Notes under the pieces: model-generated
Told to the model about the DNA's origin: nothing
The model's database searches: none
The model's input: the letters and a program-made list of their open reading frames with translations, nothing else
In this document: positions 1 through 64,000 of the stretch, in pieces
Layout of the letters: every line of letters starts with the position of its first letter
Position numbering within the stretch: position 1 is the first letter of the stretch
Source of the DNA: Isosphaeraceae bacterium EP7
GTDB lineage: Bacteria; Planctomycetota; Planctomycetia; Isosphaerales; Isosphaeraceae
Assembly: GCA_038400315.1 (NCBI GenBank)
Contig: CP151667.1
Coordinates: forward strand, 62,001 to 126,000
Length of the DNA: 64,000 nucleotides
Direction of reading: 5' to 3'
Made by a program: the position numbers and the translations under genes

Positions 1-365
1 CATTCGGCCTGCCACACCTCGATCATCAGGCCATCCGGGTCAGCGATCATCATGAATTGACCGTCCGACGGCTGGACCACCTCGACCTGATCTCGGGCGA
101 AGAGCCGCTCTGCGGCCTCCAGGTCATCGACCTCCAGCCAAAGGATCGTCATGGCATGGTCCGGGAACGATGACGGACTTCGCTCGGCCGCGTTCGGCAT
201 CAGGGTGATGGACCAGTCCCCGAGCCGATACCACGGACAGCCATAACCGTCACGGGGGTCAGGGGAGGCCCCCAGGACACCCTCGTAGAAGCGTCGGGAG
301 CGATCCAGGTCTGAGCAGGCGACCGTCAGCGCCTTCGGTCGGAAAGTCAGCTCGCGCTCCGGCAT
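1..365 (-). CDS. VOC-family (glyoxalase/bleomycin-resistance-like) protein, 3' end cut by the window edge
   Basis: At least 121 residues are visible and the C-terminus runs off the left edge. The protein reads MPERELTFRPKALTVACSDL and then DRSRRFYEGVLG, WYRLGDWSITLMP, ILWLEVDDLEAAERLF and MIADPDGLMIEVWQ. This is the beta-alpha-beta-beta-beta vicinal-oxygen-chelate pattern with the DLDRSRRFYxxVLG opening and the DPDGxxIEV metal/substrate strand. VOC proteins include glyoxalase I, dioxygenases and drug-binding resistance proteins; nothing seen here fixes the substrate. The ATG at 365 follows a purine-rich CGGAGGCGG stretch. An in-frame ATG at 497 would add 44 residues without family character, encoded by a repeat also found elsewhere in the window, so it is not preferred. 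The family call is good; the function is unknown. Confidence 0.8.
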   Translation of the reverse strand, partial: MPERELTFRPKALTVACSDLDRSRRFYEGVLGASPDPRDGYGCPWYRLGDWSITLMPNAAERSPSSFPDHAMTILWLEVDDLEAAERLFARDQVEVVQPSDGQFMMIADPDGLMIEVWQAE

Positions 366-405
366 CGGCCGCCTCCGGTTATTCGTTTCCGCCCGATGAG
401 GACGG

Positions 406-545
406 GTGGACGGGGGCCGGCCCGACCGGGACGATGGCGATGACCAACACCAACCTAACACCCCGAGCACAGCCGTACCCCGGCGACATTCTCGCATCCA
501 ACACCCGCCCCGTGCCAGTGCTTCACCTGGCTCGCCGCCCTTGAC
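406..545 (-). repeat. Repeat copy A: decayed 5' end of a small secreted-protein gene
   Basis: On the minus strand this stretch resembles the 5' end of the gene at 633-1022. It keeps the upstream CACTGG, a GATGCGAGAATG-like start region, the GGGTGT run and the block TGGTCATCGCCATCGTCCCG at 427-446, followed by GTCGGGCCGGCCCCCGT. The block would encode VIAIVPVGPAP, but a stop (TAG) and indels interrupt the frame. It ends 41 bp upstream of the VOC gene start. Related blocks lie at 942-982, 1467-1505 and 2836-2875. It could be a pseudogene fragment or a duplicated 5' regulatory module. Confidence 0.6.
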
Positions 546-632
546 CACCGCTCTGCCCCGAGGCTCGCCCTCCTCGTCCTCGGGGCATGGCTCGAGGAGT
601 GAACCCTCGTCACGGTCCAATGCGACGTGAAC

Positions 633-1022
633 TTACGCGTTCTCGATGGAGTTCAAGCCGAACGTCGTGGCTAACTCCGACGTCACCTCCTCCAAGGCCA
701 ACCCACACACTCGCAGGTCCTCAACCCCCTCGCCCGAGTAGTCGACGACCACCATCCCCTCGGGCTCGCCTCTATGCTCCCAGACCGAGGTAGTCGAGGT
801 GAGGTTGAGATAGTGCCAGTATTGCGTCCCGAGCCGTGACCAAAGGAAGGAGGTCAATTCATCGCTACGTACGAACGCCTTCCAACCGCCCTCGGGTTGT
901 AACCTCAGCCACTCGGACATGAGCCGCCTCGCGAGCTTCGAGTAGACGAGTGCCGGCTCGGCCGGGACGATGGCAATTACCAAGCCTGCCAGACACCCCA
1001 ACAGACCCAGCCCCGACGCCAT
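633..1022 (-). CDS. Small secreted or membrane-anchored hypothetical protein
   Basis: 129 residues, family not recognised. The N-terminus MASGLGLLGCLAGLVIAIVP is hydrophobic and looks like a signal peptide or anchor. It is followed by a mixed polar region with several Trp residues (EWLRLQ, GGWKAF, SFLWSR, YWHYLNL) and an acidic C-terminal half (VVVDYSGEGVEDL, LALEEVTSELATTFG). The ATG at 1022 follows a GGGTGAGAAG ribosome-binding-like stretch. The segment coding for VIAIVPAEPALVY is the intact copy of a block repeated as non-coding DNA upstream of three other genes nearby. An internal ATG at 920 is the alternative start; with it the repeat would be non-coding here too. No function is proposed. 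Confidence 0.55.
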   Translation of the reverse strand: MASGLGLLGCLAGLVIAIVPAEPALVYSKLARRLMSEWLRLQPEGGWKAFVRSDELTSFLWSRLGTQYWHYLNLTSTTSVWEHRGEPEGMVVVDYSGEGVEDLRVCGLALEEVTSELATTFGLNSIENA

Positions 1023-1149
1023 CTTCTCACCCGATCCCCACCCCTTTCCAGTGGTTCACCTGGCTCGACGGCGGTCGAGGCAATGGCATGGTCTAAGCGA
1101 TCGTTCTGATGGGCTCTATCGTCGACGGGATCGGCCGCGTCCGCGGGGA

Positions 1150-1440
1150 TCATTCGCCCGTCCGGGACCGCTCGCATAGCCCCGCGAGCCGATCGGCCAC
1201 CCACTCGGCACGTCGCCGATCGCCCCTCAGTCCCATCCCGGACGTCTCGATATTCCAGAGACGTTCGGCGATGCGATGCGTGGGCTCTCCACGAGCGATC
1301 ATGAGGCTCAGCCGGTGCACGTAGCTGTCGTACTCGTCTCGGGCGTCAGCTTTGTCGCGGACACCGATCGGGTCCCACTCGCGGAGCAGGATTTCGCGGA
1401 CTGCGTCGTGGTATCGCTCGGCGCGCTTGCGCTCTCCCAT
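1150..1440 (-). CDS. Small conserved hypothetical protein (YHDAVREILLREWDPIGV type)
   Basis: 96 residues, soluble and highly charged: MGERKRAERYHDAVREILLR, then EWDPIGV, DARDEYDSYVHRL, IARGEPTHRIAERL, IETSGMGL and a C-terminal helix VADRLAGLCER. I recall short proteins of this pattern (a WDPIGV turn, a DEYDSYV helix, a late MGL) as recurring in planctomycetes and other bacteria with immunity-like or orphan contexts; that is recollection, not a search. The ATG at 1440 is chosen because the family-like sequence begins there; the frame stays open further upstream but only through the repeated module at 1467-1505. No function is proposed. Confidence 0.6.
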   Translation of the reverse strand: MGERKRAERYHDAVREILLREWDPIGVRDKADARDEYDSYVHRLSLMIARGEPTHRIAERLWNIETSGMGLRGDRRRAEWVADRLAGLCERSRTGE

Positions 1441-1466
1441 GCGGAGTACCCCGTGACGGTCGCCGA

Positions 1467-1505
1467 GTAGAAGGGGCCGGCCCGACCGGGATGATGGCGG
1501 TGACC
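1467..1505 (-). repeat. Repeat copy C upstream of the 1150-1440 gene
   Basis: The minus strand reads TGGTCACCGCCATCATCCCG then GTCGGGCCGGCCCCTTCTAC. It matches copies A and D and the coding block in the 633-1022 gene at most positions. Its downstream edge lies 27 bp before the ATG at 1440, a spacing similar to copies A (41 bp) and D (38 bp). The rest of the 1441-1759 interval shows no supported gene. Confidence 0.55.
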
Positions 1506-1759
1506 ACACTTCCTGGCACCCCGAGCGGAGCAGGCTCCCGATGGATTCGTCGAGCGGTTGCCGAGCGTGGCGGATACATGCCGCCAGCAGGGCAGGAGAA
1601 AGATGTCGGTCTCGCAAGATGGGCCACGGCTAGACCTACCATAAGACAGGGACCGCTTCACGCTAGCTCGCCACAACGAACCTGCAAAACGGGTATTTGT
1701 TTAGCGCGGTCTACTCTTTTGCGTCTCGTTTACCCAACCGTCGATCGCCGTCATCCGCG

Positions 1760-2248
1760 TTACGACTCTGGCCCTTGTCCAGGCGTCAAGTGCTCCAGAA
1801 AGCCACGCGGGTCTGCTACAAACCGCATGGAGTCGGAGGCTCGAAGTGCTTCGACTAACTGCGTCCACTCCGGCTTGAACAGCCGATTCGGCCGTACCCA
1901 CATCATGCAGCCACAGAATCCCGCCAGTCGAAGAACGCCGCGAGCGAATGCGGGCGAGAAGGATCGGAGGTCGAGCCTGCAAACGATGCAAACTACTCGG
2001 CCTTTCTCCAAGATGACATGCACCCGATCTCCGTTCTCCTTCCCCCACATGAGGATATCCTCGGACCAAGACTGGTAGGGCGGCGAGAATGCCTCGATCA
2101 CTGCCGCGTAACCCGGTGGGGGCTGATGCGACGTCCAGCATTGGTCGTCGTCGGCGAATTCCGCCGTCAGTACTGCCGGCAAGCTGCCGAATCGAGCGAC
2201 TAGCTCGGCTCGCGGGAGTAAGGAGCACTCAAACTGCCAGATAGCCAC
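1760..2248 (-). CDS. Hypothetical protein, translationally coupled to the phosphatase gene
   Basis: 162 residues, family not recognised. It starts MAIWQFECSLLPRAEL and continues with QCWTSHQPPPGY, SWSEDILMWGKENGDRVHV and a strand-rich middle VHVILEKGRVVCIVCRLDLR. That order (a description of an observed quantity, then a beta strand pair, then FVADPRGFLEHL) is typical of small orphan cytosolic proteins. The start is a GTG at 2248 preceded by GGAGAGG at suitable spacing. The start lies inside the 3' end of the upstream phosphatase gene (20 bp overlap), which suggests the two are co-translated. There is no signal peptide. Confidence 0.6.
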   Translation of the reverse strand: MAIWQFECSLLPRAELVARFGSLPAVLTAEFADDDQCWTSHQPPPGYAAVIEAFSPPYQSWSEDILMWGKENGDRVHVILEKGRVVCIVCRLDLRSFSPAFARGVLRLAGFCGCMMWVRPNRLFKPEWTQLVEALRASDSMRFVADPRGFLEHLTPGQGPES

Positions 2249-2798
2249 AGTAACCCTCTCCTTGGCCGAGGCCCGACGCCGCCCCGGGTTCGGGTGCGGG
2301 AAGCGGCTCCAGTACCTCGGGACGCGGGTGCGGGAGCAGCGAGTTGCGACCGAACCGCCTGACGACTTCGATCAGGGCGTTGTCGACCAGGCGGCTATGC
2401 CCCGGGATGGCGTCGCAGGCGCCTGCCTCGATCATCGCTTTGACTCGGTCGGCTTGCAGGCCACATGCGATCAGGTAGAGCCAGAGGATCGTCGGTGAGC
2501 GGTTCTGGCCGGCGATGCAATGGATGTAGACCCGGGACTCGGGCTGACAGGCCATGCGATGCAACGTGCCGAGGCAGGCGACGGCCAACTCATCGGGGAC
2601 GCGCTCCAGGTCGTTGATCGGAATCCAGGCGACCTCACGGAACGGGCCTTCCTCGGTCGACAGGACGTTCGGGGCCTCGCCGACGTTGAGGATGTGCGTC
2701 ACGTGCGAGGCGATGAGCACCGGCCGCCTCATGGGGCTTGCAAATGGCCCGAGCCAAAGCGATCGCGTGATCGGGAAGACTCGCCGCCGGACGTCCAT
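2229..2798 (-). CDS. Dual-specificity/protein-tyrosine phosphatase-like protein
   Basis: 189 residues. The Cys-based phosphatase P-loop HCIAGQNRS is at residues 93-101, with nucleophile C94 and phosphate-binding R100. WIPINDLERVP just before it offers D63 as candidate general acid. The N-terminal half (RSLWLGPFASP, ITHILNV-like VTHILNVGEAPN) matches the usual DSP fold opening. Such proteins remove phosphate from Tyr/Ser/Thr or from other phosphoesters; the physiological substrate cannot be told. The ATG at 2798 follows GAGGGCGAG; a longer frame to 2915 only adds translated repeat sequence. The hypothetical gene downstream overlaps it by 20 bp. Confidence 0.8.
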   Translation of the reverse strand: MDVRRRVFPITRSLWLGPFASPMRRPVLIASHVTHILNVGEAPNVLSTEEGPFREVAWIPINDLERVPDELAVACLGTLHRMACQPESRVYIHCIAGQNRSPTILWLYLIACGLQADRVKAMIEAGACDAIPGHSRLVDNALIEVVRRFGRNSLLPHPRPEVLEPLPAPEPGAASGLGQGEGYCGYLAV

Positions 2799-2835
2799 CA
2801 ACTCGCCCTCGCAGGGACCGGCTGAGATGCGATAA

Positions 2836-2915
2836 GTAGACGGGGGCCGGCCCGAGCGGGACGATGGCGATGTCATACTGCCGGACGCCTCAACCGGAGC
2901 CGGACCCCGAGACAT
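2836..2915 (-). repeat. Repeat copy D upstream of the phosphatase gene
   Basis: The minus strand has ATGTCTCGGGGTCCGGCTCC near 2915 and then, at 2875-2836, TGACATCGCCATCGTCCCGC followed by TCGGGCCGGCCCCCGTCTAC. Both the N-terminal-like part and the core block resemble copy A. The core ends 38 bp upstream of the phosphatase ATG. In one frame it would encode DIAIVPLGPAPVY, close to the VIAIVPAEPALVY of the intact gene at 633-1022. Confidence 0.55.
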
Positions 2916-2928
2916 CGTCTCACGGGGC

Positions 2929-5166
2929 TCAGTATTTGGGGACGAACTGGAGGCGTTCCTCGTAGCGGGGGCTGTGGTGCCACTCGTTGCGCTGGACGCC
3001 CAGGCCTCGGTCCAGCTCGTCCTGGGCGAGGTCGGCCCAGGGGGTTTTGGGGTGGCGCTGGATGACCTGCTTCAGGAGGCGCTCGGCCTCGAGGTAGACC
3101 TTCTGGGTCAGGTCGATGGGGGCCTTGCGGTCGCGTGAGTGGTCGAGCACCCACTCCACGATCAGCTCGGACGAAGGGGCCGTCTTGGGCACGGGGGGGT
3201 TGGCGACCATCTCCAGCAGGCAGGCCCGATATTCGTAGGCCTTGATTTCATAGGCGACGAGCTGCGCCAGCATCAGGTCGTAATGCGCCTGCCAGCGCTT
3301 CTCGGGCTCGCGGTCGCGGAGCTTCTGGAGCGCGCGGAGCCGGGTCTCCAGGCCGATCACGAGGTTCAGCTCTTCGGTCGCCTTGGCGCCGGCGATGTTG
3401 GCCGCCTCGATCATCGCCTGGGGCTCGATGGGGAAGTGGCGGCGGAACGGGATGAGCGTCTCCCCCTCGGTCAGCGGGCGGGTGATCTGGATGATCTCGT
3501 GCATCGACCGCCGCAGGTCCGACTTCGCCCGGCGCGCGTCGTAAGCCTGCCGCCCCTCGTAGTCGGGCACGTACTCCTTGAGCGTCGAGATCGAGTAGGC
3601 GCGCTCGCGCTGGCGGATGCGCATGTTCTCCTCGCTGGGGAGCAGGAAGTAGATGCCGCCGGTGTCCTTGGCCAGCCGGGCCAGCTCGTAGGGGGCGAAG
3701 CCCGACGGTTGCTCGTCCCAGCGCTCGTGCAGCCCGTCCCACTGCAACAGCTCGACGTCGGCGGTCTCGGGCCCACGGCGGATGGCCGGCCAGTAGACGT
3801 CCTTGGTGATCGGGTCGACGTAGCGCAGGTGGGCACGGTCGTAGCCGAAGAGCGACTGCCGGCCGACCACGTAGATGGGCGTCCCCTTGGCCATGGCCAT
3901 CGACCGGGTCTCCTCGACGGCCGCGCCGTCGTCGCCCGACTCGTCGGTGACCAGCACGATCAGGAGCCTGCGGTCCTTCGACATCTGCTTCGTATAAGTG
4001 CCGATCACGTCCTGGAGCGCGTGCATCGTGTTCTCGGTGCCCGACTCGTCGACCCGAAGGTGGTCGATGGCCTTGCCGATCTGGTCGATGTCCGAGGTGG
4101 GCTTCGCCAGCTCGTAGTGGATCGCCCGGCCGAAGCCGACGATGGCGTGGGTCAGGTAGCCGGCCGCCGCCTTGTCGCCCTCGACGTTGTCCTTCAGCTC
4201 GCGCGAGATCCGGTCGAACTTCTTGCGGATCTCCTGCTGGTCGTCCTTCATGCTCTCCGACTCGTCGAAGAGCCAGACGACCGTCAGCTTGTGCTGGGTC
4301 AGGTGCCTGATGATCTCGCGGGCGATCTGGTCGAGCGCCTCGCCGACATCCCCCGTGGGGAACATCACGTCGCCGGTGATCCGCCCCCCGCCGCCGGCCA
4401 GATCGACGGCGGCCATCCGCGGCAAGTTCGCCAGGCCCGAGACCTGCGCCACGACCTTCACCGTCGTCAGGTTGGTGCGCTCGCCCACGGCCGCGCCCGC
4501 CCTGAGGTTGGGCGTGGCCGACGGCTGGCCGGTGCCCACCGAGGGGCCATAGCCCGTGTCGATTCCCGCGCTCGTCGAGCTGGTGTCTCCCGTCGCCAGG
4601 TCCCTGGGGGTGGCCGCCTGGTCCGCATAGATATTCACCAACTCGTCGGCCGATTCACCGTCCGCGACCAGCACCGATTCCAGGTCGTGAACCGCCGACC
4701 TGGGCGACTCGCTGAGCGAGACCGCGGCCAGGGCGGTCAGCAACGCGGTGTGGAAAATCGCCGAAGCACCCCAGGCCGGCAGGACCCAGCGCGCCTTCTC
4801 CTTGCGGACCCGGCCCAGGAGCCTGGGGACCCGAGTCCGGGCCGTCTTGGCTTGCGCCGGGGCGGGCTCGGAGGGCTCGTCCGGCGGCGTGCCCGCCTCG
4901 GCCGGGGCGGGCCCTGCCGGGGTGGAGTCCGGGGGAATCGAGCCGGCCTCGGCTCCCGTCGTCGGCGTGGAGGGCGACGTGAAATCCCCCTGCGGCCGGA
5001 CGTAGGAGTCGACCTGGGTCCGGGCCAGTTCCGACCAGCGGTCAACGTCGGCGGCGACACCGATCGAAGGGTCCAGCTCAGATCCCAAATTGCCGCCGAG
5101 GTCGACCGGGGTGACCGTCGACATTGGCGCGTCGTCGCGCGAAGGTGCGGGCATCTGAGTGGCCAT
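2929..5166 (-). CDS. Membrane-anchored von Willebrand factor A domain protein (paralogue 1)
   Basis: 745 residues. A Pro/Ala/Thr-rich N-terminal region (1-120) precedes one transmembrane segment at about 127-150 (WVLPAWGASAIFHTALLTAL). After a 130-residue linker comes a vWA domain: LTVVWLFDESESMKDD carries the MIDAS-type DxSxS at D301-S303-S305, followed further on by IVGFGRAIHY, SGTENTMHAL and LIVLVTDESGDDG. A long C-terminal part contains GIYFLLPSEENM and ends with HPKTPWADLAQDEL. vWA domains bind partners through a metal ion; here the domain would be outside the cytoplasmic membrane if the N-terminus is in. The next gene upstream (5262-7193) encodes a paralogue with the same order, 95 bp away, so they are probably co-transcribed. 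Role unknown. Confidence 0.85.
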   Translation of the reverse strand: MATQMPAPSRDDAPMSTVTPVDLGGNLGSELDPSIGVAADVDRWSELARTQVDSYVRPQGDFTSPSTPTTGAEAGSIPPDSTPAGPAPAEAGTPPDEPSEPAPAQAKTARTRVPRLLGRVRKEKARWVLPAWGASAIFHTALLTALAAVSLSESPRSAVHDLESVLVADGESADELVNIYADQAATPRDLATGDTSSTSAGIDTGYGPSVGTGQPSATPNLRAGAAVGERTNLTTVKVVAQVSGLANLPRMAAVDLAGGGGRITGDVMFPTGDVGEALDQIAREIIRHLTQHKLTVVWLFDESESMKDDQQEIRKKFDRISRELKDNVEGDKAAAGYLTHAIVGFGRAIHYELAKPTSDIDQIGKAIDHLRVDESGTENTMHALQDVIGTYTKQMSKDRRLLIVLVTDESGDDGAAVEETRSMAMAKGTPIYVVGRQSLFGYDRAHLRYVDPITKDVYWPAIRRGPETADVELLQWDGLHERWDEQPSGFAPYELARLAKDTGGIYFLLPSEENMRIRQRERAYSISTLKEYVPDYEGRQAYDARRAKSDLRRSMHEIIQITRPLTEGETLIPFRRHFPIEPQAMIEAANIAGAKATEELNLVIGLETRLRALQKLRDREPEKRWQAHYDLMLAQLVAYEIKAYEYRACLLEMVANPPVPKTAPSSELIVEWVLDHSRDRKAPIDLTQKVYLEAERLLKQVIQRHPKTPWADLAQDELDRGLGVQRNEWHHSPRYEERLQFVPKY

Positions 5167-5261
5167 TTCGCTTCACCCCCGGCAGGACCGGTTTCAGATC
5201 GTCTTGGATCGGATCGGGTCGAGCACTGATCGTAGCAGATCGGGCCATCCAGGGCCTTCGG

Positions 5262-7193
5262 CTAGAGCTTGGGCGGCGGCGGGGGATCGGGCGCCTTGGC
5301 GTTCTTGGGCATCGCCCGCTTCTTGGCCGCGGCCTGGTCGTCCATTCTAGGGCGTGGGGGGACGTACGTCTCCTCCCAGCGGAACCCGAATGGGTCGCGC
5401 AGCTCGCGCTGAGCCAGCAGGGCCCAGGGGGTGCCCGGATGGTCGGTCTCCACCCGTTTCAGCAGAGTCGTCGCCTCGTCGGCGGCGAGCTTGGCCTTCT
5501 CGCCCAGGTCCAGCTCCTGGGTGGGCACCAGCCGCCAGGCGTTGGACGCTTCCTTGGCGAACTTCCTGGGTTCCTTCTTCATCTGGGCGCAGGCGGCGTT
5601 GTAGGAGGCACAACGCACCTTCATGGCCAACAGCCGGCCCCGGGCCAGGTCGTAATGCGCCTGCCAGCGGCGCGAGGTCTCGCGGTCGCGCTGGCGGGCC
5701 GCCGCGGTGATCGGCGCCAGGGCCTCGTCGACGGTGTACATCGTCCGGGCGGCGAGCTCCTGGTTCTGGGCCATCGCCTCCTTGAAGTCGGGGTCGTCGG
5801 CCGGCGGGAAGGTCAGCGAGGGTTGGCCTGGCAGGCGCTGCTGCGTGATCAGGGCCGCGGACATCGCCGCCTGGCGGATCGGGTGCTTGACCACGCCCGA
5901 CTCATACTGCTGGCGGCTCCCCCACTCGGGGCGATACTCGCGCATCCCGTCGGGGTTGAACGTCACACGCCCCGGCCCCAGCCGGGTCACGAAGTAGATT
6001 CCCCCGGTCGCGCCGGCCAGCCTCGATAGCGCGTACGGGCCGAACCCCGCGTCGAGGTTGTCGTGCTGCGGCCCGCCGTACCAGAACGGCAGCTTGATCT
6101 GCTCGAGCGCGGCGCTCTCGGGCCCCTGCCGCACCGGGAGGTTACGGAACTGCTGCTTGGTCACCGGGTCGAGGTAGTCCATGTAGCCGATCGCGTGGCC
6201 GAACACCGCCGGGGAGCCCAGCACATACACCGGCACCTTGGCCGACGCGGCCATGCCGATCGCCTCCTCGAGCCGCGCCTCGTCGTCGCCCACCTCGTCG
6301 GTCACCACGATGACGATCGTCTGATACGCGTGCTTCTTGGAGTCCTTGTACTTGCCCCAGCGGCCGATGATCTCGCCGACGGCGGTGAACGTGTTCTCGG
6401 TCCCCGTCAGGTCGGCCGGCACCGACCGGATGGCCTCGACGACCTGACCCGGGTCGTCGGTCGGCTCGGGGGTTAGAGGCTTGGTGTGCTCGCCGAAGGC
6501 GACGACGGCGGTGAGCAGCCCGCCGTCACGGTCGCGGCCCTCGCTGCCCCCCAGCTCGCGGATGTGCTCGTAGACCCGGCCGATGTGCTTGGCCAGGCCC
6601 TCGCGCTCGGCCTGCAGGCTGCGCGAGGCGTCGAACGCCCAGACGACCAGCGTGCGCCCCTTCTCCAGGCGCCTGGAGATCTCGATGGCGATCCGGTCGA
6701 CGGCCCCCTCGACGTCGCCGACGTGCTCGGCGCCGTTGCCCCGGATCGCGACGACCTGGTCGAACCTGGCCGCCGCCGGCATCACGATGTCGGCGGCCCG
6801 CTGGATGTCGACGGAGGCCAGGTCCGCGGGCCCCGCCTGCTTCGACCCGCCCGCCGCCTCGGCCCGCGTCGAGGGGGCCGCCAGGCTCTCGACCCGCAGG
6901 GCCCCGAGCACCGGGCCCGTGGACGCCGCCTCGGTCGTGGCGAGGGGCTCGTCGCTAAACTCCTGCACCTCGACCTGGCCGAACTCGGGAAGGTCGGTCG
7001 CCGCCTCGTAGAGCTCCGCGGCCATCTCGCGGGAACCCTCGGGGGCGCTCGCCAGCCCGACCAGGGCCAAGGCCATCAGGGCCGCCATGTGAACGACCAG
7101 GCTCACCCCGTAGGCCGGCACGTCCCAGGTACCCCGGCGCAGGCGCGCAGGCCAGCTCCACCGTCGCGGCCGATCAGTTGCGTCGGTCGACAC
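5262..7193 (-). CDS. Membrane-anchored von Willebrand factor A domain protein (paralogue 2)
   Basis: 643 residues from a GTG at 7193, which has AAGGAG 10 bp upstream; an ATG at 7226 would add 11 residues but lacks a comparable site. A transmembrane segment lies at about 27-50 (VPAYGVSLVVHMAALMALAL). The vWA core TLVVWAFDASRSLQ has the MIDAS residues D188-S190-S192, followed by LTAVVAFGEHTKPL, TGTENTFTAV and VIVVTDEVGDDE. The C-terminus repeats the paralogue's signature as HPGTPWALLAQREL and ends in a Pro/Lys-rich tail (DPPPPPKL). It is the first gene of the two-gene vWA unit and is transcribed away from the dnaN region. The much longer frame back to 7841 overlaps a stretch with no coding character and is not used. 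Confidence 0.82.
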   Translation of the reverse strand: MSTDATDRPRRWSWPARLRRGTWDVPAYGVSLVVHMAALMALALVGLASAPEGSREMAAELYEAATDLPEFGQVEVQEFSDEPLATTEAASTGPVLGALRVESLAAPSTRAEAAGGSKQAGPADLASVDIQRAADIVMPAAARFDQVVAIRGNGAEHVGDVEGAVDRIAIEISRRLEKGRTLVVWAFDASRSLQAEREGLAKHIGRVYEHIRELGGSEGRDRDGGLLTAVVAFGEHTKPLTPEPTDDPGQVVEAIRSVPADLTGTENTFTAVGEIIGRWGKYKDSKKHAYQTIVIVVTDEVGDDEARLEEAIGMAASAKVPVYVLGSPAVFGHAIGYMDYLDPVTKQQFRNLPVRQGPESAALEQIKLPFWYGGPQHDNLDAGFGPYALSRLAGATGGIYFVTRLGPGRVTFNPDGMREYRPEWGSRQQYESGVVKHPIRQAAMSAALITQQRLPGQPSLTFPPADDPDFKEAMAQNQELAARTMYTVDEALAPITAAARQRDRETSRRWQAHYDLARGRLLAMKVRCASYNAACAQMKKEPRKFAKEASNAWRLVPTQELDLGEKAKLAADEATTLLKRVETDHPGTPWALLAQRELRDPFGFRWEETYVPPRPRMDDQAAAKKRAMPKNAKAPDPPPPPKL

Positions 7194-7639
7194 GATACGG
7201 GGACTCCTTCGGAATGGCCTCAGCATCCGCGTCGGGTCGGACTCGCCCAACTCATCCGGCCCCGACCTGGCGCATGCATTGTGCATCCAATCGTAGTCCA
7301 CGTTCGGATCGCCGGCAATGCGTGCCCTCAGCGGCAGGAAAAGCCGCGAGACAGGACCGGATTGGGCGACCGACCGTTCCGAGCGTAAAGAGCGAACGGA
7401 AGATTCACTTCGCTTCCGTACGCAAGTTGTCGCCCCTGCCCGGGTGGCTTGCCGGCTCGGGCCCGCCCCTCGTCCGGGCTGGCGAATACGCCGGAGACAG
7501 CCGGGGCGGCGTCGGAGAGGGGGGCCTCTCACGCTCGCCGTGGGCCAGTTCGGCTCGAATTCCGGGCCCCAGGACGGCGAATCGGCCCCGATCACTGTCT
7601 GCGATGGACTCGCCCAAGTCCTTATCACCCATGGTTTTG

Positions 7640-7962
7640 CACGAATTTCATTCGACGCCCGTCGGGGCCGCGCCCTGAACGGCGGGCGGGGGAAAACCTG
7701 TCGACAGCCCGTCGCGCCATCGCGCAGCCCGGGGGAAAGATGGGTGACGGCGCCCGGCGGGGCCTCTCGGTGCGCCGCGGCGCGGCGGCCAATGCCGGGC
7801 CGCGCGACGGCGCCGTGCACAGGTTTCCCCCCGGCGGGCAACGCGCGTTGTACCCGGTTAAGTTCTTGGCTATCATCGGGTTGGTCCGGACCGCGCGCGG
7901 CTGTGCACGGCGCGGGGCCGACACTCCTATGATCATGACGATCAAGTTCAACCTGTACTTAC
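7640..7962. other. Candidate replication-origin or regulatory region upstream of dnaN
   Basis: The interval 7194-8078 has no supported gene. It holds inverted and direct copies of an AACCTGT core: GGGGGAAAACCTGTCGACAG at 7688-7707, its near-complement GTGCACAGGTTTCCCCCC at 7815-7832, and CAACCTGTACTT at 7949-7960. CCGTGCACAG at 7813-7822 is the exact reverse complement of CTGTGCACGG at 7901-7910. Repeated 9-mers of this kind next to dnaN would suit DnaA boxes of a high-GC chromosome or binding sites for a regulator. No AT-rich unwinding element is obvious, so the origin call is speculative. Confidence 0.3.
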
Positions 7963-8078
7963 CAGGAAGAAGACGCCGGGAAGGGGCCGGATGCCCCCCG
8001 AGTCGTTGGAGGGACCGGCGAGATGCGCCGGGAAGAACGGCCTAAGGATTGGGCCCTAGACAGGGGCGGGGATCTCGC

Positions 8079-9200
8079 ATGAAGGCGTTGTGCAACCGCG
8101 ACGGTCTGCTCGCCGCGTTCGGCATGGTCAGCGGCGTCGCCCCGGCGCGCAGCCCCAAGCCGATCCTCCAGAACGTCAAGCTCGTGACCGACCCGGAAGA
8201 GGGGTCGACCCTAATGGCGACCGACCTCGAGGTCGGGATCCGCTACAAGGCCCTCGGCGTCAAGGTCGAGCAATCCGGCTCCGTCATCCTGCCCACCGGC
8301 AAGATGGGCCAGATCCTCAGGACCAGCTCCGACGGGGACCTCTACGTCGAGGTGGTCGATGACCAGCTCGTCGTCCGCGGCACCTACAGCCAGTTCAAGC
8401 TGCCGGCGGAAGACCCCAACCTCTTCCCCGAGGTGCCCGACTTCGCCGCCGTCAGCTACCACACCATCGCCGCGGCCGACCTCCGCAGGCTCATCCGCCG
8501 GACCATGTTCGCCACCGACGTGGAGAGCACCCGATACGCCCTGGGGGGCGTCCTCGTCGAGCTCACCGACGAGTCGATCACCATGGTCGGCACCGACGGC
8601 AGGCGGCTGGCCCGGATGGTCGCCCCGGCCGAGGCCGAGCACGGCGCCGTCAGCCCGGCCGGCAGCCCCGTCATCCCCGTCAAGGCCCTCAAGCTCATCG
8701 AGCGCAACCTCGACGACCAGGACCCGCCGGTCCACCTGGCCTTCCAGTCGGGCTCCGCGGTGCTAGTGCGGACCGACCGCGCGGTCATCTACAGCCGCCT
8801 GGTCGAGGGCCGCTTCCCCCGCTATCAGGACGTCTTCCCCGCCCAGGTCGACGTCCGCGTCCCGCTCGAGGTCGGCACCCTGCGGCTGGCCGTCGAGCAG
8901 GCCTCCATCGTCACCAGCGAGGAGAGCCGGGGGGTCGACTTCCGGTTCGAGACGGGCAAGCTCGTCCTCACCAGCCAGGCCCCCGACGCCGGCAGCTCCG
9001 TCGTCGAGCTGCCCATCAACTACGAGGGCAAGACCGTCGAGATCACGTTCGACCCCCGCTACCTGGTCGACGCGCTGAAGACCCTCGACGACGGCGCGGC
9101 CCTGACCGCCGAGCTGATCGACCACAAGAACGCGGCCGTCTTCAAGACCGAGGACCAGTACACCTACGTCGTCATGCCCCTGACCCGCGACCGCCCCTGA
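8079..9200 (+). CDS. dnaN: DNA polymerase III beta subunit (sliding clamp)
   Basis: 373 residues, the normal size for the bacterial beta clamp, a dimeric ring that tethers DNA polymerase III to DNA. The start MKALCNRDGLLAAFGMVSGV, KPILQNVKLV, the TDLEVGIRY strand, the middle domain FATDVESTRYALGGVLVEL, the VGTDGRRLARM strand and the C-terminal DPRYLVDALKTL and YTYVVMPL (canonical final MPL/MPM region) are all typical of DnaN. The ATG at 8079 gives the expected N-terminus; ten extra residues from 8049 are not conserved in character. dciA and gyrB follow on the same strand, an arrangement seen around bacterial origins, but recF is missing between them. Confidence 0.95.
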   Translation: MKALCNRDGLLAAFGMVSGVAPARSPKPILQNVKLVTDPEEGSTLMATDLEVGIRYKALGVKVEQSGSVILPTGKMGQILRTSSDGDLYVEVVDDQLVVRGTYSQFKLPAEDPNLFPEVPDFAAVSYHTIAAADLRRLIRRTMFATDVESTRYALGGVLVELTDESITMVGTDGRRLARMVAPAEAEHGAVSPAGSPVIPVKALKLIERNLDDQDPPVHLAFQSGSAVLVRTDRAVIYSRLVEGRFPRYQDVFPAQVDVRVPLEVGTLRLAVEQASIVTSEESRGVDFRFETGKLVLTSQAPDAGSSVVELPINYEGKTVEITFDPRYLVDALKTLDDGAALTAELIDHKNAAVFKTEDQYTYVVMPLTRDRP

Positions 9201-9311
9201 CCGCCGCCGGGGGGCCGGCCCACGCACCCGCCGGGCAAGTCGGCCGGCGGGGGGCCCCGCCCGTTGCGGCGCGGGCCCGATCCGCGTATGATGGAAAACC
9301 GTTCACGTGGG

Positions 9312-9342
9312 GCGACGTGGCGTGCTGCGGGCCGCACGTCGC
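9312..9342 (+). promoter_or_regulatory. Hairpin in the dnaN-dciA intergenic region
   Basis: GCGACGTG at 9312-9319 is the exact reverse complement of CACGTCGC at 9335-9342, with a 15-nt GC-rich loop. It lies just before the ribosome-binding site of the following gene and has no T-run, so it could be an RNA-processing or attenuator structure rather than a terminator. This is weak evidence. Confidence 0.25.
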
Positions 9343-9361
9343 AAGCGAGGTGACCTCTTCC

Positions 9362-9823
9362 ATGCAGAGCCCGAATCGTCGCGGACCGAGGTCGCTGTCG
9401 GACATCCTGGGCGAGCTGTTCGCCGCCCGGGGTTACAGCCGGATCCGGGCCGTCGGCGAGCTGGAAACGGCCTGGAACGAGGCGGTCGGCGAGCCGGCCT
9501 GCCGCCAGACCCGACTCGGGGGCGTCCGCCGGGGCGTCCTGAACGTCACCGTGGCCAACCCCGCCCTGCTCGAAGAACTGGCCGCCTTCCGCAAGCCCGC
9601 CCTGCTGGCGTCCCTGCGCCGCGACGCACCGGGCACCGTCGTCCACGACATCCGCTTCCGCGTGGGGGGGGTGGACGAGCCGGAGAAACCCAGGCCCAAG
9701 GCCAGGATCGACACCGCGGCCGACGAGGCCCGACCCGACCCGGCACCCGCACCACCGGGGACGACCTCGGCCACCAAAGGGCCCCGGGTCGCGCCCAGGG
9801 CACCACGCAAGCCGTCTCTCTAG
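9362..9823 (+). CDS. dciA: DciA-type DUF721 protein (replicative helicase operator)
   Basis: 153 residues. The N-terminal two thirds have the DUF721 pattern: LSDILGELFAARGYSRIRAV, then W-containing LETAWNEAVGEPACRQT, the strand GVLNVTVANPALLEEL and HDIRFRVG. DUF721/DciA proteins are the widespread bacterial loaders or operators of the DnaB helicase in species without DnaC/DnaI. The last about 45 residues are a basic, Pro/Ala-rich disordered tail (RVAPRAPRKPSL). The ATG at 9362 follows GCGAGGTGACC; 15 residues further upstream are open but not family-like. Its position between dnaN and gyrB is the classic location for this family and supports a role in replication initiation. Confidence 0.85.
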   Translation: MQSPNRRGPRSLSDILGELFAARGYSRIRAVGELETAWNEAVGEPACRQTRLGGVRRGVLNVTVANPALLEELAAFRKPALLASLRRDAPGTVVHDIRFRVGGVDEPEKPRPKARIDTAADEARPDPAPAPPGTTSATKGPRVAPRAPRKPSL

Positions 9824-12496
<2,673 letters not shown>

Positions 12497-12816
12497 GCCT
12501 GTCCCGGCCGGGATTTGGGGCCGCCGAGGCCCGACACCGAGGCCCGATGACGGGCCGGCCGGCCGGCGGGAGATCGACTCGCGGGGCAGCAGTGGGGGGC
12601 GGCGCGGTGCGCCCCGGGAGTTCTCAGTAGGTTCGATGCGCCAGGTTCGAGGTTCGTGCAGGTTCGGGATGGCGTTCGTCGAAGCGGGCGGCCCGTCGGG
12701 CCGTTGAGTATCGTGGATCCGGGACGACCGGGCGTGGCCGAGCTGTCGGCGACGCCGGCGCTCGCCCGGGAGACCGAGGACGTGCGGGGCTGGCCGGTCA
12801 CGGCTCGCTTGATTCC
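12497..12816. other. Gene-free interval between gyrB and the SNF2 gene
   Basis: 320 bp without a supported gene. It contains four closely spaced AGGTTCG copies between about 12629 and 12666, which could be recombination noise or a binding-site cluster. Nothing else is recognised. Confidence 0.4.
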
Positions 12817-15800
12817 GTGAATGGTGATTTCTGGAATAATGCGGGATCGACCCCTCCCTCGGGCGGTCCGGACAGGGATCGCGACGCCGAGCGGGGCTCC
12901 CATGATCGGCCCCACGACGCCGAGCGAGGGCCCCAGGATCGGCCGCGCGACCCCGAGCCGGGCCCGCCCCCCGATCCGCACGTCAACCGGGACCGCGAAC
13001 GCGGCCCCCGATACGACCGCGACGCCGGCCAGAACCGGCCGCGCGGCCGCAGGCCGCAGCAGCGGCCCGGCCCGCAGGGCAACGCCCCCCCGCAGGGCAA
13101 CGCCCCGCCGCCGCAGGGCAATGGGCCGGGCCAGAACACCAGGCGTCGCGAATCCGGCAACGCCCCGCCGCCGCCGCCGCAGGGCAACGGCAGGCCCGCC
13201 GCCGGTCAGGGAGGCAGGCGCCGCGAACGGCCGGCCGACCACCGGTCCCAGCAGCAGCAGCCGCAGCCCTCGCGCGACTCGTCGCTGGCCCTCGCCCCCA
13301 AGCTCCTCCGCGACTTCGCCGAGGGGGTCCGCGCCCGCGGCCAGTCTTACTTCGCCAAGGGGCGCGTCTCGGTCACCTCGTCCAGGCCGGGCGAGATCGT
13401 CGCCGCCAAGGTTCGCGGCACCACCTCCTACCGCGTCAAGCTCCGGATGCGCGGCGGACGGCTGCACGCGTCTTGCTCCTGCCCCTACTTCGCCCCCGAC
13501 GGCGTCCCCTGCAAGCACCTCTGGGCCACCATCCTCGCCTCGGACAACCTCGCCCTGCTGGCCGCCCCCCCCTCGCGCCCGCTCCGCCTGATCAGCGACA
13601 CTCCCAAGCAAGTTGACGTCGAGCCGGTCGCGGGCCCCGGCGACCGCGACCAGCACTACCCCCCCTTCGGCCCCCAGAATTACACCCAGGGCCCGTTCAT
13701 CAACGAGTACGGCAACTCCAAGGACTTCCCCGGGCCCCGCCCCCCGGCCGATTACCCCGCGCCCCGGCCTCCCAGAGACTATCCCGCGCAGCGACCGACC
13801 AGCACGCCACGCCACGCCAACAACCCACCTGCGCAGCGGCCCCCCGCCGACTATCCCGCGCAGCGACCCTACCAGGGCCAGGCCCCCGGCTATGGCCCGC
13901 AGCAGGGGGGTGGTTCCAAGGGTTACGGCCCCCCGCAGGGCTACATCCCGCAAGGCGGCCCCCCCCAGGGCCCCGGCGGATACGGGAATACGTCCGGCTA
14001 TGGCCCGCAAGGCGGCTATGGCCAGGGCCAGCCGCAGCCCCCGGGCCCCGGGCAGGGCCGCAATCAGGGCCGCAACCAGCAGATTAACAACCGCAGGCGC
14101 ACCGCCACGGGCAACGGCCCCGGGCCCATGCCGCCCCCCCAGGGCAACGCGCCGACCCGGCCCGGCATGCCGCCGCAGCGGCCCCAGCAGGGTCAGGTCC
14201 CGGGCCGGTCGCCGGGCCTCATCTATGTCAACGGCAAGCCCGTCGCCGCCCGCCCCGAGCCCCGCCCCCTGAAGAAGGTCGCCACCAAGCAGCAGGCCGC
14301 GCGCAACACCAAGCGGCTTCTCATCTACGTGCTCGACGTCCCCGCCTCGCTGGCCCAGAATCAGGTCGTCATCGACCTGGCTCGCCGCGAACGCAGGCCC
14401 ACCGGCGAGTGGGGCCCCCTGCGCCCCTGGTGGCACACCCCCGCCGGCGCACCCGGGCGGTACGACCCCGAGGATCGCGAGCTGCTCGACTTGATGGAGC
14501 AGGCCCAGTCGTCCACCAACTCGTCCAGCCACCCCGAGACCGCCGGCACCCGCCGTTATCTCGTCCGGCCCGACGTCCAGGCCGACCTCGTCGAGCGGCT
14601 GGCCCGCAGCGGCCGCCTCAGGCTCAGGCGCGCCGATGGCGAGGACGATCCGCCCACCACTCGCTGGGACGACGGACCCCCCTGGCGGTTCGGCATCGAC
14701 ATCAAGTGCGACCCCTCCGGCAAGCGCTGGACCTGGCGTGGGTCGCTCCGCCGCAACGACCCGCGCGGCCCCGGCGAGCAGCGGATGGACCTCATCGAGC
14801 CGCTCCTGATCGTCCCGGGCCTGCTCGCCCTGGGCGCCGGCCGCATCGCCCGATTCGACGACTCCGGCGTCGCGCTCTGGGTCGCCCGCCTCCGCCATGA
14901 GAAGGAGCTCGTCTTCGACGGCCCGCAGCAAGACACCATGCTCGGCAAGATCCTCCTCGAATCCAGGGTCGCCCCCGCCGAGCTCATCGAGTCGCTCCCC
15001 CTCGTCGAGGTGGCCACTCCCCCCCAGGCCTGCCTAACCCTGCGCACCCCGCGCCAGACCTACGGCGGCCCCGACCGCCTCCTGGGCGAGCTGACGTTCC
15101 TCTACGACGGCATCTCCATCCCCGTCGACCCCCCCGGCCGCCTCGCCGTGCGCAGCGAGCTGGGGCTGGTCATCTTCCGCGACGAGGACACCGAGGCGAA
15201 GGCCGCCATCAAGCTGTTCGAGCTGGGCTTCCGCGAGGCCAAGGACATCCGGCTCGACCCCGGCACCCTCGAGCTGCCCCCCAAGCGGATGACCCCCGTC
15301 TCCCTCGAGCTCGTCGCCGCCGGATGGCGCGTCGAGGCCGAAGGCAAGCTGATCCGGCCCGCCGGCGAGTTCAAGCTCTCCGTCTCCAGCGGCATCGACT
15401 GGTTCGAGCTCGACGGCCGCGTCGACTTCGGCGACCAGTCGCTCTCCCTGCCCGACGTCCTGGCCGCCGCCAAGCGCGGCGACGACATGATCCAGCTCGG
15501 CGACGGCTCGATGGGCGTCCTGCCCGAGGCCTGGATCAAGCAGTACGGCATGATCGCCGAGATGGGGACCACCGAGGACGGCCACATCCGCTTCGGCAGG
15601 GCCCAGGTCGGCCTCATCGACTCGCTCCTCGCCGCCCAGGGCGAGATCAAGGTCGACGCCCCCTTCGCCAAGGTCCGCCAGGAGCTGCGCACGTTCGACG
15701 GCGTCGCCCCCAAGGAGGCCCCCGCCGGCTTCCGCGGCGAGCTTCGGCCCTATCAGTGCGAGGGCCTCGGCTGGCTCGAATACCTCCAGAAGTTCGACTT

Positions 15801-17121
15801 CGGCGGCATCCTGGCCGACGACATGGGGCTGGGCAAGACCGTCCAGGTCCTCGCCCTGCTCCAGGGCCGACGCGCCCGCCGCAAGGCCAAGGCCCCCTCC
15901 CTGATCGTCGTCCCCAGGTCGCTCGTCTTCAACTGGATCCAGGAGGCGACCCGCTTCACCCCCAGGCTCCGCGTGCTCGACTACACCGGGCCCGGCCGCG
16001 CCGCCCTCCGCGAGCAGTTCAGCGACTACGACCTCGTCGTCACCACGTATGGGAATATGCGGTCCGACATCGCCGAGCTCACCCAGCGCGAGTTCGACTA
16101 CGTCATCCTCGACGAGGCCCAGGCGATCAAGAACGCCGACAGCCAGGCCTCCAAGGCCGCCCGCCTGCTGCGCGGCCGCCACCGCCTGGCCATGAGCGGC
16201 ACGCCCATCGAGAACCACCTCGGCGAGCTCTGGTCGATCATCGAGTTCCTCAACCCCGGCATGCTCGGCACCGCCGGCGTCTTCAAGCGCCACACCGGCG
16301 GCTCCGCCGGCACCGACGACGCCGCCCGCGCCGCCCTGGCCAAGGCCCTCAAGCCGTTCATCCTCCGCAGGACCAAGACGCAGGTCGTCAAGGACCTCCC
16401 CGAGAAGACCGAGCAGATCCTCCACTGCGACATGGAGCCCGCCCAGCGCAAGACCTACGAGGACCTCCGCGAGCACTACCGCGGCGCCCTGCTCCGCCGC
16501 GAGGCCGGCGAGGCCACCCGCGCCAACAACATCGAGATCCTCGAGGCCCTCCTCCGCCTCCGCCAGGCCGCCTGCCACCCCGGCCTCATCGACCCCTCGC
16601 GCGGCGGCGAGCCCAGCGCCAAGCTCGACATGCTCCTGCCCCAGCTCGCCGAGGTCATCGCCGAGGGGCACAAGGTCCTCATCTTCTCCCAGTTCACCAA
16701 GTTCCTCGGCCTGGTCCGCGACCGCCTCGAAGCCGAGAACATCACTTACGAATACCTCGACGGCCAGACCCGCGACCGCGCCGAGCGCGTCGAGCGGTTC
16801 CAGACCGACCCGACGGTCCCCGTCTTCCTGATCAGCCTGAAGGCCGGCGGCCTCGGCCTGAACCTGACCTCGGCCGGCTACGTCTACCTGCTCGACCCCT
16901 GGTGGAACCCCGCCGTCGAGGCCCAGGCCATCGACCGCTCCCACCGGATCGGCCAGACCCAGAACGTCTTCGCCTACCGCCTCATCTGCCGCGACACCGT
17001 CGAGCAGAAGATCCTCGAACTCCAGCAGAAGAAGCGAGAGCTCGCCGAGTCCATCCTCGAAGGAGACGGCCGCCTCCTCCCCAACCTCTCCCGCGACGAC
17101 CTGGAGTTCCTGCTCTCCTGA
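12817..17121 (+). CDS. SWIM zinc-finger SNF2-family DNA-dependent ATPase with long disordered N-terminus
   Basis: 1434 residues from a GTG at 12817. Residues 1-150 are charged and Pro/Gln/Asn-rich with repeated PQGNAPP units. A SWIM zinc finger follows at about 215-245 (SCSCPYFAPDGVPCKHLWA; CxC...CxH). Residues 270-480 are again low complexity, with repeats such as PPADYPAPRPP and DYPAQRP. The SNF2 motor is C-terminal: ADDMGLGKTVQVLALL (Walker A, about 1005), VILDEAQAIKN (DEAH-like box, about 1100), MSGTPIENHLGELWSI, LRRTKTQVVKDLPEKT, and the helicase-C motif LKAGGLGLNLTSAGYVYLLD with DRSHRIGQ. SWIM-SNF2 proteins (HepA/RapA-like) translocate on double-stranded DNA and remodel protein-DNA complexes; the exact task is unknown. 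The toxin-antitoxin pair begins 37 bp downstream. Confidence 0.93.
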   Translation: MNGDFWNNAGSTPPSGGPDRDRDAERGSHDRPHDAERGPQDRPRDPEPGPPPDPHVNRDRERGPRYDRDAGQNRPRGRRPQQRPGPQGNAPPQGNAPPPQGNGPGQNTRRRESGNAPPPPPQGNGRPAAGQGGRRRERPADHRSQQQQPQPSRDSSLALAPKLLRDFAEGVRARGQSYFAKGRVSVTSSRPGEIVAAKVRGTTSYRVKLRMRGGRLHASCSCPYFAPDGVPCKHLWATILASDNLALLAAPPSRPLRLISDTPKQVDVEPVAGPGDRDQHYPPFGPQNYTQGPFINEYGNSKDFPGPRPPADYPAPRPPRDYPAQRPTSTPRHANNPPAQRPPADYPAQRPYQGQAPGYGPQQGGGSKGYGPPQGYIPQGGPPQGPGGYGNTSGYGPQGGYGQGQPQPPGPGQGRNQGRNQQINNRRRTATGNGPGPMPPPQGNAPTRPGMPPQRPQQGQVPGRSPGLIYVNGKPVAARPEPRPLKKVATKQQAARNTKRLLIYVLDVPASLAQNQVVIDLARRERRPTGEWGPLRPWWHTPAGAPGRYDPEDRELLDLMEQAQSSTNSSSHPETAGTRRYLVRPDVQADLVERLARSGRLRLRRADGEDDPPTTRWDDGPPWRFGIDIKCDPSGKRWTWRGSLRRNDPRGPGEQRMDLIEPLLIVPGLLALGAGRIARFDDSGVALWVARLRHEKELVFDGPQQDTMLGKILLESRVAPAELIESLPLVEVATPPQACLTLRTPRQTYGGPDRLLGELTFLYDGISIPVDPPGRLAVRSELGLVIFRDEDTEAKAAIKLFELGFREAKDIRLDPGTLELPPKRMTPVSLELVAAGWRVEAEGKLIRPAGEFKLSVSSGIDWFELDGRVDFGDQSLSLPDVLAAAKRGDDMIQLGDGSMGVLPEAWIKQYGMIAEMGTTEDGHIRFGRAQVGLIDSLLAAQGEIKVDAPFAKVRQELRTFDGVAPKEAPAGFRGELRPYQCEGLGWLEYLQKFDFGGILADDMGLGKTVQVLALLQGRRARRKAKAPSLIVVPRSLVFNWIQEATRFTPRLRVLDYTGPGRAALREQFSDYDLVVTTYGNMRSDIAELTQREFDYVILDEAQAIKNADSQASKAARLLRGRHRLAMSGTPIENHLGELWSIIEFLNPGMLGTAGVFKRHTGGSAGTDDAARAALAKALKPFILRRTKTQVVKDLPEKTEQILHCDMEPAQRKTYEDLREHYRGALLRREAGEATRANNIEILEALLRLRQAACHPGLIDPSRGGEPSAKLDMLLPQLAEVIAEGHKVLIFSQFTKFLGLVRDRLEAENITYEYLDGQTRDRAERVERFQTDPTVPVFLISLKAGGLGLNLTSAGYVYLLDPWWNPAVEAQAIDRSHRIGQTQNVFAYRLICRDTVEQKILELQQKKRELAESILEGDGRLLPNLSRDDLEFLLS

Positions 17122-17158
17122 TTTTTTCCCTGCCCGACACCGACTACGGAGGTGCAGC

Positions 17159-17401
17159 ATGACCTCAAGGCTCGCGAAGGGCGTGATCCGCGGCAAGACG
17201 ATTGAACTCGACCGCGACCTCGGCCTCGTTGAAGGTGAGGAGGTCGAGGTACGTCTGACGATTGCTCCCAAGCCCACACCGTGGGGCGAGGGAATCCTCA
17301 GATCCGCCGGCGGCTGGACCGATCATCCCGAGCTGGACGCCGTCTTCGATGAGATCCAGCAAGACCGGGCCCGCGAACGACGGCCTCAAGGGATCGAATG
17401 A
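17159..17401 (+). CDS. Antitoxin of a VapBC-type pair
   Basis: 80 residues. The N-terminal half [20 protein letters not shown] then VEVRLTI has the short beta-rich pattern (GK-x-IEL-x-x-x-LGL-x-EG-x-x-V-x-V) of an antitoxin family found before PIN toxins, distinct from ribbon-helix-helix VapB. The C-terminal part ([20 protein letters not shown]) is helical and probably wraps the toxin. A strong GGAGGTG site precedes the ATG. The stop overlaps the toxin start by 4 bp (ATGA), so the two are translationally coupled, as usual for such modules. Confidence 0.78.
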
Positions 17402-17796
17402 GTCACCTGCTCGATACCAACATCTGCGCCGCCCACTTTCGCCGGCCCGCGGGCCTTGCCCATCGATTCATCCAGCACGGCGGGGGCCTCTTTATTCCGA
17501 CCGTCGTCCTCGCGGAACTCTACGCCGGGGCGTATCACGTCCCCAATCACTCCCCCTTGCTTCAGAAGATCGGGGACCTCCTCTTGGACGTCTCCGTTCT
17601 TCCTTTTGACGAGGAATGCGCGGAGCGTTTCGGGTTGGTCCGGGGTGCCCTGCTCCGCACGGGCCTCTCGGTTCCTGTGATGGACTTGATGATCGCTTCC
17701 GTCGCCCTTGTCCATAACCTCACCCTCGTCACACATAATACTGCCGACTTTCGCAACATCCCCAATCTGCGTCTGGTCGATTGGCTCGATCCGTGA
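17398..17796 (+). CDS. vapC: PIN-domain toxin, VapC family
   Basis: 132 residues, the normal length of VapC. The four acidic PIN-nuclease positions are in place: D6 in LLDTNIC, E40 in [12 protein letters not shown]96 in [11 protein letters not shown] and D117 in [13 protein letters not shown]. VapC toxins are Mg-dependent endoribonucleases that cut tRNA or rRNA and are held inactive by the antitoxin encoded just upstream. The ATGA overlap with the antitoxin gene supports a single operon. The genes have somewhat lower GC and less uniform codon use than the neighbouring SNF2 gene, compatible with horizontal acquisition. Confidence 0.88.
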
Positions 17797-17918
17797 ACGT
17801 ACGTCGTCTCGGATAAATAGACACGCAAGCCAAACGGTGGCGGTTTCTGTGCTTTGCATATTTGGATCGCATGGAATGCGGCCCGGATCGCCGAATGGGG
17901 GAAACAAGAATCATAAAT

Positions 17919-18218
17919 ATGTACGAACTCATCGACAGATATTCCAAGGGCACGAAGACGAGCCAAGAACTCGTAGTGGATTGCCTGAATCTCGTCGACC
18001 CGGGCGACCCTTCGTTGGTCCTCGGGGAATTGCCCCCGGAGACCCTCCCGCAGCTTGCGGAATTCCTGGAAAACGACCTGGCCGACGGGATGCGCGACCT
18101 GGATGACGGCGCGATCCCGACGCCGGCCCAGGTGACGTCGGCCCGTTGCTGGCTTGCGATGCAGGACCGGGTGTTCTCGCAACAACTCCTGGAATTCCTG
18201 CAAGCCAGGGGGAAGTGA
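17919..18218 (+). CDS. Small hypothetical protein
   Basis: 99 residues from the ATG at 17919 (MYELIDRYSKGTKTSQELVV). In-frame ATGs at 17862 and 17895 are possible alternatives. The protein is acidic and largely helical (VVDCLNLVDPGDPSLVLGEL, LPQLAEFLENDLADGMRDLD) and ends WLAMQDRVFSQQLLEFLQAR. There is no signal peptide and no recognised domain. It stands alone downstream of the toxin-antitoxin pair and converges on the MBL gene. It may belong to the class of small orphan immunity-like proteins, but this is a guess. Confidence 0.5.
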   Translation: MYELIDRYSKGTKTSQELVVDCLNLVDPGDPSLVLGELPPETLPQLAEFLENDLADGMRDLDDGAIPTPAQVTSARCWLAMQDRVFSQQLLEFLQARGK

Positions 18219-18270
18219 AGCCGATCGGTCGAGATCGATGCCGTGGGGTTCGGCCCCGGAGGAATTTTCC

Positions 18271-19239
18271 TCAGGCCCGCCTGCGCCGGTTTCCCGCGAT
18301 CATCCCGGCCACCAATCCCAGGCCAAGCCCCGCCGCCAGCGCACCGATCGGGTGGCCGACGTCGGGGGGGATGGAGACGATTCCGTCGGCGTCGGTTCGC
18401 GCGGGTTGGTGGGCGTAGCGGCCGTGGGAGGGGATGGAACGGCGGTCGAAGTCTCTTGCCAGCTCGTGCAGGCTTGCCAGCATCGAGGGGCCGGAGAGGG
18501 GGATTCCGTGGCCGGTGGCGGCGAGCTTCGGCTCGAGGGCGGCCAGCTCTCGCACGGAGGTCGCGGCGGACTTCCAGTCGCAGGTGAAGTAGGCGGGCGG
18601 GCCGTGGATCTCGGGGGCCTGCGCGGCCACGGCCAGCAGTGATTCCTGCTTGACGGTGACGAAGGCATCGCCGGCGATCAGGGTCCCGTCCTCGTCGCGG
18701 AAGAGGGCGATGTGGCCCGGGGAATGGCCCGGCGTGTGGATCCAGCGGTAGCCGGCCATGCCCGGCACGCTGCCGTCGGCCGGCAGGGGTCTGGCCCTGC
18801 CACCAAGCTCGATCGGCCCTCGCGGATAGAGCCAGGACAGGGATGCCATCGCGCCGCCGCCGACGGTCGGGTCGGGGGGTGGGTACTTCGACCGGCCGGT
18901 GACGTAGGGCATCTCCAGGTCATGCACATAAACCGGCACGTCCCACCGCTGGGCCAGCGCGGGCAGGGCCCCCACGTGGTCGAAGTGGCCGTGGGTCAGG
19001 ACGATGGCCGACGGGCCCGATGACGGGCCGAACCGCCGGGCCGCGGCCTCGATGATTGACCCGGTCCAGCCGGGCAGGCCGGCGTCGACCAGCACCCAGC
19101 CCCGGTCTCCCGCCCCGGGCGGGCCGTGGAAGTAGACGTTGACGATCCCGGTTCGCAGATAGGCCAGGTCGTGGGCAATCTCACGCGGCCATCCATCGGG
19201 CCGGGCACGCTCGCGTTCCGGTGCCAGGATCGTGCTCAT
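18271..19239 (-). CDS. MBL-fold metallo-hydrolase with C-terminal membrane segment
   Basis: 322 residues. The metallo-beta-lactamase metal motif THGHFDHVG is at residues 82-90 (H83, H85, D87, H88). Other hallmarks are WVLVDAGLPG before it, IHTPGHSPGHIALF with the next His ligand, LIAGDAFVT with the bridging Asp, and AATGHGIPL with a late His. The family hydrolyses esters, thioesters or lactones; the substrate is not evident. The C-terminus HPIGALAAGLGLGLVAGMIA followed by NRRRRA is a hydrophobic helix with a positive end, suggesting a tail anchor, which is unusual for the family. The ATG at 19239 follows CGAGGAGACG; 20 residues upstream are open but lack a better site. Confidence 0.85.
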   Translation of the reverse strand: MSTILAPERERARPDGWPREIAHDLAYLRTGIVNVYFHGPPGAGDRGWVLVDAGLPGWTGSIIEAAARRFGPSSGPSAIVLTHGHFDHVGALPALAQRWDVPVYVHDLEMPYVTGRSKYPPPDPTVGGGAMASLSWLYPRGPIELGGRARPLPADGSVPGMAGYRWIHTPGHSPGHIALFRDEDGTLIAGDAFVTVKQESLLAVAAQAPEIHGPPAYFTCDWKSAATSVRELAALEPKLAATGHGIPLSGPSMLASLHELARDFDRRSIPSHGRYAHQPARTDADGIVSIPPDVGHPIGALAAGLGLGLVAGMIAGNRRRRA

Positions 19240-19448
19240 CGGTGCGTCTCCTCGGATCGGGCTCATCTCGATCGGATCCACTGGCTCGGAAGCAAACATC
19301 GCGCCGCTCGGTCGTGTGGCACCCCCGGTTCCCGGCCGGATTCGGCTGGTTGGATTTGCCGATCGGTGGTCAAATCCGGGTCGGTCCCGGGCAAGGACGC
19401 CCGCCGGACCCCTGGGTTTGCAGCCATGGGAGGTCCCCGACGTTGACG

Positions 19449-21038
19449 ATGCCCGAGGCTCGGCTGGGCCTGTCGCGCGGGGCCTTGGTGGTCGCGATGG
19501 CCGCCCTGACGCTGCTGCCGGGGCTGGGCTCCTCCGCCCGGTTGACCTACCACGAGGCCTTCGTGGCGCAGCCCGCGCGCGAGATGATCGACGGCGGCGG
19601 ACTGCTCGTCCCCAGGGTGAATGGCCAGCCCTGGCTGGAAAAGCCCCCCCTGCCCACCTGGCTCGTGGCTGCTTCCGGGCTCATCGCCGGAGGGGTGAAT
19701 GCGGCCGTGGCCCGGTTCCCGTCGGCGCTCGCCTCGATGGCCGTCTCGCTCGGCGTGGCCACGCTCGCCGCGCGCCGGTTCGGCGGCCCGGTCGGCCTGC
19801 TCGCCGGCCTGGTCCAGGCCACCACCGCCTGGGCCGTCACCCGGGGTCGGCTCGCCGAGGCCGACATCCACCTCGCCGCGCTCATCACCTGGACCATCGT
19901 CGCCTTCGACCGCCTCCGGCAAGACTCGCTCCTCCGCACCCTGGTCGACGACCCCGGGCCCGTCCCGGCCGGGAACCGGGCCTGGCGCTGGGCCCTGTTC
20001 GGGCTGCTGGGCACGTTGTCGCTGGCCAAAGGCATCGGCTTCGGCGCGGTGCTCGTCGCCGCGGCGACGGTGCCGGTGCTACTCTGGGACCGCGATATGC
20101 CCACCTTCCGGGCCCTTCGCTGGCGCAAAGGCTGGATGCTCGCGGCGGCGCTGGCCCTAACCTGGCCGGCCCTGGTCATCGCGCGGCACCCGTCGGTCCT
20201 GGGCCTCTGGACGCTGCACGTCAGCGACCGCTTCGCCGCCAATCCCGAACATTTCGCCGGCGGATCGAGGCTCACTTACCCGCTCGCCGTGCTCGGCCAG
20301 ACCCTCCCCTGGACCCCCTGGGCCATCGCGGGGGCCTGGACGTCGTGGCGACGCGCCTGGCCGGCCCGAGGGCGCGGCGGAATCGACCGCCTGCTCTGGG
20401 CCTGGGCGGCGGCCCCCCTGGCGTTGCTGTCGATGGCCACGGTGAAGAACGGCCACTACGCGATCCACGCGCTTCCCCCCTTCGCCATCTGGTCCGCGCT
20501 CGGCCTCGTCCACTGGTCCCACCGGCTGGCCATCAGGGGCTATTCGCCAGTCCGGTGCGCCCGGGTGGCCTTCACGCTGCTGGGTTTCGGCTTCGCGCTG
20601 GGCTATCCCCTGCTAGGCCCCCTGCTCGACCGCCGCGGATCCGAGTGGGCCTATTACGAGGAAGCCGCCGCCGCGCTCGAGGCCGGCGAACCCCTGGCCT
20701 TGCTCTACGACGACTGGGACCGGACGCCCTACCCGACCCCCTTCGGCCCGGTCCCGCACGACCTGGCCATCCGCCTCTTCTCCTTCGCCCGCCCCGCCAC
20801 CTGGCACCAGGGCATCGAGTCGCTCGCCGCCGCCTCCTCGACCCAGGCCGGCCCCCCCTTCGCCGTCCTGGCCCGCTCAAGGGATCTGCCCGACCTGGCC
20901 CGTCTCGGTCGAGTTGAAACCCTCTCCCAGGGCCCGATCCTCCGCGCCTCCTCCTCCAGTGTCGACGACCGCGCCTTCATCCTCTACCGCATCACGCCCG
21001 AGACGGTGGCCGCGGTCCCCGGCCCTGACCGCCGCTGA
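19449..21038 (+). CDS. ArnT/PMT-like polytopic glycosyltransferase (GT39/GT83 type)
   Basis: 529 residues with about 10-12 hydrophobic segments. The first periplasmic loop has the family signature in the form LTYHEAFVAQPAREMIDGGG followed by LVPRVNGQPWLEKPPLPTWL; most relatives have DE in place of HE, so E is the likely catalytic or metal residue. The second loop has RLAEADIHLAALITW. Members transfer a sugar from a polyprenyl-phosphate donor to lipid, protein or glycan on the outer face of the membrane. GGGAGGT precedes the ATG at 19449. The gene diverges from the MBL gene and is followed 149 bp later by an ABC-type permease gene. Acceptor and donor are unknown. Confidence 0.8.
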   Translation: MPEARLGLSRGALVVAMAALTLLPGLGSSARLTYHEAFVAQPAREMIDGGGLLVPRVNGQPWLEKPPLPTWLVAASGLIAGGVNAAVARFPSALASMAVSLGVATLAARRFGGPVGLLAGLVQATTAWAVTRGRLAEADIHLAALITWTIVAFDRLRQDSLLRTLVDDPGPVPAGNRAWRWALFGLLGTLSLAKGIGFGAVLVAAATVPVLLWDRDMPTFRALRWRKGWMLAAALALTWPALVIARHPSVLGLWTLHVSDRFAANPEHFAGGSRLTYPLAVLGQTLPWTPWAIAGAWTSWRRAWPARGRGGIDRLLWAWAAAPLALLSMATVKNGHYAIHALPPFAIWSALGLVHWSHRLAIRGYSPVRCARVAFTLLGFGFALGYPLLGPLLDRRGSEWAYYEEAAAALEAGEPLALLYDDWDRTPYPTPFGPVPHDLAIRLFSFARPATWHQGIESLAAASSTQAGPPFAVLARSRDLPDLARLGRVETLSQGPILRASSSSVDDRAFILYRITPETVAAVPGPDRR

Positions 21039-21187
21039 ATTCAACGTCGAAGGGCCGAGATCTCGGCCCGCCCGCCCATCTCGGCCCGTCGCCATTTCCA
21101 GGGCGCCAACCCATTGCCGCCGCATGACCGGCGCCGTCTAATGTCCGTGATTATGACAGATGTCGTTGGAATGCCAGAGATCCAGGA

Positions 21188-23095
21188 ATGTTCGTCTTGG
21201 CGTACCTCAGGCGCGAGTTGATCGCCTCGACCCGTCGCGGGACGGCGTTCTCCGAGCGTTGCACGCCGCTGATCCTGATGACGGCGATCATCACGGCCTG
21301 CGTCGTGGTCTGGGATTGGCGGGGCTGGGACCGTTCCTCGGTGGCAGGCGCCGCCTCGTTCGCTCGCACAACCTTCGGCCTGATCGTCTCGGTCGAGGTC
21401 GTTTCCCTGCTGTGTCTCATCCCCGCCTTCCTGGCCCCGGCGATCGCCTCGGAGCGTGACCGCAAGAGCCTGGACTCGCTGCTGGCGACCCAGGCGTCGG
21501 CCGCCGAGATCGTCGGTGGGACTCTGGGGGCGGGCCTTGTCCGGCTCGCCAATGGATGGGCCGCCCTGGTGCCGGCGCTCATCCTGATGGTGTCATTCGG
21601 GGGTGTGGACCCGAGGCTGATCCTTCTCGCTTGCGCGGGGCTCGCCTCGACGGCGTTTACGCTGGCGGCCCTGGCGGTTGCCATCTCGGCCGTCGCCCGG
21701 ACGGCCACGCGGGCCGCGTCGTCGACGGTCTCCCTGGCGATCTCCTGGTTGAGCTTCCCCTCAATCGCCGTGCTCATCCTGCCCCGCGTGTGGCCGGCCG
21801 CCGCGCCCTGGGTGCTGCCGGTCGCCTTGCCGGTGCTCGACAGCAGCCCGCTCGGGCCTGGCCTGAGCCTGCTGGGCGCGGCCCCTCGCGGGCCGCTGGT
21901 CGACACGGTGTCGCGGATGATCGCGATCCAGGGGGTCGCCGCCGCGATGCTCGTCCTCTGGGCGATCGCCCGCCTGCGACCGGCCTCCCGCGCCGTCTAC
22001 GACCTGGACGGTCGCGATCGACGACGCGCCATGCTCTCCCGCTGGTATCCCCGGCCCGCCTGCGGCGACGACCCGGTGCTCTGGCGGGAGATGTATCCCC
22101 CCCGGACCGTTGGCCTCATCATGTGGGCGGTTGGCTGGACCGTGAACGCGGTCTGGCTCGGGCTGCTCGCCTATGCCGCCTCGTGGTTCGCGATCCCCGC
22201 CTTCGCCGAACTGTTTCGAAACGGCTATGTTCCCTCCCACGGGCATCCGACTCTGCCCGAGCTGAACCCACTCGCGCGCGTGCTCGTCGGCAAGATGACC
22301 GGGGCGTCTCTCGGCCCCGAGCCTGGGCAGGCACGGTTGGAATTCAACATCCTGCTGAGGCAGGTGACAGCAATCTTCGACGTCATGTTCCTCATGATGG
22401 TGGCCGGGTTCGCCGCGGAGAGCGTGGCGGCCGAGCGTGAGCGCGAGACCTGGCTCGGCCTGATCGGCACGCCGCTGTCCGGGCACGAGATCCTGAGGGC
22501 CAAGATGCTCGGGGCGATCTGGAAGGCCCGCGGCCTCGGCTACCTGCTGCTCGTCTTCTGGACGGTCGGGCTGCTGGCGGGCGCCGTGCATCCGGTCGGA
22601 TACCTGGCCACGCTCGCCGGGGCGGCCATCTCAACCGTGCTTTTCTCGGCCCTGGGCGTCTCCGCGTCGCTGCGGGCACGCGACCGGGGCGAGGCCACCT
22701 CGAAGACCATCGGCCCCTTGCTCCTCCTGATCAGCCTGGGGTCCCTGCCATTCGTCCTGCCAGGTCTGGCGAGCGTCCTGCTGGCCGTCGGCTCGATGCC
22801 GTTCCAGGCCTGGGTCTCGCTGCTCTCCTACGACGACGTCCACGCCGCCCTCCATTCGAGGAGACCGCCTCAATTCGCCGCGATCGGCATCCGCGATGGG
22901 TCGAGCCACTGGCTCATCGCGGCCGCCTGGCTGATCGTCACCGCCGCCCAGGCCGCCGGGGCCTCGCTCGTGGTGAGGTCCGCGTTCCGAGGATTCGACG
23001 CCGCCGTCGGCCGCCCGATGCGCCCAAGGGGCGTCGATCCCGGGGGCTCACCGGGATCGACGCCGGACTTGGTCAATGCCTGCGCAACGACATGA
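21188..23095 (+). CDS. ABC-2-type transporter permease (orphan)
   Basis: 635 residues with two blocks of about six hydrophobic helices separated by a soluble stretch around residue 260-300. The signature EVVSLLCLIPAFLAPAIASE then RDRKSLDSLLATQASAAEIV is repeated in the second half as AESVAAERERETWLGLIGTP then LSGHEILRAKML, the typical coupling-helix region of ABC-2 permeases (SERExGTLExLLxTPxSxxEI). It thus looks like two fused permease halves in one chain. No ATPase gene is adjacent, so its energy-coupling partner must be encoded elsewhere. The ATG at 21188 follows GAGATCCAGGA. Its 3' end overlaps the converging DUF11 gene by 23 bp. Confidence 0.8.
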   Translation: MFVLAYLRRELIASTRRGTAFSERCTPLILMTAIITACVVVWDWRGWDRSSVAGAASFARTTFGLIVSVEVVSLLCLIPAFLAPAIASERDRKSLDSLLATQASAAEIVGGTLGAGLVRLANGWAALVPALILMVSFGGVDPRLILLACAGLASTAFTLAALAVAISAVARTATRAASSTVSLAISWLSFPSIAVLILPRVWPAAAPWVLPVALPVLDSSPLGPGLSLLGAAPRGPLVDTVSRMIAIQGVAAAMLVLWAIARLRPASRAVYDLDGRDRRRAMLSRWYPRPACGDDPVLWREMYPPRTVGLIMWAVGWTVNAVWLGLLAYAASWFAIPAFAELFRNGYVPSHGHPTLPELNPLARVLVGKMTGASLGPEPGQARLEFNILLRQVTAIFDVMFLMMVAGFAAESVAAERERETWLGLIGTPLSGHEILRAKMLGAIWKARGLGYLLLVFWTVGLLAGAVHPVGYLATLAGAAISTVLFSALGVSASLRARDRGEATSKTIGPLLLLISLGSLPFVLPGLASVLLAVGSMPFQAWVSLLSYDDVHAALHSRRPPQFAAIGIRDGSSHWLIAAAWLIVTAAQAAGASLVVRSAFRGFDAAVGRPMRPRGVDPGGSPGSTPDLVNACATT

Positions 23096-25340
23096 GCCGG
23101 GCGGCGGGTTTGGGAACGGGTCCGTAGCCACGGACTGCGGCGCGATACGGGAGGCCCCGGATTCCCTCGGCCGACGAGTTCAGGGGTTGGCCCTGGAGGT
23201 CGGCGACGCCCCGGGGCCCATCCCCGCGGGCAACGACCTGGTACGTCTGCTGCAAGGAAAGCCTGCGGTTCAGGACCAGCGTGACCGTCCGGGCCTCCGG
23301 GTTGTACGAAGCCAGGGCCAGCGAGACCCGGCGATCGTCGGCGGTCTGGAACTTGCCGTCGGCCCCCGCGAGAACGACCTGATAATTCGACAGTTCGATC
23401 GCCCGCACCGGATCGAGCGGCTGGTCGAAGGTCAGGATGACCTGAGTCAGCTGGCGGCGGACGCCGAAGCGGCGCACCGAGGTGACGACCGGACCTGGCA
23501 TGGGTATGGGCGTGGGCATGGGCACGGGCAGGGTTGGGGGCACGGGTACTGGCAGGGTCGGGGGCACGGGCACGGCCGGCGGGCTCGGCGGCGTCGGGTC
23601 GTCCGACTTGGTGATGGACGGGGGCGTGGGGGCGACCGCCAGGACGAGCTGGGCGGTCTCGTCCCCGGCGTGGGCGTCCCCTTCGGCACTGGTCGCCAAG
23701 GCCGTCACCGGGAAGGCGCCTGCGGCGGCCGAGCGCACGGAGATGGTCAGCGTCGCCGACTCGCCCGGGGCGAGGGACGGGATGATCAGGGTGGCGGTCC
23801 CGGCGTCGCCGGACACCTGGCCCGTCGAGCCGGCCGAGGCCGTCAGGGCGAGCCCTCCGGGGATCGTCGCGGACAGCCTGACTTCCGTGGCGGTTGCCTG
23901 GCCGTGGTTGGTGACCCGGAAGGTCAATGGATAGTCCACGCCCGCCACGGGGGTTGTCGCCGTCGTCAGAAACTCGACCGACAGGTCGGGCAGGACGGGC
24001 GGCGGCAGGGGGGCCGGGGCCACCGTCAGCACGAGATTCAACGTCTCATCGCCGGGCGAGACCTCGACGGAATCACTCCTGACCGACGTCACGACGCGGA
24101 ACGTACCGGCGGCCGCTGGCGCGATGTAGGCGATCAGAGTGACCGATTCGCCCGGTTCCAGGCGGCCGACGGCGAACGAGATGAACCTCGGATCGTAGGT
24201 GATCGGGCCGGTCGGGGCCGAGAACCTGGCCGCCATAAAATCATCGAAGAATGTTTCGTCGAGGGCGACCCCCGTGGCCGGCGATGGGCCGTTGTTGGTG
24301 ACCCGGAAGGTCAGCGGATATTCCTCCCCCACCACGGGCGTCGACGCCGAGGCCAGGTAGGTGACCGAAAGGTCCGAATGGGCCGTGACCGGGATCGGCG
24401 CGGAGAAGTCTCCGGGCGCGCCGTCGGCACTGATCGCCCGGGCGAAGACGTACTGACCTGGCGTGAGCGAAGTGGGGAGCACCGCACTGAATCCGGCCGT
24501 CCCGATCGAGTCGGTCGTCACCGTGATCGAGGCGGCGGGCACGCCGGGAGCCACCGACAAGGGAGGGCTGGTGGTCATCCCCGCGAAGAACTCGACCGTG
24601 TACACCGCGTCGTGCCTGGCGCCGGTCAGGGTGCCCTGGACGGCCGTCGTCGAGGCCCCCTGCACCGCCGAGGCGAGGGAGACGTTCGCCGGGTACACCG
24701 GGAGCGACGGATCCGCCGGATCGGCCGTCCCGCTCAGGTCGAGCCGCAGGCCCGTGGCCGAATAGTCGTTGTGGACGACGATCTCGAGCGTGTTGTAGCC
24801 CGCCCGGAAGCCCGTCGCGATGGTGAACGGGTGGAGCGTTTCGTAGTCGAATGCGTAGAGGGACCCCTGGATCAACGCGACGTTCGTGTCGACCCCATTC
24901 AGGAAGACCCGGCTGTCATTGTCGGAGGCGAGTTGCAGGTGGAGCACGGCCGTGGTGGGGTCGAGCCCCGTCAGGTCGAACGTCTGCCGGTAGACGAAGT
25001 CGCCCGAATCCGTGCCCAGGAACGGGTCGGCCGTGGGGCCGATCCACTGCGAGGTGGGCCCGTTGGCGACAAAGACGTCCGGGGGCGGATTCATCACGAA
25101 ATTTTGGTTCGCGCCGGTGGGGGAACTCACCAGCTGGAAGTGGACCTCCGCCGATCCGGGGACCGCCAGCTCGCCGTTTGCGGCGACGCCGGTCGAGTAG
25201 ATCGGGATCGTTGCCAGAAGCGCCCTGACCTCCAGAGAATCGAAGGTGGGCCCACGGCCGAACCCGATCGCCGTCCGGTCATTCCGACGCCTCGACGCAA
25301 CGACCCGGGGAAGACGGGCCGCATCGTTTCGCAGTCTCAT
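23073..25340 (-). CDS. Secreted surface protein with DUF11 repeats and planctomycete LExRxLLA leader
   Basis: 755 residues. The N-terminus is strongly basic and contains FDSLEVRALLAT, the planctomycete version of the LExRxLLS export leader. A lectin- or jelly-roll-like region follows (FVYRQTFDLTGLDPTTAVLH, VFLNGVD, YNTLEIVVHNDYSATGLRLD). Two DUF11 repeats come next, each with YPLTFRVTNxGxxxATxVxL and LxPGESxTLxxxxxxAAxGxFxV (about 355-470 and 485-590). A Pro-rich linker of repeated PVPPTLPVP units precedes a C-terminal SbsA-like Ig domain (VILTFDQPLDPVRAIELSNY, DGPRGVADLQGQPL). It is likely exported and matrix- or envelope-associated. The ATG at 25340 is preferred over upstream ones because it begins the basic leader. 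Confidence 0.8.
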   Translation of the reverse strand: MRLRNDAARLPRVVASRRRNDRTAIGFGRGPTFDSLEVRALLATIPIYSTGVAANGELAVPGSAEVHFQLVSSPTGANQNFVMNPPPDVFVANGPTSQWIGPTADPFLGTDSGDFVYRQTFDLTGLDPTTAVLHLQLASDNDSRVFLNGVDTNVALIQGSLYAFDYETLHPFTIATGFRAGYNTLEIVVHNDYSATGLRLDLSGTADPADPSLPVYPANVSLASAVQGASTTAVQGTLTGARHDAVYTVEFFAGMTTSPPLSVAPGVPAASITVTTDSIGTAGFSAVLPTSLTPGQYVFARAISADGAPGDFSAPIPVTAHSDLSVTYLASASTPVVGEEYPLTFRVTNNGPSPATGVALDETFFDDFMAARFSAPTGPITYDPRFISFAVGRLEPGESVTLIAYIAPAAAGTFRVVTSVRSDSVEVSPGDETLNLVLTVAPAPLPPPVLPDLSVEFLTTATTPVAGVDYPLTFRVTNHGQATATEVRLSATIPGGLALTASAGSTGQVSGDAGTATLIIPSLAPGESATLTISVRSAAAGAFPVTALATSAEGDAHAGDETAQLVLAVAPTPPSITKSDDPTPPSPPAVPVPPTLPVPVPPTLPVPMPTPIPMPGPVVTSVRRFGVRRQLTQVILTFDQPLDPVRAIELSNYQVVLAGADGKFQTADDRRVSLALASYNPEARTVTLVLNRRLSLQQTYQVVARGDGPRGVADLQGQPLNSSAEGIRGLPYRAAVRGYGPVPKPAARLMSLRRH

Positions 25341-25747
25341 CAAAGATCGCCTCGCGGCCGGACGACTTGCGGGCCCGGAGATCGAAGTGACCTCGGGGTG
25401 ATCCCAAGTGGATCGAGCCAGGATGTCATGAAGTTGAAGACGATGCATGCAGGCAGAAGGATCGGCGATTCTACGCCATCCACGAGTGAATGGTGACCGG
25501 ACCCCAGGGAATGGCCGGCCGTGTCGTTCTTCGGCAACATTGTCCCGATAAGTTCGCCGGGAGACGCTAACTTAAGCGATTAGACACGCTGGCCTGGATT
25601 CACCGGCCGAGCCGCGGGCGATCGACGGCTCTGCGCGGCCATCGCGACACACGTCAGGAATCCGAAGGTAGAGTCAAGGATCAAAGGCGATGATCCGACT
25701 CACGGCACGCCGCCGCACCTGCATCCGTTCAAAACCAACGAGGCACG
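25341..25747. promoter_or_regulatory. Divergent intergenic region between the DUF11 and four-repeat genes
   Basis: 407 bp with no supported gene. Its middle (about 25535-25585) is the least GC-rich part (GATAAGTTCG, GCTAACTTAAGCGATTAG), the likeliest place for the two divergent promoters. No specific promoter or operator can be assigned. Confidence 0.3.
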
Positions 25748-27049
25748 ATGAAGCGCCTATTGTTCCTGGGATGGATCGCGTTCTTGCCCGCCTTCGCGGC
25801 GGCTCAGGCCCCCACCTCGAAGCCCCCGACGGTCGAGGAGGCGGCGAAGGTGATCGACCTGTCCGCGTTCCCGAGGCTGCCCCTGTCCGAGGGGCCGGGG
25901 TCGCGTCAGGTTGCTCGGCTTTTCTACGCGGCGAGGGCGACCGTGCCCGAGGCCTTCGCGTTCCAGAAGGCGACGCTGACCAAGCTCGGTTGGGCCGAGC
26001 TGCCGGGCGGTTATGCCGCGGGCCCTTCGGCGAGCGGGACGTTCGAGAAGCAGGGTTACCGGATTTCGGTGGCCGTCTCGACCGGAAGTGCGCCGGGCAC
26101 GGTCTCGGTCTCGCTGATCAATCACGGGAATCTCGATCTCAAGGCGTTGCCGGTCCCGGCCGGCACCAAGGTGCTCTTCGCCGGGCCCGTCAGCGTGCTA
26201 TTCCTCAGCGAGCAAGGCGTCGAGGCCGTGGCCGACGATTGCCGCAAGCGGTTGCTGGCCCTGGGCTGGCAGCCCTATGGCGAGGCCGGCGACCAGCGGT
26301 TCTTCAAGCAGAACGCCGTCCAGCTGAGCCTGCGCGTCAGCTCGGCCCCCGCCCAGGGGAACAAGACGATGATCGCCTACGCGGGCGAGCTGCTCTCCGT
26401 CGACCTGCCGGCTCCCGCCGACGGTATCGGCACCCACTATGCCGACACCGTCAAGCAGGTGACGTTCGACACCAAGGAGAACGCCCAGGGTATCGCGGCC
26501 TATTATCAGAAGGCGCTTGCCGGGGCCGGATGGAAATCGACGACCGATGCGCCGGTGGAGATCGAGCGATATGAAACCATGTTCTTCCGCAACGCGGCCA
26601 AGGACATCCTGACCCTGAAGATGAGGAATGTGGACCCCATCCTGCGGGTCAGCCTCGCCCATCAGACCGGGGCCGAGTTTGACGAGGAGATCCGCCTGGC
26701 CGAAGCCCGGGAGAAGGCGCTGAAATCGAAGTCGATGACCAAGCCGGCCAGGCCGGTCGTCTCGGTTTCCCTGCCCACCGCCGCGACCGAGATCGAGGCG
26801 ACCGCAACCGAGATCACGTTCCAGCTCGCCTCCGGCAAGGCCCGCGACGCCGTCCGGGCGATGCTCGGCGAGCTGGTCAAGGCGGGCTGGACTCAGGAGG
26901 TCGCGGCCCTGGAAGATGCGGGCGGGGCCGTCTCGCTGAAGAAAGCGCCCGGCGACCTGACGATCCACTACGTCGACCCCGGATTCATCCCGGCCGAGGT
27001 CACCATCTCGGCCATCGGAGTGACCCTCGCCAAGCCCAAGGCACGCTGA
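25748..27049 (+). CDS. Secreted protein made of four related about 70-residue repeats
   Basis: 433 residues with a clear signal peptide, MKRLLFLGWIAFLPAFAAAQ. The mature part shows four degenerate repeats, each a helix ending in a conserved GW followed by beta strands: ATLTKLGWAELPGG; CRKRLLALGWQPYGEAGDQR with FFKQNAVQLSLRV; YYQKALAGAGWKSTTDAPVE with MFFRNAAKDILTLKM; and MLGELVKAGWTQEVAAL with AVSLKKAPGDLTIHYV. Each is preceded by a strand such as PVSVLFL, QVTFDT or EITFQL. The linker between repeats 3 and 4 is Lys/Ala/Thr-rich. I do not recognise the family; the pattern suggests a periplasmic beta-alpha repeat protein. It begins after CGAGGCACG and ends in front of a strong terminator. Confidence 0.72.
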   Translation: MKRLLFLGWIAFLPAFAAAQAPTSKPPTVEEAAKVIDLSAFPRLPLSEGPGSRQVARLFYAARATVPEAFAFQKATLTKLGWAELPGGYAAGPSASGTFEKQGYRISVAVSTGSAPGTVSVSLINHGNLDLKALPVPAGTKVLFAGPVSVLFLSEQGVEAVADDCRKRLLALGWQPYGEAGDQRFFKQNAVQLSLRVSSAPAQGNKTMIAYAGELLSVDLPAPADGIGTHYADTVKQVTFDTKENAQGIAAYYQKALAGAGWKSTTDAPVEIERYETMFFRNAAKDILTLKMRNVDPILRVSLAHQTGAEFDEEIRLAEAREKALKSKSMTKPARPVVSVSLPTAATEIEATATEITFQLASGKARDAVRAMLGELVKAGWTQEVAALEDAGGAVSLKKAPGDLTIHYVDPGFIPAEVTISAIGVTLAKPKAR

Positions 27050-27072
27050 GCCGGCTGTCTCGGCGGCGCCGA

Positions 27073-27114
27073 CGAAACGAAGCCACCCGCCGGGTGGCGG
27101 GCGGCTTCGTTTCG
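27073..27114. terminator. Bidirectional intrinsic terminator
   Basis: CGAAACGAAGCCACCCGCC pairs with the downstream GGCGGGCGGCTTCGTTTCG over 19 bp with one wobble and a 4-nt loop (GGGT). It lies between the convergent four-repeat and MFS genes and should stop transcripts from both sides, although the T-tracts are short. Confidence 0.75.
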
Positions 27115-27148
27115 GTCTGGATTTACGGGCGGGCCGCGGGACGACCGC

Positions 27149-28528
27149 TCAGGCCCGGGCCGGGCTGGGTAGGGGCTCGTCGGCTCGCTCTGCCTTCTTG
27201 ATCAGGTCCTCGACCCGGTCGCTGCGGCCCAGGCCCAGGACGACGATGATCGAGGCCGAGAGGGCCATCGAGGCGGCGAGGACCATGATGCCGATCCGGT
27301 AGTCGCCCGTGTTCTCCTTGACGACGCCCAGCACATAGGGGCCCAGGAACCCGCCGAGGTTGCCCATCGAGTTGATCAGGCCGATGCTGCTGGCCGCCGC
27401 GGCCTCGGTCAGGAACAGGCTCGGCAGCGACCAGAACGCGGGGAGGTATGCCTTCAGGCCGGTCAGGGCCAGGATGAACAGGGTCACTGTCAGCCAGAGT
27501 GGTGGGTTCTTGATGAACGCGACGGCCGCCAGCGAGGCCGCGCCCAGCAGGATCGGGCCGGCCGTATGCAGCCGACGCTCACGCGTCCGGTCCGAGTTCC
27601 AGCCGATGAAGAGCTGGCCGATCAACGAGCCGATCGGCGGCAAGACGACCAGCCAGGTGACCTTGTCCAGGTCCATCTGGTACCAGCTCTTGAGGATGCT
27701 GGGCAGGTACATCTCGACGCCGTAGTTGGCCGTCACGACCAGGAAGTAGGCGGCGGCCAGGATCAGGACCTTGGGATGGCTGAGCGCCTGCAAGATCCCC
27801 ATGTGGGCATGTCCCTTGCGTAGCTCCTTCTCCAGCGCCAGCTGCGCCTCCAGGGCCTCGCGCTCCTCGACCGTCAGCCATTTCGCATGCGCCGGCCGGT
27901 CGGTCAGGGCGTACAGGACGACCAGGCCGAGGACCACCGCGGGGATTCCCCAGGCGATGTAGACGAGCTGCCAGCCTTCGAGCCCGAACCACTCGGGGTT
28001 GCCGTCGTAGCCCACCTGGATCAGGAAGTTGGACATCTTGGGGCTGAGGATCTGGGCCACCGGCGTGGCGATCAGGAACGCGGCCAGGGCCCGGGTCCGG
28101 TCGCGGGCGGGGAACCAGTGGGTCAGGTAGACGATCACCCCCGGGAAGAACCCCGCCTCGGCCAGGCCCAGGATGAATCGGAGCGTGTAGAAGTGCCAGG
28201 GGGCGGTGACGAACGCGGTCAACGCCGCCACGATCCCCCAGGAGACCATGATCCGGCAGATCCACTTGCGGGCGCTCCAGCGCTCGACGATCAGGGTGCC
28301 GGGGATCTCCAGCAGGAAGTAGCCCAGGAAGAAGATGCCGATGCCGAAGCCGAAGACCGACTCGGTGAACGCCGGCATGTCCTTAACCATCGTCAGCTTG
28401 GCGATCGACACGTTGGTCCGGTCGACATAGGCGACCATGTAGCAGAGGAACAGCAGCGGGATCAGGCGCCGGTAAGCCTTGGCGATGGCGCGGTCCAGCG
28501 CGGGGTTGGACGTGTCGGCGGTCGACAT
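27149..28528 (-). CDS. MFS transporter, anion:cation symporter (ACS) type
   Basis: 459 residues, about 12 transmembrane helices. The N-terminus MSTADTSNPALDRAIAKAYR then RLIPLLFLCYMVAYVDRTNV matches ACS-family permeases (VYYxDRTNxSIA). The helix 2-3 loop has LLEIPGTLIVERWSARKWIC, the helix 4-5 region AEAGFFPGVIVYLTHWFP, and the second half has FIGWNSDRTRERR and GLINSMGNLGGFLGPYVLG. Members import organic acids such as glucarate, galactonate, 4-hydroxyphenylacetate or phthalate with protons; no catabolic gene is adjacent to point to a substrate. The ATG at 28528 is the natural N-terminus; the frame runs on far upstream through the divergent gene and is not used. Confidence 0.88.
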   Translation of the reverse strand: MSTADTSNPALDRAIAKAYRRLIPLLFLCYMVAYVDRTNVSIAKLTMVKDMPAFTESVFGFGIGIFFLGYFLLEIPGTLIVERWSARKWICRIMVSWGIVAALTAFVTAPWHFYTLRFILGLAEAGFFPGVIVYLTHWFPARDRTRALAAFLIATPVAQILSPKMSNFLIQVGYDGNPEWFGLEGWQLVYIAWGIPAVVLGLVVLYALTDRPAHAKWLTVEEREALEAQLALEKELRKGHAHMGILQALSHPKVLILAAAYFLVVTANYGVEMYLPSILKSWYQMDLDKVTWLVVLPPIGSLIGQLFIGWNSDRTRERRLHTAGPILLGAASLAAVAFIKNPPLWLTVTLFILALTGLKAYLPAFWSLPSLFLTEAAAASSIGLINSMGNLGGFLGPYVLGVVKENTGDYRIGIMVLAASMALSASIIVVLGLGRSDRVEDLIKKAERADEPLPSPARA

Positions 28529-28762
28529 GGATGGGGTTCCCGGCCTGTCCGGCGGTTGGTCGTGTCGGGGGAGAGGCCAGGGGCGCCGGAGCCTCGCGGA
28601 ACCGCCGGCGACCTGACTTTGGGGTTTGTGCGACCCGATGGCGACCGAGCGTAACGCGCCCGGGGGCGGCGGGCAAACCTCGCGGCGGGGGCCTTTTTCA
28701 AATAGGCTGGGTCGGCCTGCGCGGCGTGGCGTCGAGACCGAAGAGGCAGAGGACAGGCTCCC

Positions 28763-29311
28763 ATGGATCGCGGCGTGGTGGTGACGTTCGACGACGACCG
28801 AGGCTTCGGCTTCATCCGATCCAGGGGGCTCGCCCAGGACATTTTCGTCCACGTGAGCGACATCCCGGGCCAGGCCCGCCTGAAGCCCGGCCAGCGGGTG
28901 ACCTTCGAGGTCGCGACGACCGATCGGGGTTTGCGGGCCGTCGGCGTCAGGCTTGGCCGGCTCGGGTTCTCGCCGACGGCCCTGGTCATGGTGGCCCTGG
29001 CCGTCGTGCTGGCCCTGGCCTGCGGCGGGCTGCGTTACCTGGGGATCCCCTGGCTCTGGACCTGGCCGCTGGCGATCAACCCGCTCTGCTTCGCCGCGTT
29101 CGCCCACGACAAGCGCCGGGCCGTGGCCGGCGGCCGGCGGGTGCCCGAGGTCGTCCTGCACGGCTTCAGCCTGGCCGGGGGCTCGCCTGCGGCCATCCTG
29201 GCGATCGTTTCCCTGCACCACAAGAACCGCAAGCCCTCGTTCCTTATCCCGCTGGCCCTGATCGTCGCGGCCCAGCTCGCGCTGCTCGCCGTCTGGTGGC
29301 GCGGGGCTTGA
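28763..29311 (+). CDS. Cold-shock domain fused to DUF1294 membrane domain
   Basis: 182 residues. Residues 1-62 form a cold-shock OB fold with both RNA-binding motifs: DDRGFGFIRS (RNP1) and DIFVHVSDI (RNP2). Residues 70-182 hold about four transmembrane helices with the DUF1294 signature NPLCFAAFAHDKRRA, VPEVVLHGFSLAGGSPAAIL and LHHKNRKPSF. This CSD-DUF1294 fusion is known in bacteria but its role is unknown; tethering RNA to the membrane is a reasonable guess. The gene diverges from the MFS gene and precedes the short dnaA. The ATG follows GAGGCAGAGGAC. Confidence 0.88.
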   Translation: MDRGVVVTFDDDRGFGFIRSRGLAQDIFVHVSDIPGQARLKPGQRVTFEVATTDRGLRAVGVRLGRLGFSPTALVMVALAVVLALACGGLRYLGIPWLWTWPLAINPLCFAAFAHDKRRAVAGGRRVPEVVLHGFSLAGGSPAAILAIVSLHHKNRKPSFLIPLALIVAAQLALLAVWWRGA

Positions 29312-29366
29312 AGCCTCGATTGCCCTTCGCGCGCACGACAGGCCGTGCTAAGCCTCGCGGCCTTGA

Positions 29367-30431
29367 ATGAATCGAAGGGATGGGGCCCTGGCTTCGATGC
29401 TTGCCGAGATGCCGAGGGAACCCTGGGACGGATTCGTGGCCGGGCCCGAGAATGCCCTGGCGCACGCCGGCGTTCTGGCCCTGGCCCGCGGCGAGGTCCA
29501 GGGAATCTCCCCGCTGGTCATCCACGGGCCGGCCGGGGTCGGCAAGTCGACGCTGCTCGAGGCCCTGGTCGGCGAGCGGCTGAGGCGCCGGCCCGAGTCG
29601 GCCGTGGCCTACCTGACGGGCGAGTCGTTCGCCGCCGCCTGCGCCCAGGCCAACGCGCGGGCCGAGGGCGAGGGCTGGGCCGAGCTGCGGGCCAGGTTCC
29701 GCAACGTCGACCTGCTCGTCCTGGACGACCTGCACGCCCTGGCCCGCGTCCCGCTCGCCTTCGACGAGTTGGTGCCGACGCTCGACGCCCTGGATGAGGC
29801 CGGCGCCGGCGTGGCCGTGGCGGCCCGTTCGGGGCCCGGTGGCTGGGACGACTGGCCGGCCAAGCTCGTCAGCCGCCTGTCCGCCGGCCTCTCGGTGCGG
29901 GTCGACCCCCCCGGCCCCGAATCCCGCCGCCGCTACCTGATGGACCGGGCCCGCGCCCGCAAGCTGAGCCTGGCGGCCGAGGCCGTCGACAGCCTGTCCG
30001 AGCAGGCCGACGGCTACCGGACCCTCGACGGCTGGCTGGCCAAGATGGCCCTCGCCTCACGCCTGGAACGCCGCCCGCTGGACCGGGCCCTGGCCGACCC
30101 CCTGCTGGCCGAGGACGCCCCGGCGCCCGCCGTCGACATCGACCGGATCGCCCGCGACGTGGCCGCCCGTTTCGGTGTCAGGGCACACGAGCTGCGGGCC
30201 GTCACCCGCAGGCGTACGGTCGTCGAGCCCAGGCACCTGGCCATCGGCCTGGCCCGCGAACTGACGGGCCTGAGCTTCGCCGCCATCGGGGCCTACTTCG
30301 GCGGCCGTGACGCGGCGACCGTCCGCCACGCCTGCAAGATGGCCTCCGACCGCCTCTCCGCCGATCCCTCCCTGTCCGCCGCCGCCTCCGCCCTCCGCCA
30401 GCAGTGGAGCCGCACCGACGAGGCCCCCTGA
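29367..30431 (+). CDS. dnaA: Short DnaA-like replication initiator (AAA+ plus DnaA domain IV)
   Basis: 354 residues versus about 450 for typical DnaA; domains I and II are missing. The AAA+ core has Walker A GPAGVGKST (54-62) and Walker B LLVLDDLHAL (D120, D121), a sensor-like VAVAARS and the SRLSAGLSVRV arm. The C-terminal domain IV keeps the helix-turn-helix shape (VVEPRHLAIGLARELTGLSF, AAIGAYFGGRDAATVRHACK), but the signature DHxTV reads DAATV, with the box-contacting His replaced by Ala. Hda lacks domain IV, so DnaA is the better name. An alternative start is Met11 at 29397; neither has a strong ribosome-binding site. It lies 20 kb from dnaN. Whether this is the only initiator cannot be seen here. 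Confidence 0.82.
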   Translation: MNRRDGALASMLAEMPREPWDGFVAGPENALAHAGVLALARGEVQGISPLVIHGPAGVGKSTLLEALVGERLRRRPESAVAYLTGESFAAACAQANARAEGEGWAELRARFRNVDLLVLDDLHALARVPLAFDELVPTLDALDEAGAGVAVAARSGPGGWDDWPAKLVSRLSAGLSVRVDPPGPESRRRYLMDRARARKLSLAAEAVDSLSEQADGYRTLDGWLAKMALASRLERRPLDRALADPLLAEDAPAPAVDIDRIARDVAARFGVRAHELRAVTRRRTVVEPRHLAIGLARELTGLSFAAIGAYFGGRDAATVRHACKMASDRLSADPSLSAAASALRQQWSRTDEAP

Positions 30432-30455
30432 TGGGCCCCGAACGGCCGCCAACCC

Positions 30456-31160
30456 TCAGGCATCAGGGTCGACGCCCAACGCCCGCAGCTTCTCCCTGAG
30501 CTGAGCATTCCGCAACTCGGCGACCTCCAAGTCCCGCATGGCGGCATCGGCTTGCCGGACTGCGGCATCGGCCTGTCTGCACAGTTCGTCGAATGAGAGG
30601 AATCGCCGACCATCGGGGCGGTGGATGACCAACTCGCCGCCCTCGAGGTTGAACCGGATGCCCAGCCGGGGGCTGATCCAGCCGTCGCACTCGGGGATCG
30701 CTTGGTAGGGCTCGTCGAGACCCTCTCGCAGCCAACCATTGAGGCGATGCGGGTGGACGTTCGGGTCGAAGACGTAGTATTCCAAGACCCCGTATTTCCG
30801 GTAGAACTCGATCTTCAGGGCCATCTCGCGAGGTCGATTGCTGTGCGAAAGCACCTCGAAGACGACCTGGGGGGCCAATCCCCCTTCTTCCCACTGCTTG
30901 TAGGACGACCGGTGCCCGGCGGGCCGGCCGAAGGCCACCATGGTGTCGGGCGCGGTGCAGGTGCGGGGGTCACCTTCGACCGGATACCAGAGCAAGTCGC
31001 CGGCGACGAACACGTCGGGGTCATCGCGGAAGAGGTCGGCGATCCCCCCCTTGATGGTGACGATCCACTCATACTGCAACGTGTTCTCGGCCATCGGCTT
31101 ACCGTCGGAGTCCGGGTAGATAATCTGGCCGGTGGCGGTCGTGTGAGTCGACGTGCTCAT
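30456..31160 (-). CDS. Uma2-family (DUF820) putative restriction endonuclease-fold protein
   Basis: 234 residues. It has the PD-(D/E)xK-like Uma2 core: GDLLWYPVEG, TAPDTMVAFGRP with the first Asp, PQVVFEVLSHSNRPREMALK with the Glu and Lys region, FYRKYGVLEYYVFDPNV and the late ISPRLGIRFNLEGGELVIHR. A C-terminal coiled coil follows (AVRQADAAMRDLEVAELRNA then QLREKLRALG). Uma2 proteins are greatly expanded in cyanobacteria and planctomycetes; nuclease function is predicted from the fold but mostly unproven. The ATG at 31160 has a GGAGG stretch upstream. The gene converges on dnaA and diverges from gyrA. Confidence 0.85.
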   Translation of the reverse strand: MSTSTHTTATGQIIYPDSDGKPMAENTLQYEWIVTIKGGIADLFRDDPDVFVAGDLLWYPVEGDPRTCTAPDTMVAFGRPAGHRSSYKQWEEGGLAPQVVFEVLSHSNRPREMALKIEFYRKYGVLEYYVFDPNVHPHRLNGWLREGLDEPYQAIPECDGWISPRLGIRFNLEGGELVIHRPDGRRFLSFDELCRQADAAVRQADAAMRDLEVAELRNAQLREKLRALGVDPDA

Positions 31161-31433
31161 GGTCGTCCTGGGCCTCCGCGGCTTGAGGTTTCGGCGGGCC
31201 TCCGGCCTGAATTGTACGCGTGACCCGACACGGACGGAACTCGGGCCGGCGGCTCGCTCAACAAAGGGTTGCCAATTCATGACTTGCGGCCGACGCCGCG
31301 GCGCACTCCGGCGTTGCCCGGCCGCGTCGTTTCGGGTACAATTGCACCCCATGAACCCGCCCCGATAGGCCGGCCTTTCTGACCGACGCCGGCCCCGGGG
31401 TGCGAGCCCGCCCGACTGCCGAGGGACCGACCC

Positions 31434-34118
31434 GTGAGCACCGCTGCGACGCCCCCCGCCGAGATGCCCGAGCCGATGGCGCTGGTCCCCCTGAACATCG
31501 AGGAAGAGCTCAAGGAGAGCTACCTCAACTATGCGATGTCGGTCATCATCAGCCGCGCCCTGCCCGACGTCCGCGACGGCCTGAAGCCCTCGCAGCGGCG
31601 CATCCTCGCGGCCATGCTCGACCTCGGCCTCACCCCCGGCGGCAGCACCAGCAAGTGCGCCGGCATCGTCGGCGAGACGATGAAGCGGTACCACCCGCAC
31701 GGCGACAACTCGATCTACCCCACCCTGGCCCGCCTGGCCCAGTGGTGGAACATGCGCCACCTGCTCGTCACCGGCCAGGGCAACTTCGGCTCGATCCACG
31801 GCCTGCCGCCGGCCGCCATGCGGTACACCGAGGCCAAGCTCAGCCCGGTCGCCGCCGAGATGCTCGAGGACATCCGCCTCGACACCGTCGACTTCCAGCC
31901 CAGCTACGACGAGAAGCACTCCGAGCCCCGCGTCCTGCCAGCCAAGTTCCCCAACCTGCTCGTCAACGGCTCGGGCGGCATCGCCGTCGGCATGGCCACC
32001 AGCATCCCGCCGCACAACCTCGGCGAGGTCTGCGACGCCGTCGTCGCCCTGATCGACCGGCCCGACATCGAGCTGGAAGACCTGCTCGAGCTGATCCCGG
32101 GCCCCGACTTCCCCACCGGCGCCACCATCTGCGGCCGCCACGGGATCCGCGAGGCCTACCGGACCGGCCGCGGCAAGATCTACCTCCGAGCCAAGTACAC
32201 GATCGAGGAGCAGAAGGACGGCCGGTCGCAGATCATCTTCAGCGAGATTCCATACCAGCTCACCAAGGAACCGCTGCTGAAGAAGCTGGCCGAGCTGGTC
32301 AACACCGGCCGGATCACGGGCGTGACCGACATCGTCGACGAGAGCGACCGCAAACAGCCGGTGCGCATCGTCGTCAAGATCAAGAAGGGGGAAGACCCCA
32401 ACGTCGCCCTCAACCAGCTCTTCCAGTACTCGCCGCTGCAGGACACCTTCAGCGTCATCATGCTGGCGCTGGTCGACGGCCGCCCGCGCACGCTGCCGCT
32501 GAAGGACTTCCTCCGGCTGTTCGTCGAGCACCGGATCAACGTCATCCGCCGCAGGACCCAGTTCCAGCTCCGCCAGGCCAAGTCGCGGGCGCACATCGTC
32601 GAAGGGCTGCTCATCGCCCTGGCCTACATCGACGAGATCATCCGCGTCATCCGCACGTCGGCCAACCCCACCGAGGCCCGCGCCCGCCTGATGGGCATGG
32701 AGGTCTCCGCCGAGATCCTCAGGCGCGCCTTATCCGACCCCGAGGCCAAGGCGGCCGCCAGCCTGACCCGGATGCAGGCCGACGCCATCCTCGCCATGAG
32801 GCTCCAGCAGCTCACCGGCCTGGAGCTGGACAAGCTCGGCAGGGAATACGTCGACCTCCGCACCGACATCGGCGAGTACGAGCGGATCCTCGGCGACGAG
32901 ATGGTCATCCTCGACCTCATCCGCGCCGACATGCGCGAGCTGAAGGCCAAATACGCCAACCCGCGCCGAAGCGAGCTGAGCCACGAGGAGCTGGGCGACT
33001 ACGACAAGGAAGCCCTGATCCGCGAGGAGTACATGATCGTCACCGTCACCCACGACGGCTACATCAAGCGGCTCCCGCCCAGCACCTATCGCGCCCAGCA
33101 CCGCGGCGGCCGCGGCATCGCCGCCACCAGCAATCGCGACGGCGACTTCCTCGAGCATATGTTCGTGGCGCTGACGCATGACTATCTCATGTTCTTCACC
33201 GACAAGGGCAAGGTCTACTGGCTGAAGGTCTACGACATCCCCCAGGTCGGCCGGACCTCCGGCGGCCGGGCCATCGTCAACCTGCTCCAGCTCACCGAGA
33301 ACGAGAAGATCACCGGCCTGATCCCCGTCCGCAAGTTCCACGACGATGAGCACCTCTTCATGGTCACCAGCAAGGGGACCGTGAAGAAGACCGAGCTGAC
33401 CGCCTTCAAGCGGCCCCTGGGTCGTGGGATCATCGCGCTCGGCCTCGACGAGGGCGACCAGCTCATCGGCGTGGCCCGCACCAAGGTCGGCGACCAGGTG
33501 ATCCTCTCGACCCGCGACGGGATGGCCATCCGGTTCGACGAGTCCGACGTTCGCAGCATGGGGCGTCCTGCTTACGGCGTCCGCGGAATCGCCCTGGAAG
33601 GGGACGACGAGGTCATCGGCATGGTCGTCGCCAACGGCCAGGATGACCCCGCCGGCCTGCTGACCGTCTGCGCCAACGGCTACGGCAAGCGGACCATGCT
33701 CACCGAGTACCGGTCGCAGCACCGGGGCGGCAAGGGCCTCATCGACATCAAGACCACCGACCGCAACGGCCCGGTCGTCGCCATCGTCAAGGCGGTCGAC
33801 GCCGACGAGGTGATGCTCACCACCTCCGGCGGCATCATCATCCGGACACGCGTGGCCGACACCAACATCATCGGCCGCAACACCCAGGGCGTCCGCCTCA
33901 TCCGCGTCGAGGAGGGGGACACCGTCCGCTCGCTGGCCAAGCTCCCCGAAGAAGAGCTGACCGCCGACGATGAGGACATCATCGACGCCGAGGCCGAGCT
34001 GCTCGACGACGACGCGCCGGGCGCCAAGCCGCCCCACATCATCGACGACGGCGTGGGCCAGGCCGAGGCCAGCGATCACATCGACGACCTCGACCACGAC
34101 GGCGAGCCCGACGCCTGA
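31434..34118 (+). CDS. gyrA: DNA gyrase subunit A
   Basis: 894 residues from a GTG at 31434, with GAGGGACC before it. N-terminal features are [20 protein letters not shown] then [31 protein letters not shown], and the active-site region [12 protein letters not shown] with the DNA-linking Tyr. The coiled coil and [11 protein letters not shown] follow. The C-terminal beta-pinwheel has blades such as [14 protein letters not shown] and the GyrA box in the form QHRGGKG; a similar QHRGGRG occurs earlier. The last about 60 residues are highly acidic ([20 protein letters not shown]), like regulatory tails of some GyrA. It forms the A2B2 gyrase with the GyrB encoded at 9950-12496. A terminator lies just downstream. 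Confidence 0.97.
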
Positions 34119-34139
34119 GCAGGACCGCACCCACCCCAA

Positions 34140-34174
34140 GGCCCCGCCATTTCCGGTTCTCGGATGGCGGGGCC
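34140..34174 (+). terminator. Terminator downstream of gyrA
   Basis: GGCCCCGCCAT (34140-34150) is the exact reverse complement of ATGGCGGGGCC (34164-34174), with a 13-nt loop. The stem is followed by GGGTTGCTTTGG, only weakly T-rich. It starts 21 bp after the gyrA stop codon. Confidence 0.75.
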
Positions 34175-34185
34175 GGGTTGCTTTG

Positions 34186-34210
34186 GTGAAGATCTTCTCG
34201 AAATCTTCAC
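34186..34210 (+). promoter_or_regulatory. Hairpin in the leader of the DUF1559 gene
   Basis: GTGAAGAT (34186-34193) pairs exactly with ATCTTCAC (34203-34210) around a 9-nt loop. It lies between the gyrA terminator and the DUF1559 start at 34383, so it may be part of that gene's untranslated leader or promoter. Function unknown. Confidence 0.25.
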
Positions 34211-34382
34211 GAGACGTGCTTGATCCATCCAAGATCAGTGCGACTATCATGATGTGCCGTGTTGTCCGTCGTCGATCCTCGACCGCCGCCGGCGACCCGA
34301 CCGGCCGAGGTTCCCCCCCCTCGACGCGACGCGTCGCCCGATCAGATCCCACCTTTCATCGCCGAACGAGGAGCCCCGAGCC

Positions 34383-35528
34383 ATGCCTGCCAGGCGCCTG
34401 CGCCCAGGATTCACCCTGATCGAATTGCTCGTCGTCATCAGCATCATCGCCGTCCTGATCGCCCTCCTCCTGCCCGCCGTTCAAAGTGCCCGCGAGGCGG
34501 CCAGGCGCATGCAGTGCACCAACAATCTCAAGCAGATCGGCCTGGCCATCGCCGGCTACGCCGACGTCAACGGCTGCACGCCGATGCACCAGTACCGCTA
34601 CACGCAGGAGCATAATTCCTCCAGCCCGCGCGGCTATTCGGGCACCAAGTCGTGGCTCTGCGGCCTGCTGCCGTACATGGAAAACTCCGTGATGGCCAAC
34701 TCCTTGAACTACTCCTACACCCCGGAGTGGGCCTACAGCGGTGCGGTGACCGGGCCCGACCCCACCTGCTCGACGGTGATCCGTGCGACCGTCTCGACCT
34801 TCCTGTGCCCGTCCGACGGCGTGGTCAACACCGGCTCGGGCGAGCCGTCCGTGATGTACCCATGCGGCAACTTCAATTATGTGGGCAACACCGGCCACCC
34901 GCGTAACGTCCTGATGCCGGGGGACAGCCCCAATGGCGGCAACGTCCCGCAGTTGACGGGCGTCATGTCGATGGACCGGATGTACCCCGAGCAGGGATCC
35001 TGCAAGAGCGCCGCATCGGCCGCCACCACCAACGTGACGGTGACCCTGGCCAGCATCACCGACGGCCTGTCCAACACGGCCGCGGTCAGCGAGTCGCTGG
35101 TCAACGACGGCACGGGCAAATCGAACGACCGCAGGCGGCTCCTGAATTACACCGACGCGGCACTCATCGAGCAGGCCGACGTGCCGGCCATCCTCGTCGT
35201 GCAGGACGGCCTGGCCAATGCCGTCAACTGGGAAGCCTGGAGCATCTTCAAAGGGCACACCTGGGCCTACACCGACGCCTGGCAGCGGCACGTCTACTCT
35301 CACCTGCTCCCGCCGAACGCAGCGCCCGTGACTACCTACTACACCGACACCTTCCGCTGCTCGGAAGGCGACAGCGGCATGAACCCGACCAGCAACCACC
35401 CCGGCGGCGTGAACCAGTCGATGATGGACGGCTCGGTCCGGTTCATCAAGAACTCGGTGAACCTGAACGCCTGGTGGGCCCTGGGCACCCGGAACAAGGG
35501 CGAGATCATCTCGGCCGACGCGCTCTGA
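34383..35528 (+). CDS. DUF1559 protein with prepilin-like leader and H-x9-DG tail
   Basis: 381 residues. The basic N-terminus [20 protein letters not shown] is a type IV prepilin-like leader: cleavage after G and methylation of F are expected, leaving a hydrophobic helix ([20 protein letters not shown]). The DUF1559 start [20 protein letters not shown] follows, with [22 protein letters not shown] and the C-terminal [17 protein letters not shown] (H-x9-DG motif), then [18 protein letters not shown]. Planctomycetes carry many such paralogues; they are thought to be envelope-anchored, pseudopilin-like proteins of unknown role. GAGGAGCCCC precedes the ATG. A lipoprotein gene follows 66 bp later and is probably co-transcribed. 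Confidence 0.92.
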
Positions 35529-35594
35529 TCCCTCTGTCCGTCCAGCGACCCGTCCCCCTGCCCCGTACCATTCCTTCGGAGACGCAGAGCAGCC

Positions 35595-36065
35595 ATGCGC
35601 GACGCGACCAGGCAGTTGAAGCGGATTTCGTGCGTCGCGGCGGCCGCCCTGGCGCTCGCCTGGTCCGGGTGCGGCGGGGGGGCGGCCGACTTCGCCCCCG
35701 AGACGAAGTACACCCCCGAGACCATCGCGCAGGAGCTGGTCTTCCGCTATCGTGCGTTGGGCGAGGGCGACCAGAAGCTCACGGCCGCCGCGGGGCGAGG
35801 CAAGAACTCCAGGGCCCGGTCCAAGGAGCGAAACGCCGAGAAGGTCCAGGCCAAGTCGAAGGAGGCGACCAAGGCCGCCCCGGTCCGCACGGCCGACTCC
35901 CTGCTCGATGAGATCGCCAGCAAGGTCCGCTCGCTGCCCGACGCCCCCGCGGCCGACTCCTTCAAGAAGGTGGCCGCCGCCGTCCGAGCCGACACGACCC
36001 TCACGCCCGCCGGCCGGGACAACCTCGCCGGCCGCCTCGACGAGCTCGCCGCCGAGTCTCGATGA
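35595..36065 (+). CDS. Putative lipoprotein co-transcribed with a DUF1559 gene
   Basis: 156 residues. The leader MRDATRQLKRISCVAAAALA then LAWSGCGGG has a lipobox-like end with Cys26 as the likely lipidated residue. The mature part is charged and helical: TPETIAQELVFRYRALGEGD, a Lys/Arg-rich stretch (GKNSRARSKERNAEKVQAKS) and LLDEIASKVRSL, LAGRLDELAAES. No enzymatic motif is seen. Small lipoproteins directly after DUF1559 genes recur in planctomycetes, which suggests a partner role at the inner or outer membrane; this is inference from gene order. It converges on the Uma2 gene. Confidence 0.72.
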   Translation: MRDATRQLKRISCVAAAALALAWSGCGGGAADFAPETKYTPETIAQELVFRYRALGEGDQKLTAAAGRGKNSRARSKERNAEKVQAKSKEATKAAPVRTADSLLDEIASKVRSLPDAPAADSFKKVAAAVRADTTLTPAGRDNLAGRLDELAAESR

Positions 36066-36081
36066 AGCGCGGGCCGTCGAT

Positions 36082-36699
36082 TCAACTTTCGCGGTCGGTC
36101 CAGCGGTCGCTCTCGGCGAGCAGCTTTGCCAGGATCAGCTCGAAGCCGGGCAGGAGCGGGGTCCGGTAAGTTTCCGGCTCCGCCACCACCTTCTCCTCGC
36201 CGGCGAGGAAGACGGTCATGGTCCGGCGATAGCGATCGATCACCCAGTATTCGCGCACCCCTGCGGCCAGGTACTCGACCCGCTTCTCGACATAATCCCG
36301 CTGACGGTTGCGTCGTCCGCGCGAGACGATCTCGACAGCGATGGTCGGGATGTCGTTCAAGGGGTCGGGCATCCGGCCCAGGCCGGCCCAGATCGCCCGG
36401 TCGGCTCGCCTCCGGTTCCGGCCGGACCGGATCGTGTGTTCGGGCAGGGTGGCGTCGAGTGCCGACCCTTGCGGGTGCTGCCACTGATAGAGGTTGAGGA
36501 TCGTGCCCAGGAAATCTGTCGAACCGCGTTCCATGGGCGACGGCGATGGCGACACGATCAGGACTCCGCCGATCAGCTCGTAAGCGTAGAACTCGTCCCA
36601 GTCCTCGGCCGAGTCGAATTCCTCGGGCGTCATGAGCGTGCCGGCCAGGTCGAGCGAGATCGGCTCGATCTCGGTCTCTTGCAGGGTCGTCACATTCAT
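36082..36699 (-). CDS. Uma2-family (DUF820) putative restriction endonuclease-fold protein
   Basis: 205 residues, a second Uma2 gene 5 kb from the first and quite different in sequence. The start MNVTTLQETEIEPISLDLAG leads to TPEEFDSAEDW, YELIGGVLIVSPSPSPMERG (the typical opening ELIDGxLxVSPxPxxxH, here without the final His), RRADRAIWAG with the first Asp, and IPTIAVEIVSRGRRNRQRDY then VEKRVEYLAAGVREYWVIDR with the Glu and Lys positions of the PD-(D/E)xK core. TVFLAGEEKVV and TPLLPGFELILAKLL are typical late elements. GGGGGAC precedes the ATG at 36699. Biological role unknown. Confidence 0.85.
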   Translation of the reverse strand: MNVTTLQETEIEPISLDLAGTLMTPEEFDSAEDWDEFYAYELIGGVLIVSPSPSPMERGSTDFLGTILNLYQWQHPQGSALDATLPEHTIRSGRNRRRADRAIWAGLGRMPDPLNDIPTIAVEIVSRGRRNRQRDYVEKRVEYLAAGVREYWVIDRYRRTMTVFLAGEEKVVAEPETYRTPLLPGFELILAKLLAESDRWTDRES

Positions 36700-36882
36700 C
36701 GATAGTCCCCCGAAAAGTCTGCCTGCCTCATCCCATCGTCGCCGTGTGGCCTGCTGCTGGCAAGTCGGATCGGGGCAACGGGCCGGGCAGGATCGCTTGC
36801 CGCCGGCTTGTGTGGTGGTTAGCCTTGGACGCTTCCTCTCCGGGGCGTCGGTCTTTCCTCGATCTTGGGTTGATGTAACAGC

Positions 36883-37887
36883 ATGAAACGGCTCCTCGTC
36901 ACCGGCGGCTGCGGGTTCATCGGCTCGAACTTCGTCAGGTACGAGCTGGCGACATACCCCGAGGTCGAGGTCACCAACCTCGACGCCCTGACCTACGCCG
37001 GCAACCCCGACAACCTGGCCGACCTTCCGGCCGAGCACGCGGGCCGCTACCAGTTCGCCAAGGGCGACATCGCCGACCGCGCATTCATCGCCGGCCTGCT
37101 GGAGTCGGGCAAGTTCGACGCGGTCGTGCATTTCGCCGCCGAGAGCCACGTCGACCGCTCGATCACCGACGCCACCCCGTTCCTGCGCACCAACGTGCTG
37201 GGGACGCAGGTCCTGCTCGACGCGGCCCGTCTCGCGGGCGTCTCGCGGTTCGTGCATGTCTCCACCGACGAGGTCTACGGCACCCTCGGCCCGGATGACC
37301 CGGCCTTCACCGAACAGACTCCGCTGGCCCCCAACAGCCCGTATGCCGCCAGCAAGGCGGGGTCCGACCTGTTGGTCCGGGCCGCCTTCCACACCCACGG
37401 GATGAACGTCGTCACCACCCGTTGCAGCAACAACTACGGGCCCTACCAGTTCCCCGAGAAGCTGATCCCCCTGTTCATCACCAACGCCTTCGACGACAAG
37501 TCCCTGCCCGTCTACGGCGACGGTCGCCAGGTGCGCGACTGGATCCACGTGAGCGACCACTGCCGGGGGGTCGACGCCGCCCTGCGCAACGGCAAGGCCG
37601 GCGAGGTCTACAACTTCGGCGGCCGCTGCGAGCAGTTCAACATCGACGTGACCCGCCTGGTTCTGGCCCACACCGGCAAGACCGAGAGCCTCATCCGCTA
37701 CGTCACCGACCGGCTGGGCCACGACCGTCGCTACGCGGTCGACTGCAACTACGCCGAGCGCACCCTGGGCTGGACCCCCCTGGTCAAGTTCGAGCAGGGG
37801 CTGGCCGACACCGTCGCCTGGTACCGCGATCATGCCGACTGGGTGGACCGCGTCCGCTCGGGCGCCTACCGGGGCGAATCGGCCTGA
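36883..37887 (+). CDS. rfbB: dTDP-glucose 4,6-dehydratase
   Basis: 334 residues, the usual size. The Rossmann NAD site is TGGCGFIGSNFVRYE (7-21). The active site has the catalytic triplet T128-D129-E130 (STDEVYG) and the Tyr/Lys pair Y154/K158 (YAASKAG). TRCSNNYGPYQFPEKLIPLF, then GDGRQVRDWIHVSDHC and YNFGGRCEQFNIDV, are characteristic of RmlB/RfbB. The enzyme converts dTDP-glucose to dTDP-4-keto-6-deoxyglucose in the L-rhamnose and related deoxysugar pathways. rfbA, rfbC and rfbD are not adjacent. The ATG has no good ribosome-binding site upstream. A frameshifted DUF6157 gene and a second SDR-type sugar enzyme follow. Confidence 0.93.
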   Translation: MKRLLVTGGCGFIGSNFVRYELATYPEVEVTNLDALTYAGNPDNLADLPAEHAGRYQFAKGDIADRAFIAGLLESGKFDAVVHFAAESHVDRSITDATPFLRTNVLGTQVLLDAARLAGVSRFVHVSTDEVYGTLGPDDPAFTEQTPLAPNSPYAASKAGSDLLVRAAFHTHGMNVVTTRCSNNYGPYQFPEKLIPLFITNAFDDKSLPVYGDGRQVRDWIHVSDHCRGVDAALRNGKAGEVYNFGGRCEQFNIDVTRLVLAHTGKTESLIRYVTDRLGHDRRYAVDCNYAERTLGWTPLVKFEQGLADTVAWYRDHADWVDRVRSGAYRGESA

Positions 37888-37911
37888 AATTAGCGGGAAG
37901 GATCGAGGCTC

Positions 37912-38315
37912 ATGGATGATCCCGAGACGTTCGTTCGAGTCGCCCCCGACTGCCCCGTCGACCGCGCCGTCGTGCCGGTCGTGCGGGGCGACCGCAAGCC
38001 GATTCACGTCCTTCAATATGAGCTGCTGACGGAGAGCCCCTACACCCTCTCGCACGAGGACCTCATTTACGAGGTCCACGTTCGCCACAAGGGGGTTCCC
38101 CCCGGCGATGCAACCCGGGCCGAGCTGCTGTCGAAGTCTCACCCTTGCCTGCGTGCCTCGGCCTTGCCCAAGAAATGAAATACGGCTGGGGGGTGCATTA
38201 CGACGCGTTCGGTAAGATCGCGCTTTATGCCGTGGAGTCGGACGAATATCGCCGGCTGAGCGGGCCAGACGCGGGGACGAAGGTGGTCCAGGCCATGCGC
38301 AACCGCCGGGTCTGA
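37912..38315 (+). pseudogene. DUF6157-family gene split by a 5-bp tandem duplication
   Basis: The first frame (37912-38178, 88 residues) reads MDDPETFVRVAPDCPVDRAV, VPVVRGDRKPIHVLQYELLT and SHPCLRASALPKK and then stops. The continuation KYGWGVHYDAFGKIALYAVE then SDEYRRL and VVQAMRNRR is in the -1 frame, starting at an ATG at 38175 (ATGA overlap) and ending at 38315. Together they make one complete DUF6157-type protein (FIEVAEDCP... QYE... PCLRASPLxKRYGWGIH...). At the break the sequence is AAGAAATGAAATACGGC: GAAAT is duplicated at 38172-38181, and removing one copy restores PKKYGWG in frame. It may be a true mutation, an assembly error, or two polypeptides made by coupled re-initiation. Confidence 0.85.
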
Positions 38316-38421
38316 ATCGCCCGTGTTCGCTTTCGGGCGGCGGCAGGCCGGTCCCGATGGTAGAGTTCCGGCATCAAGCAGGGCCGACGTCCGGGCCGGT
38401 TCTATCGAGGGGTCTCCGCCG

Positions 38422-39390
38422 ATGCGAGCGCTGGTGACGGGGGTGACGGGATTCGTCGGGGGCCACCTGGCCGAGCACCTGCTGGAATCGGGCGACGTGG
38501 TCGTCGGCCTGTCGACGTCCGGGGCCTGGCCCGCCGGCCTCACGCACCTGGCCACGCAGGTCAAGCTGATCAAGCTGGACCTGGCCGACGGCTCGGGCGA
38601 CGAATTGGGCGAGCTGATCGGCCGGGCCCAGCCCGAGGTCATCTACCACCTGGCCGCGCAGGCCAACCCGCAGGCCAGCCTGGACGACCCCCGGGGCACC
38701 TGGGCCCTGAACCTCGGCGGCGCCCTGAACCTGCTGGAGGCCGTCCGGGGATCGGGCCGCACGCCGCGCGTCGTTCTCGTCGGCTCCGGCGTCTGCTACG
38801 GCAATCCCGCGCCCGAGCTGATGCCGGTGTCGGAGAGCTGCCCATTGCGGCCCAACAACCCCTACTCGGCCAGCAAGGCGGCGGCCGACCTGCTGGGCAT
38901 TCAGCACTTCCTCTCCCACGGTACCGACGTCGTCATGGCCCGGCCCTTCAACCACGCGGGGCCCCGGCAGTCGTCCAACTACGTGCTGAGCGCCCTGGCC
39001 AGGCAGGTGGCCGAGGTTGCCGCCGGGACCAAGCCGCGGGTCGAGGTGGGCAACCTGGACATCGTCCGCGACTTCACCGACGTCCGCGACGTCGTCCGCG
39101 GCTACAGGCTGCTGGCCGACCCCGCCAGCGGTGGGGCCGGCGGCGAGATCTACAACCTCGGCTCGGGCCGCGGGGTGAAGCTGGCCGACGCTTTGGCCAC
39201 CCTCCGCGACCTCGCAGGCGTCCCGGTCGAGATCTACGTCGACCCGGCCCGCGTCCGGCCCGTCGACCAGCCCTTGCTGGTGGCCGACGCCACCAAGCTG
39301 CGCCTGGCGACCGGCTGGGAGCCTTCGTTCTCGATCGAGCGGACCCTCGACGACATGCTCAAGGGCTGGTCAAAGACCCTGGCCGGCTGA
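38422..39390 (+). CDS. NAD(P)-dependent SDR, GDP-mannose 4,6-dehydratase / GDP-6-deoxy-4-keto-mannose reductase type
   Basis: 322 residues. The Rossmann motif is TGVTGFVGGHLAEHLL (6-21). The active-site pair is in NNPYSASKAAADLL (YxxxK), with GSGVCYG in place of the usual TxxxxYG strand. The stretch MARPFNHAGPRQSSNYVLSA then LARQVAEVAAG, and VGNLDIVRDFTDVRDVVRGY, are typical of Rmd- and GMD-like enzymes that act on GDP-mannose-derived sugars (D-rhamnose or L-fucose routes). The catalytic TDE/E of a dehydratase is not obvious, which favours the reductase over the dehydratase. CGAGGGGTC precedes the ATG at 38422. It sits between the DUF6157 gene and a rhamnulokinase, so a role in deoxyhexose metabolism is likely. 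Confidence 0.8.
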   Translation: MRALVTGVTGFVGGHLAEHLLESGDVVVGLSTSGAWPAGLTHLATQVKLIKLDLADGSGDELGELIGRAQPEVIYHLAAQANPQASLDDPRGTWALNLGGALNLLEAVRGSGRTPRVVLVGSGVCYGNPAPELMPVSESCPLRPNNPYSASKAAADLLGIQHFLSHGTDVVMARPFNHAGPRQSSNYVLSALARQVAEVAAGTKPRVEVGNLDIVRDFTDVRDVVRGYRLLADPASGGAGGEIYNLGSGRGVKLADALATLRDLAGVPVEIYVDPARVRPVDQPLLVADATKLRLATGWEPSFSIERTLDDMLKGWSKTLAG

Positions 39391-39573
39391 CCCGCACCGA
39401 GGGCCGCGGCCGACCTTCGATTGCGACCTGGGCCTGGTCTTCCTAAGATGGTGGCCCACACGCGACGGGCGCGAGGCACGCCCGTCCGTCGCCCGTTGCC
39501 GGCCGTTCGGAAGCCCCGACCGGTCGCGCCCTTGGCGCGACTCTCACCACTCTCCCGCGACCCCTCTCCACCC

Positions 39574-41073
39574 ATGAGCAGCACGACGACCGATTCTTTG
39601 GCCATCGACCTCGGCGCCGAGAGCGGTCGCGGTCTCCTCGGGCGGTTCGACGGCCGTCGGCTCACGCTCGACGAGGTCCACCGCTTCCCCAACGGCCCGG
39701 TGCGGGTGCTCGACACGCTGCACTGGAACATCCTGGGCCTCTTCGGCGAGATCAAGACCGCCCTGGCCAAGTCCCGCACGATGAGCGCGGGGCTCGAGAC
39801 CCTGGGCGTCGACACCTGGGGCGTCGACTTCGGCCTGGTCGGCCGCGGCGACACCCTGCTGGGCAACCCGGTCCACTATCGAGACTCGCGCACCGACGGC
39901 GTGATGGAATCGGCCTTCGGCCTGATGAGCCGCGAGGCGATCTACGAGCACACCGGCCTACAATTCCTGCCGTTCAACACCGCCTACCAGCTGATGGCCA
40001 TGCGGCGGCAGAACTCGCCGCTGCTGGACTCGGCCGAGACGCTGCTGATGATGCCCGACCTCATCGGCTGGATGCTCACCGGCCGCCGCGCCGGCGAGCG
40101 CACCGATGCGTCGACCACTCAGCTTCTGGACCCCCGCACCGGCACCTGGTCCGACGCCGTCTGCAACGGCCTGGATATCCCCCGGTCGATCCTGCCCGAC
40201 CTGATCGAACCGGGCACCGAGCTGGGCCCGATCCGCCCGGCCCTGGCCGAAGAACTGGGCCTGGGCCGTCTGCAAGTCATCGCCCCGGCCACCCACGACA
40301 CCGCCAGCGCCGTGGCCGCCGTGCCCGCCACCGGCAAGGTGGCCGGCGCCCCGCCCGACTGGTGTTACCTCAGCTCGGGCACCTGGTCGCTGCTGGGGGT
40401 CGAAGTCCCCGCGCCCATCATCAACGCGCAAACCCTCAGGTACAACTTCACCAATGAAGGGGGCGTAGCCGGCACCACCCGCCTGCTCAAGAACATCATG
40501 GGCCTCTGGCTGGTGCAGGAATGCCGCCGGACCTGGGCCCGCTCCGGGCACCAGTACGACTATGACGACCTGATCGTGCGGGCCGCCGCCGCCAGGCCGT
40601 TCGGCGCCCTGGTCGACCCCGACGACCCGTCGTTCCTCGCCCCCGGCGACATGCCCGCGCGGATCGCGGCCTACTGCCTCAAGACCGGCCAGACGCCGCC
40701 GTCGGACCACGGCGGGTTCGTCCGCTGCGCCATGGAGAGCCTGGCCCTGAAATACCGCTGGACGATCGAGCGGATGGAGCAGATCGTCGGCACCCGGATC
40801 AAGACGATCCACGTCGTCGGCGGCGGCACCCGCAACGCCCTGCTCTGCCAGTTCGCCGCCGACGCCTGCAACCGTCCCGTCTACGCCGGGCCGATCGAGG
40901 CCACGGCCGCCGGGAACATCCTGCTCCAGCTCATCAGCCGGGGCAAGCTGGCCAACCTGGCCGAGGCCCGCGAGGTCGTCGCCCGCTCCTTCGAGGTCGA
41001 GGTGCACGAGCCCCGCAACACCCAGGCCTGGGAAGACGCCGCAGGCCGGTTCGAACGGCTCATCGCCGGCTGA
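39574..41073 (+). CDS. rhaB: Rhamnulokinase (FGGY sugar kinase family)
   Basis: 499 residues, the usual length. The ATP site begins with LAIDLGAESGRGLLGRFDG, and LDEVHRFPNGPVRVLDTLHW followed by NIL is the rhamnulokinase-specific opening (HRFxNxPV, HWD/N). VDTWGVDFGLV, YRDSRTDGVM, LPFNTAYQLMAM, THDTASAVAAVP, YLSSGTWSLLGVE, YNFTNEGGVAGTTRLLKNIM then GLWLVQECRRTW, and HVVGGGTRNALLCQFAADAC follow in order. It phosphorylates L-rhamnulose to L-rhamnulose-1-phosphate; rhaA and rhaD are not in the window. The ATG at 39574 begins the family sequence but has only a weak ribosome-binding site. The gene next to it encodes a likely deoxysugar-forming enzyme. Confidence 0.93.
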   Translation: MSSTTTDSLAIDLGAESGRGLLGRFDGRRLTLDEVHRFPNGPVRVLDTLHWNILGLFGEIKTALAKSRTMSAGLETLGVDTWGVDFGLVGRGDTLLGNPVHYRDSRTDGVMESAFGLMSREAIYEHTGLQFLPFNTAYQLMAMRRQNSPLLDSAETLLMMPDLIGWMLTGRRAGERTDASTTQLLDPRTGTWSDAVCNGLDIPRSILPDLIEPGTELGPIRPALAEELGLGRLQVIAPATHDTASAVAAVPATGKVAGAPPDWCYLSSGTWSLLGVEVPAPIINAQTLRYNFTNEGGVAGTTRLLKNIMGLWLVQECRRTWARSGHQYDYDDLIVRAAAARPFGALVDPDDPSFLAPGDMPARIAAYCLKTGQTPPSDHGGFVRCAMESLALKYRWTIERMEQIVGTRIKTIHVVGGGTRNALLCQFAADACNRPVYAGPIEATAAGNILLQLISRGKLANLAEAREVVARSFEVEVHEPRNTQAWEDAAGRFERLIAG

Positions 41074-41106
41074 GCAACTTCGCCCCGCCGCCCGGCTGTT
41101 TCCAGG

Positions 41107-41631
41107 TCAAGATCGCTTGGGGACCGACACCCCGCAGGTGCGGCAGGTGTCGGCCCCCAGGTGGACCGGCTTGCCGCACTTGGGGCAGACCCGCAGGCCG
41201 GCCTCGACCCGGGTCGGCACGCGCAGGGGCGTGTCGCGGTCCAGGTGCGAGGCGACCCAGCGTTCCAGGCTGGCCACTTCGGTCGTCGAGAGTTCCTCGG
41301 TCGGATACTCGGGGTCCTGCGCGTTCAGGGACGAGACAGGGATCAGCGACTGCGCGGGCACGGGCACGATCCGCCCGCAGTCGGGGCATTTGCCGTGGCT
41401 CGGAGGGGTCGCCGCACTCACCTTCAGCCGTCGCCCGCAGGGGCAGAGGAACCGCAGGAACCCGTCCTCGGCGGACCGCGAGCCGGCCCCGCCGCCGCCG
41501 GCGGGCCGCGTCGTGTTCCCCGATGAGAGGCGCAGCTTGACCTTCGACCCGCAGCGCGGGCAGACGACCCGGTCGGTCGCCTCGTCGGGGAGATTCAGCT
41601 CCTGGCCGCAGCGGCAGGTCGCCCGGGGCAT
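41107..41631 (-). CDS. Multi-zinc-ribbon protein
   Basis: 174 residues with six Cys knuckles making about three zinc ribbons: CRCGQELNL and CPRCGSKVKL; CPCGRRLKV and CPDCGRIVPV; CPKCGKPVHLG and CRTCGVSVPKRS. The middle linker (TTEVASLERWVASHLDRDTP) is helical and hydrophilic. No transmembrane segment or catalytic motif is visible, so a scaffold or nucleic-acid-binding role is only a possibility. GAGGCGG precedes the ATG at 41631; the frame runs 20 residues further up with no family character. It converges on rhaB and lies downstream of larE on the same strand. Confidence 0.75.
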   Translation of the reverse strand: MPRATCRCGQELNLPDEATDRVVCPRCGSKVKLRLSSGNTTRPAGGGGAGSRSAEDGFLRFLCPCGRRLKVSAATPPSHGKCPDCGRIVPVPAQSLIPVSSLNAQDPEYPTEELSTTEVASLERWVASHLDRDTPLRVPTRVEAGLRVCPKCGKPVHLGADTCRTCGVSVPKRS

Positions 41632-41758
41632 GTCTAACACCGCCTCGGTTCGGATCGGACAAGGGAGGGGGCGGACGTCGAAGATCGGCAACGCCTGGGA
41701 AGCGGGGGGCTGTCTCCCGAGCGAAGTCTAGGTGACTGTTCCCCCTTATTCTTCCGCG

Positions 41759-42655
41759 TCAGGTCGTGGCGGTCGGGGTTTGCGCCGCGGCCGGCTTTGG
41801 CTTCGAGGGCTTCATTAAAATCCCGTCCAGCGGGATCAGGGCGTTCAGGCTGCCGGAGCGGAACCCTTCCAGGTCGAGCGTGACGTACTTGAAGCCCAGC
41901 GTCCGGAACGCGGCCACCAGCTCGCGGCCGGTCTCCGGCGCGGCCAGCCGGGGCAACTCTTCCAGCGGCACCTCGATGCGGGCCAGGTCGCCCTGGTGGT
42001 AGCGAACCCGCAGCAGGCGCAGGCCCTTCTGCCTCAGCCACCCTTCGGCGGCGTCGACCATCTTCGTCCGCTCGGGCGTCACCTGCACACCGTAGGCGAT
42101 CCGGCTGGAGAGGCAGGGGGTCGCGGGCTTGTCCCAGGTGGGCAGGCCCCAGGCCTTGGCCAGCGCGCGGACCTCGGGCTTGCCCAGGTCGCACTCCTGC
42201 AAGGGGTGCCGCACCCCGTTCTCGGCCGCCGCGCGCATCCCCGGTCGGTGGTCGCCGGTGTCGTCGGTGTTGGCCCCCGACGCGATCACGTCGACCCCCA
42301 GGTGGCCCAGCATCCCGGAGAGCCGGCCATACAGCTCGCTCTTGCAGAAGTAGCAGCGGTCCGAGTTGTTGCGCGTGTAGTTGGGGTCGGCGAACTCGTC
42401 GGTGCGGATCACCCGATGCTCGATGCCGATCTGCCGGGCCAGGGCCTCGGCCTCCTCCAGCTCGCCGGAGGCGAGGCTGTCGGAAACCGCCGTCACGGCG
42501 ACGGCCTGGCTGCCCAGTGCCTCGTGGGCGGCGCGGGCCACCACGGCGCTATCCACCCCCCCGGAGTAGGCCACGGCCACCCGGCCATACCCGCGCAAGG
42601 TCTCGAGCAGGCGGTCGCGATGCGCCACCAGAACAGGATCATCCCAGGCGGCCAT
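41759..42655 (-). CDS. larE: ATP-dependent sacrificial sulfur transferase, LarE type
   Basis: 298 residues. The PP-loop SGGVDSAVVA (31-40) binds ATP. VSDSLASGELEEAEALARQI then GIEHRVIRTDEFADPNYTRN, SDRCYFCKSELYG (C101, C104), ASGANTDDTGDHRPGM and ATPCLSSRIAYG (C181) match LarE, which adenylates the nicotinate-derived P2CMN precursor and donates sulfur to build the nickel-pincer cofactor of lactate racemase-like enzymes. The CxxC plus C181 pattern recalls the three-cysteine subgroup reported to use an Fe-S cluster rather than the Cys side chain itself as sulfur source. larA, larB and larC are not nearby. GGGAGGTGCGC precedes the ATG. Pro/Ala/Thr-rich residues form the tail. Confidence 0.88.
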   Translation of the reverse strand: MAAWDDPVLVAHRDRLLETLRGYGRVAVAYSGGVDSAVVARAAHEALGSQAVAVTAVSDSLASGELEEAEALARQIGIEHRVIRTDEFADPNYTRNNSDRCYFCKSELYGRLSGMLGHLGVDVIASGANTDDTGDHRPGMRAAAENGVRHPLQECDLGKPEVRALAKAWGLPTWDKPATPCLSSRIAYGVQVTPERTKMVDAAEGWLRQKGLRLLRVRYHQGDLARIEVPLEELPRLAAPETGRELVAAFRTLGFKYVTLDLEGFRSGSLNALIPLDGILMKPSKPKPAAAQTPTATT

Positions 42656-42855
42656 GCGCACCTCCCTTTCGACCCAACGCCCGGCGCGTACCGCCCAGGG
42701 CCCGGTCACGACCCTCCCCGCGACGCGGGACCAAGGGCCGGCCGCCGGGGATCTCTCTCCGGACAGCCCCTTGATTGTAGGGCCGACTGCCCCTGGGCTC
42801 AAGAACCAGGGGCAGAAGGCCCGTCGGACCCCGGCCTGCGTACCCCTCGCGAAAT

Positions 42856-42922
42856 TATTTTGGAAAAATTTCCAGATAGTAGGGAGGAAATCCTCGGACG
42901 GAACGACTGTATCGAATAGGGG
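42856..42922. repeat. Structured TATTTTG...AATAGGGG element, copy 1
   Basis: An AT-rich 67-bp island within the otherwise GC-rich 42656-43167 interval, which has no gene. It begins TATTTTG, has the dyads TGGAAAAATTTCCA (42861-42874) and GAGGAAATCCTC, then GGACGGAACGA, GTAT and AATAGGGG. A second element at 52761-52838 has the same order and 18 of 22 identical bases in the final GAACGA...AATAGGGG block. It ends 246 bp upstream of the protease gene. On the minus strand it could encode PLFDTVVPSEDFLPTIWKFF, so a coding remnant is an alternative to a regulatory or RNA element. Confidence 0.55.
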
Positions 42923-43167
42923 GCCTCGTTTTCGGGGGCAACGGCGAGGAAGCCTGCCCCTTTCTGCCGAGACCTGACGGCGCGACGTTGCGCCCGCCTT
43001 GAATCTCGCCGAGGAGCGAAACCGGACGGGGCGGATGCCTCGGCCGGCGGGCCCGATGGTCCGCATTGAATCAACGGGCCCCGCAGCTCGCAGGGCCTGG
43101 CCGAATGACCCCGACCGCCGGAGGAGCCGGTCGACGGACACCAAGATTGACCCCTGGGACACGCCAA

Positions 43168-45234
43168 ATGATCTCCAATCCACCGGCCGAAGGCGACCTC
43201 GGTGGCCCGCCCGACCAGGCACCGGTTGGCCAGACTGGGCCGGCACAGGGCCCGGGCCTCAACGGCAGGCTGATCGTCGCCGACCCGATGGTCGCCGATT
43301 CCCTGCGCCCCGAGACCCTGCGTGCCGACCTCTCGACGACCGCGCTGGGCCACTGCCACGCCTTCGCCCCGGCCACGACCGCCGCCCTGGCCGCCACCGC
43401 GGCCACCGCCACGGCACGCGCCGCCGACCCCGGCCCCAAGCGATACCAGACGACCCGCGCCTTGAGCACGGGTCGCCCCCGCTTCGAGCTGATCATCGAC
43501 ACCAGCAACCTCGTCCCGTTCGACTTCCTCCGACAGGGCGACCGCGTGGGCCGCGCCGTGGTCAAGCTCGAGCGCGAGGACGGGGCCACAGGGACCGGGT
43601 TCCTCGTCGCTCCCGACATCCTGCTGACCAACCACCACGTCTTGCCCAACGCCGCCACCGCCCTGTCGTCCTACGCCCTGGCCAACTACGAGCGCACGCC
43701 CCCCGACGACGCGTGGGGGCGGTCGGTGGTGGCCCCCCTGGAGCCCCAGCGCCTGTTCGTGACCAATTCCGACCTGGACTTCACCTTCTGCGGCGTGGCC
43801 AACCTTGAGTTCCTGGGCGTCATCCCCGTCGACCGCAACAGCCTGGACATCGCCCGCCATGAGCGCGTGAACATCATCCAGCACCCGCGCGGCCGCCCCA
43901 AGGAGATCGCCCTCCAGGACAACGAGGTCGTCCGCGCCGACCACCTCGTCGTGCAGTATTCGTGCGACACCGAACCGGGCTCGAGCGGCAGCCCGGTCTT
44001 CAACAACCGCTGGCGGCTGGTGGCCATGCACCACGCGTCGGTCCCCATCACGGCCGGCGGCGGAGACGAGGGGCACGGGCGCTACCTCAACGAGGGGATC
44101 CGGATGTCGGCGATCGCCATCTGGCTGGAGATCGCCGAGCCCGCCGATCTCACCCAGCGGCGCTGGATCGAGCAGCTCCGCGGCATCTTCGGCGGCCTCG
44201 ACCCGCAGGTTGGCTTCTTCGGCGCGCTGGGCCGCCAGGTCCAGGGGCTGGCCACCGCCGAGATCATCGCCGACAGCTACCTGGGCGGCGCCGACGACCT
44301 GGACGTCGCCTTCTGGGACTTGCAGGGCCCTCGGATGTCCCTGCGCGATCGCCTGCCCCTCCTCACTCGCGCCATCGCTTCGATGGGCATGGACCTCTGG
44401 GTCCTGACGCACCTCGACCCCGCCGACGTCGTCGTGCTCTGCGATGAGCTGGCCGGCAGCCACCGGCTCGACTACGGCGTGCAGGCCGGCATCTCCGAGC
44501 GCGGGGCGCCCATCACGATCCTCTACAAGCGGGACGGCCTGCTCTCCGTGACCCGCCCCGCCTGGGCCGCCGGCTCCGGCGCCAAGGCCCCGCCCCGCGT
44601 CCTGGTCCGCACCACCTCGCGGCGGGGCGAGACCCGCGACGTCCACCTGGTCGTCTTCGCCCGGGCCCACGACGAACCGCAAGCCGCCGGCGCCCAGGTG
44701 CCCGAGCCGCCGACGTCCCCCCCCGTCGCCGAGATCCGCCCCTGGATCGAGGCCATCCTGATCGAGGCCGAACGCCCCGGGCCCGACGCCCACTGGCTCC
44801 TGCTGGGCTGCACCGAGACCCTGCTCACTCCCTGGAAGGTCGCCCGGGTCACCTTCCGCGACCGGCCCCTGTTGCCGATCGCCGCGGAGCACCCCACCGA
44901 CGGGGCCATCCTCGTCCTTCAGGCCGCCCGGGCGCGCCTGGGACACCTCTACCTCTCCCCCGACATGACCGCGAGGGCCGCCAGCAACGCGAGGCTCACC
45001 GTCGTCCACGACCGCCAGCTACCCGCCCTCGACCGGACCCTGATCCGCCACGCCCCCATCGCCATGCGCCTCTGCTTCCGCACCCCCCCCGAGCCGGCGC
45101 CCGAGATCGTCGAGCCCGAGCCCGGACCCATCGAGCCGGCCCCAAAAACCCCGAAAAACGAAACGAACCCGGCGCGACGCCGCGCCTACACCGCCTGGAT
45201 CGACCGCCTCTTCTCTCCCAGGTCCGCCCGCTGA
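43168..45234 (+). CDS. Trypsin-like serine protease with C-terminal endonuclease/phosphatase-like region
   Basis: 688 residues. An N-terminal Ala/Thr-rich region (1-100) has no signal peptide. The protease domain has LLTNHHVLP with His157, SDLDFTFCGV with D204 as probable Asp, and CDTEPGSSGSPVF with Ser273 in the GxSGSP oxyanion motif. VNIIQHPRGRPKEI and WRLVAMHHASVP are typical of glutamyl-endopeptidase/DegP-like peptidases. After a helical linker, residues 378-465 read DLDVAFWDLQG, LLTRAIASMGMDLWVLTHLD, VVLCDELAG, DYGVQAGISERGAPITILYK, resembling the endonuclease/exonuclease/phosphatase fold opening (VxxWNL ... DIWxLxE). A Pro/Glu-rich tail ends it. The ATG at 43168 begins MISNPPAEGD; longer starts add low-complexity residues. 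The pairing of protease and EEP-like region is unusual. Confidence 0.78.
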   Translation: MISNPPAEGDLGGPPDQAPVGQTGPAQGPGLNGRLIVADPMVADSLRPETLRADLSTTALGHCHAFAPATTAALAATAATATARAADPGPKRYQTTRALSTGRPRFELIIDTSNLVPFDFLRQGDRVGRAVVKLEREDGATGTGFLVAPDILLTNHHVLPNAATALSSYALANYERTPPDDAWGRSVVAPLEPQRLFVTNSDLDFTFCGVANLEFLGVIPVDRNSLDIARHERVNIIQHPRGRPKEIALQDNEVVRADHLVVQYSCDTEPGSSGSPVFNNRWRLVAMHHASVPITAGGGDEGHGRYLNEGIRMSAIAIWLEIAEPADLTQRRWIEQLRGIFGGLDPQVGFFGALGRQVQGLATAEIIADSYLGGADDLDVAFWDLQGPRMSLRDRLPLLTRAIASMGMDLWVLTHLDPADVVVLCDELAGSHRLDYGVQAGISERGAPITILYKRDGLLSVTRPAWAAGSGAKAPPRVLVRTTSRRGETRDVHLVVFARAHDEPQAAGAQVPEPPTSPPVAEIRPWIEAILIEAERPGPDAHWLLLGCTETLLTPWKVARVTFRDRPLLPIAAEHPTDGAILVLQAARARLGHLYLSPDMTARAASNARLTVVHDRQLPALDRTLIRHAPIAMRLCFRTPPEPAPEIVEPEPGPIEPAPKTPKNETNPARRRAYTAWIDRLFSPRSAR

Positions 45235-45603
45235 ACATCGCCGATTCAAATTGGCCCCCCGGGAACGCAGGAGCCCGCGACGCTCGCCTCTCATCACGAC
45301 ATGGCCCCTGACGACTTCTTGTCCCCGCCCCTGTGACCTCATCGCCCGGACGACCGGTCTGACGGCTTCAACCTGACCGACCGATCGAGGGATTCGAGGC
45401 CGGATCGAGGGCGCCGCGGCGTAGCTTGGCGACTTTGGGCGTGCATCGGAGCGGGCCTGAGTTGGATGCGAGGTCCTTCGTCGTTCAATCATTGACCGAT
45501 GATTCTTGGTCCGATGCAGTCCCGTCGGTGCAACGAAAGAAAATGAAATTCGCGAATGTTTGATTTCCAATGATGAGAATTTTATCTTGTACGGAGCAGG
45601 CCG
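45235..45603. promoter_or_regulatory. Intergenic region upstream of the acyltransferase gene
   Basis: 369 bp with no supported gene. The last 110 bp are markedly AT-rich for this genome (GAAAGAAAATGAAATTCGCG, GAGAATTTTATCTTGTACGG) and probably carry the acyltransferase promoter. TTGACC at about 45493 could be a -35 element but no convincing -10 box is spaced from it. Confidence 0.3.
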
Positions 45604-46653
45604 ATGTCCGCCTCGCCGCCGAATAATATCAACGCGATCCGCCTCGCCCTGTCGGTCTCGGTGCTGTATTCACACTCGTATCCGCTCGGGCTCGGGAACG
45701 AGAAGACGGAGCCGCTCGCGGTCCTGACCGGCGGCCAGGCGACGATCGGATCGGTGGCCGTCGCCGCGTTCTTCGCGATGTCGGGCTACCTGATCGCCGG
45801 GAGCTGGGGGCGGTCGAGCTCGTGGCGCTCGTTCGCCGTCCGCCGCGTCCTGCGCATCTATCCCGCCTATCTCGTCGCCGGCCTGGTGTGCTACCTGGCC
45901 TTCTCGATGGAGCCGTCTGCCCTGGGCGCCTGGGGGCTGCTGCTGCTGCGGAACGTCCCCAGATCCGCGGACTTCGCCGGCAATCCCACGCCGCTGGTGG
46001 TCAACGGCAGCCTCTGGACGATCCCGTATGAGGCCTGGAGCTACGCGGGGATCGCGATCATGGGGGCGGCCGGGCTGCTGGGCCGCCGCCGTGTTCTTGT
46101 GGGCCTCCTGGTCGCCTCGATCGTCGCCGGCGTGCTCTTCGAGGCGTACGAGATCAATACCAACCTCAAGGGGCTCGGGTCGATCGTCGGCTGGCCGCGA
46201 TTCTGGGCCAGGCTGCTCCCCTCGATCTTCGCGGGGGCCCTGTTCCACGCGATGCCGGGGCGTTTCCGGTGGCACCCGCTGCTGGGCCTGGCGGCGGCCT
46301 GCGGCCTCGCCATCGGGGCCCGCGTCCCGCTTGGGATGACCGTCGCCCTGCCCACCTGCGGCGTCTATCTGCTCTTCGCCGCGGCGTTCGGCCCCTCCTG
46401 GAACTGGGGCGAGCGGGTCACCCGGTACGGCGATTTCAGCTACGGGATCTACCTCTATGCCTTCCCGATCCAGCAGGCCGTGATGCGCACAATCGGCCAT
46501 CCGACGAGCGCGACGGAGCTGTTCGCCCTCTCCCTCCTGCCCGCGTTCGCCGCCGGGATAGCGAGCTGGCTGCTCGTCGAGCGGCGATTCCTGGCCGCGA
46601 AACGCCCGCTGCCCGGCGGTGTCGCCCTCAGTCGAGGGCCGTCGCCCGCCTGA
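45604..46653 (+). CDS. Acyltransferase 3 family (OafA-like) membrane protein
   Basis: 349 residues with about ten hydrophobic helices. The N-terminus has NNINAIRLALSVSVLYSHSY then PLGLG, the family's first helix with the conserved His (H23-region SHSYP), and AVAAFFAMSGYLIAGSW with FxxSGY, followed by RRVLRIYPAYLVAGL (RxxRIxPxY), all standard for acyltransferase 3. SLWTIPYEAWSYAGI and YGDFSYGIYLYAFPIQQAVM are the usual late helices. These proteins acylate sugars or peptidoglycan at the membrane surface, so a role in decorating exopolysaccharide fits the neighbouring sugar genes. GGAGCAGG precedes the ATG. Part of its 3' end is duplicated at 48880-49015. Confidence 0.9.
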   Translation: MSASPPNNINAIRLALSVSVLYSHSYPLGLGNEKTEPLAVLTGGQATIGSVAVAAFFAMSGYLIAGSWGRSSSWRSFAVRRVLRIYPAYLVAGLVCYLAFSMEPSALGAWGLLLLRNVPRSADFAGNPTPLVVNGSLWTIPYEAWSYAGIAIMGAAGLLGRRRVLVGLLVASIVAGVLFEAYEINTNLKGLGSIVGWPRFWARLLPSIFAGALFHAMPGRFRWHPLLGLAAACGLAIGARVPLGMTVALPTCGVYLLFAAAFGPSWNWGERVTRYGDFSYGIYLYAFPIQQAVMRTIGHPTSATELFALSLLPAFAAGIASWLLVERRFLAAKRPLPGGVALSRGPSPA

Positions 46654-46689
46654 TCCGCGCCGGGTGGGCGACCCTCTATAATCGAGGAA

Positions 46690-46723
46690 ACGCCCCTCCC
46701 CCGCGTTTGGCGAGGGCGGGGCG
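46690..46723 (+). terminator. Terminator downstream of the acyltransferase gene
   Basis: CGCCCCTCCCCCGC pairs with GGCGAGGGCGGGGCG across a GTTT loop, with one bulge. It starts 37 bp after the stop codon and has no long T-run. The equivalent stretch is deleted in the duplicated tail copy at 48880-49015. Confidence 0.55.
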
Positions 46724-46873
46724 TCGGTGATCGTCCGTTGTCCCGAGAGGATCCGGCTCCGCCCTGCCCGAGGCGTCGTGGGAGGCCATCGCGCCCGCGG
46801 CGTATGACCTGGACCGATCGTCATCAGTCGAGGGGAACCGACGACGGGTTGTCAGGCCTGCCGATCAACGCGT

Positions 46874-48382
46874 TCAGAACTCAACCTTATACTTCGTCGT
46901 CAACTGCCTTCGCATGTCCGAGATGCTTGTCTCGATGGCCTGCCATCCCTGGTCGACCTGCACGCTGACGACCGAATTATATTGCTTCGCGAGGACGGCG
47001 GCATCATTGCTCTTATTGCTGCCGGAGACGCCGTAACCGTAACCGCCATAGTATCCGTTGGCCAGGCCCGCGGTGCGATAAGTCCGGTCCTTGGCAGCGT
47101 AATTGATGCCGGAGGCCATCTGTCGAACGTTGAGGGCCATCTTCGCGCCCCAATCGAGCAAATCGGTGTCGACGTAAAGGAGCGGCAGTTCTTCAATCTC
47201 CTTGGCGGACCTGTCATACCAGAGCTTCTGGCTTTGCGACGATTTGGGGGTCTGACGCTTCAAGTCGCGGAGAATGCCCGCGGTGGCGGCATAGTAGCGC
47301 TGGGTGGCCTTGAGTCCGTCCGCCTGGGAGATCTGCTGCGGGGGCGTGGGTTGCTGACCTTTGGTCGCGGCGACTGCCGGAGTTTCGGATGGCTCGATCG
47401 CCGACTCATAAGTGGGCGTCAGTCTGGGCGCGGCGACGATGCTGAGGATCCTCCGGACGGAGTCCTCGTCCATCGCCCCCGACATCGTGATGGTCTTGTC
47501 ATCGACGCCAAAGGACCACTTCTTGATGTCCTCGAGCGAGGCGCCGTAACCTTCGAGGATCTCCAGGACGACTTGCCGGGCGATCGGCTTGATCAGGGTG
47601 AGTGAGCTGTCGAACTCGATCTGGATCGACCCGTGAATCGTGTCCTTGATGTCGATCTGGAGGAACGCGAGCTTCGCCCCGGACAGGGCGCCGGCTTGCG
47701 AGGGGAAGTTGATTTCGCTCAGCTTCACCGTCGGGTCATCCAGCGTCTTCAACCAGGCGATGGCTCCTTTCGAAGAGACGGAATCCGCCAGATCGACCGC
47801 GAGCACAATCTGAGAACCCGCGTCCGCCCGGATGAGGGCCTTATCGGCCCACCCCGGCGGGAAGGGACGGGGCTTGACGAGAGTCTTGTAGAGCCAATCC
47901 GCCAGCAACTGGCGATTTGCCGGGGCGACGAATCCGACGATCTTCTGCGGGAACGAGAGGAGGTAGACGTCGCGCGGGGTCCAGGCCACGTTATGGGTCT
48001 GGATTTGTTCGACGTAACCCCCTTCGCGCGCCGCCAGCGTGGAGAGCGGCGGCGGGGTTGCATGGGTTTGCAGCATCCCGAGTTTCCAGCGCTCCTGCGC
48101 CGTCTGGAGATCGAGACCCGCCGCGACGACGAACTTGGAAGCGTCCCCCGACACCCCCAGGACCCCGGTCGGGCCGTTATTTGCGCGATCTCGCCAGCCC
48201 TCGCGTTTGCCCATCGGGCTGTCGAGGATGCCGTCGACATCAACGAGCACCAAGACATTGGCCTGCTCGGGGAGCCGCGTCAGCAACTCGCCGTACTTCT
48301 TGCTCGCCCCCTGAACGCCGCTGGGTTGGGCAGTCAGGGCGATCATCGCCGCGAGCGCGGCAAGGCAGTGGTTTCTCTTCAT
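46874..48382 (-). CDS. Secreted hypothetical protein
   Basis: 502 residues, not recognised. It has a signal peptide MKRNHCLAALAAMIALTAQP then SGVQGA, and no transmembrane segment after it. Features include VLVLVDVDGILDSPMGKREG, a possible VDVD pair near residue 45, several long amphipathic helices (WKLGMLQ, LLADWLYKTLV, AWLKTLD), a Gln/Pro/Thr linker (ATKGQQPTPPQQISQADGLK), and a Gly/Tyr-rich stretch near the C-terminus (GLANGYYGGYGYGVSGSNKS). It ends SDMRRQLTTKYKVEF. The style is that of large planctomycete exported proteins of unknown function. AGGAGCG precedes the ATG at 48382. The gene sits inside the segment bounded by the duplicated acyltransferase tail. Confidence 0.75.
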   Translation of the reverse strand: MKRNHCLAALAAMIALTAQPSGVQGASKKYGELLTRLPEQANVLVLVDVDGILDSPMGKREGWRDRANNGPTGVLGVSGDASKFVVAAGLDLQTAQERWKLGMLQTHATPPPLSTLAAREGGYVEQIQTHNVAWTPRDVYLLSFPQKIVGFVAPANRQLLADWLYKTLVKPRPFPPGWADKALIRADAGSQIVLAVDLADSVSSKGAIAWLKTLDDPTVKLSEINFPSQAGALSGAKLAFLQIDIKDTIHGSIQIEFDSSLTLIKPIARQVVLEILEGYGASLEDIKKWSFGVDDKTITMSGAMDEDSVRRILSIVAAPRLTPTYESAIEPSETPAVAATKGQQPTPPQQISQADGLKATQRYYAATAGILRDLKRQTPKSSQSQKLWYDRSAKEIEELPLLYVDTDLLDWGAKMALNVRQMASGINYAAKDRTYRTAGLANGYYGGYGYGVSGSNKSNDAAVLAKQYNSVVSVQVDQGWQAIETSISDMRRQLTTKYKVEF

Positions 48383-48879
48383 CGAGACGCTCCTGATGGT
48401 CATCAGATGTGATGAAAAATGCAGAGTTGGGAACGCGCCGAAAGCGAGGATATTTCGTCTCGGTGGATCGAACTGATGCCTAGATTCGAGAACTGCGACG
48501 ATTTGTGGACCGCCATCCCAGCACTTAACTCCATCGGGAGCAAGGGAGTACCGATGGAGGATCTGAATTTGTCAAAGAAATGTGACTCGATGGCTGATCT
48601 GCTCGTCTGGATCGCCGCCATCATCGGGTCGGCGCAGCTCATTCCATGCTGGTCCGTTGTCCAGCCCGACGCGTCGTCGGCCGGCCCTATGGCCAAGCAC
48701 CCTGCGAGCCAGCCGAAGTCTATGGAGGTCGCAGAGCAGGACATCGATCACCTAGCCGGATGACCCCGACATCGAAGAAGTGGATCGCCAGTCATATTTG
48801 GACGACACCGCGGAGTTGGCCTATGGTTGATCCGGCCCCATCGAGGAGTCGCGACCGTGGCTTGTCCGCCCTCGGTGGC
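48383..48879. other. Gene-poor interval before the duplicated acyltransferase tail
   Basis: About 500 bp. Overlapping frames on both strands (48419-48763 plus, 48403-48744 minus) show no protein-like order, signal peptide or ribosome-binding site. Base composition is lower in GC than the surroundings. Nothing is supported. Confidence 0.4.
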
Positions 48880-49015
48880 CGCCGGGATGGCGAACTGGCT
48901 TCTGATCGAGCCGCGATTCGTGGCCGCGAAACGGCTGCTGTCCGGCGGTGTTGCCCCCAGTCGAGGGGCGTCGCCCGCCTGACCGGCGCCGGGTGGGCGG
49001 GTCGTCGGTTATAGT
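48880..49015 (+). pseudogene. Partial duplicate of the acyltransferase 3' end
   Basis: From GCCGCCGGGATGGCGAACTG through CGCGAAACGGCTGCTGTCCG to GGGGCGTCGCCCGCCTGACC this stretch matches 46545-46668 of the intact gene at most positions, including the stop codon. In frame it reads AGMANWLLIEPRFVAAKRLL then SGGVAPSRGASPA, against AGIASWLLVERRFLAAKRPL then PGGVALSRGPSPA. The similarity continues past the stop (GCGCCGGGTGGGCG, GTCCGTTGTTCCGAG) but lacks the terminator hairpin. No upstream acyltransferase sequence remains, so it cannot be functional alone. Confidence 0.75.
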
Positions 49016-49077
49016 CCGTTGTTCCGAGTGGGTCCGACATCCTCGCCCCGGACAGATCCAAGCCCAACGAGGCTCGC

Positions 49078-49503
49078 ATGGCCGCCGTCATCCACGCCTC
49101 AGGCGTCTTCTTCGACCCGGATGCCTTCCTCGCCGAGGGCGAGCTCGAGCCCTCGAGCGTCTATCGACGGGGTGAACTGTTCCACGCGCCGGGGCACCCC
49201 GACAATGGCCATCACGCCGCGTCGGGCTTCGACCTGGTCGTCAGCGAGGCCGACTACCGCGAGTTCCCCCGCCAGGCCGAGGAGGCCACCGCCTTCCTGC
49301 TGGCCAACCGCGACGAGTTCGCCCGGCTCCGCGACGCCCGGGGCATCGAGCGCCTTGCCCTCGACTTCGAGATCACCCGCCACGAGATCGTCGTCCAGGG
49401 AGACGCCCTCCCCCCGTCCCTCGCCCATCTGGCCGATGAGCTTGGTCTGATCATCGAGTTCTCCCACATCCCCGATGGCGACGAGCCGGGAGAGGCCGCT
49501 TAA
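49078..49503 (+). CDS. Conserved-style hypothetical protein
   Basis: 141 residues, cytosolic, not recognised. It reads MAAVIHASGVFFDPDAFLAE, SVYRRGELFHAPGHPDNGHH and GFDLVVSEADYREFPRQAEE, then ATAFLLANRDEFARL, ALDFEITRHEIVVQGDALPP and LADELGLIIEFSHIP. Alternating strands and helices and the LDFEI strand recall the small DUF4279-like or immunity-type proteins, but the match is too loose to name. ACGAGGCTCGC precedes the ATG. The stop codon overlaps the convergent cysteine desulfurase stop by a few bases. Confidence 0.65.
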   Translation: MAAVIHASGVFFDPDAFLAEGELEPSSVYRRGELFHAPGHPDNGHHAASGFDLVVSEADYREFPRQAEEATAFLLANRDEFARLRDARGIERLALDFEITRHEIVVQGDALPPSLAHLADELGLIIEFSHIPDGDEPGEAA

Positions 49504-50657
49504 CCTTCGGCGAGCGGGGCGAGACGGCGGACCACGGCGACGATCCGCATCATCGCGTCGTCGACCTCGCCCTCGGTGGTCGTCGCCCCCAGGCTGAACC
49601 GGACCGACGACTTCAGGCGGTCGGTCGGCACGCCCATCGCGACCAGGACCGGCGACGGCCGCAGCGAGCCGCTGGCGCAGGCCGAGCCCAGCGAGGCGGC
49701 CACCCCGGCCAGGTCCAGCTGCATCAGGAGCGACTCGCCGTCCAGCCCCGGGAACCCCACGTTGAGCGTCTGAGGCAGCCGTAACCTGTTGTCCCGCGGA
49801 CCGTTCCGAATCGCCATCGCCGGCCCAAGTAATTCAACCAGCCCGGCCTCCAGTCGATCCCGCAGCCGCGTCCACCGCTCGATCCGCTCCAGCCGACTCG
49901 TATGCCAGAGTCGCAAGGCCTCGGCCAGCCCGACGGCCAGGGCCACAGGCGCCGTCCCGGGCCGCCTACCCTTCTGCTGCCCGCCGCCGAAGAGTCTGGG
50001 AGGGAGCGTCACCCCGGGCCGGATCAGGAGCACGCCGACGCCAGCCGGGCCGTGGAATTTGTGGCCGCTGGCCGCCAGAGTCGCCACCCCCAACTCTTTG
50101 AACTGGACCGGAATGCGGCCGACCGCCTGGACGGCGTCGGTGTGGACGGGCACGCCACGTTCGGCCGCCATTCGGGCCAATTCGGCCACCGGCTGGATGG
50201 CCCCGGTCTCGTTGTTCGCCAGCATCAGGGCTGCCAGTCGGGTTTCCGGCCCGATCATGCCGGCCATCGCGGCGGCATCCACCAGGCCGTCGGGGCCCAC
50301 CCCGGCCAGGTCCACGGTCAGGCCGGCCCGTCCCAGCTCGGCCGCGGCCTCGGCGACGGCCGGATGCTCGATCGGGCTGATCAGGGCCCGGCCACCGATC
50401 GACCCAACCAGGCCGAACATGGCCAGGTTGTTGGCCTCGGTCCCCCCCGACGTGAACACGACATCCGCCGGCCCTGCTCCCAGGATCTCGGCCACCAGCC
50501 CGACGGCGGCGTCCCAGGAGCGACGCGCCGACCGGCCCGCCGCATGTCGGCTCTCGGCGTTGCCAGCGGCCAGCCAGTGCGGCCGCATCGCCTCCAGCAC
50601 CGAGGGGTCGAGCGGGGTCGTCGCGTTCTGGTCGAGATTGATGGGGGTGCGGGTCAT
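49500..50657 (-). CDS. Cysteine desulfurase, NifS/IscS family
   Basis: 385 residues, fold-type I PLP enzyme. The LDQNATTPLD start, FTSGGTEANNLAMFG phosphate site, SPIEHPAV with the ring-stacking His98, HTDAVQAVGRIPV with the PLP-binding Asp, ASGHKFHGPAGVG with the Schiff-base Lys200, and SLGSACASGSLRPS with the catalytic loop Cys327 are all present. It releases sulfur from L-cysteine as an enzyme-bound persulfide for Fe-S clusters, thiolated tRNA or other sulfur carriers. The NATTP motif and CASG loop place it in group I (NifS/IscS) rather than SufS. No iscU or iscR is adjacent. It converges on the 49078-49503 gene with a 4-bp overlap. Confidence 0.92.
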   Translation of the reverse strand: MTRTPINLDQNATTPLDPSVLEAMRPHWLAAGNAESRHAAGRSARRSWDAAVGLVAEILGAGPADVVFTSGGTEANNLAMFGLVGSIGGRALISPIEHPAVAEAAAELGRAGLTVDLAGVGPDGLVDAAAMAGMIGPETRLAALMLANNETGAIQPVAELARMAAERGVPVHTDAVQAVGRIPVQFKELGVATLAASGHKFHGPAGVGVLLIRPGVTLPPRLFGGGQQKGRRPGTAPVALAVGLAEALRLWHTSRLERIERWTRLRDRLEAGLVELLGPAMAIRNGPRDNRLRLPQTLNVGFPGLDGESLLMQLDLAGVAASLGSACASGSLRPSPVLVAMGVPTDRLKSSVRFSLGATTTEGEVDDAMMRIVAVVRRLAPLAEG

Positions 50658-50691
50658 CTCGGATCCAGGCCGCCCGTCGGTTCGCCTTGTC

Positions 50692-50904
50692 TCAGCCCAC
50701 GTTGCGCAAGGTCAGCAGCAGGCCGACGACGAACAGGGGGATGCCGATGGGGTAGAGCGGCCCCGACCAGAGTGCCGCGCCGCAGACCATCAACGCGAAC
50801 CCGAAGACCAGACCGACGAGGCGGCCGGCCGCCGCAAACGTCCAGAAGACGATGCGAAAGGGCATCGTCAGCACCTGCCAGATGGTCCCGATCATGAGGG
50901 TCAT
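50692..50904 (-). CDS. Small two-helix membrane protein
   Basis: 70 residues from the ATG at 50904 (or 67 from 50895). MTLMIGTIWQVLTMPFRIVF then WTFAAAGRLVGLVFGFALMV and CGAALWSGPLYPIGIPLFVV form two hydrophobic helices; the end is GLLLTLRNVG. There is no other motif. The pattern of a first amphipathic segment followed by a G/A-rich helix is typical of small membrane proteins in planctomycetes. It lies 34 bp upstream of the cysteine desulfurase start, in the same direction. The long frame beyond 50904 overlaps the divergent promoter region and looks non-coding. Confidence 0.6.
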   Translation of the reverse strand: MTLMIGTIWQVLTMPFRIVFWTFAAAGRLVGLVFGFALMVCGAALWSGPLYPIGIPLFVVGLLLTLRNVG

Positions 50905-51230
50905 TCTACCAGAATCCCAAGGCGGCTGACGCGAGCCGGGGTCGGCCGGCCGTGTGGCCGAGATCGCCAGGTGCGGGGCCTGGACGAGCTTGCGCCCGCG
51001 CAACAGCCCCGGCAGGCGACTGGGCTTGCCCAATCTGGCCGAGTTCGGTTCAATGCCCGCCCGTCGTCCTCTCATGATATTCGCCGAGTTCGGCGTTCTC
51101 TTGGGCTCGCCTTGAGGTTTTCCGCGGACACCCCGGTCGCCGGGGCCTGGATGATGTCGTCGGATCGATCGGGCCGGGCCCATGGATGGCCCCCGGCCCA
51201 CCCGGAGGAAGAGGCAAGGAGGCCCCGACC

Positions 51231-52064
51231 GTGCGCAAAGCCCTCTTCGCATTGATGCTGCTGGGCGCCTCGTTCGCCGGCGGCGCGGCCATCAACGGGC
51301 CCGCCTTCGAGGTCGCCCGGACCTGGCTGATGGGCCGCACCCGGAGCCTCGTCATCCTCACTTCGGGCCAGCCCACGCCTGCCGAGGCTGCCCCGGCCGA
51401 CCCCGGCCTCAACTCCGACGCGGTCTCCGAGGCTGAACCCGACTCGATCCTGACCCCGGCCTACCGCAAGATGGGCCTGCCGGGCCGGAAGTCGCCGGCC
51501 CTCGCCCGCAAGGGACAGGCCCCGGCGCCCGACGCCGAGGCCCCCAAGCTGCCGACCGCCGGATTGCCCACGGTCGCCGACCCCACCGCCCCCGAGCCGC
51601 TCGATCCCAAGGCGTTATCGCTGTCCTCGCCCCCGGCGGGCCCCGACACCGCCCCGCCGCCGGACTTCGGACCTCCCATCCAGGCCGCCGGAAGCTTGCT
51701 CGCCGATCTCACTGCCCCGGCCCCCGCCCCCGCGCCGCCGGCCTTGCCGGTCGACCCGGCCGTCGCCCCCGCCGCCGTCGCCCCAGCGGTGCAGGCCCCC
51801 AATCCGCTGAGCCCCTCGGGCGGTCGGGCCGGCTCGCGTGACTGGTCCGAACTGAGGCGCAAGCTGCGAGCCGCCGGCGTGGCCCGCTACGAGCTGAAGG
51901 CCGAGCCCGAGGGCCGAGCCCACATCGCCTGCCTGATCCCCCTGGCTGGCCGCCGAGCCGTCGCCCAGCAGTTCGAGGCCGAGGGGGCCGATGAGTGCGC
52001 CGCCGTCGAGGCCGTCCTCCGCAGGATCGCCCTCTGGAAGGCCACCGAAGGGGGGACGCCATGA
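51231..52064 (+). CDS. Exported or anchored Pro/Ala-rich hypothetical protein
   Basis: 277 residues from a GTG at 51231, with AAGGAGG nine bases upstream; the ATG at 51186 lacks such a site. Residues 1-25 (RKALFALMLLGASFAGGAAI) form a signal anchor. Residues 60-200 are a Pro/Ala-rich low-complexity linker (PAPAPAPPALPVDPAVAPAA). A compact C-terminal domain follows (WSELRRKLRAAGVARYELKA, EPEGRAHIACLIPLAGRRAV, AQQFEAEGADECAAVEAVLR, RIALWKATEG), probably a small alpha-beta fold. The layout - anchor, flexible spacer, globular end - suggests a periplasmic sensor or envelope-spanning protein. Family unknown. Confidence 0.7.
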   Translation: MRKALFALMLLGASFAGGAAINGPAFEVARTWLMGRTRSLVILTSGQPTPAEAAPADPGLNSDAVSEAEPDSILTPAYRKMGLPGRKSPALARKGQAPAPDAEAPKLPTAGLPTVADPTAPEPLDPKALSLSSPPAGPDTAPPPDFGPPIQAAGSLLADLTAPAPAPAPPALPVDPAVAPAAVAPAVQAPNPLSPSGGRAGSRDWSELRRKLRAAGVARYELKAEPEGRAHIACLIPLAGRRAVAQQFEAEGADECAAVEAVLRRIALWKATEGGTP

Positions 52065-52190
52065 CTGGCCCACGCCCCCCGGGCCCATCTTGTCGGCCGC
52101 GGGCTCGCCTCGGTAGCATGAATCCAGGCCGGTCGACGCGGGGGGCTGCTCCCCTCCACGGCCGGGTCCCCAGGCAGGAAGTCTCTCGGC

Positions 52191-52670
52191 ATGGCCTCAG
52201 AGCCGTCGGTGAAAGCCGTCCTCATCATCACCGGCACCAGCATCCGCGCCGAAGAGCTCGACCGGCCGCTGGCCTACTACCTCAAGCAGAAGGTGGAGGC
52301 CGCCCTGGCCGACGGCGACCATGGGGCCAGGCCCCCACGGGTCGTCGTCATGAGCGACCTCCGCTGGTTGCACGACGAGCCCCTCCAGGTGCTGCCCACC
52401 ATCTGCCTGGGCGGTCCCGGCGTCAACGCCCTCTCCCGCCGCTGGCTCGAGCAGGTCCCCTTGTCGATGGCCGTCGACGACCGATACTATATTCAGATGG
52501 ACCCAGACCTGGACGAGCCGCACGTCTGCATCTGGGGCATGGACAACGCCAACACGCAGATCGCCGTCTCCCTCTTCATCGATCGCTTCCTCCCCTACTT
52601 CCTCGACCAGGTCCTGACCGCCGACCTCGACTCGACCGACATCGACCTCGATGCCGAAGACAACGACTGA
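52191..52670 (+). CDS. Hypothetical protein with Rossmann-like pattern
   Basis: 159 residues, cytosolic. AVLIITGTSIRAEELDRPLA then YYLKQKVEAALAD is a beta-alpha unit; RVVVMSDLRWLHDEPLQVLP then TICLGGPGVNALSRRWLEQV is a second, and HVCIWGMDNANTQIAVSLFI then DRFLPYFLDQVL a third. The GGPGVNALSR turn looks like a ligand-binding loop. The C-terminus is acidic (STDIDLDAEDND). I cannot assign a family. The start follows CAGGAAGTCTC. It is the last of two plus-strand genes before the structured element at 52761. Confidence 0.68.
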   Translation: MASEPSVKAVLIITGTSIRAEELDRPLAYYLKQKVEAALADGDHGARPPRVVVMSDLRWLHDEPLQVLPTICLGGPGVNALSRRWLEQVPLSMAVDDRYYIQMDPDLDEPHVCIWGMDNANTQIAVSLFIDRFLPYFLDQVLTADLDSTDIDLDAEDND

Positions 52671-52760
52671 CCGAGCCTCCCGCCCCGCTCTTCCGCACAT
52701 CGAAGCCGATGTCATCACCACGCTCAGTCGCGGCGACTCTTCCCGGCCCGCCGCCCCGCC

Positions 52761-52838
52761 TATTTTGTCAAGAAATTGCCACGAGGCGAATTTCTTAGGG
52801 ACGGAACGCTCCGTTCGAACGATGGTATTCAATAGGGG
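52761..52838. repeat. Structured TATTTTG...AATAGGGG element, copy 2
   Basis: A 78-bp AT-richer island in the gene-free interval 52671-53030. It begins TATTTTG, has a perfect 8-bp hairpin AAGAAATT...AATTTCTT, then a second dyad ACGGA-ACGC-TCCGT, then GAACGATGGTATTCAATAGG ending GG. Order and end motifs match copy 1 at 42856-42922. It ends 193 bp upstream of the next gene. About 70 bp further on, GGCGCAACGTCGCG also occurs near copy 1 (about 42980) in inverse orientation. On the minus strand the block could encode PLLNTIVRTERSVPKKFASW. Confidence 0.55.
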
Positions 52839-53030
52839 CAATCCATCGCGGATGGCCCCGACAACGACGCCGGGGGGCATCCACCCTCCCCGTCGCGTCC
52901 CCTCCGGCGCAACGTCGCGTCGGCCGGGCCGGGGGCTCCGAGGCGCCCCTCCCGACTCCGCGCGGTCACGCGGAGGCCGCCCAAGGAAGGCGGCCGGTGG
53001 GTCCCGACCCAGGGATGGGGAGGTGCCTCC

Positions 53031-54272
53031 ATGCTCGCGCTCGCCCGCCGTACGCACAGGAAGCCCGCCCGCTCGGCCGCCCTGCCGGCCTTCGCGCTCG
53101 GGGCCGCCGTCGTCTTGCTCGGGGCCGGGGTTACGCCCGCCTCCGAGGACCCCGCCGGGCCGGTGGCCCAGGTCGAGGCCGTCGCCGTGTCGAACGCCAA
53201 CGGCAACAGCCGGACCCCGCGCTCGGCCGCCGACTTGCTCAAGCCCGACATCCTCCCCCCGAGACCCGCCGCCGAGGTGACGACCCTCTCGTCCGCCGGC
53301 TCGCCCGCCGACGCGTCCGCCCACGCCTTGACCGTGCTCGGCCGCGCCCACGCCCAGGACCAGGGGGCCTGGCACGTCGACTACCGCCTCAGGATCGACG
53401 GCCCCCACGGCCTGATCCTCGCCCCCTCGGAGGTCACCGCCCGCGTCGAGGGCTGGGTCTCCAACTCGCGCGTGTCCGGCCACTCCATCCCCCGGTTCAG
53501 CAGCGCCACCCTCTCCGGACCCGCCGCCGCCGCGGGCCTGTCCGACGTCATCAACGCCGTCGAGGAGGCCGGCCGCTGCCGCGAGCGCCTCATCGTCCAG
53601 GTCTGGCCCGAGGCCAGGCCCCCGCTCGCACCGCCCGACCCCCACGCCGCGCACCGGCCCTTGCTCAGCCTGGCGCCGGGCTCGGTCCTCTGCGTCCGCG
53701 TCCGCCTGGAGCATGAGCACGTCGTCTTCGGCGACTACGACCCCCTGCTCGGCCTCCGCACGCTCGACCTCCAGCTCGGCCCGGTCGCCCTGCGCGACGG
53801 CCTGCCGCTCGACCGCGAGCAGTACCGGGCGCAGGCCCTGGGCAACTGGACCGAGCCCCCCGCCGAGCGCCTTGACGCGAGGATGGCCGTCTCCGGCCCC
53901 GACAGCCTGCACCTCCAGGCCCACGTCCCCGGCAACCACTACTTCCGCTTCCGTGAGCGCCCCGTGCGCTACGACACCCGGATGCGCCTGACCTACTGGT
54001 ACGCCGTGGCCCCCGGCACCGAGGGCGAATGCCGCGCCCGGATCGCCCAGTACAAGGAGACGAAATCCTCCTGGAAGGTCCTGCCCGACGGCTCCCACGA
54101 GCAGGTCCTCGCCACCGTTGGCCGCTGGGTCAAGGTCGAGCGAACCTTCCGGACCGAGCGCGACGCCACCACCCTGGCCCTCGACTTCAGCCTCACCGGC
54201 TCCGAGGTCGGAGAAGCCTGGGTCGACGACGTCCGCCTCGAACGGGCCGACGCCCTCGCCGCCGGCCCCTGA
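53031..54272 (+). CDS. Secreted protein with C-terminal carbohydrate-binding-like domain
   Basis: 413 residues. The N-terminus MLALARRTHRKPARSAALPA then FALGAAVVLLGAGVTPAS is a long basic signal peptide. The middle (DYRLRIDGPHGLILAPSEVT, ARVEGWVSN) is beta-rich. The last 140 residues resemble CBM4/9-type jelly rolls: LHLQAHVPGNHYFRFRERPV, RMRLTYWYAVAPGTEGECRA, VGRWVKVERTFRTERDATTL and ALDFSLTGSEVGEAWVDDVR with the usual closing W-x-DDV. These modules bind glycans or mediate protein contacts. No catalytic motif is seen. GGGGAGGTGCC precedes the ATG. It probably works in the periplasm or outside the cell. Confidence 0.7.
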   Translation: MLALARRTHRKPARSAALPAFALGAAVVLLGAGVTPASEDPAGPVAQVEAVAVSNANGNSRTPRSAADLLKPDILPPRPAAEVTTLSSAGSPADASAHALTVLGRAHAQDQGAWHVDYRLRIDGPHGLILAPSEVTARVEGWVSNSRVSGHSIPRFSSATLSGPAAAAGLSDVINAVEEAGRCRERLIVQVWPEARPPLAPPDPHAAHRPLLSLAPGSVLCVRVRLEHEHVVFGDYDPLLGLRTLDLQLGPVALRDGLPLDREQYRAQALGNWTEPPAERLDARMAVSGPDSLHLQAHVPGNHYFRFRERPVRYDTRMRLTYWYAVAPGTEGECRARIAQYKETKSSWKVLPDGSHEQVLATVGRWVKVERTFRTERDATTLALDFSLTGSEVGEAWVDDVRLERADALAAGP

Positions 54273-54361
54273 TTCCTCGAACCTCGGCCCCGGGGCTCGG
54301 CCATCCACGTGCCCATCCCGGGGCCGACAATCATTGAATGGTTTTATCGGCGCTCATAGTC

Positions 54362-55162
54362 TCATTCGAAATCGTCGCCAACGACATCGCCCCCGGCAAT
54401 CGTCGTCAAAGCTTCGAACACCGCCGGATCGATCGTGCCGCGAATGAATCGGACCGACCCATCGGCAAACGCGACGTTGGCCCCGCCTTCGTGGAACCCG
54501 CCGAAGGGCCGGCCTGCGCCGATGTAGGGGCGTTGCGCCGGGTCGGCCGATCGGATCGTGGACGAACCGCCGGACATCCAGCACCCGTTGTTCAACCCCG
54601 TCTCCGCCAGCATCATCGTCCGCGCCGCGCCGTCTTTGAGGTCCGCCATCCTGGTCACTCGGGTATACCCGAAGATCCCCGCGCGAGGATGGCCCGCCGC
54701 CAGGATCGGGGCGTCCGCACCGACCCCGGCGATCCCCACGTACGAGGTCGTCGCGAATCCCCCGGCCGTCGTGGTCATCGGGCACTTCGGACAGGTGAGG
54801 CTGCCGATCGATAATCGGGAATAAGTCAAGTTGGGGACGACATCAAATGGCTTTGATGGGTCGGTTGTGGTGTAGACAGCAGAAACATCCAAGTAGCCCG
54901 AAGCCTGATGAATCCAGCTCGTGCCCATCTCGGGGGGCATGTTTGCGAGGATCTGGCCGCGCGGGAACTCCCCGCCGTTCCCTCTGTTGTACCATTCGGT
55001 ATAACTGATCACGGCAAACGTAAGCTCTTTCATCTGATTGGTACATGACAGGGATCGTGCGGACTCGACGCCTCGTCGGAACAATTCAATCATCGCGAAG
55101 CCAATCGCCGCGACAGCCACGACGAGCATCAATTTTCTCACGGACAACTTGAAGTGGATCAT
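54362..55162 (-). CDS. DUF1559-related protein with atypical leader
   Basis: 266 residues. The C-terminal half is DUF1559: LTCPKCPMTTTAGGFATTSY, MADLKDGAARTMMLAETGLN, and FHEGGANVAFADGSVRFIRG with H-x9-DG. The start ARSLSCTNQMKELTFAVISY also fits. In contrast the leader MIHFKLSVRKLMLVVAVAAI then GFAMIELFRRG lacks the [10 protein letters not shown] prepilin site; it looks like the basic-hydrophobic anchor found on other planctomycete membrane proteins. It is thus a DUF1559 body on a different anchor and probably is not processed by a prepilin peptidase. GGGGAGGACGC precedes the ATG at 55162. Confidence 0.82.
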   Translation of the reverse strand: MIHFKLSVRKLMLVVAVAAIGFAMIELFRRGVESARSLSCTNQMKELTFAVISYTEWYNRGNGGEFPRGQILANMPPEMGTSWIHQASGYLDVSAVYTTTDPSKPFDVVPNLTYSRLSIGSLTCPKCPMTTTAGGFATTSYVGIAGVGADAPILAAGHPRAGIFGYTRVTRMADLKDGAARTMMLAETGLNNGCWMSGGSSTIRSADPAQRPYIGAGRPFGGFHEGGANVAFADGSVRFIRGTIDPAVFEALTTIAGGDVVGDDFE

Positions 55163-55383
55163 ACGCGTCCTCCCCAATTCACCGGCGGTCAAACGACGGA
55201 ATTGGCTTGGGTGAGAAGGAAATAATCGATGATTGCCAAAAAGATATAGCGGTATAGACAACGAGAATCCCGCCCAAAGTCCGATTCCTCGTTGACCCGA
55301 CGGGCCGTCCGGCGCACGATCCAGGGGAGGCCCCATTCTCCAAGTTCCATCCCCTAGGCCGGCCCCCAAGGAGTCATCGAATC

Positions 55384-55620
55384 ATGATTCTCAAACCTTT
55401 CTCGCCGACCGTGAAAGACGCCGGAGAGATCGAGGCCCTGATCACGACCGCCCACCCGGCGGCTCTCGAAGGGGAATCCGTGCTGATCTACAACGGGCCC
55501 GACGGGCCTCTCGCGCTGACGGCGCTCGAGGCCGGTCTGGGCGATTATCGGATCGTCAATGCCACGGACATCGAACGGCAGGCGCTCGACGATGCCGGGT
55601 TCCTGCTCCCCGATGCCTGA
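55384..55620 (+). CDS. Small hypothetical protein
   Basis: 78 residues: MILKPFSPTVKDAGEIEALI, TTAHPAALEGESVLIYNGPD, GPLALTALEAGLGDYRIVNA and TDIERQALDDAGFLLPDA. It is acidic and likely folds as a small alpha-beta domain. No family is recognised. AAGGAGTCATC precedes the ATG, a good site, which supports translation. It diverges from the DUF1559-related gene and converges on the catalase-like gene. Confidence 0.6.
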   Translation: MILKPFSPTVKDAGEIEALITTAHPAALEGESVLIYNGPDGPLALTALEAGLGDYRIVNATDIERQALDDAGFLLPDA

Positions 55621-55645
55621 AGGTGGGCGGTCACGCCGTTCGGGA

Positions 55646-56647
55646 TCAGTCTCCCTCGCGCGGGCGGGCGGGTTCTGAGCGGCCCAGGACGGCGAGGCGG
55701 TCGGCCTGCGTCGCCTCGTAGATCGCCTTGCGGGCGCGGTTGATGCCGCCAAGCGGTTGGTGGTCGGGCAGCGTGTGCCAGGGGGTGAAGGCCATCGCCT
55801 CGGCCAGGGCCAGCCGCTCGGGGGTGGCCGGATTCTGGATCGGCATTCGAAGGGTGGCCACCTTGTGCCAGGGTGCGGTGGGCCGGGCGTCGTCCCAGTC
55901 CACCGTCGGGTCTTCGACCGGCATCGAGGTCGGATCGCCCTGGATCTGCACCAGCAGGTCGAACTCCGCGGGCCGATCGTTCAAGGTGGCCACCAGCCGA
56001 TCTCGCAGGAAGTCGGGCGTGGTCCCCATGGGCAGGGGCGGGCCGTTGGCCTGGATCGGCCTGAATGAGAACTTGATCGCTCGCGGACCCAGCCGATAGG
56101 GCGTCGTGCTATAAAATCGGGCCGCCAGCAGGTCGCCGCATTTGCGGAAGACCTTGGACAGCCGCAGCAGGCGGCCAGGGTGCCAGCCGAGCGGATTCAG
56201 GCCCGGGAGGAGATAACTCCGGGGGAATCCCCCGCGGGCGGCCAGCAGGGCCCTGGTCAAATCGAGATACTCGACATTGTTCCTGATGAAGAACGTCGGC
56301 ATATCGATCGCAATGAAGTCCTGTTCCGAGGCGCCCAGGTCGTCCGTCCCCAGCACCTTCACCGCCATCCCCCGCAGTCCCTTCTTGCGGTCGTCCTCGC
56401 CCTTGCCGTTGGAATAGCGCACCCAGGCCTCGAAGGTCCGCGGCTCGCGGAACAGGCCGTGGCGCAGCTCGTCGGCCAGACCCCCGCCCACCACCAGGTC
56501 CGCCTTCACGAGCCCATGCTGCTTGGGGTGCTGGGGCCTGCGCCCGGGCGTCCCCTCGATCGCGTGCAGCCGCCGCTGCGTCTCGACCAGCTCGGCGATC
56601 ATCGCCTGTTCATTCGGCTCAATCGTCTCGAGTTCGGAATTGAGCAT
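55646..56647 (-). CDS. Catalase-like family protein
   Basis: 333 residues. It has the shortened catalase-related fold: RPQHPKQHGLVKADLVVGGG, LADELRHGLFREPRTFEAWV, RYSNGKGEDDRKKGLRGMAV then KVLG, QDFIAIDMPTFFIRNNVEYL and AIKFSFRPI, TPDFLRDRL, with the final FTPWHTLPDHQPLGGINRAR typical of this group. True catalases have a VHxxxRF heme-pocket motif; here the QHGLVKADL and VRYSN segments occupy that place. Peroxidase or peroxygenase activity is possible but unproven. The ATG at 56647 follows CGAGGGACG. It lies downstream of a double AhpD-like gene on the same strand, separated from it by a hairpin. Confidence 0.8.
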   Translation of the reverse strand: MLNSELETIEPNEQAMIAELVETQRRLHAIEGTPGRRPQHPKQHGLVKADLVVGGGLADELRHGLFREPRTFEAWVRYSNGKGEDDRKKGLRGMAVKVLGTDDLGASEQDFIAIDMPTFFIRNNVEYLDLTRALLAARGGFPRSYLLPGLNPLGWHPGRLLRLSKVFRKCGDLLAARFYSTTPYRLGPRAIKFSFRPIQANGPPLPMGTTPDFLRDRLVATLNDRPAEFDLLVQIQGDPTSMPVEDPTVDWDDARPTAPWHKVATLRMPIQNPATPERLALAEAMAFTPWHTLPDHQPLGGINRARKAIYEATQADRLAVLGRSEPARPREGD

Positions 56648-56695
56648 CGCGTCCCTCGGGGGCGTTGTGCCGACGTCTCGCCCTTCGAACGAGAC

Positions 56696-56736
56696 GCGGC
56701 CCGTGCCTGCGAACTGAGTTCGCAGGCGCGGGCCGC
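56696..56736 (-). terminator. Strong hairpin between the AhpD-like and catalase-like genes
   Basis: GCGGCCCGTGCCTGCGAA (56696-56713) pairs with TTCGCAGGCGCGGGCCGC over 18 bp with one wobble, around a CTGAG loop. It lies 31 bp after the AhpD-like stop and 49 bp before the catalase-like start. Without a T-run it may only partly terminate, so the second gene could be read at a lower level. Confidence 0.65.
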
Positions 56737-56766
56737 CCGGGATTCTCTCCGGATTCGGGGCGTCGA

Positions 56767-58098
56767 TCAAGGCTCCAGCGGCAGGCCGGCGGCCTCGGTC
56801 ACGCGATCGAAGAAGGCGGCCTCGGTGACCTGGAACACCAGCTCCGCCACCTGCTTGTCGGTGTACGGCCCGCGCAGGCGGGCGATGTCCGAGTCGCCGA
56901 CCATCGCCGGGTCGACCGTCAGCTTGCGGGCCAGCTCATACGCATGCTTGCGCGACGGGGGGAGGGCATCCCACGCGCCGTCCAGCTCGGCGATCTCCGC
57001 GGGGGTGGCGCCCAGGGCCTTCAGGCGGCGGTCGGCCTGGTCCAGGGCATACCAGGCGCGGTCATTGCGGGCGGCGATGTGGGCCACCTCGGCCCTCAGC
57101 TTCGGGTCGAGCGTCCCGGCCTCCTCGGCGGTCCTGTGCAGCACGACCCGGCCGACGCCCGTCCTGGGGAACCGGGCCAGCAGCCTGACCCAGGCCGGCA
57201 GCGGGGCCGAGGGGAAGTCCGCCGGCAACGCGGCGCGTGCCGCCTCTTCGCCGGCCAGCTCAAGCCGAGGGGCCCTCGTCCGGGCCGCCGCAAGCGCCGC
57301 GGCCAGCTCATCGGCGGTCTCCAGCTTCGGCCGCGCGGAGGGCACCGCACACACGGGGTCCTGCGGTTTTCCCTTGCTCGCGTCGATGGGCGCCACCAGG
57401 CTGACCTGCTCGGCGATCGAGGGCGAAGTCGGGGTCAGGTAGACCCGGTGATCCTCCTGCGGGATCGCCAGCGCGCCGGTCCAGCGGTTCATGCCGTTGA
57501 ACCCGCCGATGGCCATGGTCATCTCAAGCACCTGCGAGTCGGTGTAGTGCCGCTTCAGGGCCTCGATGTCGGCGCCGGTCACGGCCTGCGGCTCGCGGGA
57601 CAGCTTCTTGGCGTAGGCATACGCCACGCGCTCGGCCGGGGTATGGCCCGACCAGTCGCCGTCGAGCGACGCGATCAGGTCCTCGGACCGCCCGGCGGCG
57701 GCCAGCTTGACCTCCTGGTGGCCCATGCAGTAATAGCAGTTGTTGATCCGGGAGACGATCCAGAACAGCTCGACCTTGAAGGCGTCGTTCAGCGTCAGGG
57801 CCGGGTCGCCGCCCGCCCCCAGGTAGCTGGCGTTCCGGAGTTCGGCGGGCAGGTAGAGCCCCCGCATCCGCGCATTGTTGATGATCCCGGACAGGCTCCC
57901 CTTGGGCCGGGCCGAGGCCTCGGCCACCTCGGCGGCGGTCGGCGGCGGCAGCGGGAGCCGGGGCACCGAGTGCTTCGACCCCTCCAGGATTCGCTTCATT
58001 TCCGGCCGCGTGGCCGGCACGATCGGCGTCTCGTCGGCCGGGGCGACGGCCGGTATCAGCAGGACGGCGGCGGCCAGGCCGCGGGTCAGGTAAGTCAT
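56767..58098 (-). CDS. Secreted protein with two AhpD-like (carboxymuconolactone decarboxylase) domains
   Basis: 443 residues with signal peptide MTYLTRGLAAAVLLIPAVAP. The first AhpD-like domain has the redox motif CYYCMGH (C121, C124, H127) in NNCYYCMGHQEVKLAAAG, then TPAERVAYAYAKKLSREPQA and YTDSQVLEMTMAIGGFNGMN. A second copy follows: LRAEVAHIAARNDRAWYALD, RLKALGATPAEI, SRKHAYELARKLTVDPAMVG and YTDKQVAELVFQVTEAAFFD, but there the CxxC is replaced (NDRAWYAL), so it is probably catalytically dead. AhpD proteins reduce peroxidase partners through CxxC; export is unusual. The gene follows a DUF1559 gene after 58 bp and precedes the catalase-like gene. Confidence 0.85.
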   Translation of the reverse strand: MTYLTRGLAAAVLLIPAVAPADETPIVPATRPEMKRILEGSKHSVPRLPLPPPTAAEVAEASARPKGSLSGIINNARMRGLYLPAELRNASYLGAGGDPALTLNDAFKVELFWIVSRINNCYYCMGHQEVKLAAAGRSEDLIASLDGDWSGHTPAERVAYAYAKKLSREPQAVTGADIEALKRHYTDSQVLEMTMAIGGFNGMNRWTGALAIPQEDHRVYLTPTSPSIAEQVSLVAPIDASKGKPQDPVCAVPSARPKLETADELAAALAAARTRAPRLELAGEEAARAALPADFPSAPLPAWVRLLARFPRTGVGRVVLHRTAEEAGTLDPKLRAEVAHIAARNDRAWYALDQADRRLKALGATPAEIAELDGAWDALPPSRKHAYELARKLTVDPAMVGDSDIARLRGPYTDKQVAELVFQVTEAAFFDRVTEAAGLPLEP

Positions 58099-58156
58099 GA
58101 GGAAGTGCTCTCGCCAGGGATGACCGATGAAGAATCCGACGACGCTGCGTTCGACC

Positions 58157-59152
58157 TCAGAAGGCGTCCGCGCTGATGATCTCGCCGCCGGACCTCGTGC
58201 CGATCCCTCGCCAGGCGGCGATGTTGATCGTGTCCTTGCTGAACCGCACCGAGCCGTCGACCATGAGCAGGTTCACGCCGCCGGAGTGGTTGCTATTGGC
58301 CGTGGTCATGATTCTCGACGGCGGGAACATGCACGAGCGCGAGTTCGGCGGCCCCGAGTGCCAGTAGCTGGTCGTCGAGTGGTAGCCGTAAATCCAGGGG
58401 GCCCCGACGTTTGAGTAGCCCTGCATCGACAGGTTCTTCACGTCCGTGGCCCGGCAGAGGGCGACGGCCTCATCGGGGGTCGCCGGGTAGGTGCCGGGGC
58501 GGTAGGTGTCGAGCTTGTCGGTGGAGACCGTCTGGTCGAAGTCGCCCCGCAGGTGCTCGCTGAACGCGGCGGTGTTGCTCGTGCCGTCGATGACGTCGGC
58601 CATCCGGATCATCTGATCCGAGTAGAACATCCCGTTGGGGGCCGCGACCGTCTTGTTCACGCCGGTGGTGTCGCTGACGCCGTACCACATGGCGACGCTC
58701 GTCCCCTCATTGGACCGGTAGCTCGTGCCGCTGCCGTACGTCGCCGGGACCTTCGTGCTGGCGTCCGACGGGCAGACGAACGAGGCCACCGACGACGCCG
58801 TTGCCGTCGTGATCGCAGGATCGGTCCAGCCGACGGCGAAGTTCAGCGCATTCCCCAGGTTGCTCTGCTCGATGAACGGCAGCAGCCTGGCCAGCGGGGA
58901 GTACGACACGGCCTGCGGGATCGTCCGGCCCAGCGGGAAGGCCCCGATGGTGTCGTGATAGTTGTGCATCGCCAGCCCGAGCTGCTTCAGGTTGTTGGTG
59001 CACTGGATGCGCCTGGCCGACTCGCGGGCCGACTGCACGGCCGGAAGCAGCAGCGCGATGAGCACGGCGATGATGCTGATGACGACGAGAAGCTCGATCA
59101 GAGTGAACGCGCGGCGAACCGCCGCGGCATGAGTGCGCAAGGGACGGATCAT
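58157..59152 (-). CDS. DUF1559 protein with prepilin-like leader and H-x9-DG tail
   Basis: 331 residues. The leader reads [20 protein letters not shown] then [20 protein letters not shown]; the residue before F is Ala rather than the usual Gly. DUF1559 motifs follow: [48 protein letters not shown] and [20 protein letters not shown], ending [15 protein letters not shown]. The protein is expected to be anchored as a pseudopilin-like subunit. It is the first gene of a probable unit with the AhpD-like and catalase-like genes, which associates this paralogue with redox functions. Confidence 0.92.
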
Positions 59153-59351
59153 GATGGATAAACCCCGACGGAAGGAATCGCTCGGATCGGAAAATCACCC
59201 GTTTGATGACGTGGCAGCGTCGTCCAACGCGTCGTCGAGACCGTGGCCGCTCGATCGATCCCGTCCGAGGGCCTGCGACGCAAGCAATGCGCAGCGGCTC
59301 GGGCCGGACGATTTCGGACGAGTCGGGTTCGGGTCGACGAGGGGGCGTCGC

Positions 59352-59825
59352 TCAGGCGTCGAGCGAACGGGCCCGGGGCGGTCGATCCGGCGATTCGGGG
59401 CGGAGGATCGGGGATCCGGCCGCGTCGTCCGCGGCGAGAAATCCGGTCTCGGGGGCCGCGCGGAGCATCGACGCCAGGGCGTCGACGCAGGCCCAATCGT
59501 TCAACTTAGGAGCCGCGGCGGCCTGGATCGGTGCGGCCGTCTCGGCCGGGGCCTTCGAGCAGTGGGGGCCCTGGCAAGGGGCCTGCCCGTCGCGCAAAAT
59601 CTCCGCGACGTCGGCCCTCGCCCCCACCACGCCCCGCGTCGGGGCGTCCCCGCTCGTCAGCAAATCCGAAAAGATCGCGTCAGCGTGCAAGACCGCATGC
59701 CGGCCGCAGGACGAGGCCTGCGCCTGCGCGGAGAGTAGCGAGCACGCCATGAGAGAAACCAGGAAAACCCCGGTCCTCCGGACGTTGCATCGCCGCTGCC
59801 AACGGTAAGAGACCGTTGCTTCCAC
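59352..59825 (-). CDS. Secreted cysteine-containing hypothetical protein
   Basis: 157 residues from a GTG at 59825, with CACGAGAG upstream; an ATG at 59912 is possible. The leader NVRRTGVFLVSLMACSLLSA then QAQAS is a signal peptide. The mature part reads SCGRHAVLHADAIFSDLLTS, ADVAEILRDGQAPCQGPHCS and LNDWACVDALASML, giving four spread Cys residues, two in CQGPHC. No family is recognised. A related look - signal peptide, PCxxxxC, Ala/Pro/Lys spacer - is seen in the gene at 62760-63332, also near a DUF1559 gene. The start remains uncertain. Confidence 0.55.
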   Translation of the reverse strand: MEATVSYRWQRRCNVRRTGVFLVSLMACSLLSAQAQASSCGRHAVLHADAIFSDLLTSGDAPTRGVVGARADVAEILRDGQAPCQGPHCSKAPAETAAPIQAAAAPKLNDWACVDALASMLRAAPETGFLAADDAAGSPILRPESPDRPPRARSLDA

Positions 59826-60089
59826 GTCGAATTGACTCTCGTGCGAGTAGTGCGGGAAGAGGTGAGATGCAAAATTCCCCCAACTTCCGTCGTCGAGGGG
59901 ATGCAACACCAAACATTAACCCCACGCCCCCTGCACCGCAATCCCCCGGATCCTGAAATTTCAATCCCGCCCATTTTCGCCCCGGGGCGGCAGTTCGCGC
60001 AGCTCATCCCGGTTCATGTCCCGCAGATCATGCATACCGCGGAAGGAGCCTCGCGTCCTCCGGCTTGCCCCGGCAGCGATGCGGTCGCC
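59826..60089. promoter_or_regulatory. Leader and intergenic region upstream of the cysteine-containing protein gene
   Basis: About 260 bp with no supported gene. Just downstream, CAACGGT...ACCGTTG at 59798-59816 (inside the leader-peptide coding part) forms a 7-bp hairpin. The stretch GATGCAACACCAAACATTAA at 59900-59919 is AT-richer and may hold the promoter. Nothing else is recognised. Confidence 0.3.
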
Positions 60090-60695
60090 CTAACGATTTC
60101 GGTTGAGCAGGGGGAAGAATTTCCCCGTCCGCCGAGCGTAGGCCCGATACTCGTCGCCGAACCTCTCGATTAATTTGGCCTCTTCGATCCGGGTACGGGT
60201 GACGAGCAACGTCAAGCCCATGACACCGAGGAGCGCGATGAGCCAGTTCGCGGTCAGCAGGCTCAGAGCCAGCCCGCACACGAGGACGACGAGGTAGAAC
60301 GGGTGTCGCACCCAGCGGTAAGGTCCGTGGGTGACCAGGGTGTGCTCACGTCGAGTGACGACCGTATCGGTGAGGTTCTTGCCCAGGCTTCGGAACGTCC
60401 AGAACAAGAGGAGGGGCGTCACGAGGAGCCCGAGGGGCGCACCGGCCCAGCGGAGCCAGGCGGGCAGTGCGACCGAACACCAGGAAACCGAGGCAGGGTT
60501 GATCAGGTAAGCGGCCAGCAAGGCCCAGACCAGGACGCCGCACAGGCGGAGGCCGACCATGGTGAAAAGGCCTTCGGCCCTGCGGTCCAGCCGCTCCCCG
60601 CTCGCTCCAGCCCTGATCCGGTGGTAAAGGCCGATGGGCAAGCAGAGGGCGACGCTGGCGAGGGCAATCGCCCGGAAGGTGAATTCGGTGGTCAT
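60090..60695 (-). CDS. Isoprenylcysteine methyltransferase (ICMT)-like membrane protein
   Basis: 201 residues with about five hydrophobic helices. The C-terminal part holds the family motif: LVTHGPYRWVRHPFYLVVLV (GPYxxxRHPxY) and RIEEAKLIERFGDEYRAYAR then RTGKFFPLL (ExxLxxxFGxxYxxYxxxxxRxxP). These form the S-adenosylmethionine and substrate site in ICMT/PEMT-like proteins; bacterial members methylate lipids or unknown small molecules. The N-terminal half (MTTEFTFRAIALASVALCLP, LFTMVGLRLCGVLVWALLAA) spans the membrane. The ATG at 60695 is chosen over 60731 because it begins the family-like sequence. Its neighbours on both sides are redox or envelope genes. Confidence 0.85.
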   Translation of the reverse strand: MTTEFTFRAIALASVALCLPIGLYHRIRAGASGERLDRRAEGLFTMVGLRLCGVLVWALLAAYLINPASVSWCSVALPAWLRWAGAPLGLLVTPLLLFWTFRSLGKNLTDTVVTRREHTLVTHGPYRWVRHPFYLVVLVCGLALSLLTANWLIALLGVMGLTLLVTRTRIEEAKLIERFGDEYRAYARRTGKFFPLLNRNR

Positions 60696-60831
60696 GGGAA
60701 CGATTCTCGCCCAGGACATGCGCCGGATCAACGGGCGAGTGTTTCTCGGTTTGACCGTCGCGGTACGTCCTGCGAACGGCCGACCGTGCCGGCATCTCCG
60801 TTGAATGCGACGACCCTCCGAACGAGGCCCA

Positions 60832-61482
60832 TCAAAATTCGAACGGGCATCCCGAATACGGCTGTGTGGGGGCGTCGACCAGGTCGAGCGGCGTCTCGGC
60901 GGCGCCGGTCATGGCGGCAAGCTTCGATCCCAGGTCGATCAGCATGGCCTCCGAGTATCCCGGCCAGTGGCCCGCGATGGTCCCCTTGGAATCGACCAGG
61001 ACCACATAGGCGGAGTTACTGATCTGATAGTCCTTGACGATCTTGAGCGGCTTGTCGAGGACCAGGGGGTAGGCCACCTTGTGCCGTTCGGCCCAGCGGT
61101 TTGCCTGGGGGGCCTCGGCGTCGATGACGCCCAGGAAGGTGGCGGAGGGGTAGGCTTCGTGCAGGCGGTTGAAGAAGGGCTGGGCCTCGGCGCTGCACGG
61201 GCAGCCGTCCATGATGAAGGTGAGCACCGTCGGCCCGGAGGGTGCGGGCGCGTGCCGGGGGCCATCGGTCGTCTCGGCGTCGAAGGCGCGGGCCTGGCGG
61301 CCGACCATCGTCGCGCTGGCCTCGGCCATCGGCGGGGTGACCAGATGGGTCTTCGGCTCGATGACCACGATCAGGCCCGGCGGGCCCGCCTCGCCCCATT
61401 CGGAGCGGAGCCGGGCCCAGCCGTAGAGGCCGCCGAGGGCCGAAAAGAGGGCCATGAACACGAGTGCGGCGGTCCGACTCAT
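60832..61482 (-). CDS. Membrane-anchored redoxin (AhpC/TSA-like) with a CPC motif
   Basis: 216 residues. The leader MSRTAALVFMALFSALGGLY is an uncleaved anchor or signal peptide. The thioredoxin-fold domain has VLTFIMDGCPCSAEAQPFFN with C94 and C96 in a C-P-C arrangement rather than CxxC, FLGVIDAEAPQANRWAERHK, YPLVLDKPLKIVKDYQISNS and YVVLVDSKGTIAGHWPGYSE. This is the layout of TlpA/AhpC-TSA redoxins acting outside the cytoplasm. Its start lies only 15 bp after the stop of the DUF1559 gene upstream, so the two form one operon. GGGAGCTGCC precedes the ATG. Confidence 0.85.
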   Translation of the reverse strand: MSRTAALVFMALFSALGGLYGWARLRSEWGEAGPPGLIVVIEPKTHLVTPPMAEASATMVGRQARAFDAETTDGPRHAPAPSGPTVLTFIMDGCPCSAEAQPFFNRLHEAYPSATFLGVIDAEAPQANRWAERHKVAYPLVLDKPLKIVKDYQISNSAYVVLVDSKGTIAGHWPGYSEAMLIDLGSKLAAMTGAAETPLDLVDAPTQPYSGCPFEF

Positions 61483-61497
61483 CTTGGGCAGCTCCCG

Positions 61498-62547
<1,050 letters not shown>

Positions 62548-62759
62548 CGGAGGAGACCCCATTGAAACGCAACGCGCAGGCCCGAGGCGAGACCCCGCCC
62601 GCACGCGGCCCCGGGATGTCTCCCGGGCCGGCGGTCGGTCGATCTTGCGTCTCAGAGCATCTGCGAGACCTTCCCCGTGCGCCCCGAATGAATGGGGCGA
62701 CCGAGGGCCATGAACGCGGAGTGACAGCGTCGAGGCGGCCCGGACGTCATTGATGACGT

Positions 62760-63332
62760 TCAGGCGAAGGTCTGGGTTTCCGGCGGTTCATCCGGGCGTG
62801 AGAGGAAAGGTGAGCTCCAGCGAGCGGAGTCCGTCATCCGCACGAACCCGGGGCCGCTCACCGGCAACGATCCGCCGAGCGGCGATGCCACCAGCGCCGC
62901 CTTGCCTAGCGGCCCGACGGGCGTCGGGGTTGGCACTCCCGCATCGCCGCATGGGGTCTGGCTGAAGCAAGGCCCCGAGCCCTTGACCGGCGCGGCGGCA
63001 TTTTTCGAAGGGCCGGCCGGCGATTTCTTCGACTTGGCCCCTTTGGGCGCACAGCAGCATTTCTCGCCGCTGCATCGGGCGCAGGCGCATGAGTGCGACT
63101 CGCCCGCGCCGGACGAGTGAGAGATCGAACCGGATGCCGAAGCCGCCGCGTTCCACCCGGACGCAACCATCAACGTCGCCGCGGCCATCAGCCAGCGTGC
63201 GAGCGATCGTCGCCAGGTGTCGGGGGCCTGAAGTCTCAAGTGGGTGGGCTCTTGGGGCGGGCGGCCCGGCCCGCCCGATTGCCGGGGAGGCCGCGATCCG
63301 ATGGGCTCATCATCAGAGACGGCCGGGGCCAT
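62760..63332 (-). CDS. Secreted Cys-cluster hypothetical protein
   Basis: 190 residues from an ATG at 63332; a TTG at about 63240 would place the signal peptide nearer the N-terminus. The sequence WRRSLARWLMAAATLMVASG then WNAAASASG is a signal peptide. The mature region begins with a striking cysteine cluster, HSCACARCSGEKCCCAPKGA then KSKKSPAG (seven Cys within 14 residues), followed by PCFSQTPCGD. The rest is Pro/Ser/Gly-rich and ends RPDEPPETQTFA. A metal-binding or redox role is plausible from the cysteines but not established. It lies 213 bp upstream of the DUF1559-redoxin operon on the same strand. Confidence 0.6.
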   Translation of the reverse strand: MAPAVSDDEPIGSRPPRQSGGPGRPPQEPTHLRLQAPDTWRRSLARWLMAAATLMVASGWNAAASASGSISHSSGAGESHSCACARCSGEKCCCAPKGAKSKKSPAGPSKNAAAPVKGSGPCFSQTPCGDAGVPTPTPVGPLGKAALVASPLGGSLPVSGPGFVRMTDSARWSSPFLSRPDEPPETQTFA

Positions 63333-63955
63333 GTCAAGAAGCCCGAATGTCCGGGCTGGGTGCGCCTTCGCGCGAATGGAAAACGGGCACGATCCCCCGC
63401 CGTCTCGCACAGGGCGGCGTGCACCGAGGAGGGGTCCACCAAGGCTTGACCACCGATTCCGCCTCGACGGGCGGATGTCACTCACCGGGACGCCTGTCAA
63501 TTTCGTTCAGCCTGTCGCGCCAGGACAGGTTCCCAGGGCGCAATTTCGCGACCCCTCTGCTCTGCCTCAAGGACGAAGTCGACAGACCCGGAAAAATCCC
63601 GGACGCTATCGCTTCCCTCCAACGGCCGCTTGCCCTGCCGCATCGACGTGGGATCGGGGCGGGTGATGCGTACTGCGCGGCACGATTTCGCGCCCGTGAA
63701 GCGCGAGGACGGGCGATACCCACCCATAACGTCTGTTGCCAGAATGCAACACCGTGCAACGGGCTTTGGGGCTGAACGAAGCGCGTCTGGCCGTGATGCA
63801 ACGATCAAGGCGCATGAAAAATCCCCTCGGCCGGGCGAGTCGCCCAACCGAGGGGATTGATTTTGGTCGAAGTTCTCTCAACCGGGAGCCCCGATCGGAC
63901 AAAACCAGGAGGCCTACCTCAGCATGCCCCCGTGTCTCGCCAATCGGGCAAGTGA
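63333..63955. other. Gene-free interval at the right end
   Basis: About 620 bp with several overlapping short frames on both strands, none protein-like. It holds the terminator at 63820-63858 and otherwise nothing that I can recognise. Confidence 0.4.
63820..63858 (-). terminator. Intrinsic terminator downstream of the glycine-rich protein gene
   Basis: AATCCCCTCGG (63820-63830) is the exact reverse complement of CCGAGGGGATT (63848-63858), with an inner GGGCG/CGCCC stem. On the minus strand the stem is followed by TTTTTC. It starts 98 bp after the stop codon of the gene that enters from the right edge. Confidence 0.8.
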
Positions 63956-64000
63956 TCAATAACGGCCGCCGCCGCCGCCGTAGCCGCCGCTGCTGCCGCC
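63956..64000 (-). CDS. C-terminal end of a glycine-rich protein, probably an RRM-type RNA-binding protein
   Basis: Only the last 14 residues are in the window: GGSSGGYGGGGGRY followed by TGA. Gly/Ser/Tyr/Arg-rich tails of this form, ending GGRY, are typical of small bacterial glycine-rich RNA-binding proteins with one RRM domain, and those are common in planctomycetes and cyanobacteria. The RRM itself would lie beyond the right edge, so the family is inferred from the tail alone. The terminator at 63820-63858 suits this gene. Confidence 0.55.
   Translation of the reverse strand, partial: GGSSGGYGGGGGRY

Follow-up and report, generated by a model that had tools for sequence, protein, structure and literature searches.

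The window analysed here, a stretch of 64,000 nucleotides, carries two AT-rich islands, at 42856-42922 and 52761-52838, which the preliminary description had presented as copies of one element lying upstream of plus-strand genes. Both islands and their position are confirmed, and the similarity between them is no coincidence. The open reading frame 3′ of copy 1 (43066..45234, plus strand, candidate ATGs at 43105 and 43168) encodes a trypsin-like peptidase domain (Pfam PF13365, E=7.8e-21), and the one 3′ of copy 2 (53031..54272, plus strand) a protein of 413 aa with no Pfam family at E<=0.001. On the minus strand, a consensus scan places the sigma-70-type promoter of a divergent larE-like gene, CTTGAGC...TACAAT, at 42774..42803; similar boxes are readable ahead of several homologues. 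Since the larE promoter in that intergenic region faces the other strand, copy 1 is a promoter candidate for the plus strand.

By direct reading, copy 1, which is promoter-like, spans 42855..42923 and copy 2 spans 52760..52839, both on the plus strand. Copy 1 is matched by a sequence-only model built on four copies (R1) and by a second model built from 28 copies (R2); copy 2 is matched by R1, and by R2 over 52787-52842 only. The shared start TATTTTG begins at 42856 and 52761, respectively. An AT-rich dyad is read at 42861..42874 in copy 1 (TGGAAA-AA-TTTCCA, own stem p=0.147) and at 52770..52796 in copy 2 (AAGAAATT ... AATTTCTT, stem p=0.020). Two conserved plus-strand blocks, delimited by alignment and by the information profile of 26 stand-alone copies, come next: the -35-like AGGGAGGAA (42881..42889) and the -10-like GACTGT (42905..42910) in copy 1, and AGGGACGGA (52797..52805) and GATGGT (52821..52826) in copy 2. 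Directly 3′ of copy 2 lies a GGGGC...GCCCC hairpin (52835..52859, plus strand; 60-nt fold z=-2.48, p=0.020), and copy 1 has no 3′ hairpin of comparable significance (z=-0.74, p=0.204).

The end blocks, GAACGACTGTATCGAATAGGGG and GAACGATGGTATTCAATAGGGG, do agree at 18 of 22 bases, as first noticed. The shared GGACGGAACG is also real, with exact matches at 42896 and 52799 only, but its positions in the two copies are non-homologous: in copy 1 it runs into the GAACGA block, and in copy 2 it ends 8 bases ahead of that block. This 10-mer is by itself not unusual, because 4 matches were found with one mismatch against 11.9 expected. The second dyads, described as a shared feature, turned out not to be equivalent. 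The end pattern GTATNNAATAGGGG, with up to two mismatches, is unremarkable alone (2 found, 0.78 expected). GAACGANNGTATNNAATAGGGG does stand out: a search of the 7.2-Mb genome yielded 2 exact and 2 three-mismatch matches, compared to 0 for the reversed control, and both additional matches also have an upstream AGGGAG block and an AT-rich palindrome.

A dispersed family and its two-block layout

Genome searches established that the repeated element is real; they scored the best 150 first-look candidates of each genome, and counts and absences hold within those. In its own genome, R1 listed 29 places at a cutoff of E<=10, with E below 0.01 for 15, and R2 gave 45 matches at E<=0.1, including 17 outside its training set. 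The family amounts to about 45 short elements dispersed along the chromosome of one planctomycete genome. Further copies exist, so one of the two objections foreseen in the preliminary description, that there might be none, falls. R1 at E<=0.001 had no match in 20 other genomes (best 150 candidates each) and none in the 20 larE-type loci searched from a set of 80, in comparison sets (30 relatives and 80 larE loci) of which the former includes no congener and the latter none that was recognised.

The 45 R2 matches divide into 19 located in the leaders of a multicopy gene family and 26 solo copies. We call this family SRNAL, a shorthand coined from the N-terminal sequence of its proteins, of which the genome has 37 matches and 34 full-length genes. 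No match was found for 2 members in Pfam or NCBIfam, nor for a 14-member profile in the PDB, and PHROGs gave matches at E>=0.09 only. The 19 leader copies end roughly 65-100 nt ahead of the start codon.

The conserved layout consists of an A-rich block, AGGGAGGAA, 15 variable bases, GAYTRTnTCnA, and then G-rich sequence. Block 2 starts 24 nt downstream of where block 1 starts in 28/28 aligned copies, all ungapped between the blocks although the spacer sequence varies, and the profile of the 26 solos has its information peaks at positions 0-8 and 24-34. Two conserved blocks, a fixed spacing and a free spacer are general marks of bacterial promoters, and all are found here. What is conserved is bipartite sequence at a set spacing, which is promoter geometry, and the copies look like a shared start signal for transcription more than like a folded RNA. 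Several observations count against a promoter: a one-base spacer gap in three leaders (L052, L065 and L066) in the alignment of 34 SRNAL leaders; the lack of an R2 match at E<=0.1 for 18 of 34 full-length SRNAL genes, although the majority of these, if not every one, can be aligned by eye; the distance of about 200-710 nt from several solos to the next same-strand start codon; the lack of a clear same-strand gene next to L011, L023 and L024 in a crude ORF test; and the absence of an evident regulon among genes 3′ of the solos.

The boxes correspond to no named sigma factor. Scans for the sigma-70 consensus (TTGACA- and TATAAT-like hexamers 16-18 nt apart) gave no match on the plus strand of 42700-43200, around copy 1, or within 52600-53100, around copy 2. 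Of the 34 SRNAL leaders, scanned from -260 to 0, only 2 reached a score of at least 9 of 12, and among the 26 solos, scanned from -150 to +150, only 1 did. On these scans the element was rejected as a housekeeping sigma-70 promoter. Its spacing is similar to that of the larE-like promoter (TTGAGC-N17-TACAAT), and the two leader matches, L046 and L066, have their sigma-70-like boxes at the element's own place in the leader alignment, whereas the majority of copies show AGGGAGGAA and GAYTRT, boxes that the consensus scan rejects. Promoters of ECF-type sigma factors are of the form GGAAC ... CGTC with a spacer of 16-17. The element resembles them in having two short blocks at a set distance, a purine-rich upstream box that contains GGAA, and a make-up different from the housekeeping promoter of its own genome. 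However, its downstream box in the solo profile is GAYTRTnT, not CGTC-like, its upstream GGAGGAA is similar but not the same, and no sigma gene was tied to it; it was not retained as an ECF promoter.

Folding, coding and mobility

The preliminary description took the retained pairing to point to conserved structure, which is not supported as the essence of the element. On a structured-RNA reading, the element would belong either to a cis-regulatory leader or, in a family of sRNAs, to the 5′ end, and the AT-rich hairpin would be the first stem. Copies 1 and 2 and several more do form TTnGG...CCnAA hairpins with varied bases, and L011, L023 and L024, solos that have motif arrays and no same-strand gene next, resemble sRNA units. 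But RNAalifold returned zero pairs on 28 aligned copies, hence no covarying consensus structure in the element, and whole-element folding compared to shuffles (Fisher p=0.03, 26 solos) was no better than that of upstream control DNA (p=0.02). The spacer, which holds the supposed second dyad, displayed no folding excess (p=0.95) and is of near-rigid length; an Rfam search of the window gave nothing at gathering scores, and one of 9 loci nothing at E<=1. We regard a structured RNA as unlikely.

The first AT-rich dyad is weakly enriched: 4 of the 26 solos have p<0.05, and Fisher's p is 0.013, against 0.98 and 1.0 for two control regions. When 32 copies were tested less strictly, with mononucleotide shuffles, the excess was stronger (p=1.5e-7). 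A plain promoter does not account for this excess, which counts against the promoter reading.

GC hairpins 3′ of the element in SRNAL leaders do covary: over 30 of the 34 leaders, 6 of 11 pairs have changed on both sides, and 0/500 shuffles equalled this. As a caveat, a control slid by +3 likewise had 6 both-side-changed pairs, with 34% of cells paired vs 90%, and a score of 0.045 vs 0.152 for the true register. These hairpins are a part separate from the element, and their covariation fits a transcript start immediately 5′ of them. As for a minus-strand coding remnant, also proposed at first, 16 of the 26 solos keep the frame open across the element and the other 10 have stops in it, which does not bear it out.

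A non-autonomous mobile element or its relic, the solos being SRNAL leaders left behind after transposition or decay of a family member, is quite unlikely in our view. In its favour are the scattering of copies along the chromosome, the failure to find them in other genera (29 further genomes of the class gave no R2 match at E<=0.01, best 150 candidates each) and the amplification of SRNAL genes in several genera; one solo, L248, is what remains of an SRNAL leader after decay (80% over 101 bp), and two others, L246 and L251, have additional downstream sequence in common. Yet tblastn detected no SRNAL protein relic at E<0.05 within 1.5 kb 3′ of the 26 solos (best 0.079), L248 alone has a long DNA match, and similarity among SRNAL copies starts variously from -24 to -448, with no common 5′ boundary. 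Lastly, we consider it very unlikely that the element is an operator, bound by a transcription factor at an AT-rich palindrome beside ordinary but weak promoters: the AT-rich block is a near-perfect palindrome in some copies (GGAAATTTCC and relatives), about 20 nt 5′ of block 1, but the dyad is weak or missing in most copies while blocks 1 and 2 are retained in nearly all 28 aligned.

The ACGAA(C/G)CC motif and the predicted promoter

Within 750 nt downstream of 18 of the 26 solos, the motif ACGAA(C/G)CC is present in 46 same-strand copies. The other strand of this DNA has 3, and the DNA upstream has 2 and 1. The link is strand-specific; the 8 solos with no downstream motif count against the promoter reading. 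The motif is also found in coding tails: 33 of 34 SRNAL genes have it there, with a codon bias that appears to reflect nucleotide-level selection. In the window, the sole exact AAACGAACCC (45161..45170, plus strand) lies near the 3′ end of the open reading frame after copy 1, 2.2 kb distant from it, and copy 2 has no downstream motif. At L020, 8 ACGAACCC are on the opposite strand of a 3-kb locus.

Counts of AAACGAACCC stayed below twice the reversed control in 9 of the 11 genomes examined from other families, and it was rejected as a class-wide feature; counts were higher in two genomes, G019 (9 vs 2 in the control) and G029 (20 vs 8). Among 40 ACGAAACGAACCC clusters examined, from the best 100 of 143 places, 3 had an element nearby, one of these being the known L014 leader, 2.4 kb upstream, so that an element upstream of every cluster was discarded. 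An element-to-motif cassette is unsupported, because most motif clusters have no element and a constant boundary was not found. Across 19 genomes of the same bacterial family, motif enrichment rose with the number of SRNAL copies (Spearman 0.65, p=0.003; 0.58, p=0.011 when the own genome is left out), G003 being a clear exception.

The explanation we prefer, and hold to be moderately probable, is that the element is a predicted non-housekeeping promoter, copied along with the paralogous SRNAL genes and also existing alone, which would drive motif-carrying transcripts. The polymerase partner may be sigma-70 aided by an activator, or else an alternative sigma factor. AGGGAGGAA would act as a -35-like and GAYTRT as a -10-like box, their starts 24 nt apart, with the A-rich block upstream, and we infer that transcripts would start near the G run 3′ of the boxes. 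In the window, the gene for the trypsin-like peptidase would be driven from copy 1 and that for the 413-aa protein from copy 2. Most copies' transcripts would carry ACGAA(C/G)CC, in coding tails for SRNAL genes and in noncoding stretches after solos, whose transcripts are probably noncoding; as most would bear the motif, they are probably acted on by a shared factor at the RNA level.

A tentative and rather unlikely extension joins the element and the ACGAAACGAACCC motif as the two ends of a single RNA-level network. A lineage-specific promoter would then produce sponge-like noncoding RNAs and many paralogous mRNAs, all motif-tagged, and SRNAL proteins, which have no known domain, would bind the motif and regulate themselves and genes with motif-bearing UTRs. 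Sponge RNAs of the CsrB/RsmZ type hold several copies of one short motif in noncoding stretches, as do the noncoding stretches downstream of solos; here, however, the motif is ACGAAACGAACCC, it is spread over many loci and also lies within coding tails, and the likeness is one of motif counts. HEARO/omega-RNA leaders precede IscB-type genes, and share with the element the combination of a conserved leader of a multicopy gene family and stand-alone copies. This is an analogy only, because the element has no conserved fold and the SRNAL protein no match of the kinds given above.

Our literature search found neither the SRNAL family nor the motif described, nor a promoter class of this kind in the group. 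If the promoter reading is right, noncoding transcripts are predicted from the solo sites, and a start signal shared by many SRNAL genes and about 25 solos would offer a concrete handle on an unexplored gene family.

Two islands and a dispersed family

The two AT-rich islands of the preliminary description were both found in the window, placed and built as stated there; read directly, on the plus strand, they occupy 42855-42923 (copy 1) and 52760-52839 (copy 2), and their end blocks indeed agree at 18 of 22 bases. The sequence GGACGGAACG, also claimed for both, is exact in each and has no other exact match in the window, but the registers differ; with one mismatch, 4 matches were counted in the window against 11.9 by chance, i. 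e. fewer than expected. The short end pattern is unremarkable by itself (2 found, 0.78 expected). The longer end block is rare: in the 7.2 Mb genome it matches twice exactly and twice with three mismatches, and its reversed control matches nowhere. At the two additional sites AGGGAG again stands upstream, and an AT-rich palindrome is present, as in the window copies.

A sequence-only model built from four copies (R1) yielded 29 places in the same genome at E≤10, 15 of them below 0.01. With a second model, built from 28 copies (R2), 45 matches were obtained at E≤0.1, namely all 28 training copies and 17 others (the scoring covered 150 of the 453 first-look candidates, and E-values are rough). 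No match was found with R1 in 20 other genomes (E≤0.001), nor with R2 in 29 further genomes from the class, of which 18 belong to the same family (E≤0.01, 150 candidates each).

Coordinate comparison placed 19 of the 45 copies inside the leaders, the DNA before the start codon, of a multicopy gene family that we call SRNAL after its N-terminal sequence; they end ∼65-100 nt upstream of the start codon. The protein start resembles MGKxxVSQxRIDANRRNAxxSTGPxTxEGKxxSRRNSLxHGL. SRNAL has 37 matches in this genome: 34 are long, free of stops and 57-100% identical to the query, and the other 3 are divergent. R2 detects the element at 16 of the long genes and at all 3 divergent ones, and most, not all, of the remaining 18 long genes can be aligned over it by eye. 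Two SRNAL proteins tested had no Pfam or NCBIfam match, and a 14-member profile matched no PDB chain. The nearest member, G000:C1:60817-61623 (minus strand), lies just left of the window. Window stretches at 58149-58294, 58928-59025, 61552-61638, 62380-62450 and 35390-35532 (minus strand) are 76-86% identical to DNA downstream of the SRNAL gene L037; judged from sequence, they would be an unrelated neighbour, gene or segment, that is itself repeated.

The remaining 26 copies stand alone (solos). Among them, L248 matches the leader of L060 at 80% over 101 bp and represents a second, decayed SRNAL leader, ∼1.4 kb upstream of the intact one. No SRNAL protein relics were detected downstream of the 26 solos at E<0.05. 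The genes that follow vary in kind (cardiolipin-synthase-like, RNase III-like, trypsin-like and others; Pfam-tested for copies 1 and 2, identified by eye elsewhere), with start codons, picked by eye, up to ∼710 nt away. For three solos (L011, L023, L024), no gene on the same strand clearly comes next.

Folding of the element and of the DNA after it

The hairpins of the two islands had been taken as a sign of conserved structure. This was not borne out: RNAalifold predicted 0 pairs on a 28-copy alignment, and although the whole element folded slightly better than shuffles in the 26 solos (p=0.03), upstream control DNA did likewise (p=0.02). The second dyad showed no conservation (p=0.95 for the spacer). 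The first, AT-rich dyad gave p=1.5×10−7 against mononucleotide shuffles (32 copies) and p=0.013 in the stricter dinucleotide test (26 solos, 4 individually below 0.05), where two control regions gave 0.98 and 1.0. The dyad is thus mildly favoured overall, and a minority of copies show it most clearly.

The 60 nt downstream of the element fold better than shuffles, in solos (p=0.0017) and, strongly, in SRNAL leaders (p=6×10−12). Two GC hairpins located there covary: over 30 of the 34 SRNAL leaders (L050, visibly without hairpins, and L065-L067 were excluded), both sides had changed in 6 of 11 pairs, and 90.3% of cells pair versus a shuffled mean of 86.2%, either value being reached by none of 500 shuffles. 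In a control slid by +3, changes on both sides again occurred in 6 pairs, but just 34% of cells paired and the score was 0.045 versus 0.152. These hairpins probably correspond to a folded 5′ UTR.

A partner motif on the same strand

The motif ACGAA(C/G)CC was found on the same strand 50-750 nt after 18 of the 26 solos, 46 copies in total, compared to 3 on the other strand of these stretches, 2 and 1 upstream, and ∼1 expected from the window's rate. As the motif was first noticed at these same loci, and solos L176 and L207 were discovered through it, a fairer count is 16 of 24 once these two are removed, and 5 of 9 among solos that were neither in the R2 training set nor discovered by way of the motif. 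Copy 2 has no motif downstream, and at the solo locus L020 the opposite strand carries 8 ACGAACCC, at a greater distance. L246 and L251 are identical over 31 nt around the motif and similar over a second stretch, and are therefore probably duplicates.

The variable tails of SRNAL genes carry CGAA(C/G)CC as well: 61 sites in 12.7 kb, in 33 of 34 genes, versus 5 in 27.5 kb of cores. Codon-shuffled tails had a mean of 12.9 sites and a maximum of 22 over 300. A peptide-level role may be involved, given that three quarters of the sites share a frame (46, against 5 and 10 in the other two). Within Glu-Arg-(Thr/Ser), however, Arg is encoded by CGA 36 times out of 38, versus 57 of 512 elsewhere in tails, a bias pointing to nucleotide-level selection.

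Across the genome, AAACGAACCC has 143 dispersed copies (for example at G000:C1:2275620-2275724, 4046069-4046116 and 4311850-4312011), versus 3 for its reversed form, and sometimes forms 19-nt tandem arrays. Its sole exact copy in the window, at 45161-45170, is near the end of the ORF downstream of copy 1. Among 40 fetched clusters, ∼32 fall outside ORFs, as judged by a crude test, and 3 have the element. SRNAL is multicopy in several other genera of the family (24 matches in G001, 21 in G003, 26 in G007, 24 in G008, 11 in G024). Over 19 genomes of this family, its copy number correlates with motif enrichment (rho 0.65, p=0.003; without the own genome, rho 0.58, p=0.011; kinship ignored in both), G003 being a clear exception with no enrichment.

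The element as a probable promoter

In 28 of 28 aligned copies the starts of two blocks, AGGGAGGAA and GAYTRTnTCnA, are separated by 24 nt, while the intervening bases vary; in the 34-leader alignment, L052, L065 and L066 have a one-base spacer gap. The intergenic region of copy 1 also holds the ordinary promoter of a divergent minus-strand gene, presumably larE-like (Pfam gave NAD_synthase and Asn_synthase), whose protein is 73-81% identical to its closest records (among them Aquisphaera insulae 76%, Tautonia sociabilis 73% and several Isosphaeraceae bins), which places the genome near the Isosphaeraceae. This housekeeping-type promoter reads TTGAGC-N17-TACAAT (42774-42803, minus strand), and similar boxes are readable upstream of several homologues. 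For the plus-strand genes that follow copies 1 and 2, no promoter of the ordinary type was detected; most SRNAL leaders and solos lack one too, with matches in 2 of 34 and 1 of 26. Both leader exceptions sit at the element's own place in the alignment, which fits the view of the element as a promoter slot.

In G001, a genome of another genus, three SRNAL leaders (L071, L084, L091) have a similar layout built from unrelated sequence: a dyad of their own, at or close to ATTCCG...CGGAAT, then boxes resembling TATGGTAT or TATGCTAT, then a hairpin. A search of literature listings found no account of the element, the SRNAL family or the motif.

The analysis shows the family of copies, their geometry, the strand-specific association with the motif and the codon bias, whereas we infer transcription from the element, a regulator acting on it and a function for the motif. 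The element is best read as a lineage-specific, non-housekeeping promoter module that was copied along with the paralogous SRNAL family and also stands alone, often upstream of motif-bearing noncoding stretches.
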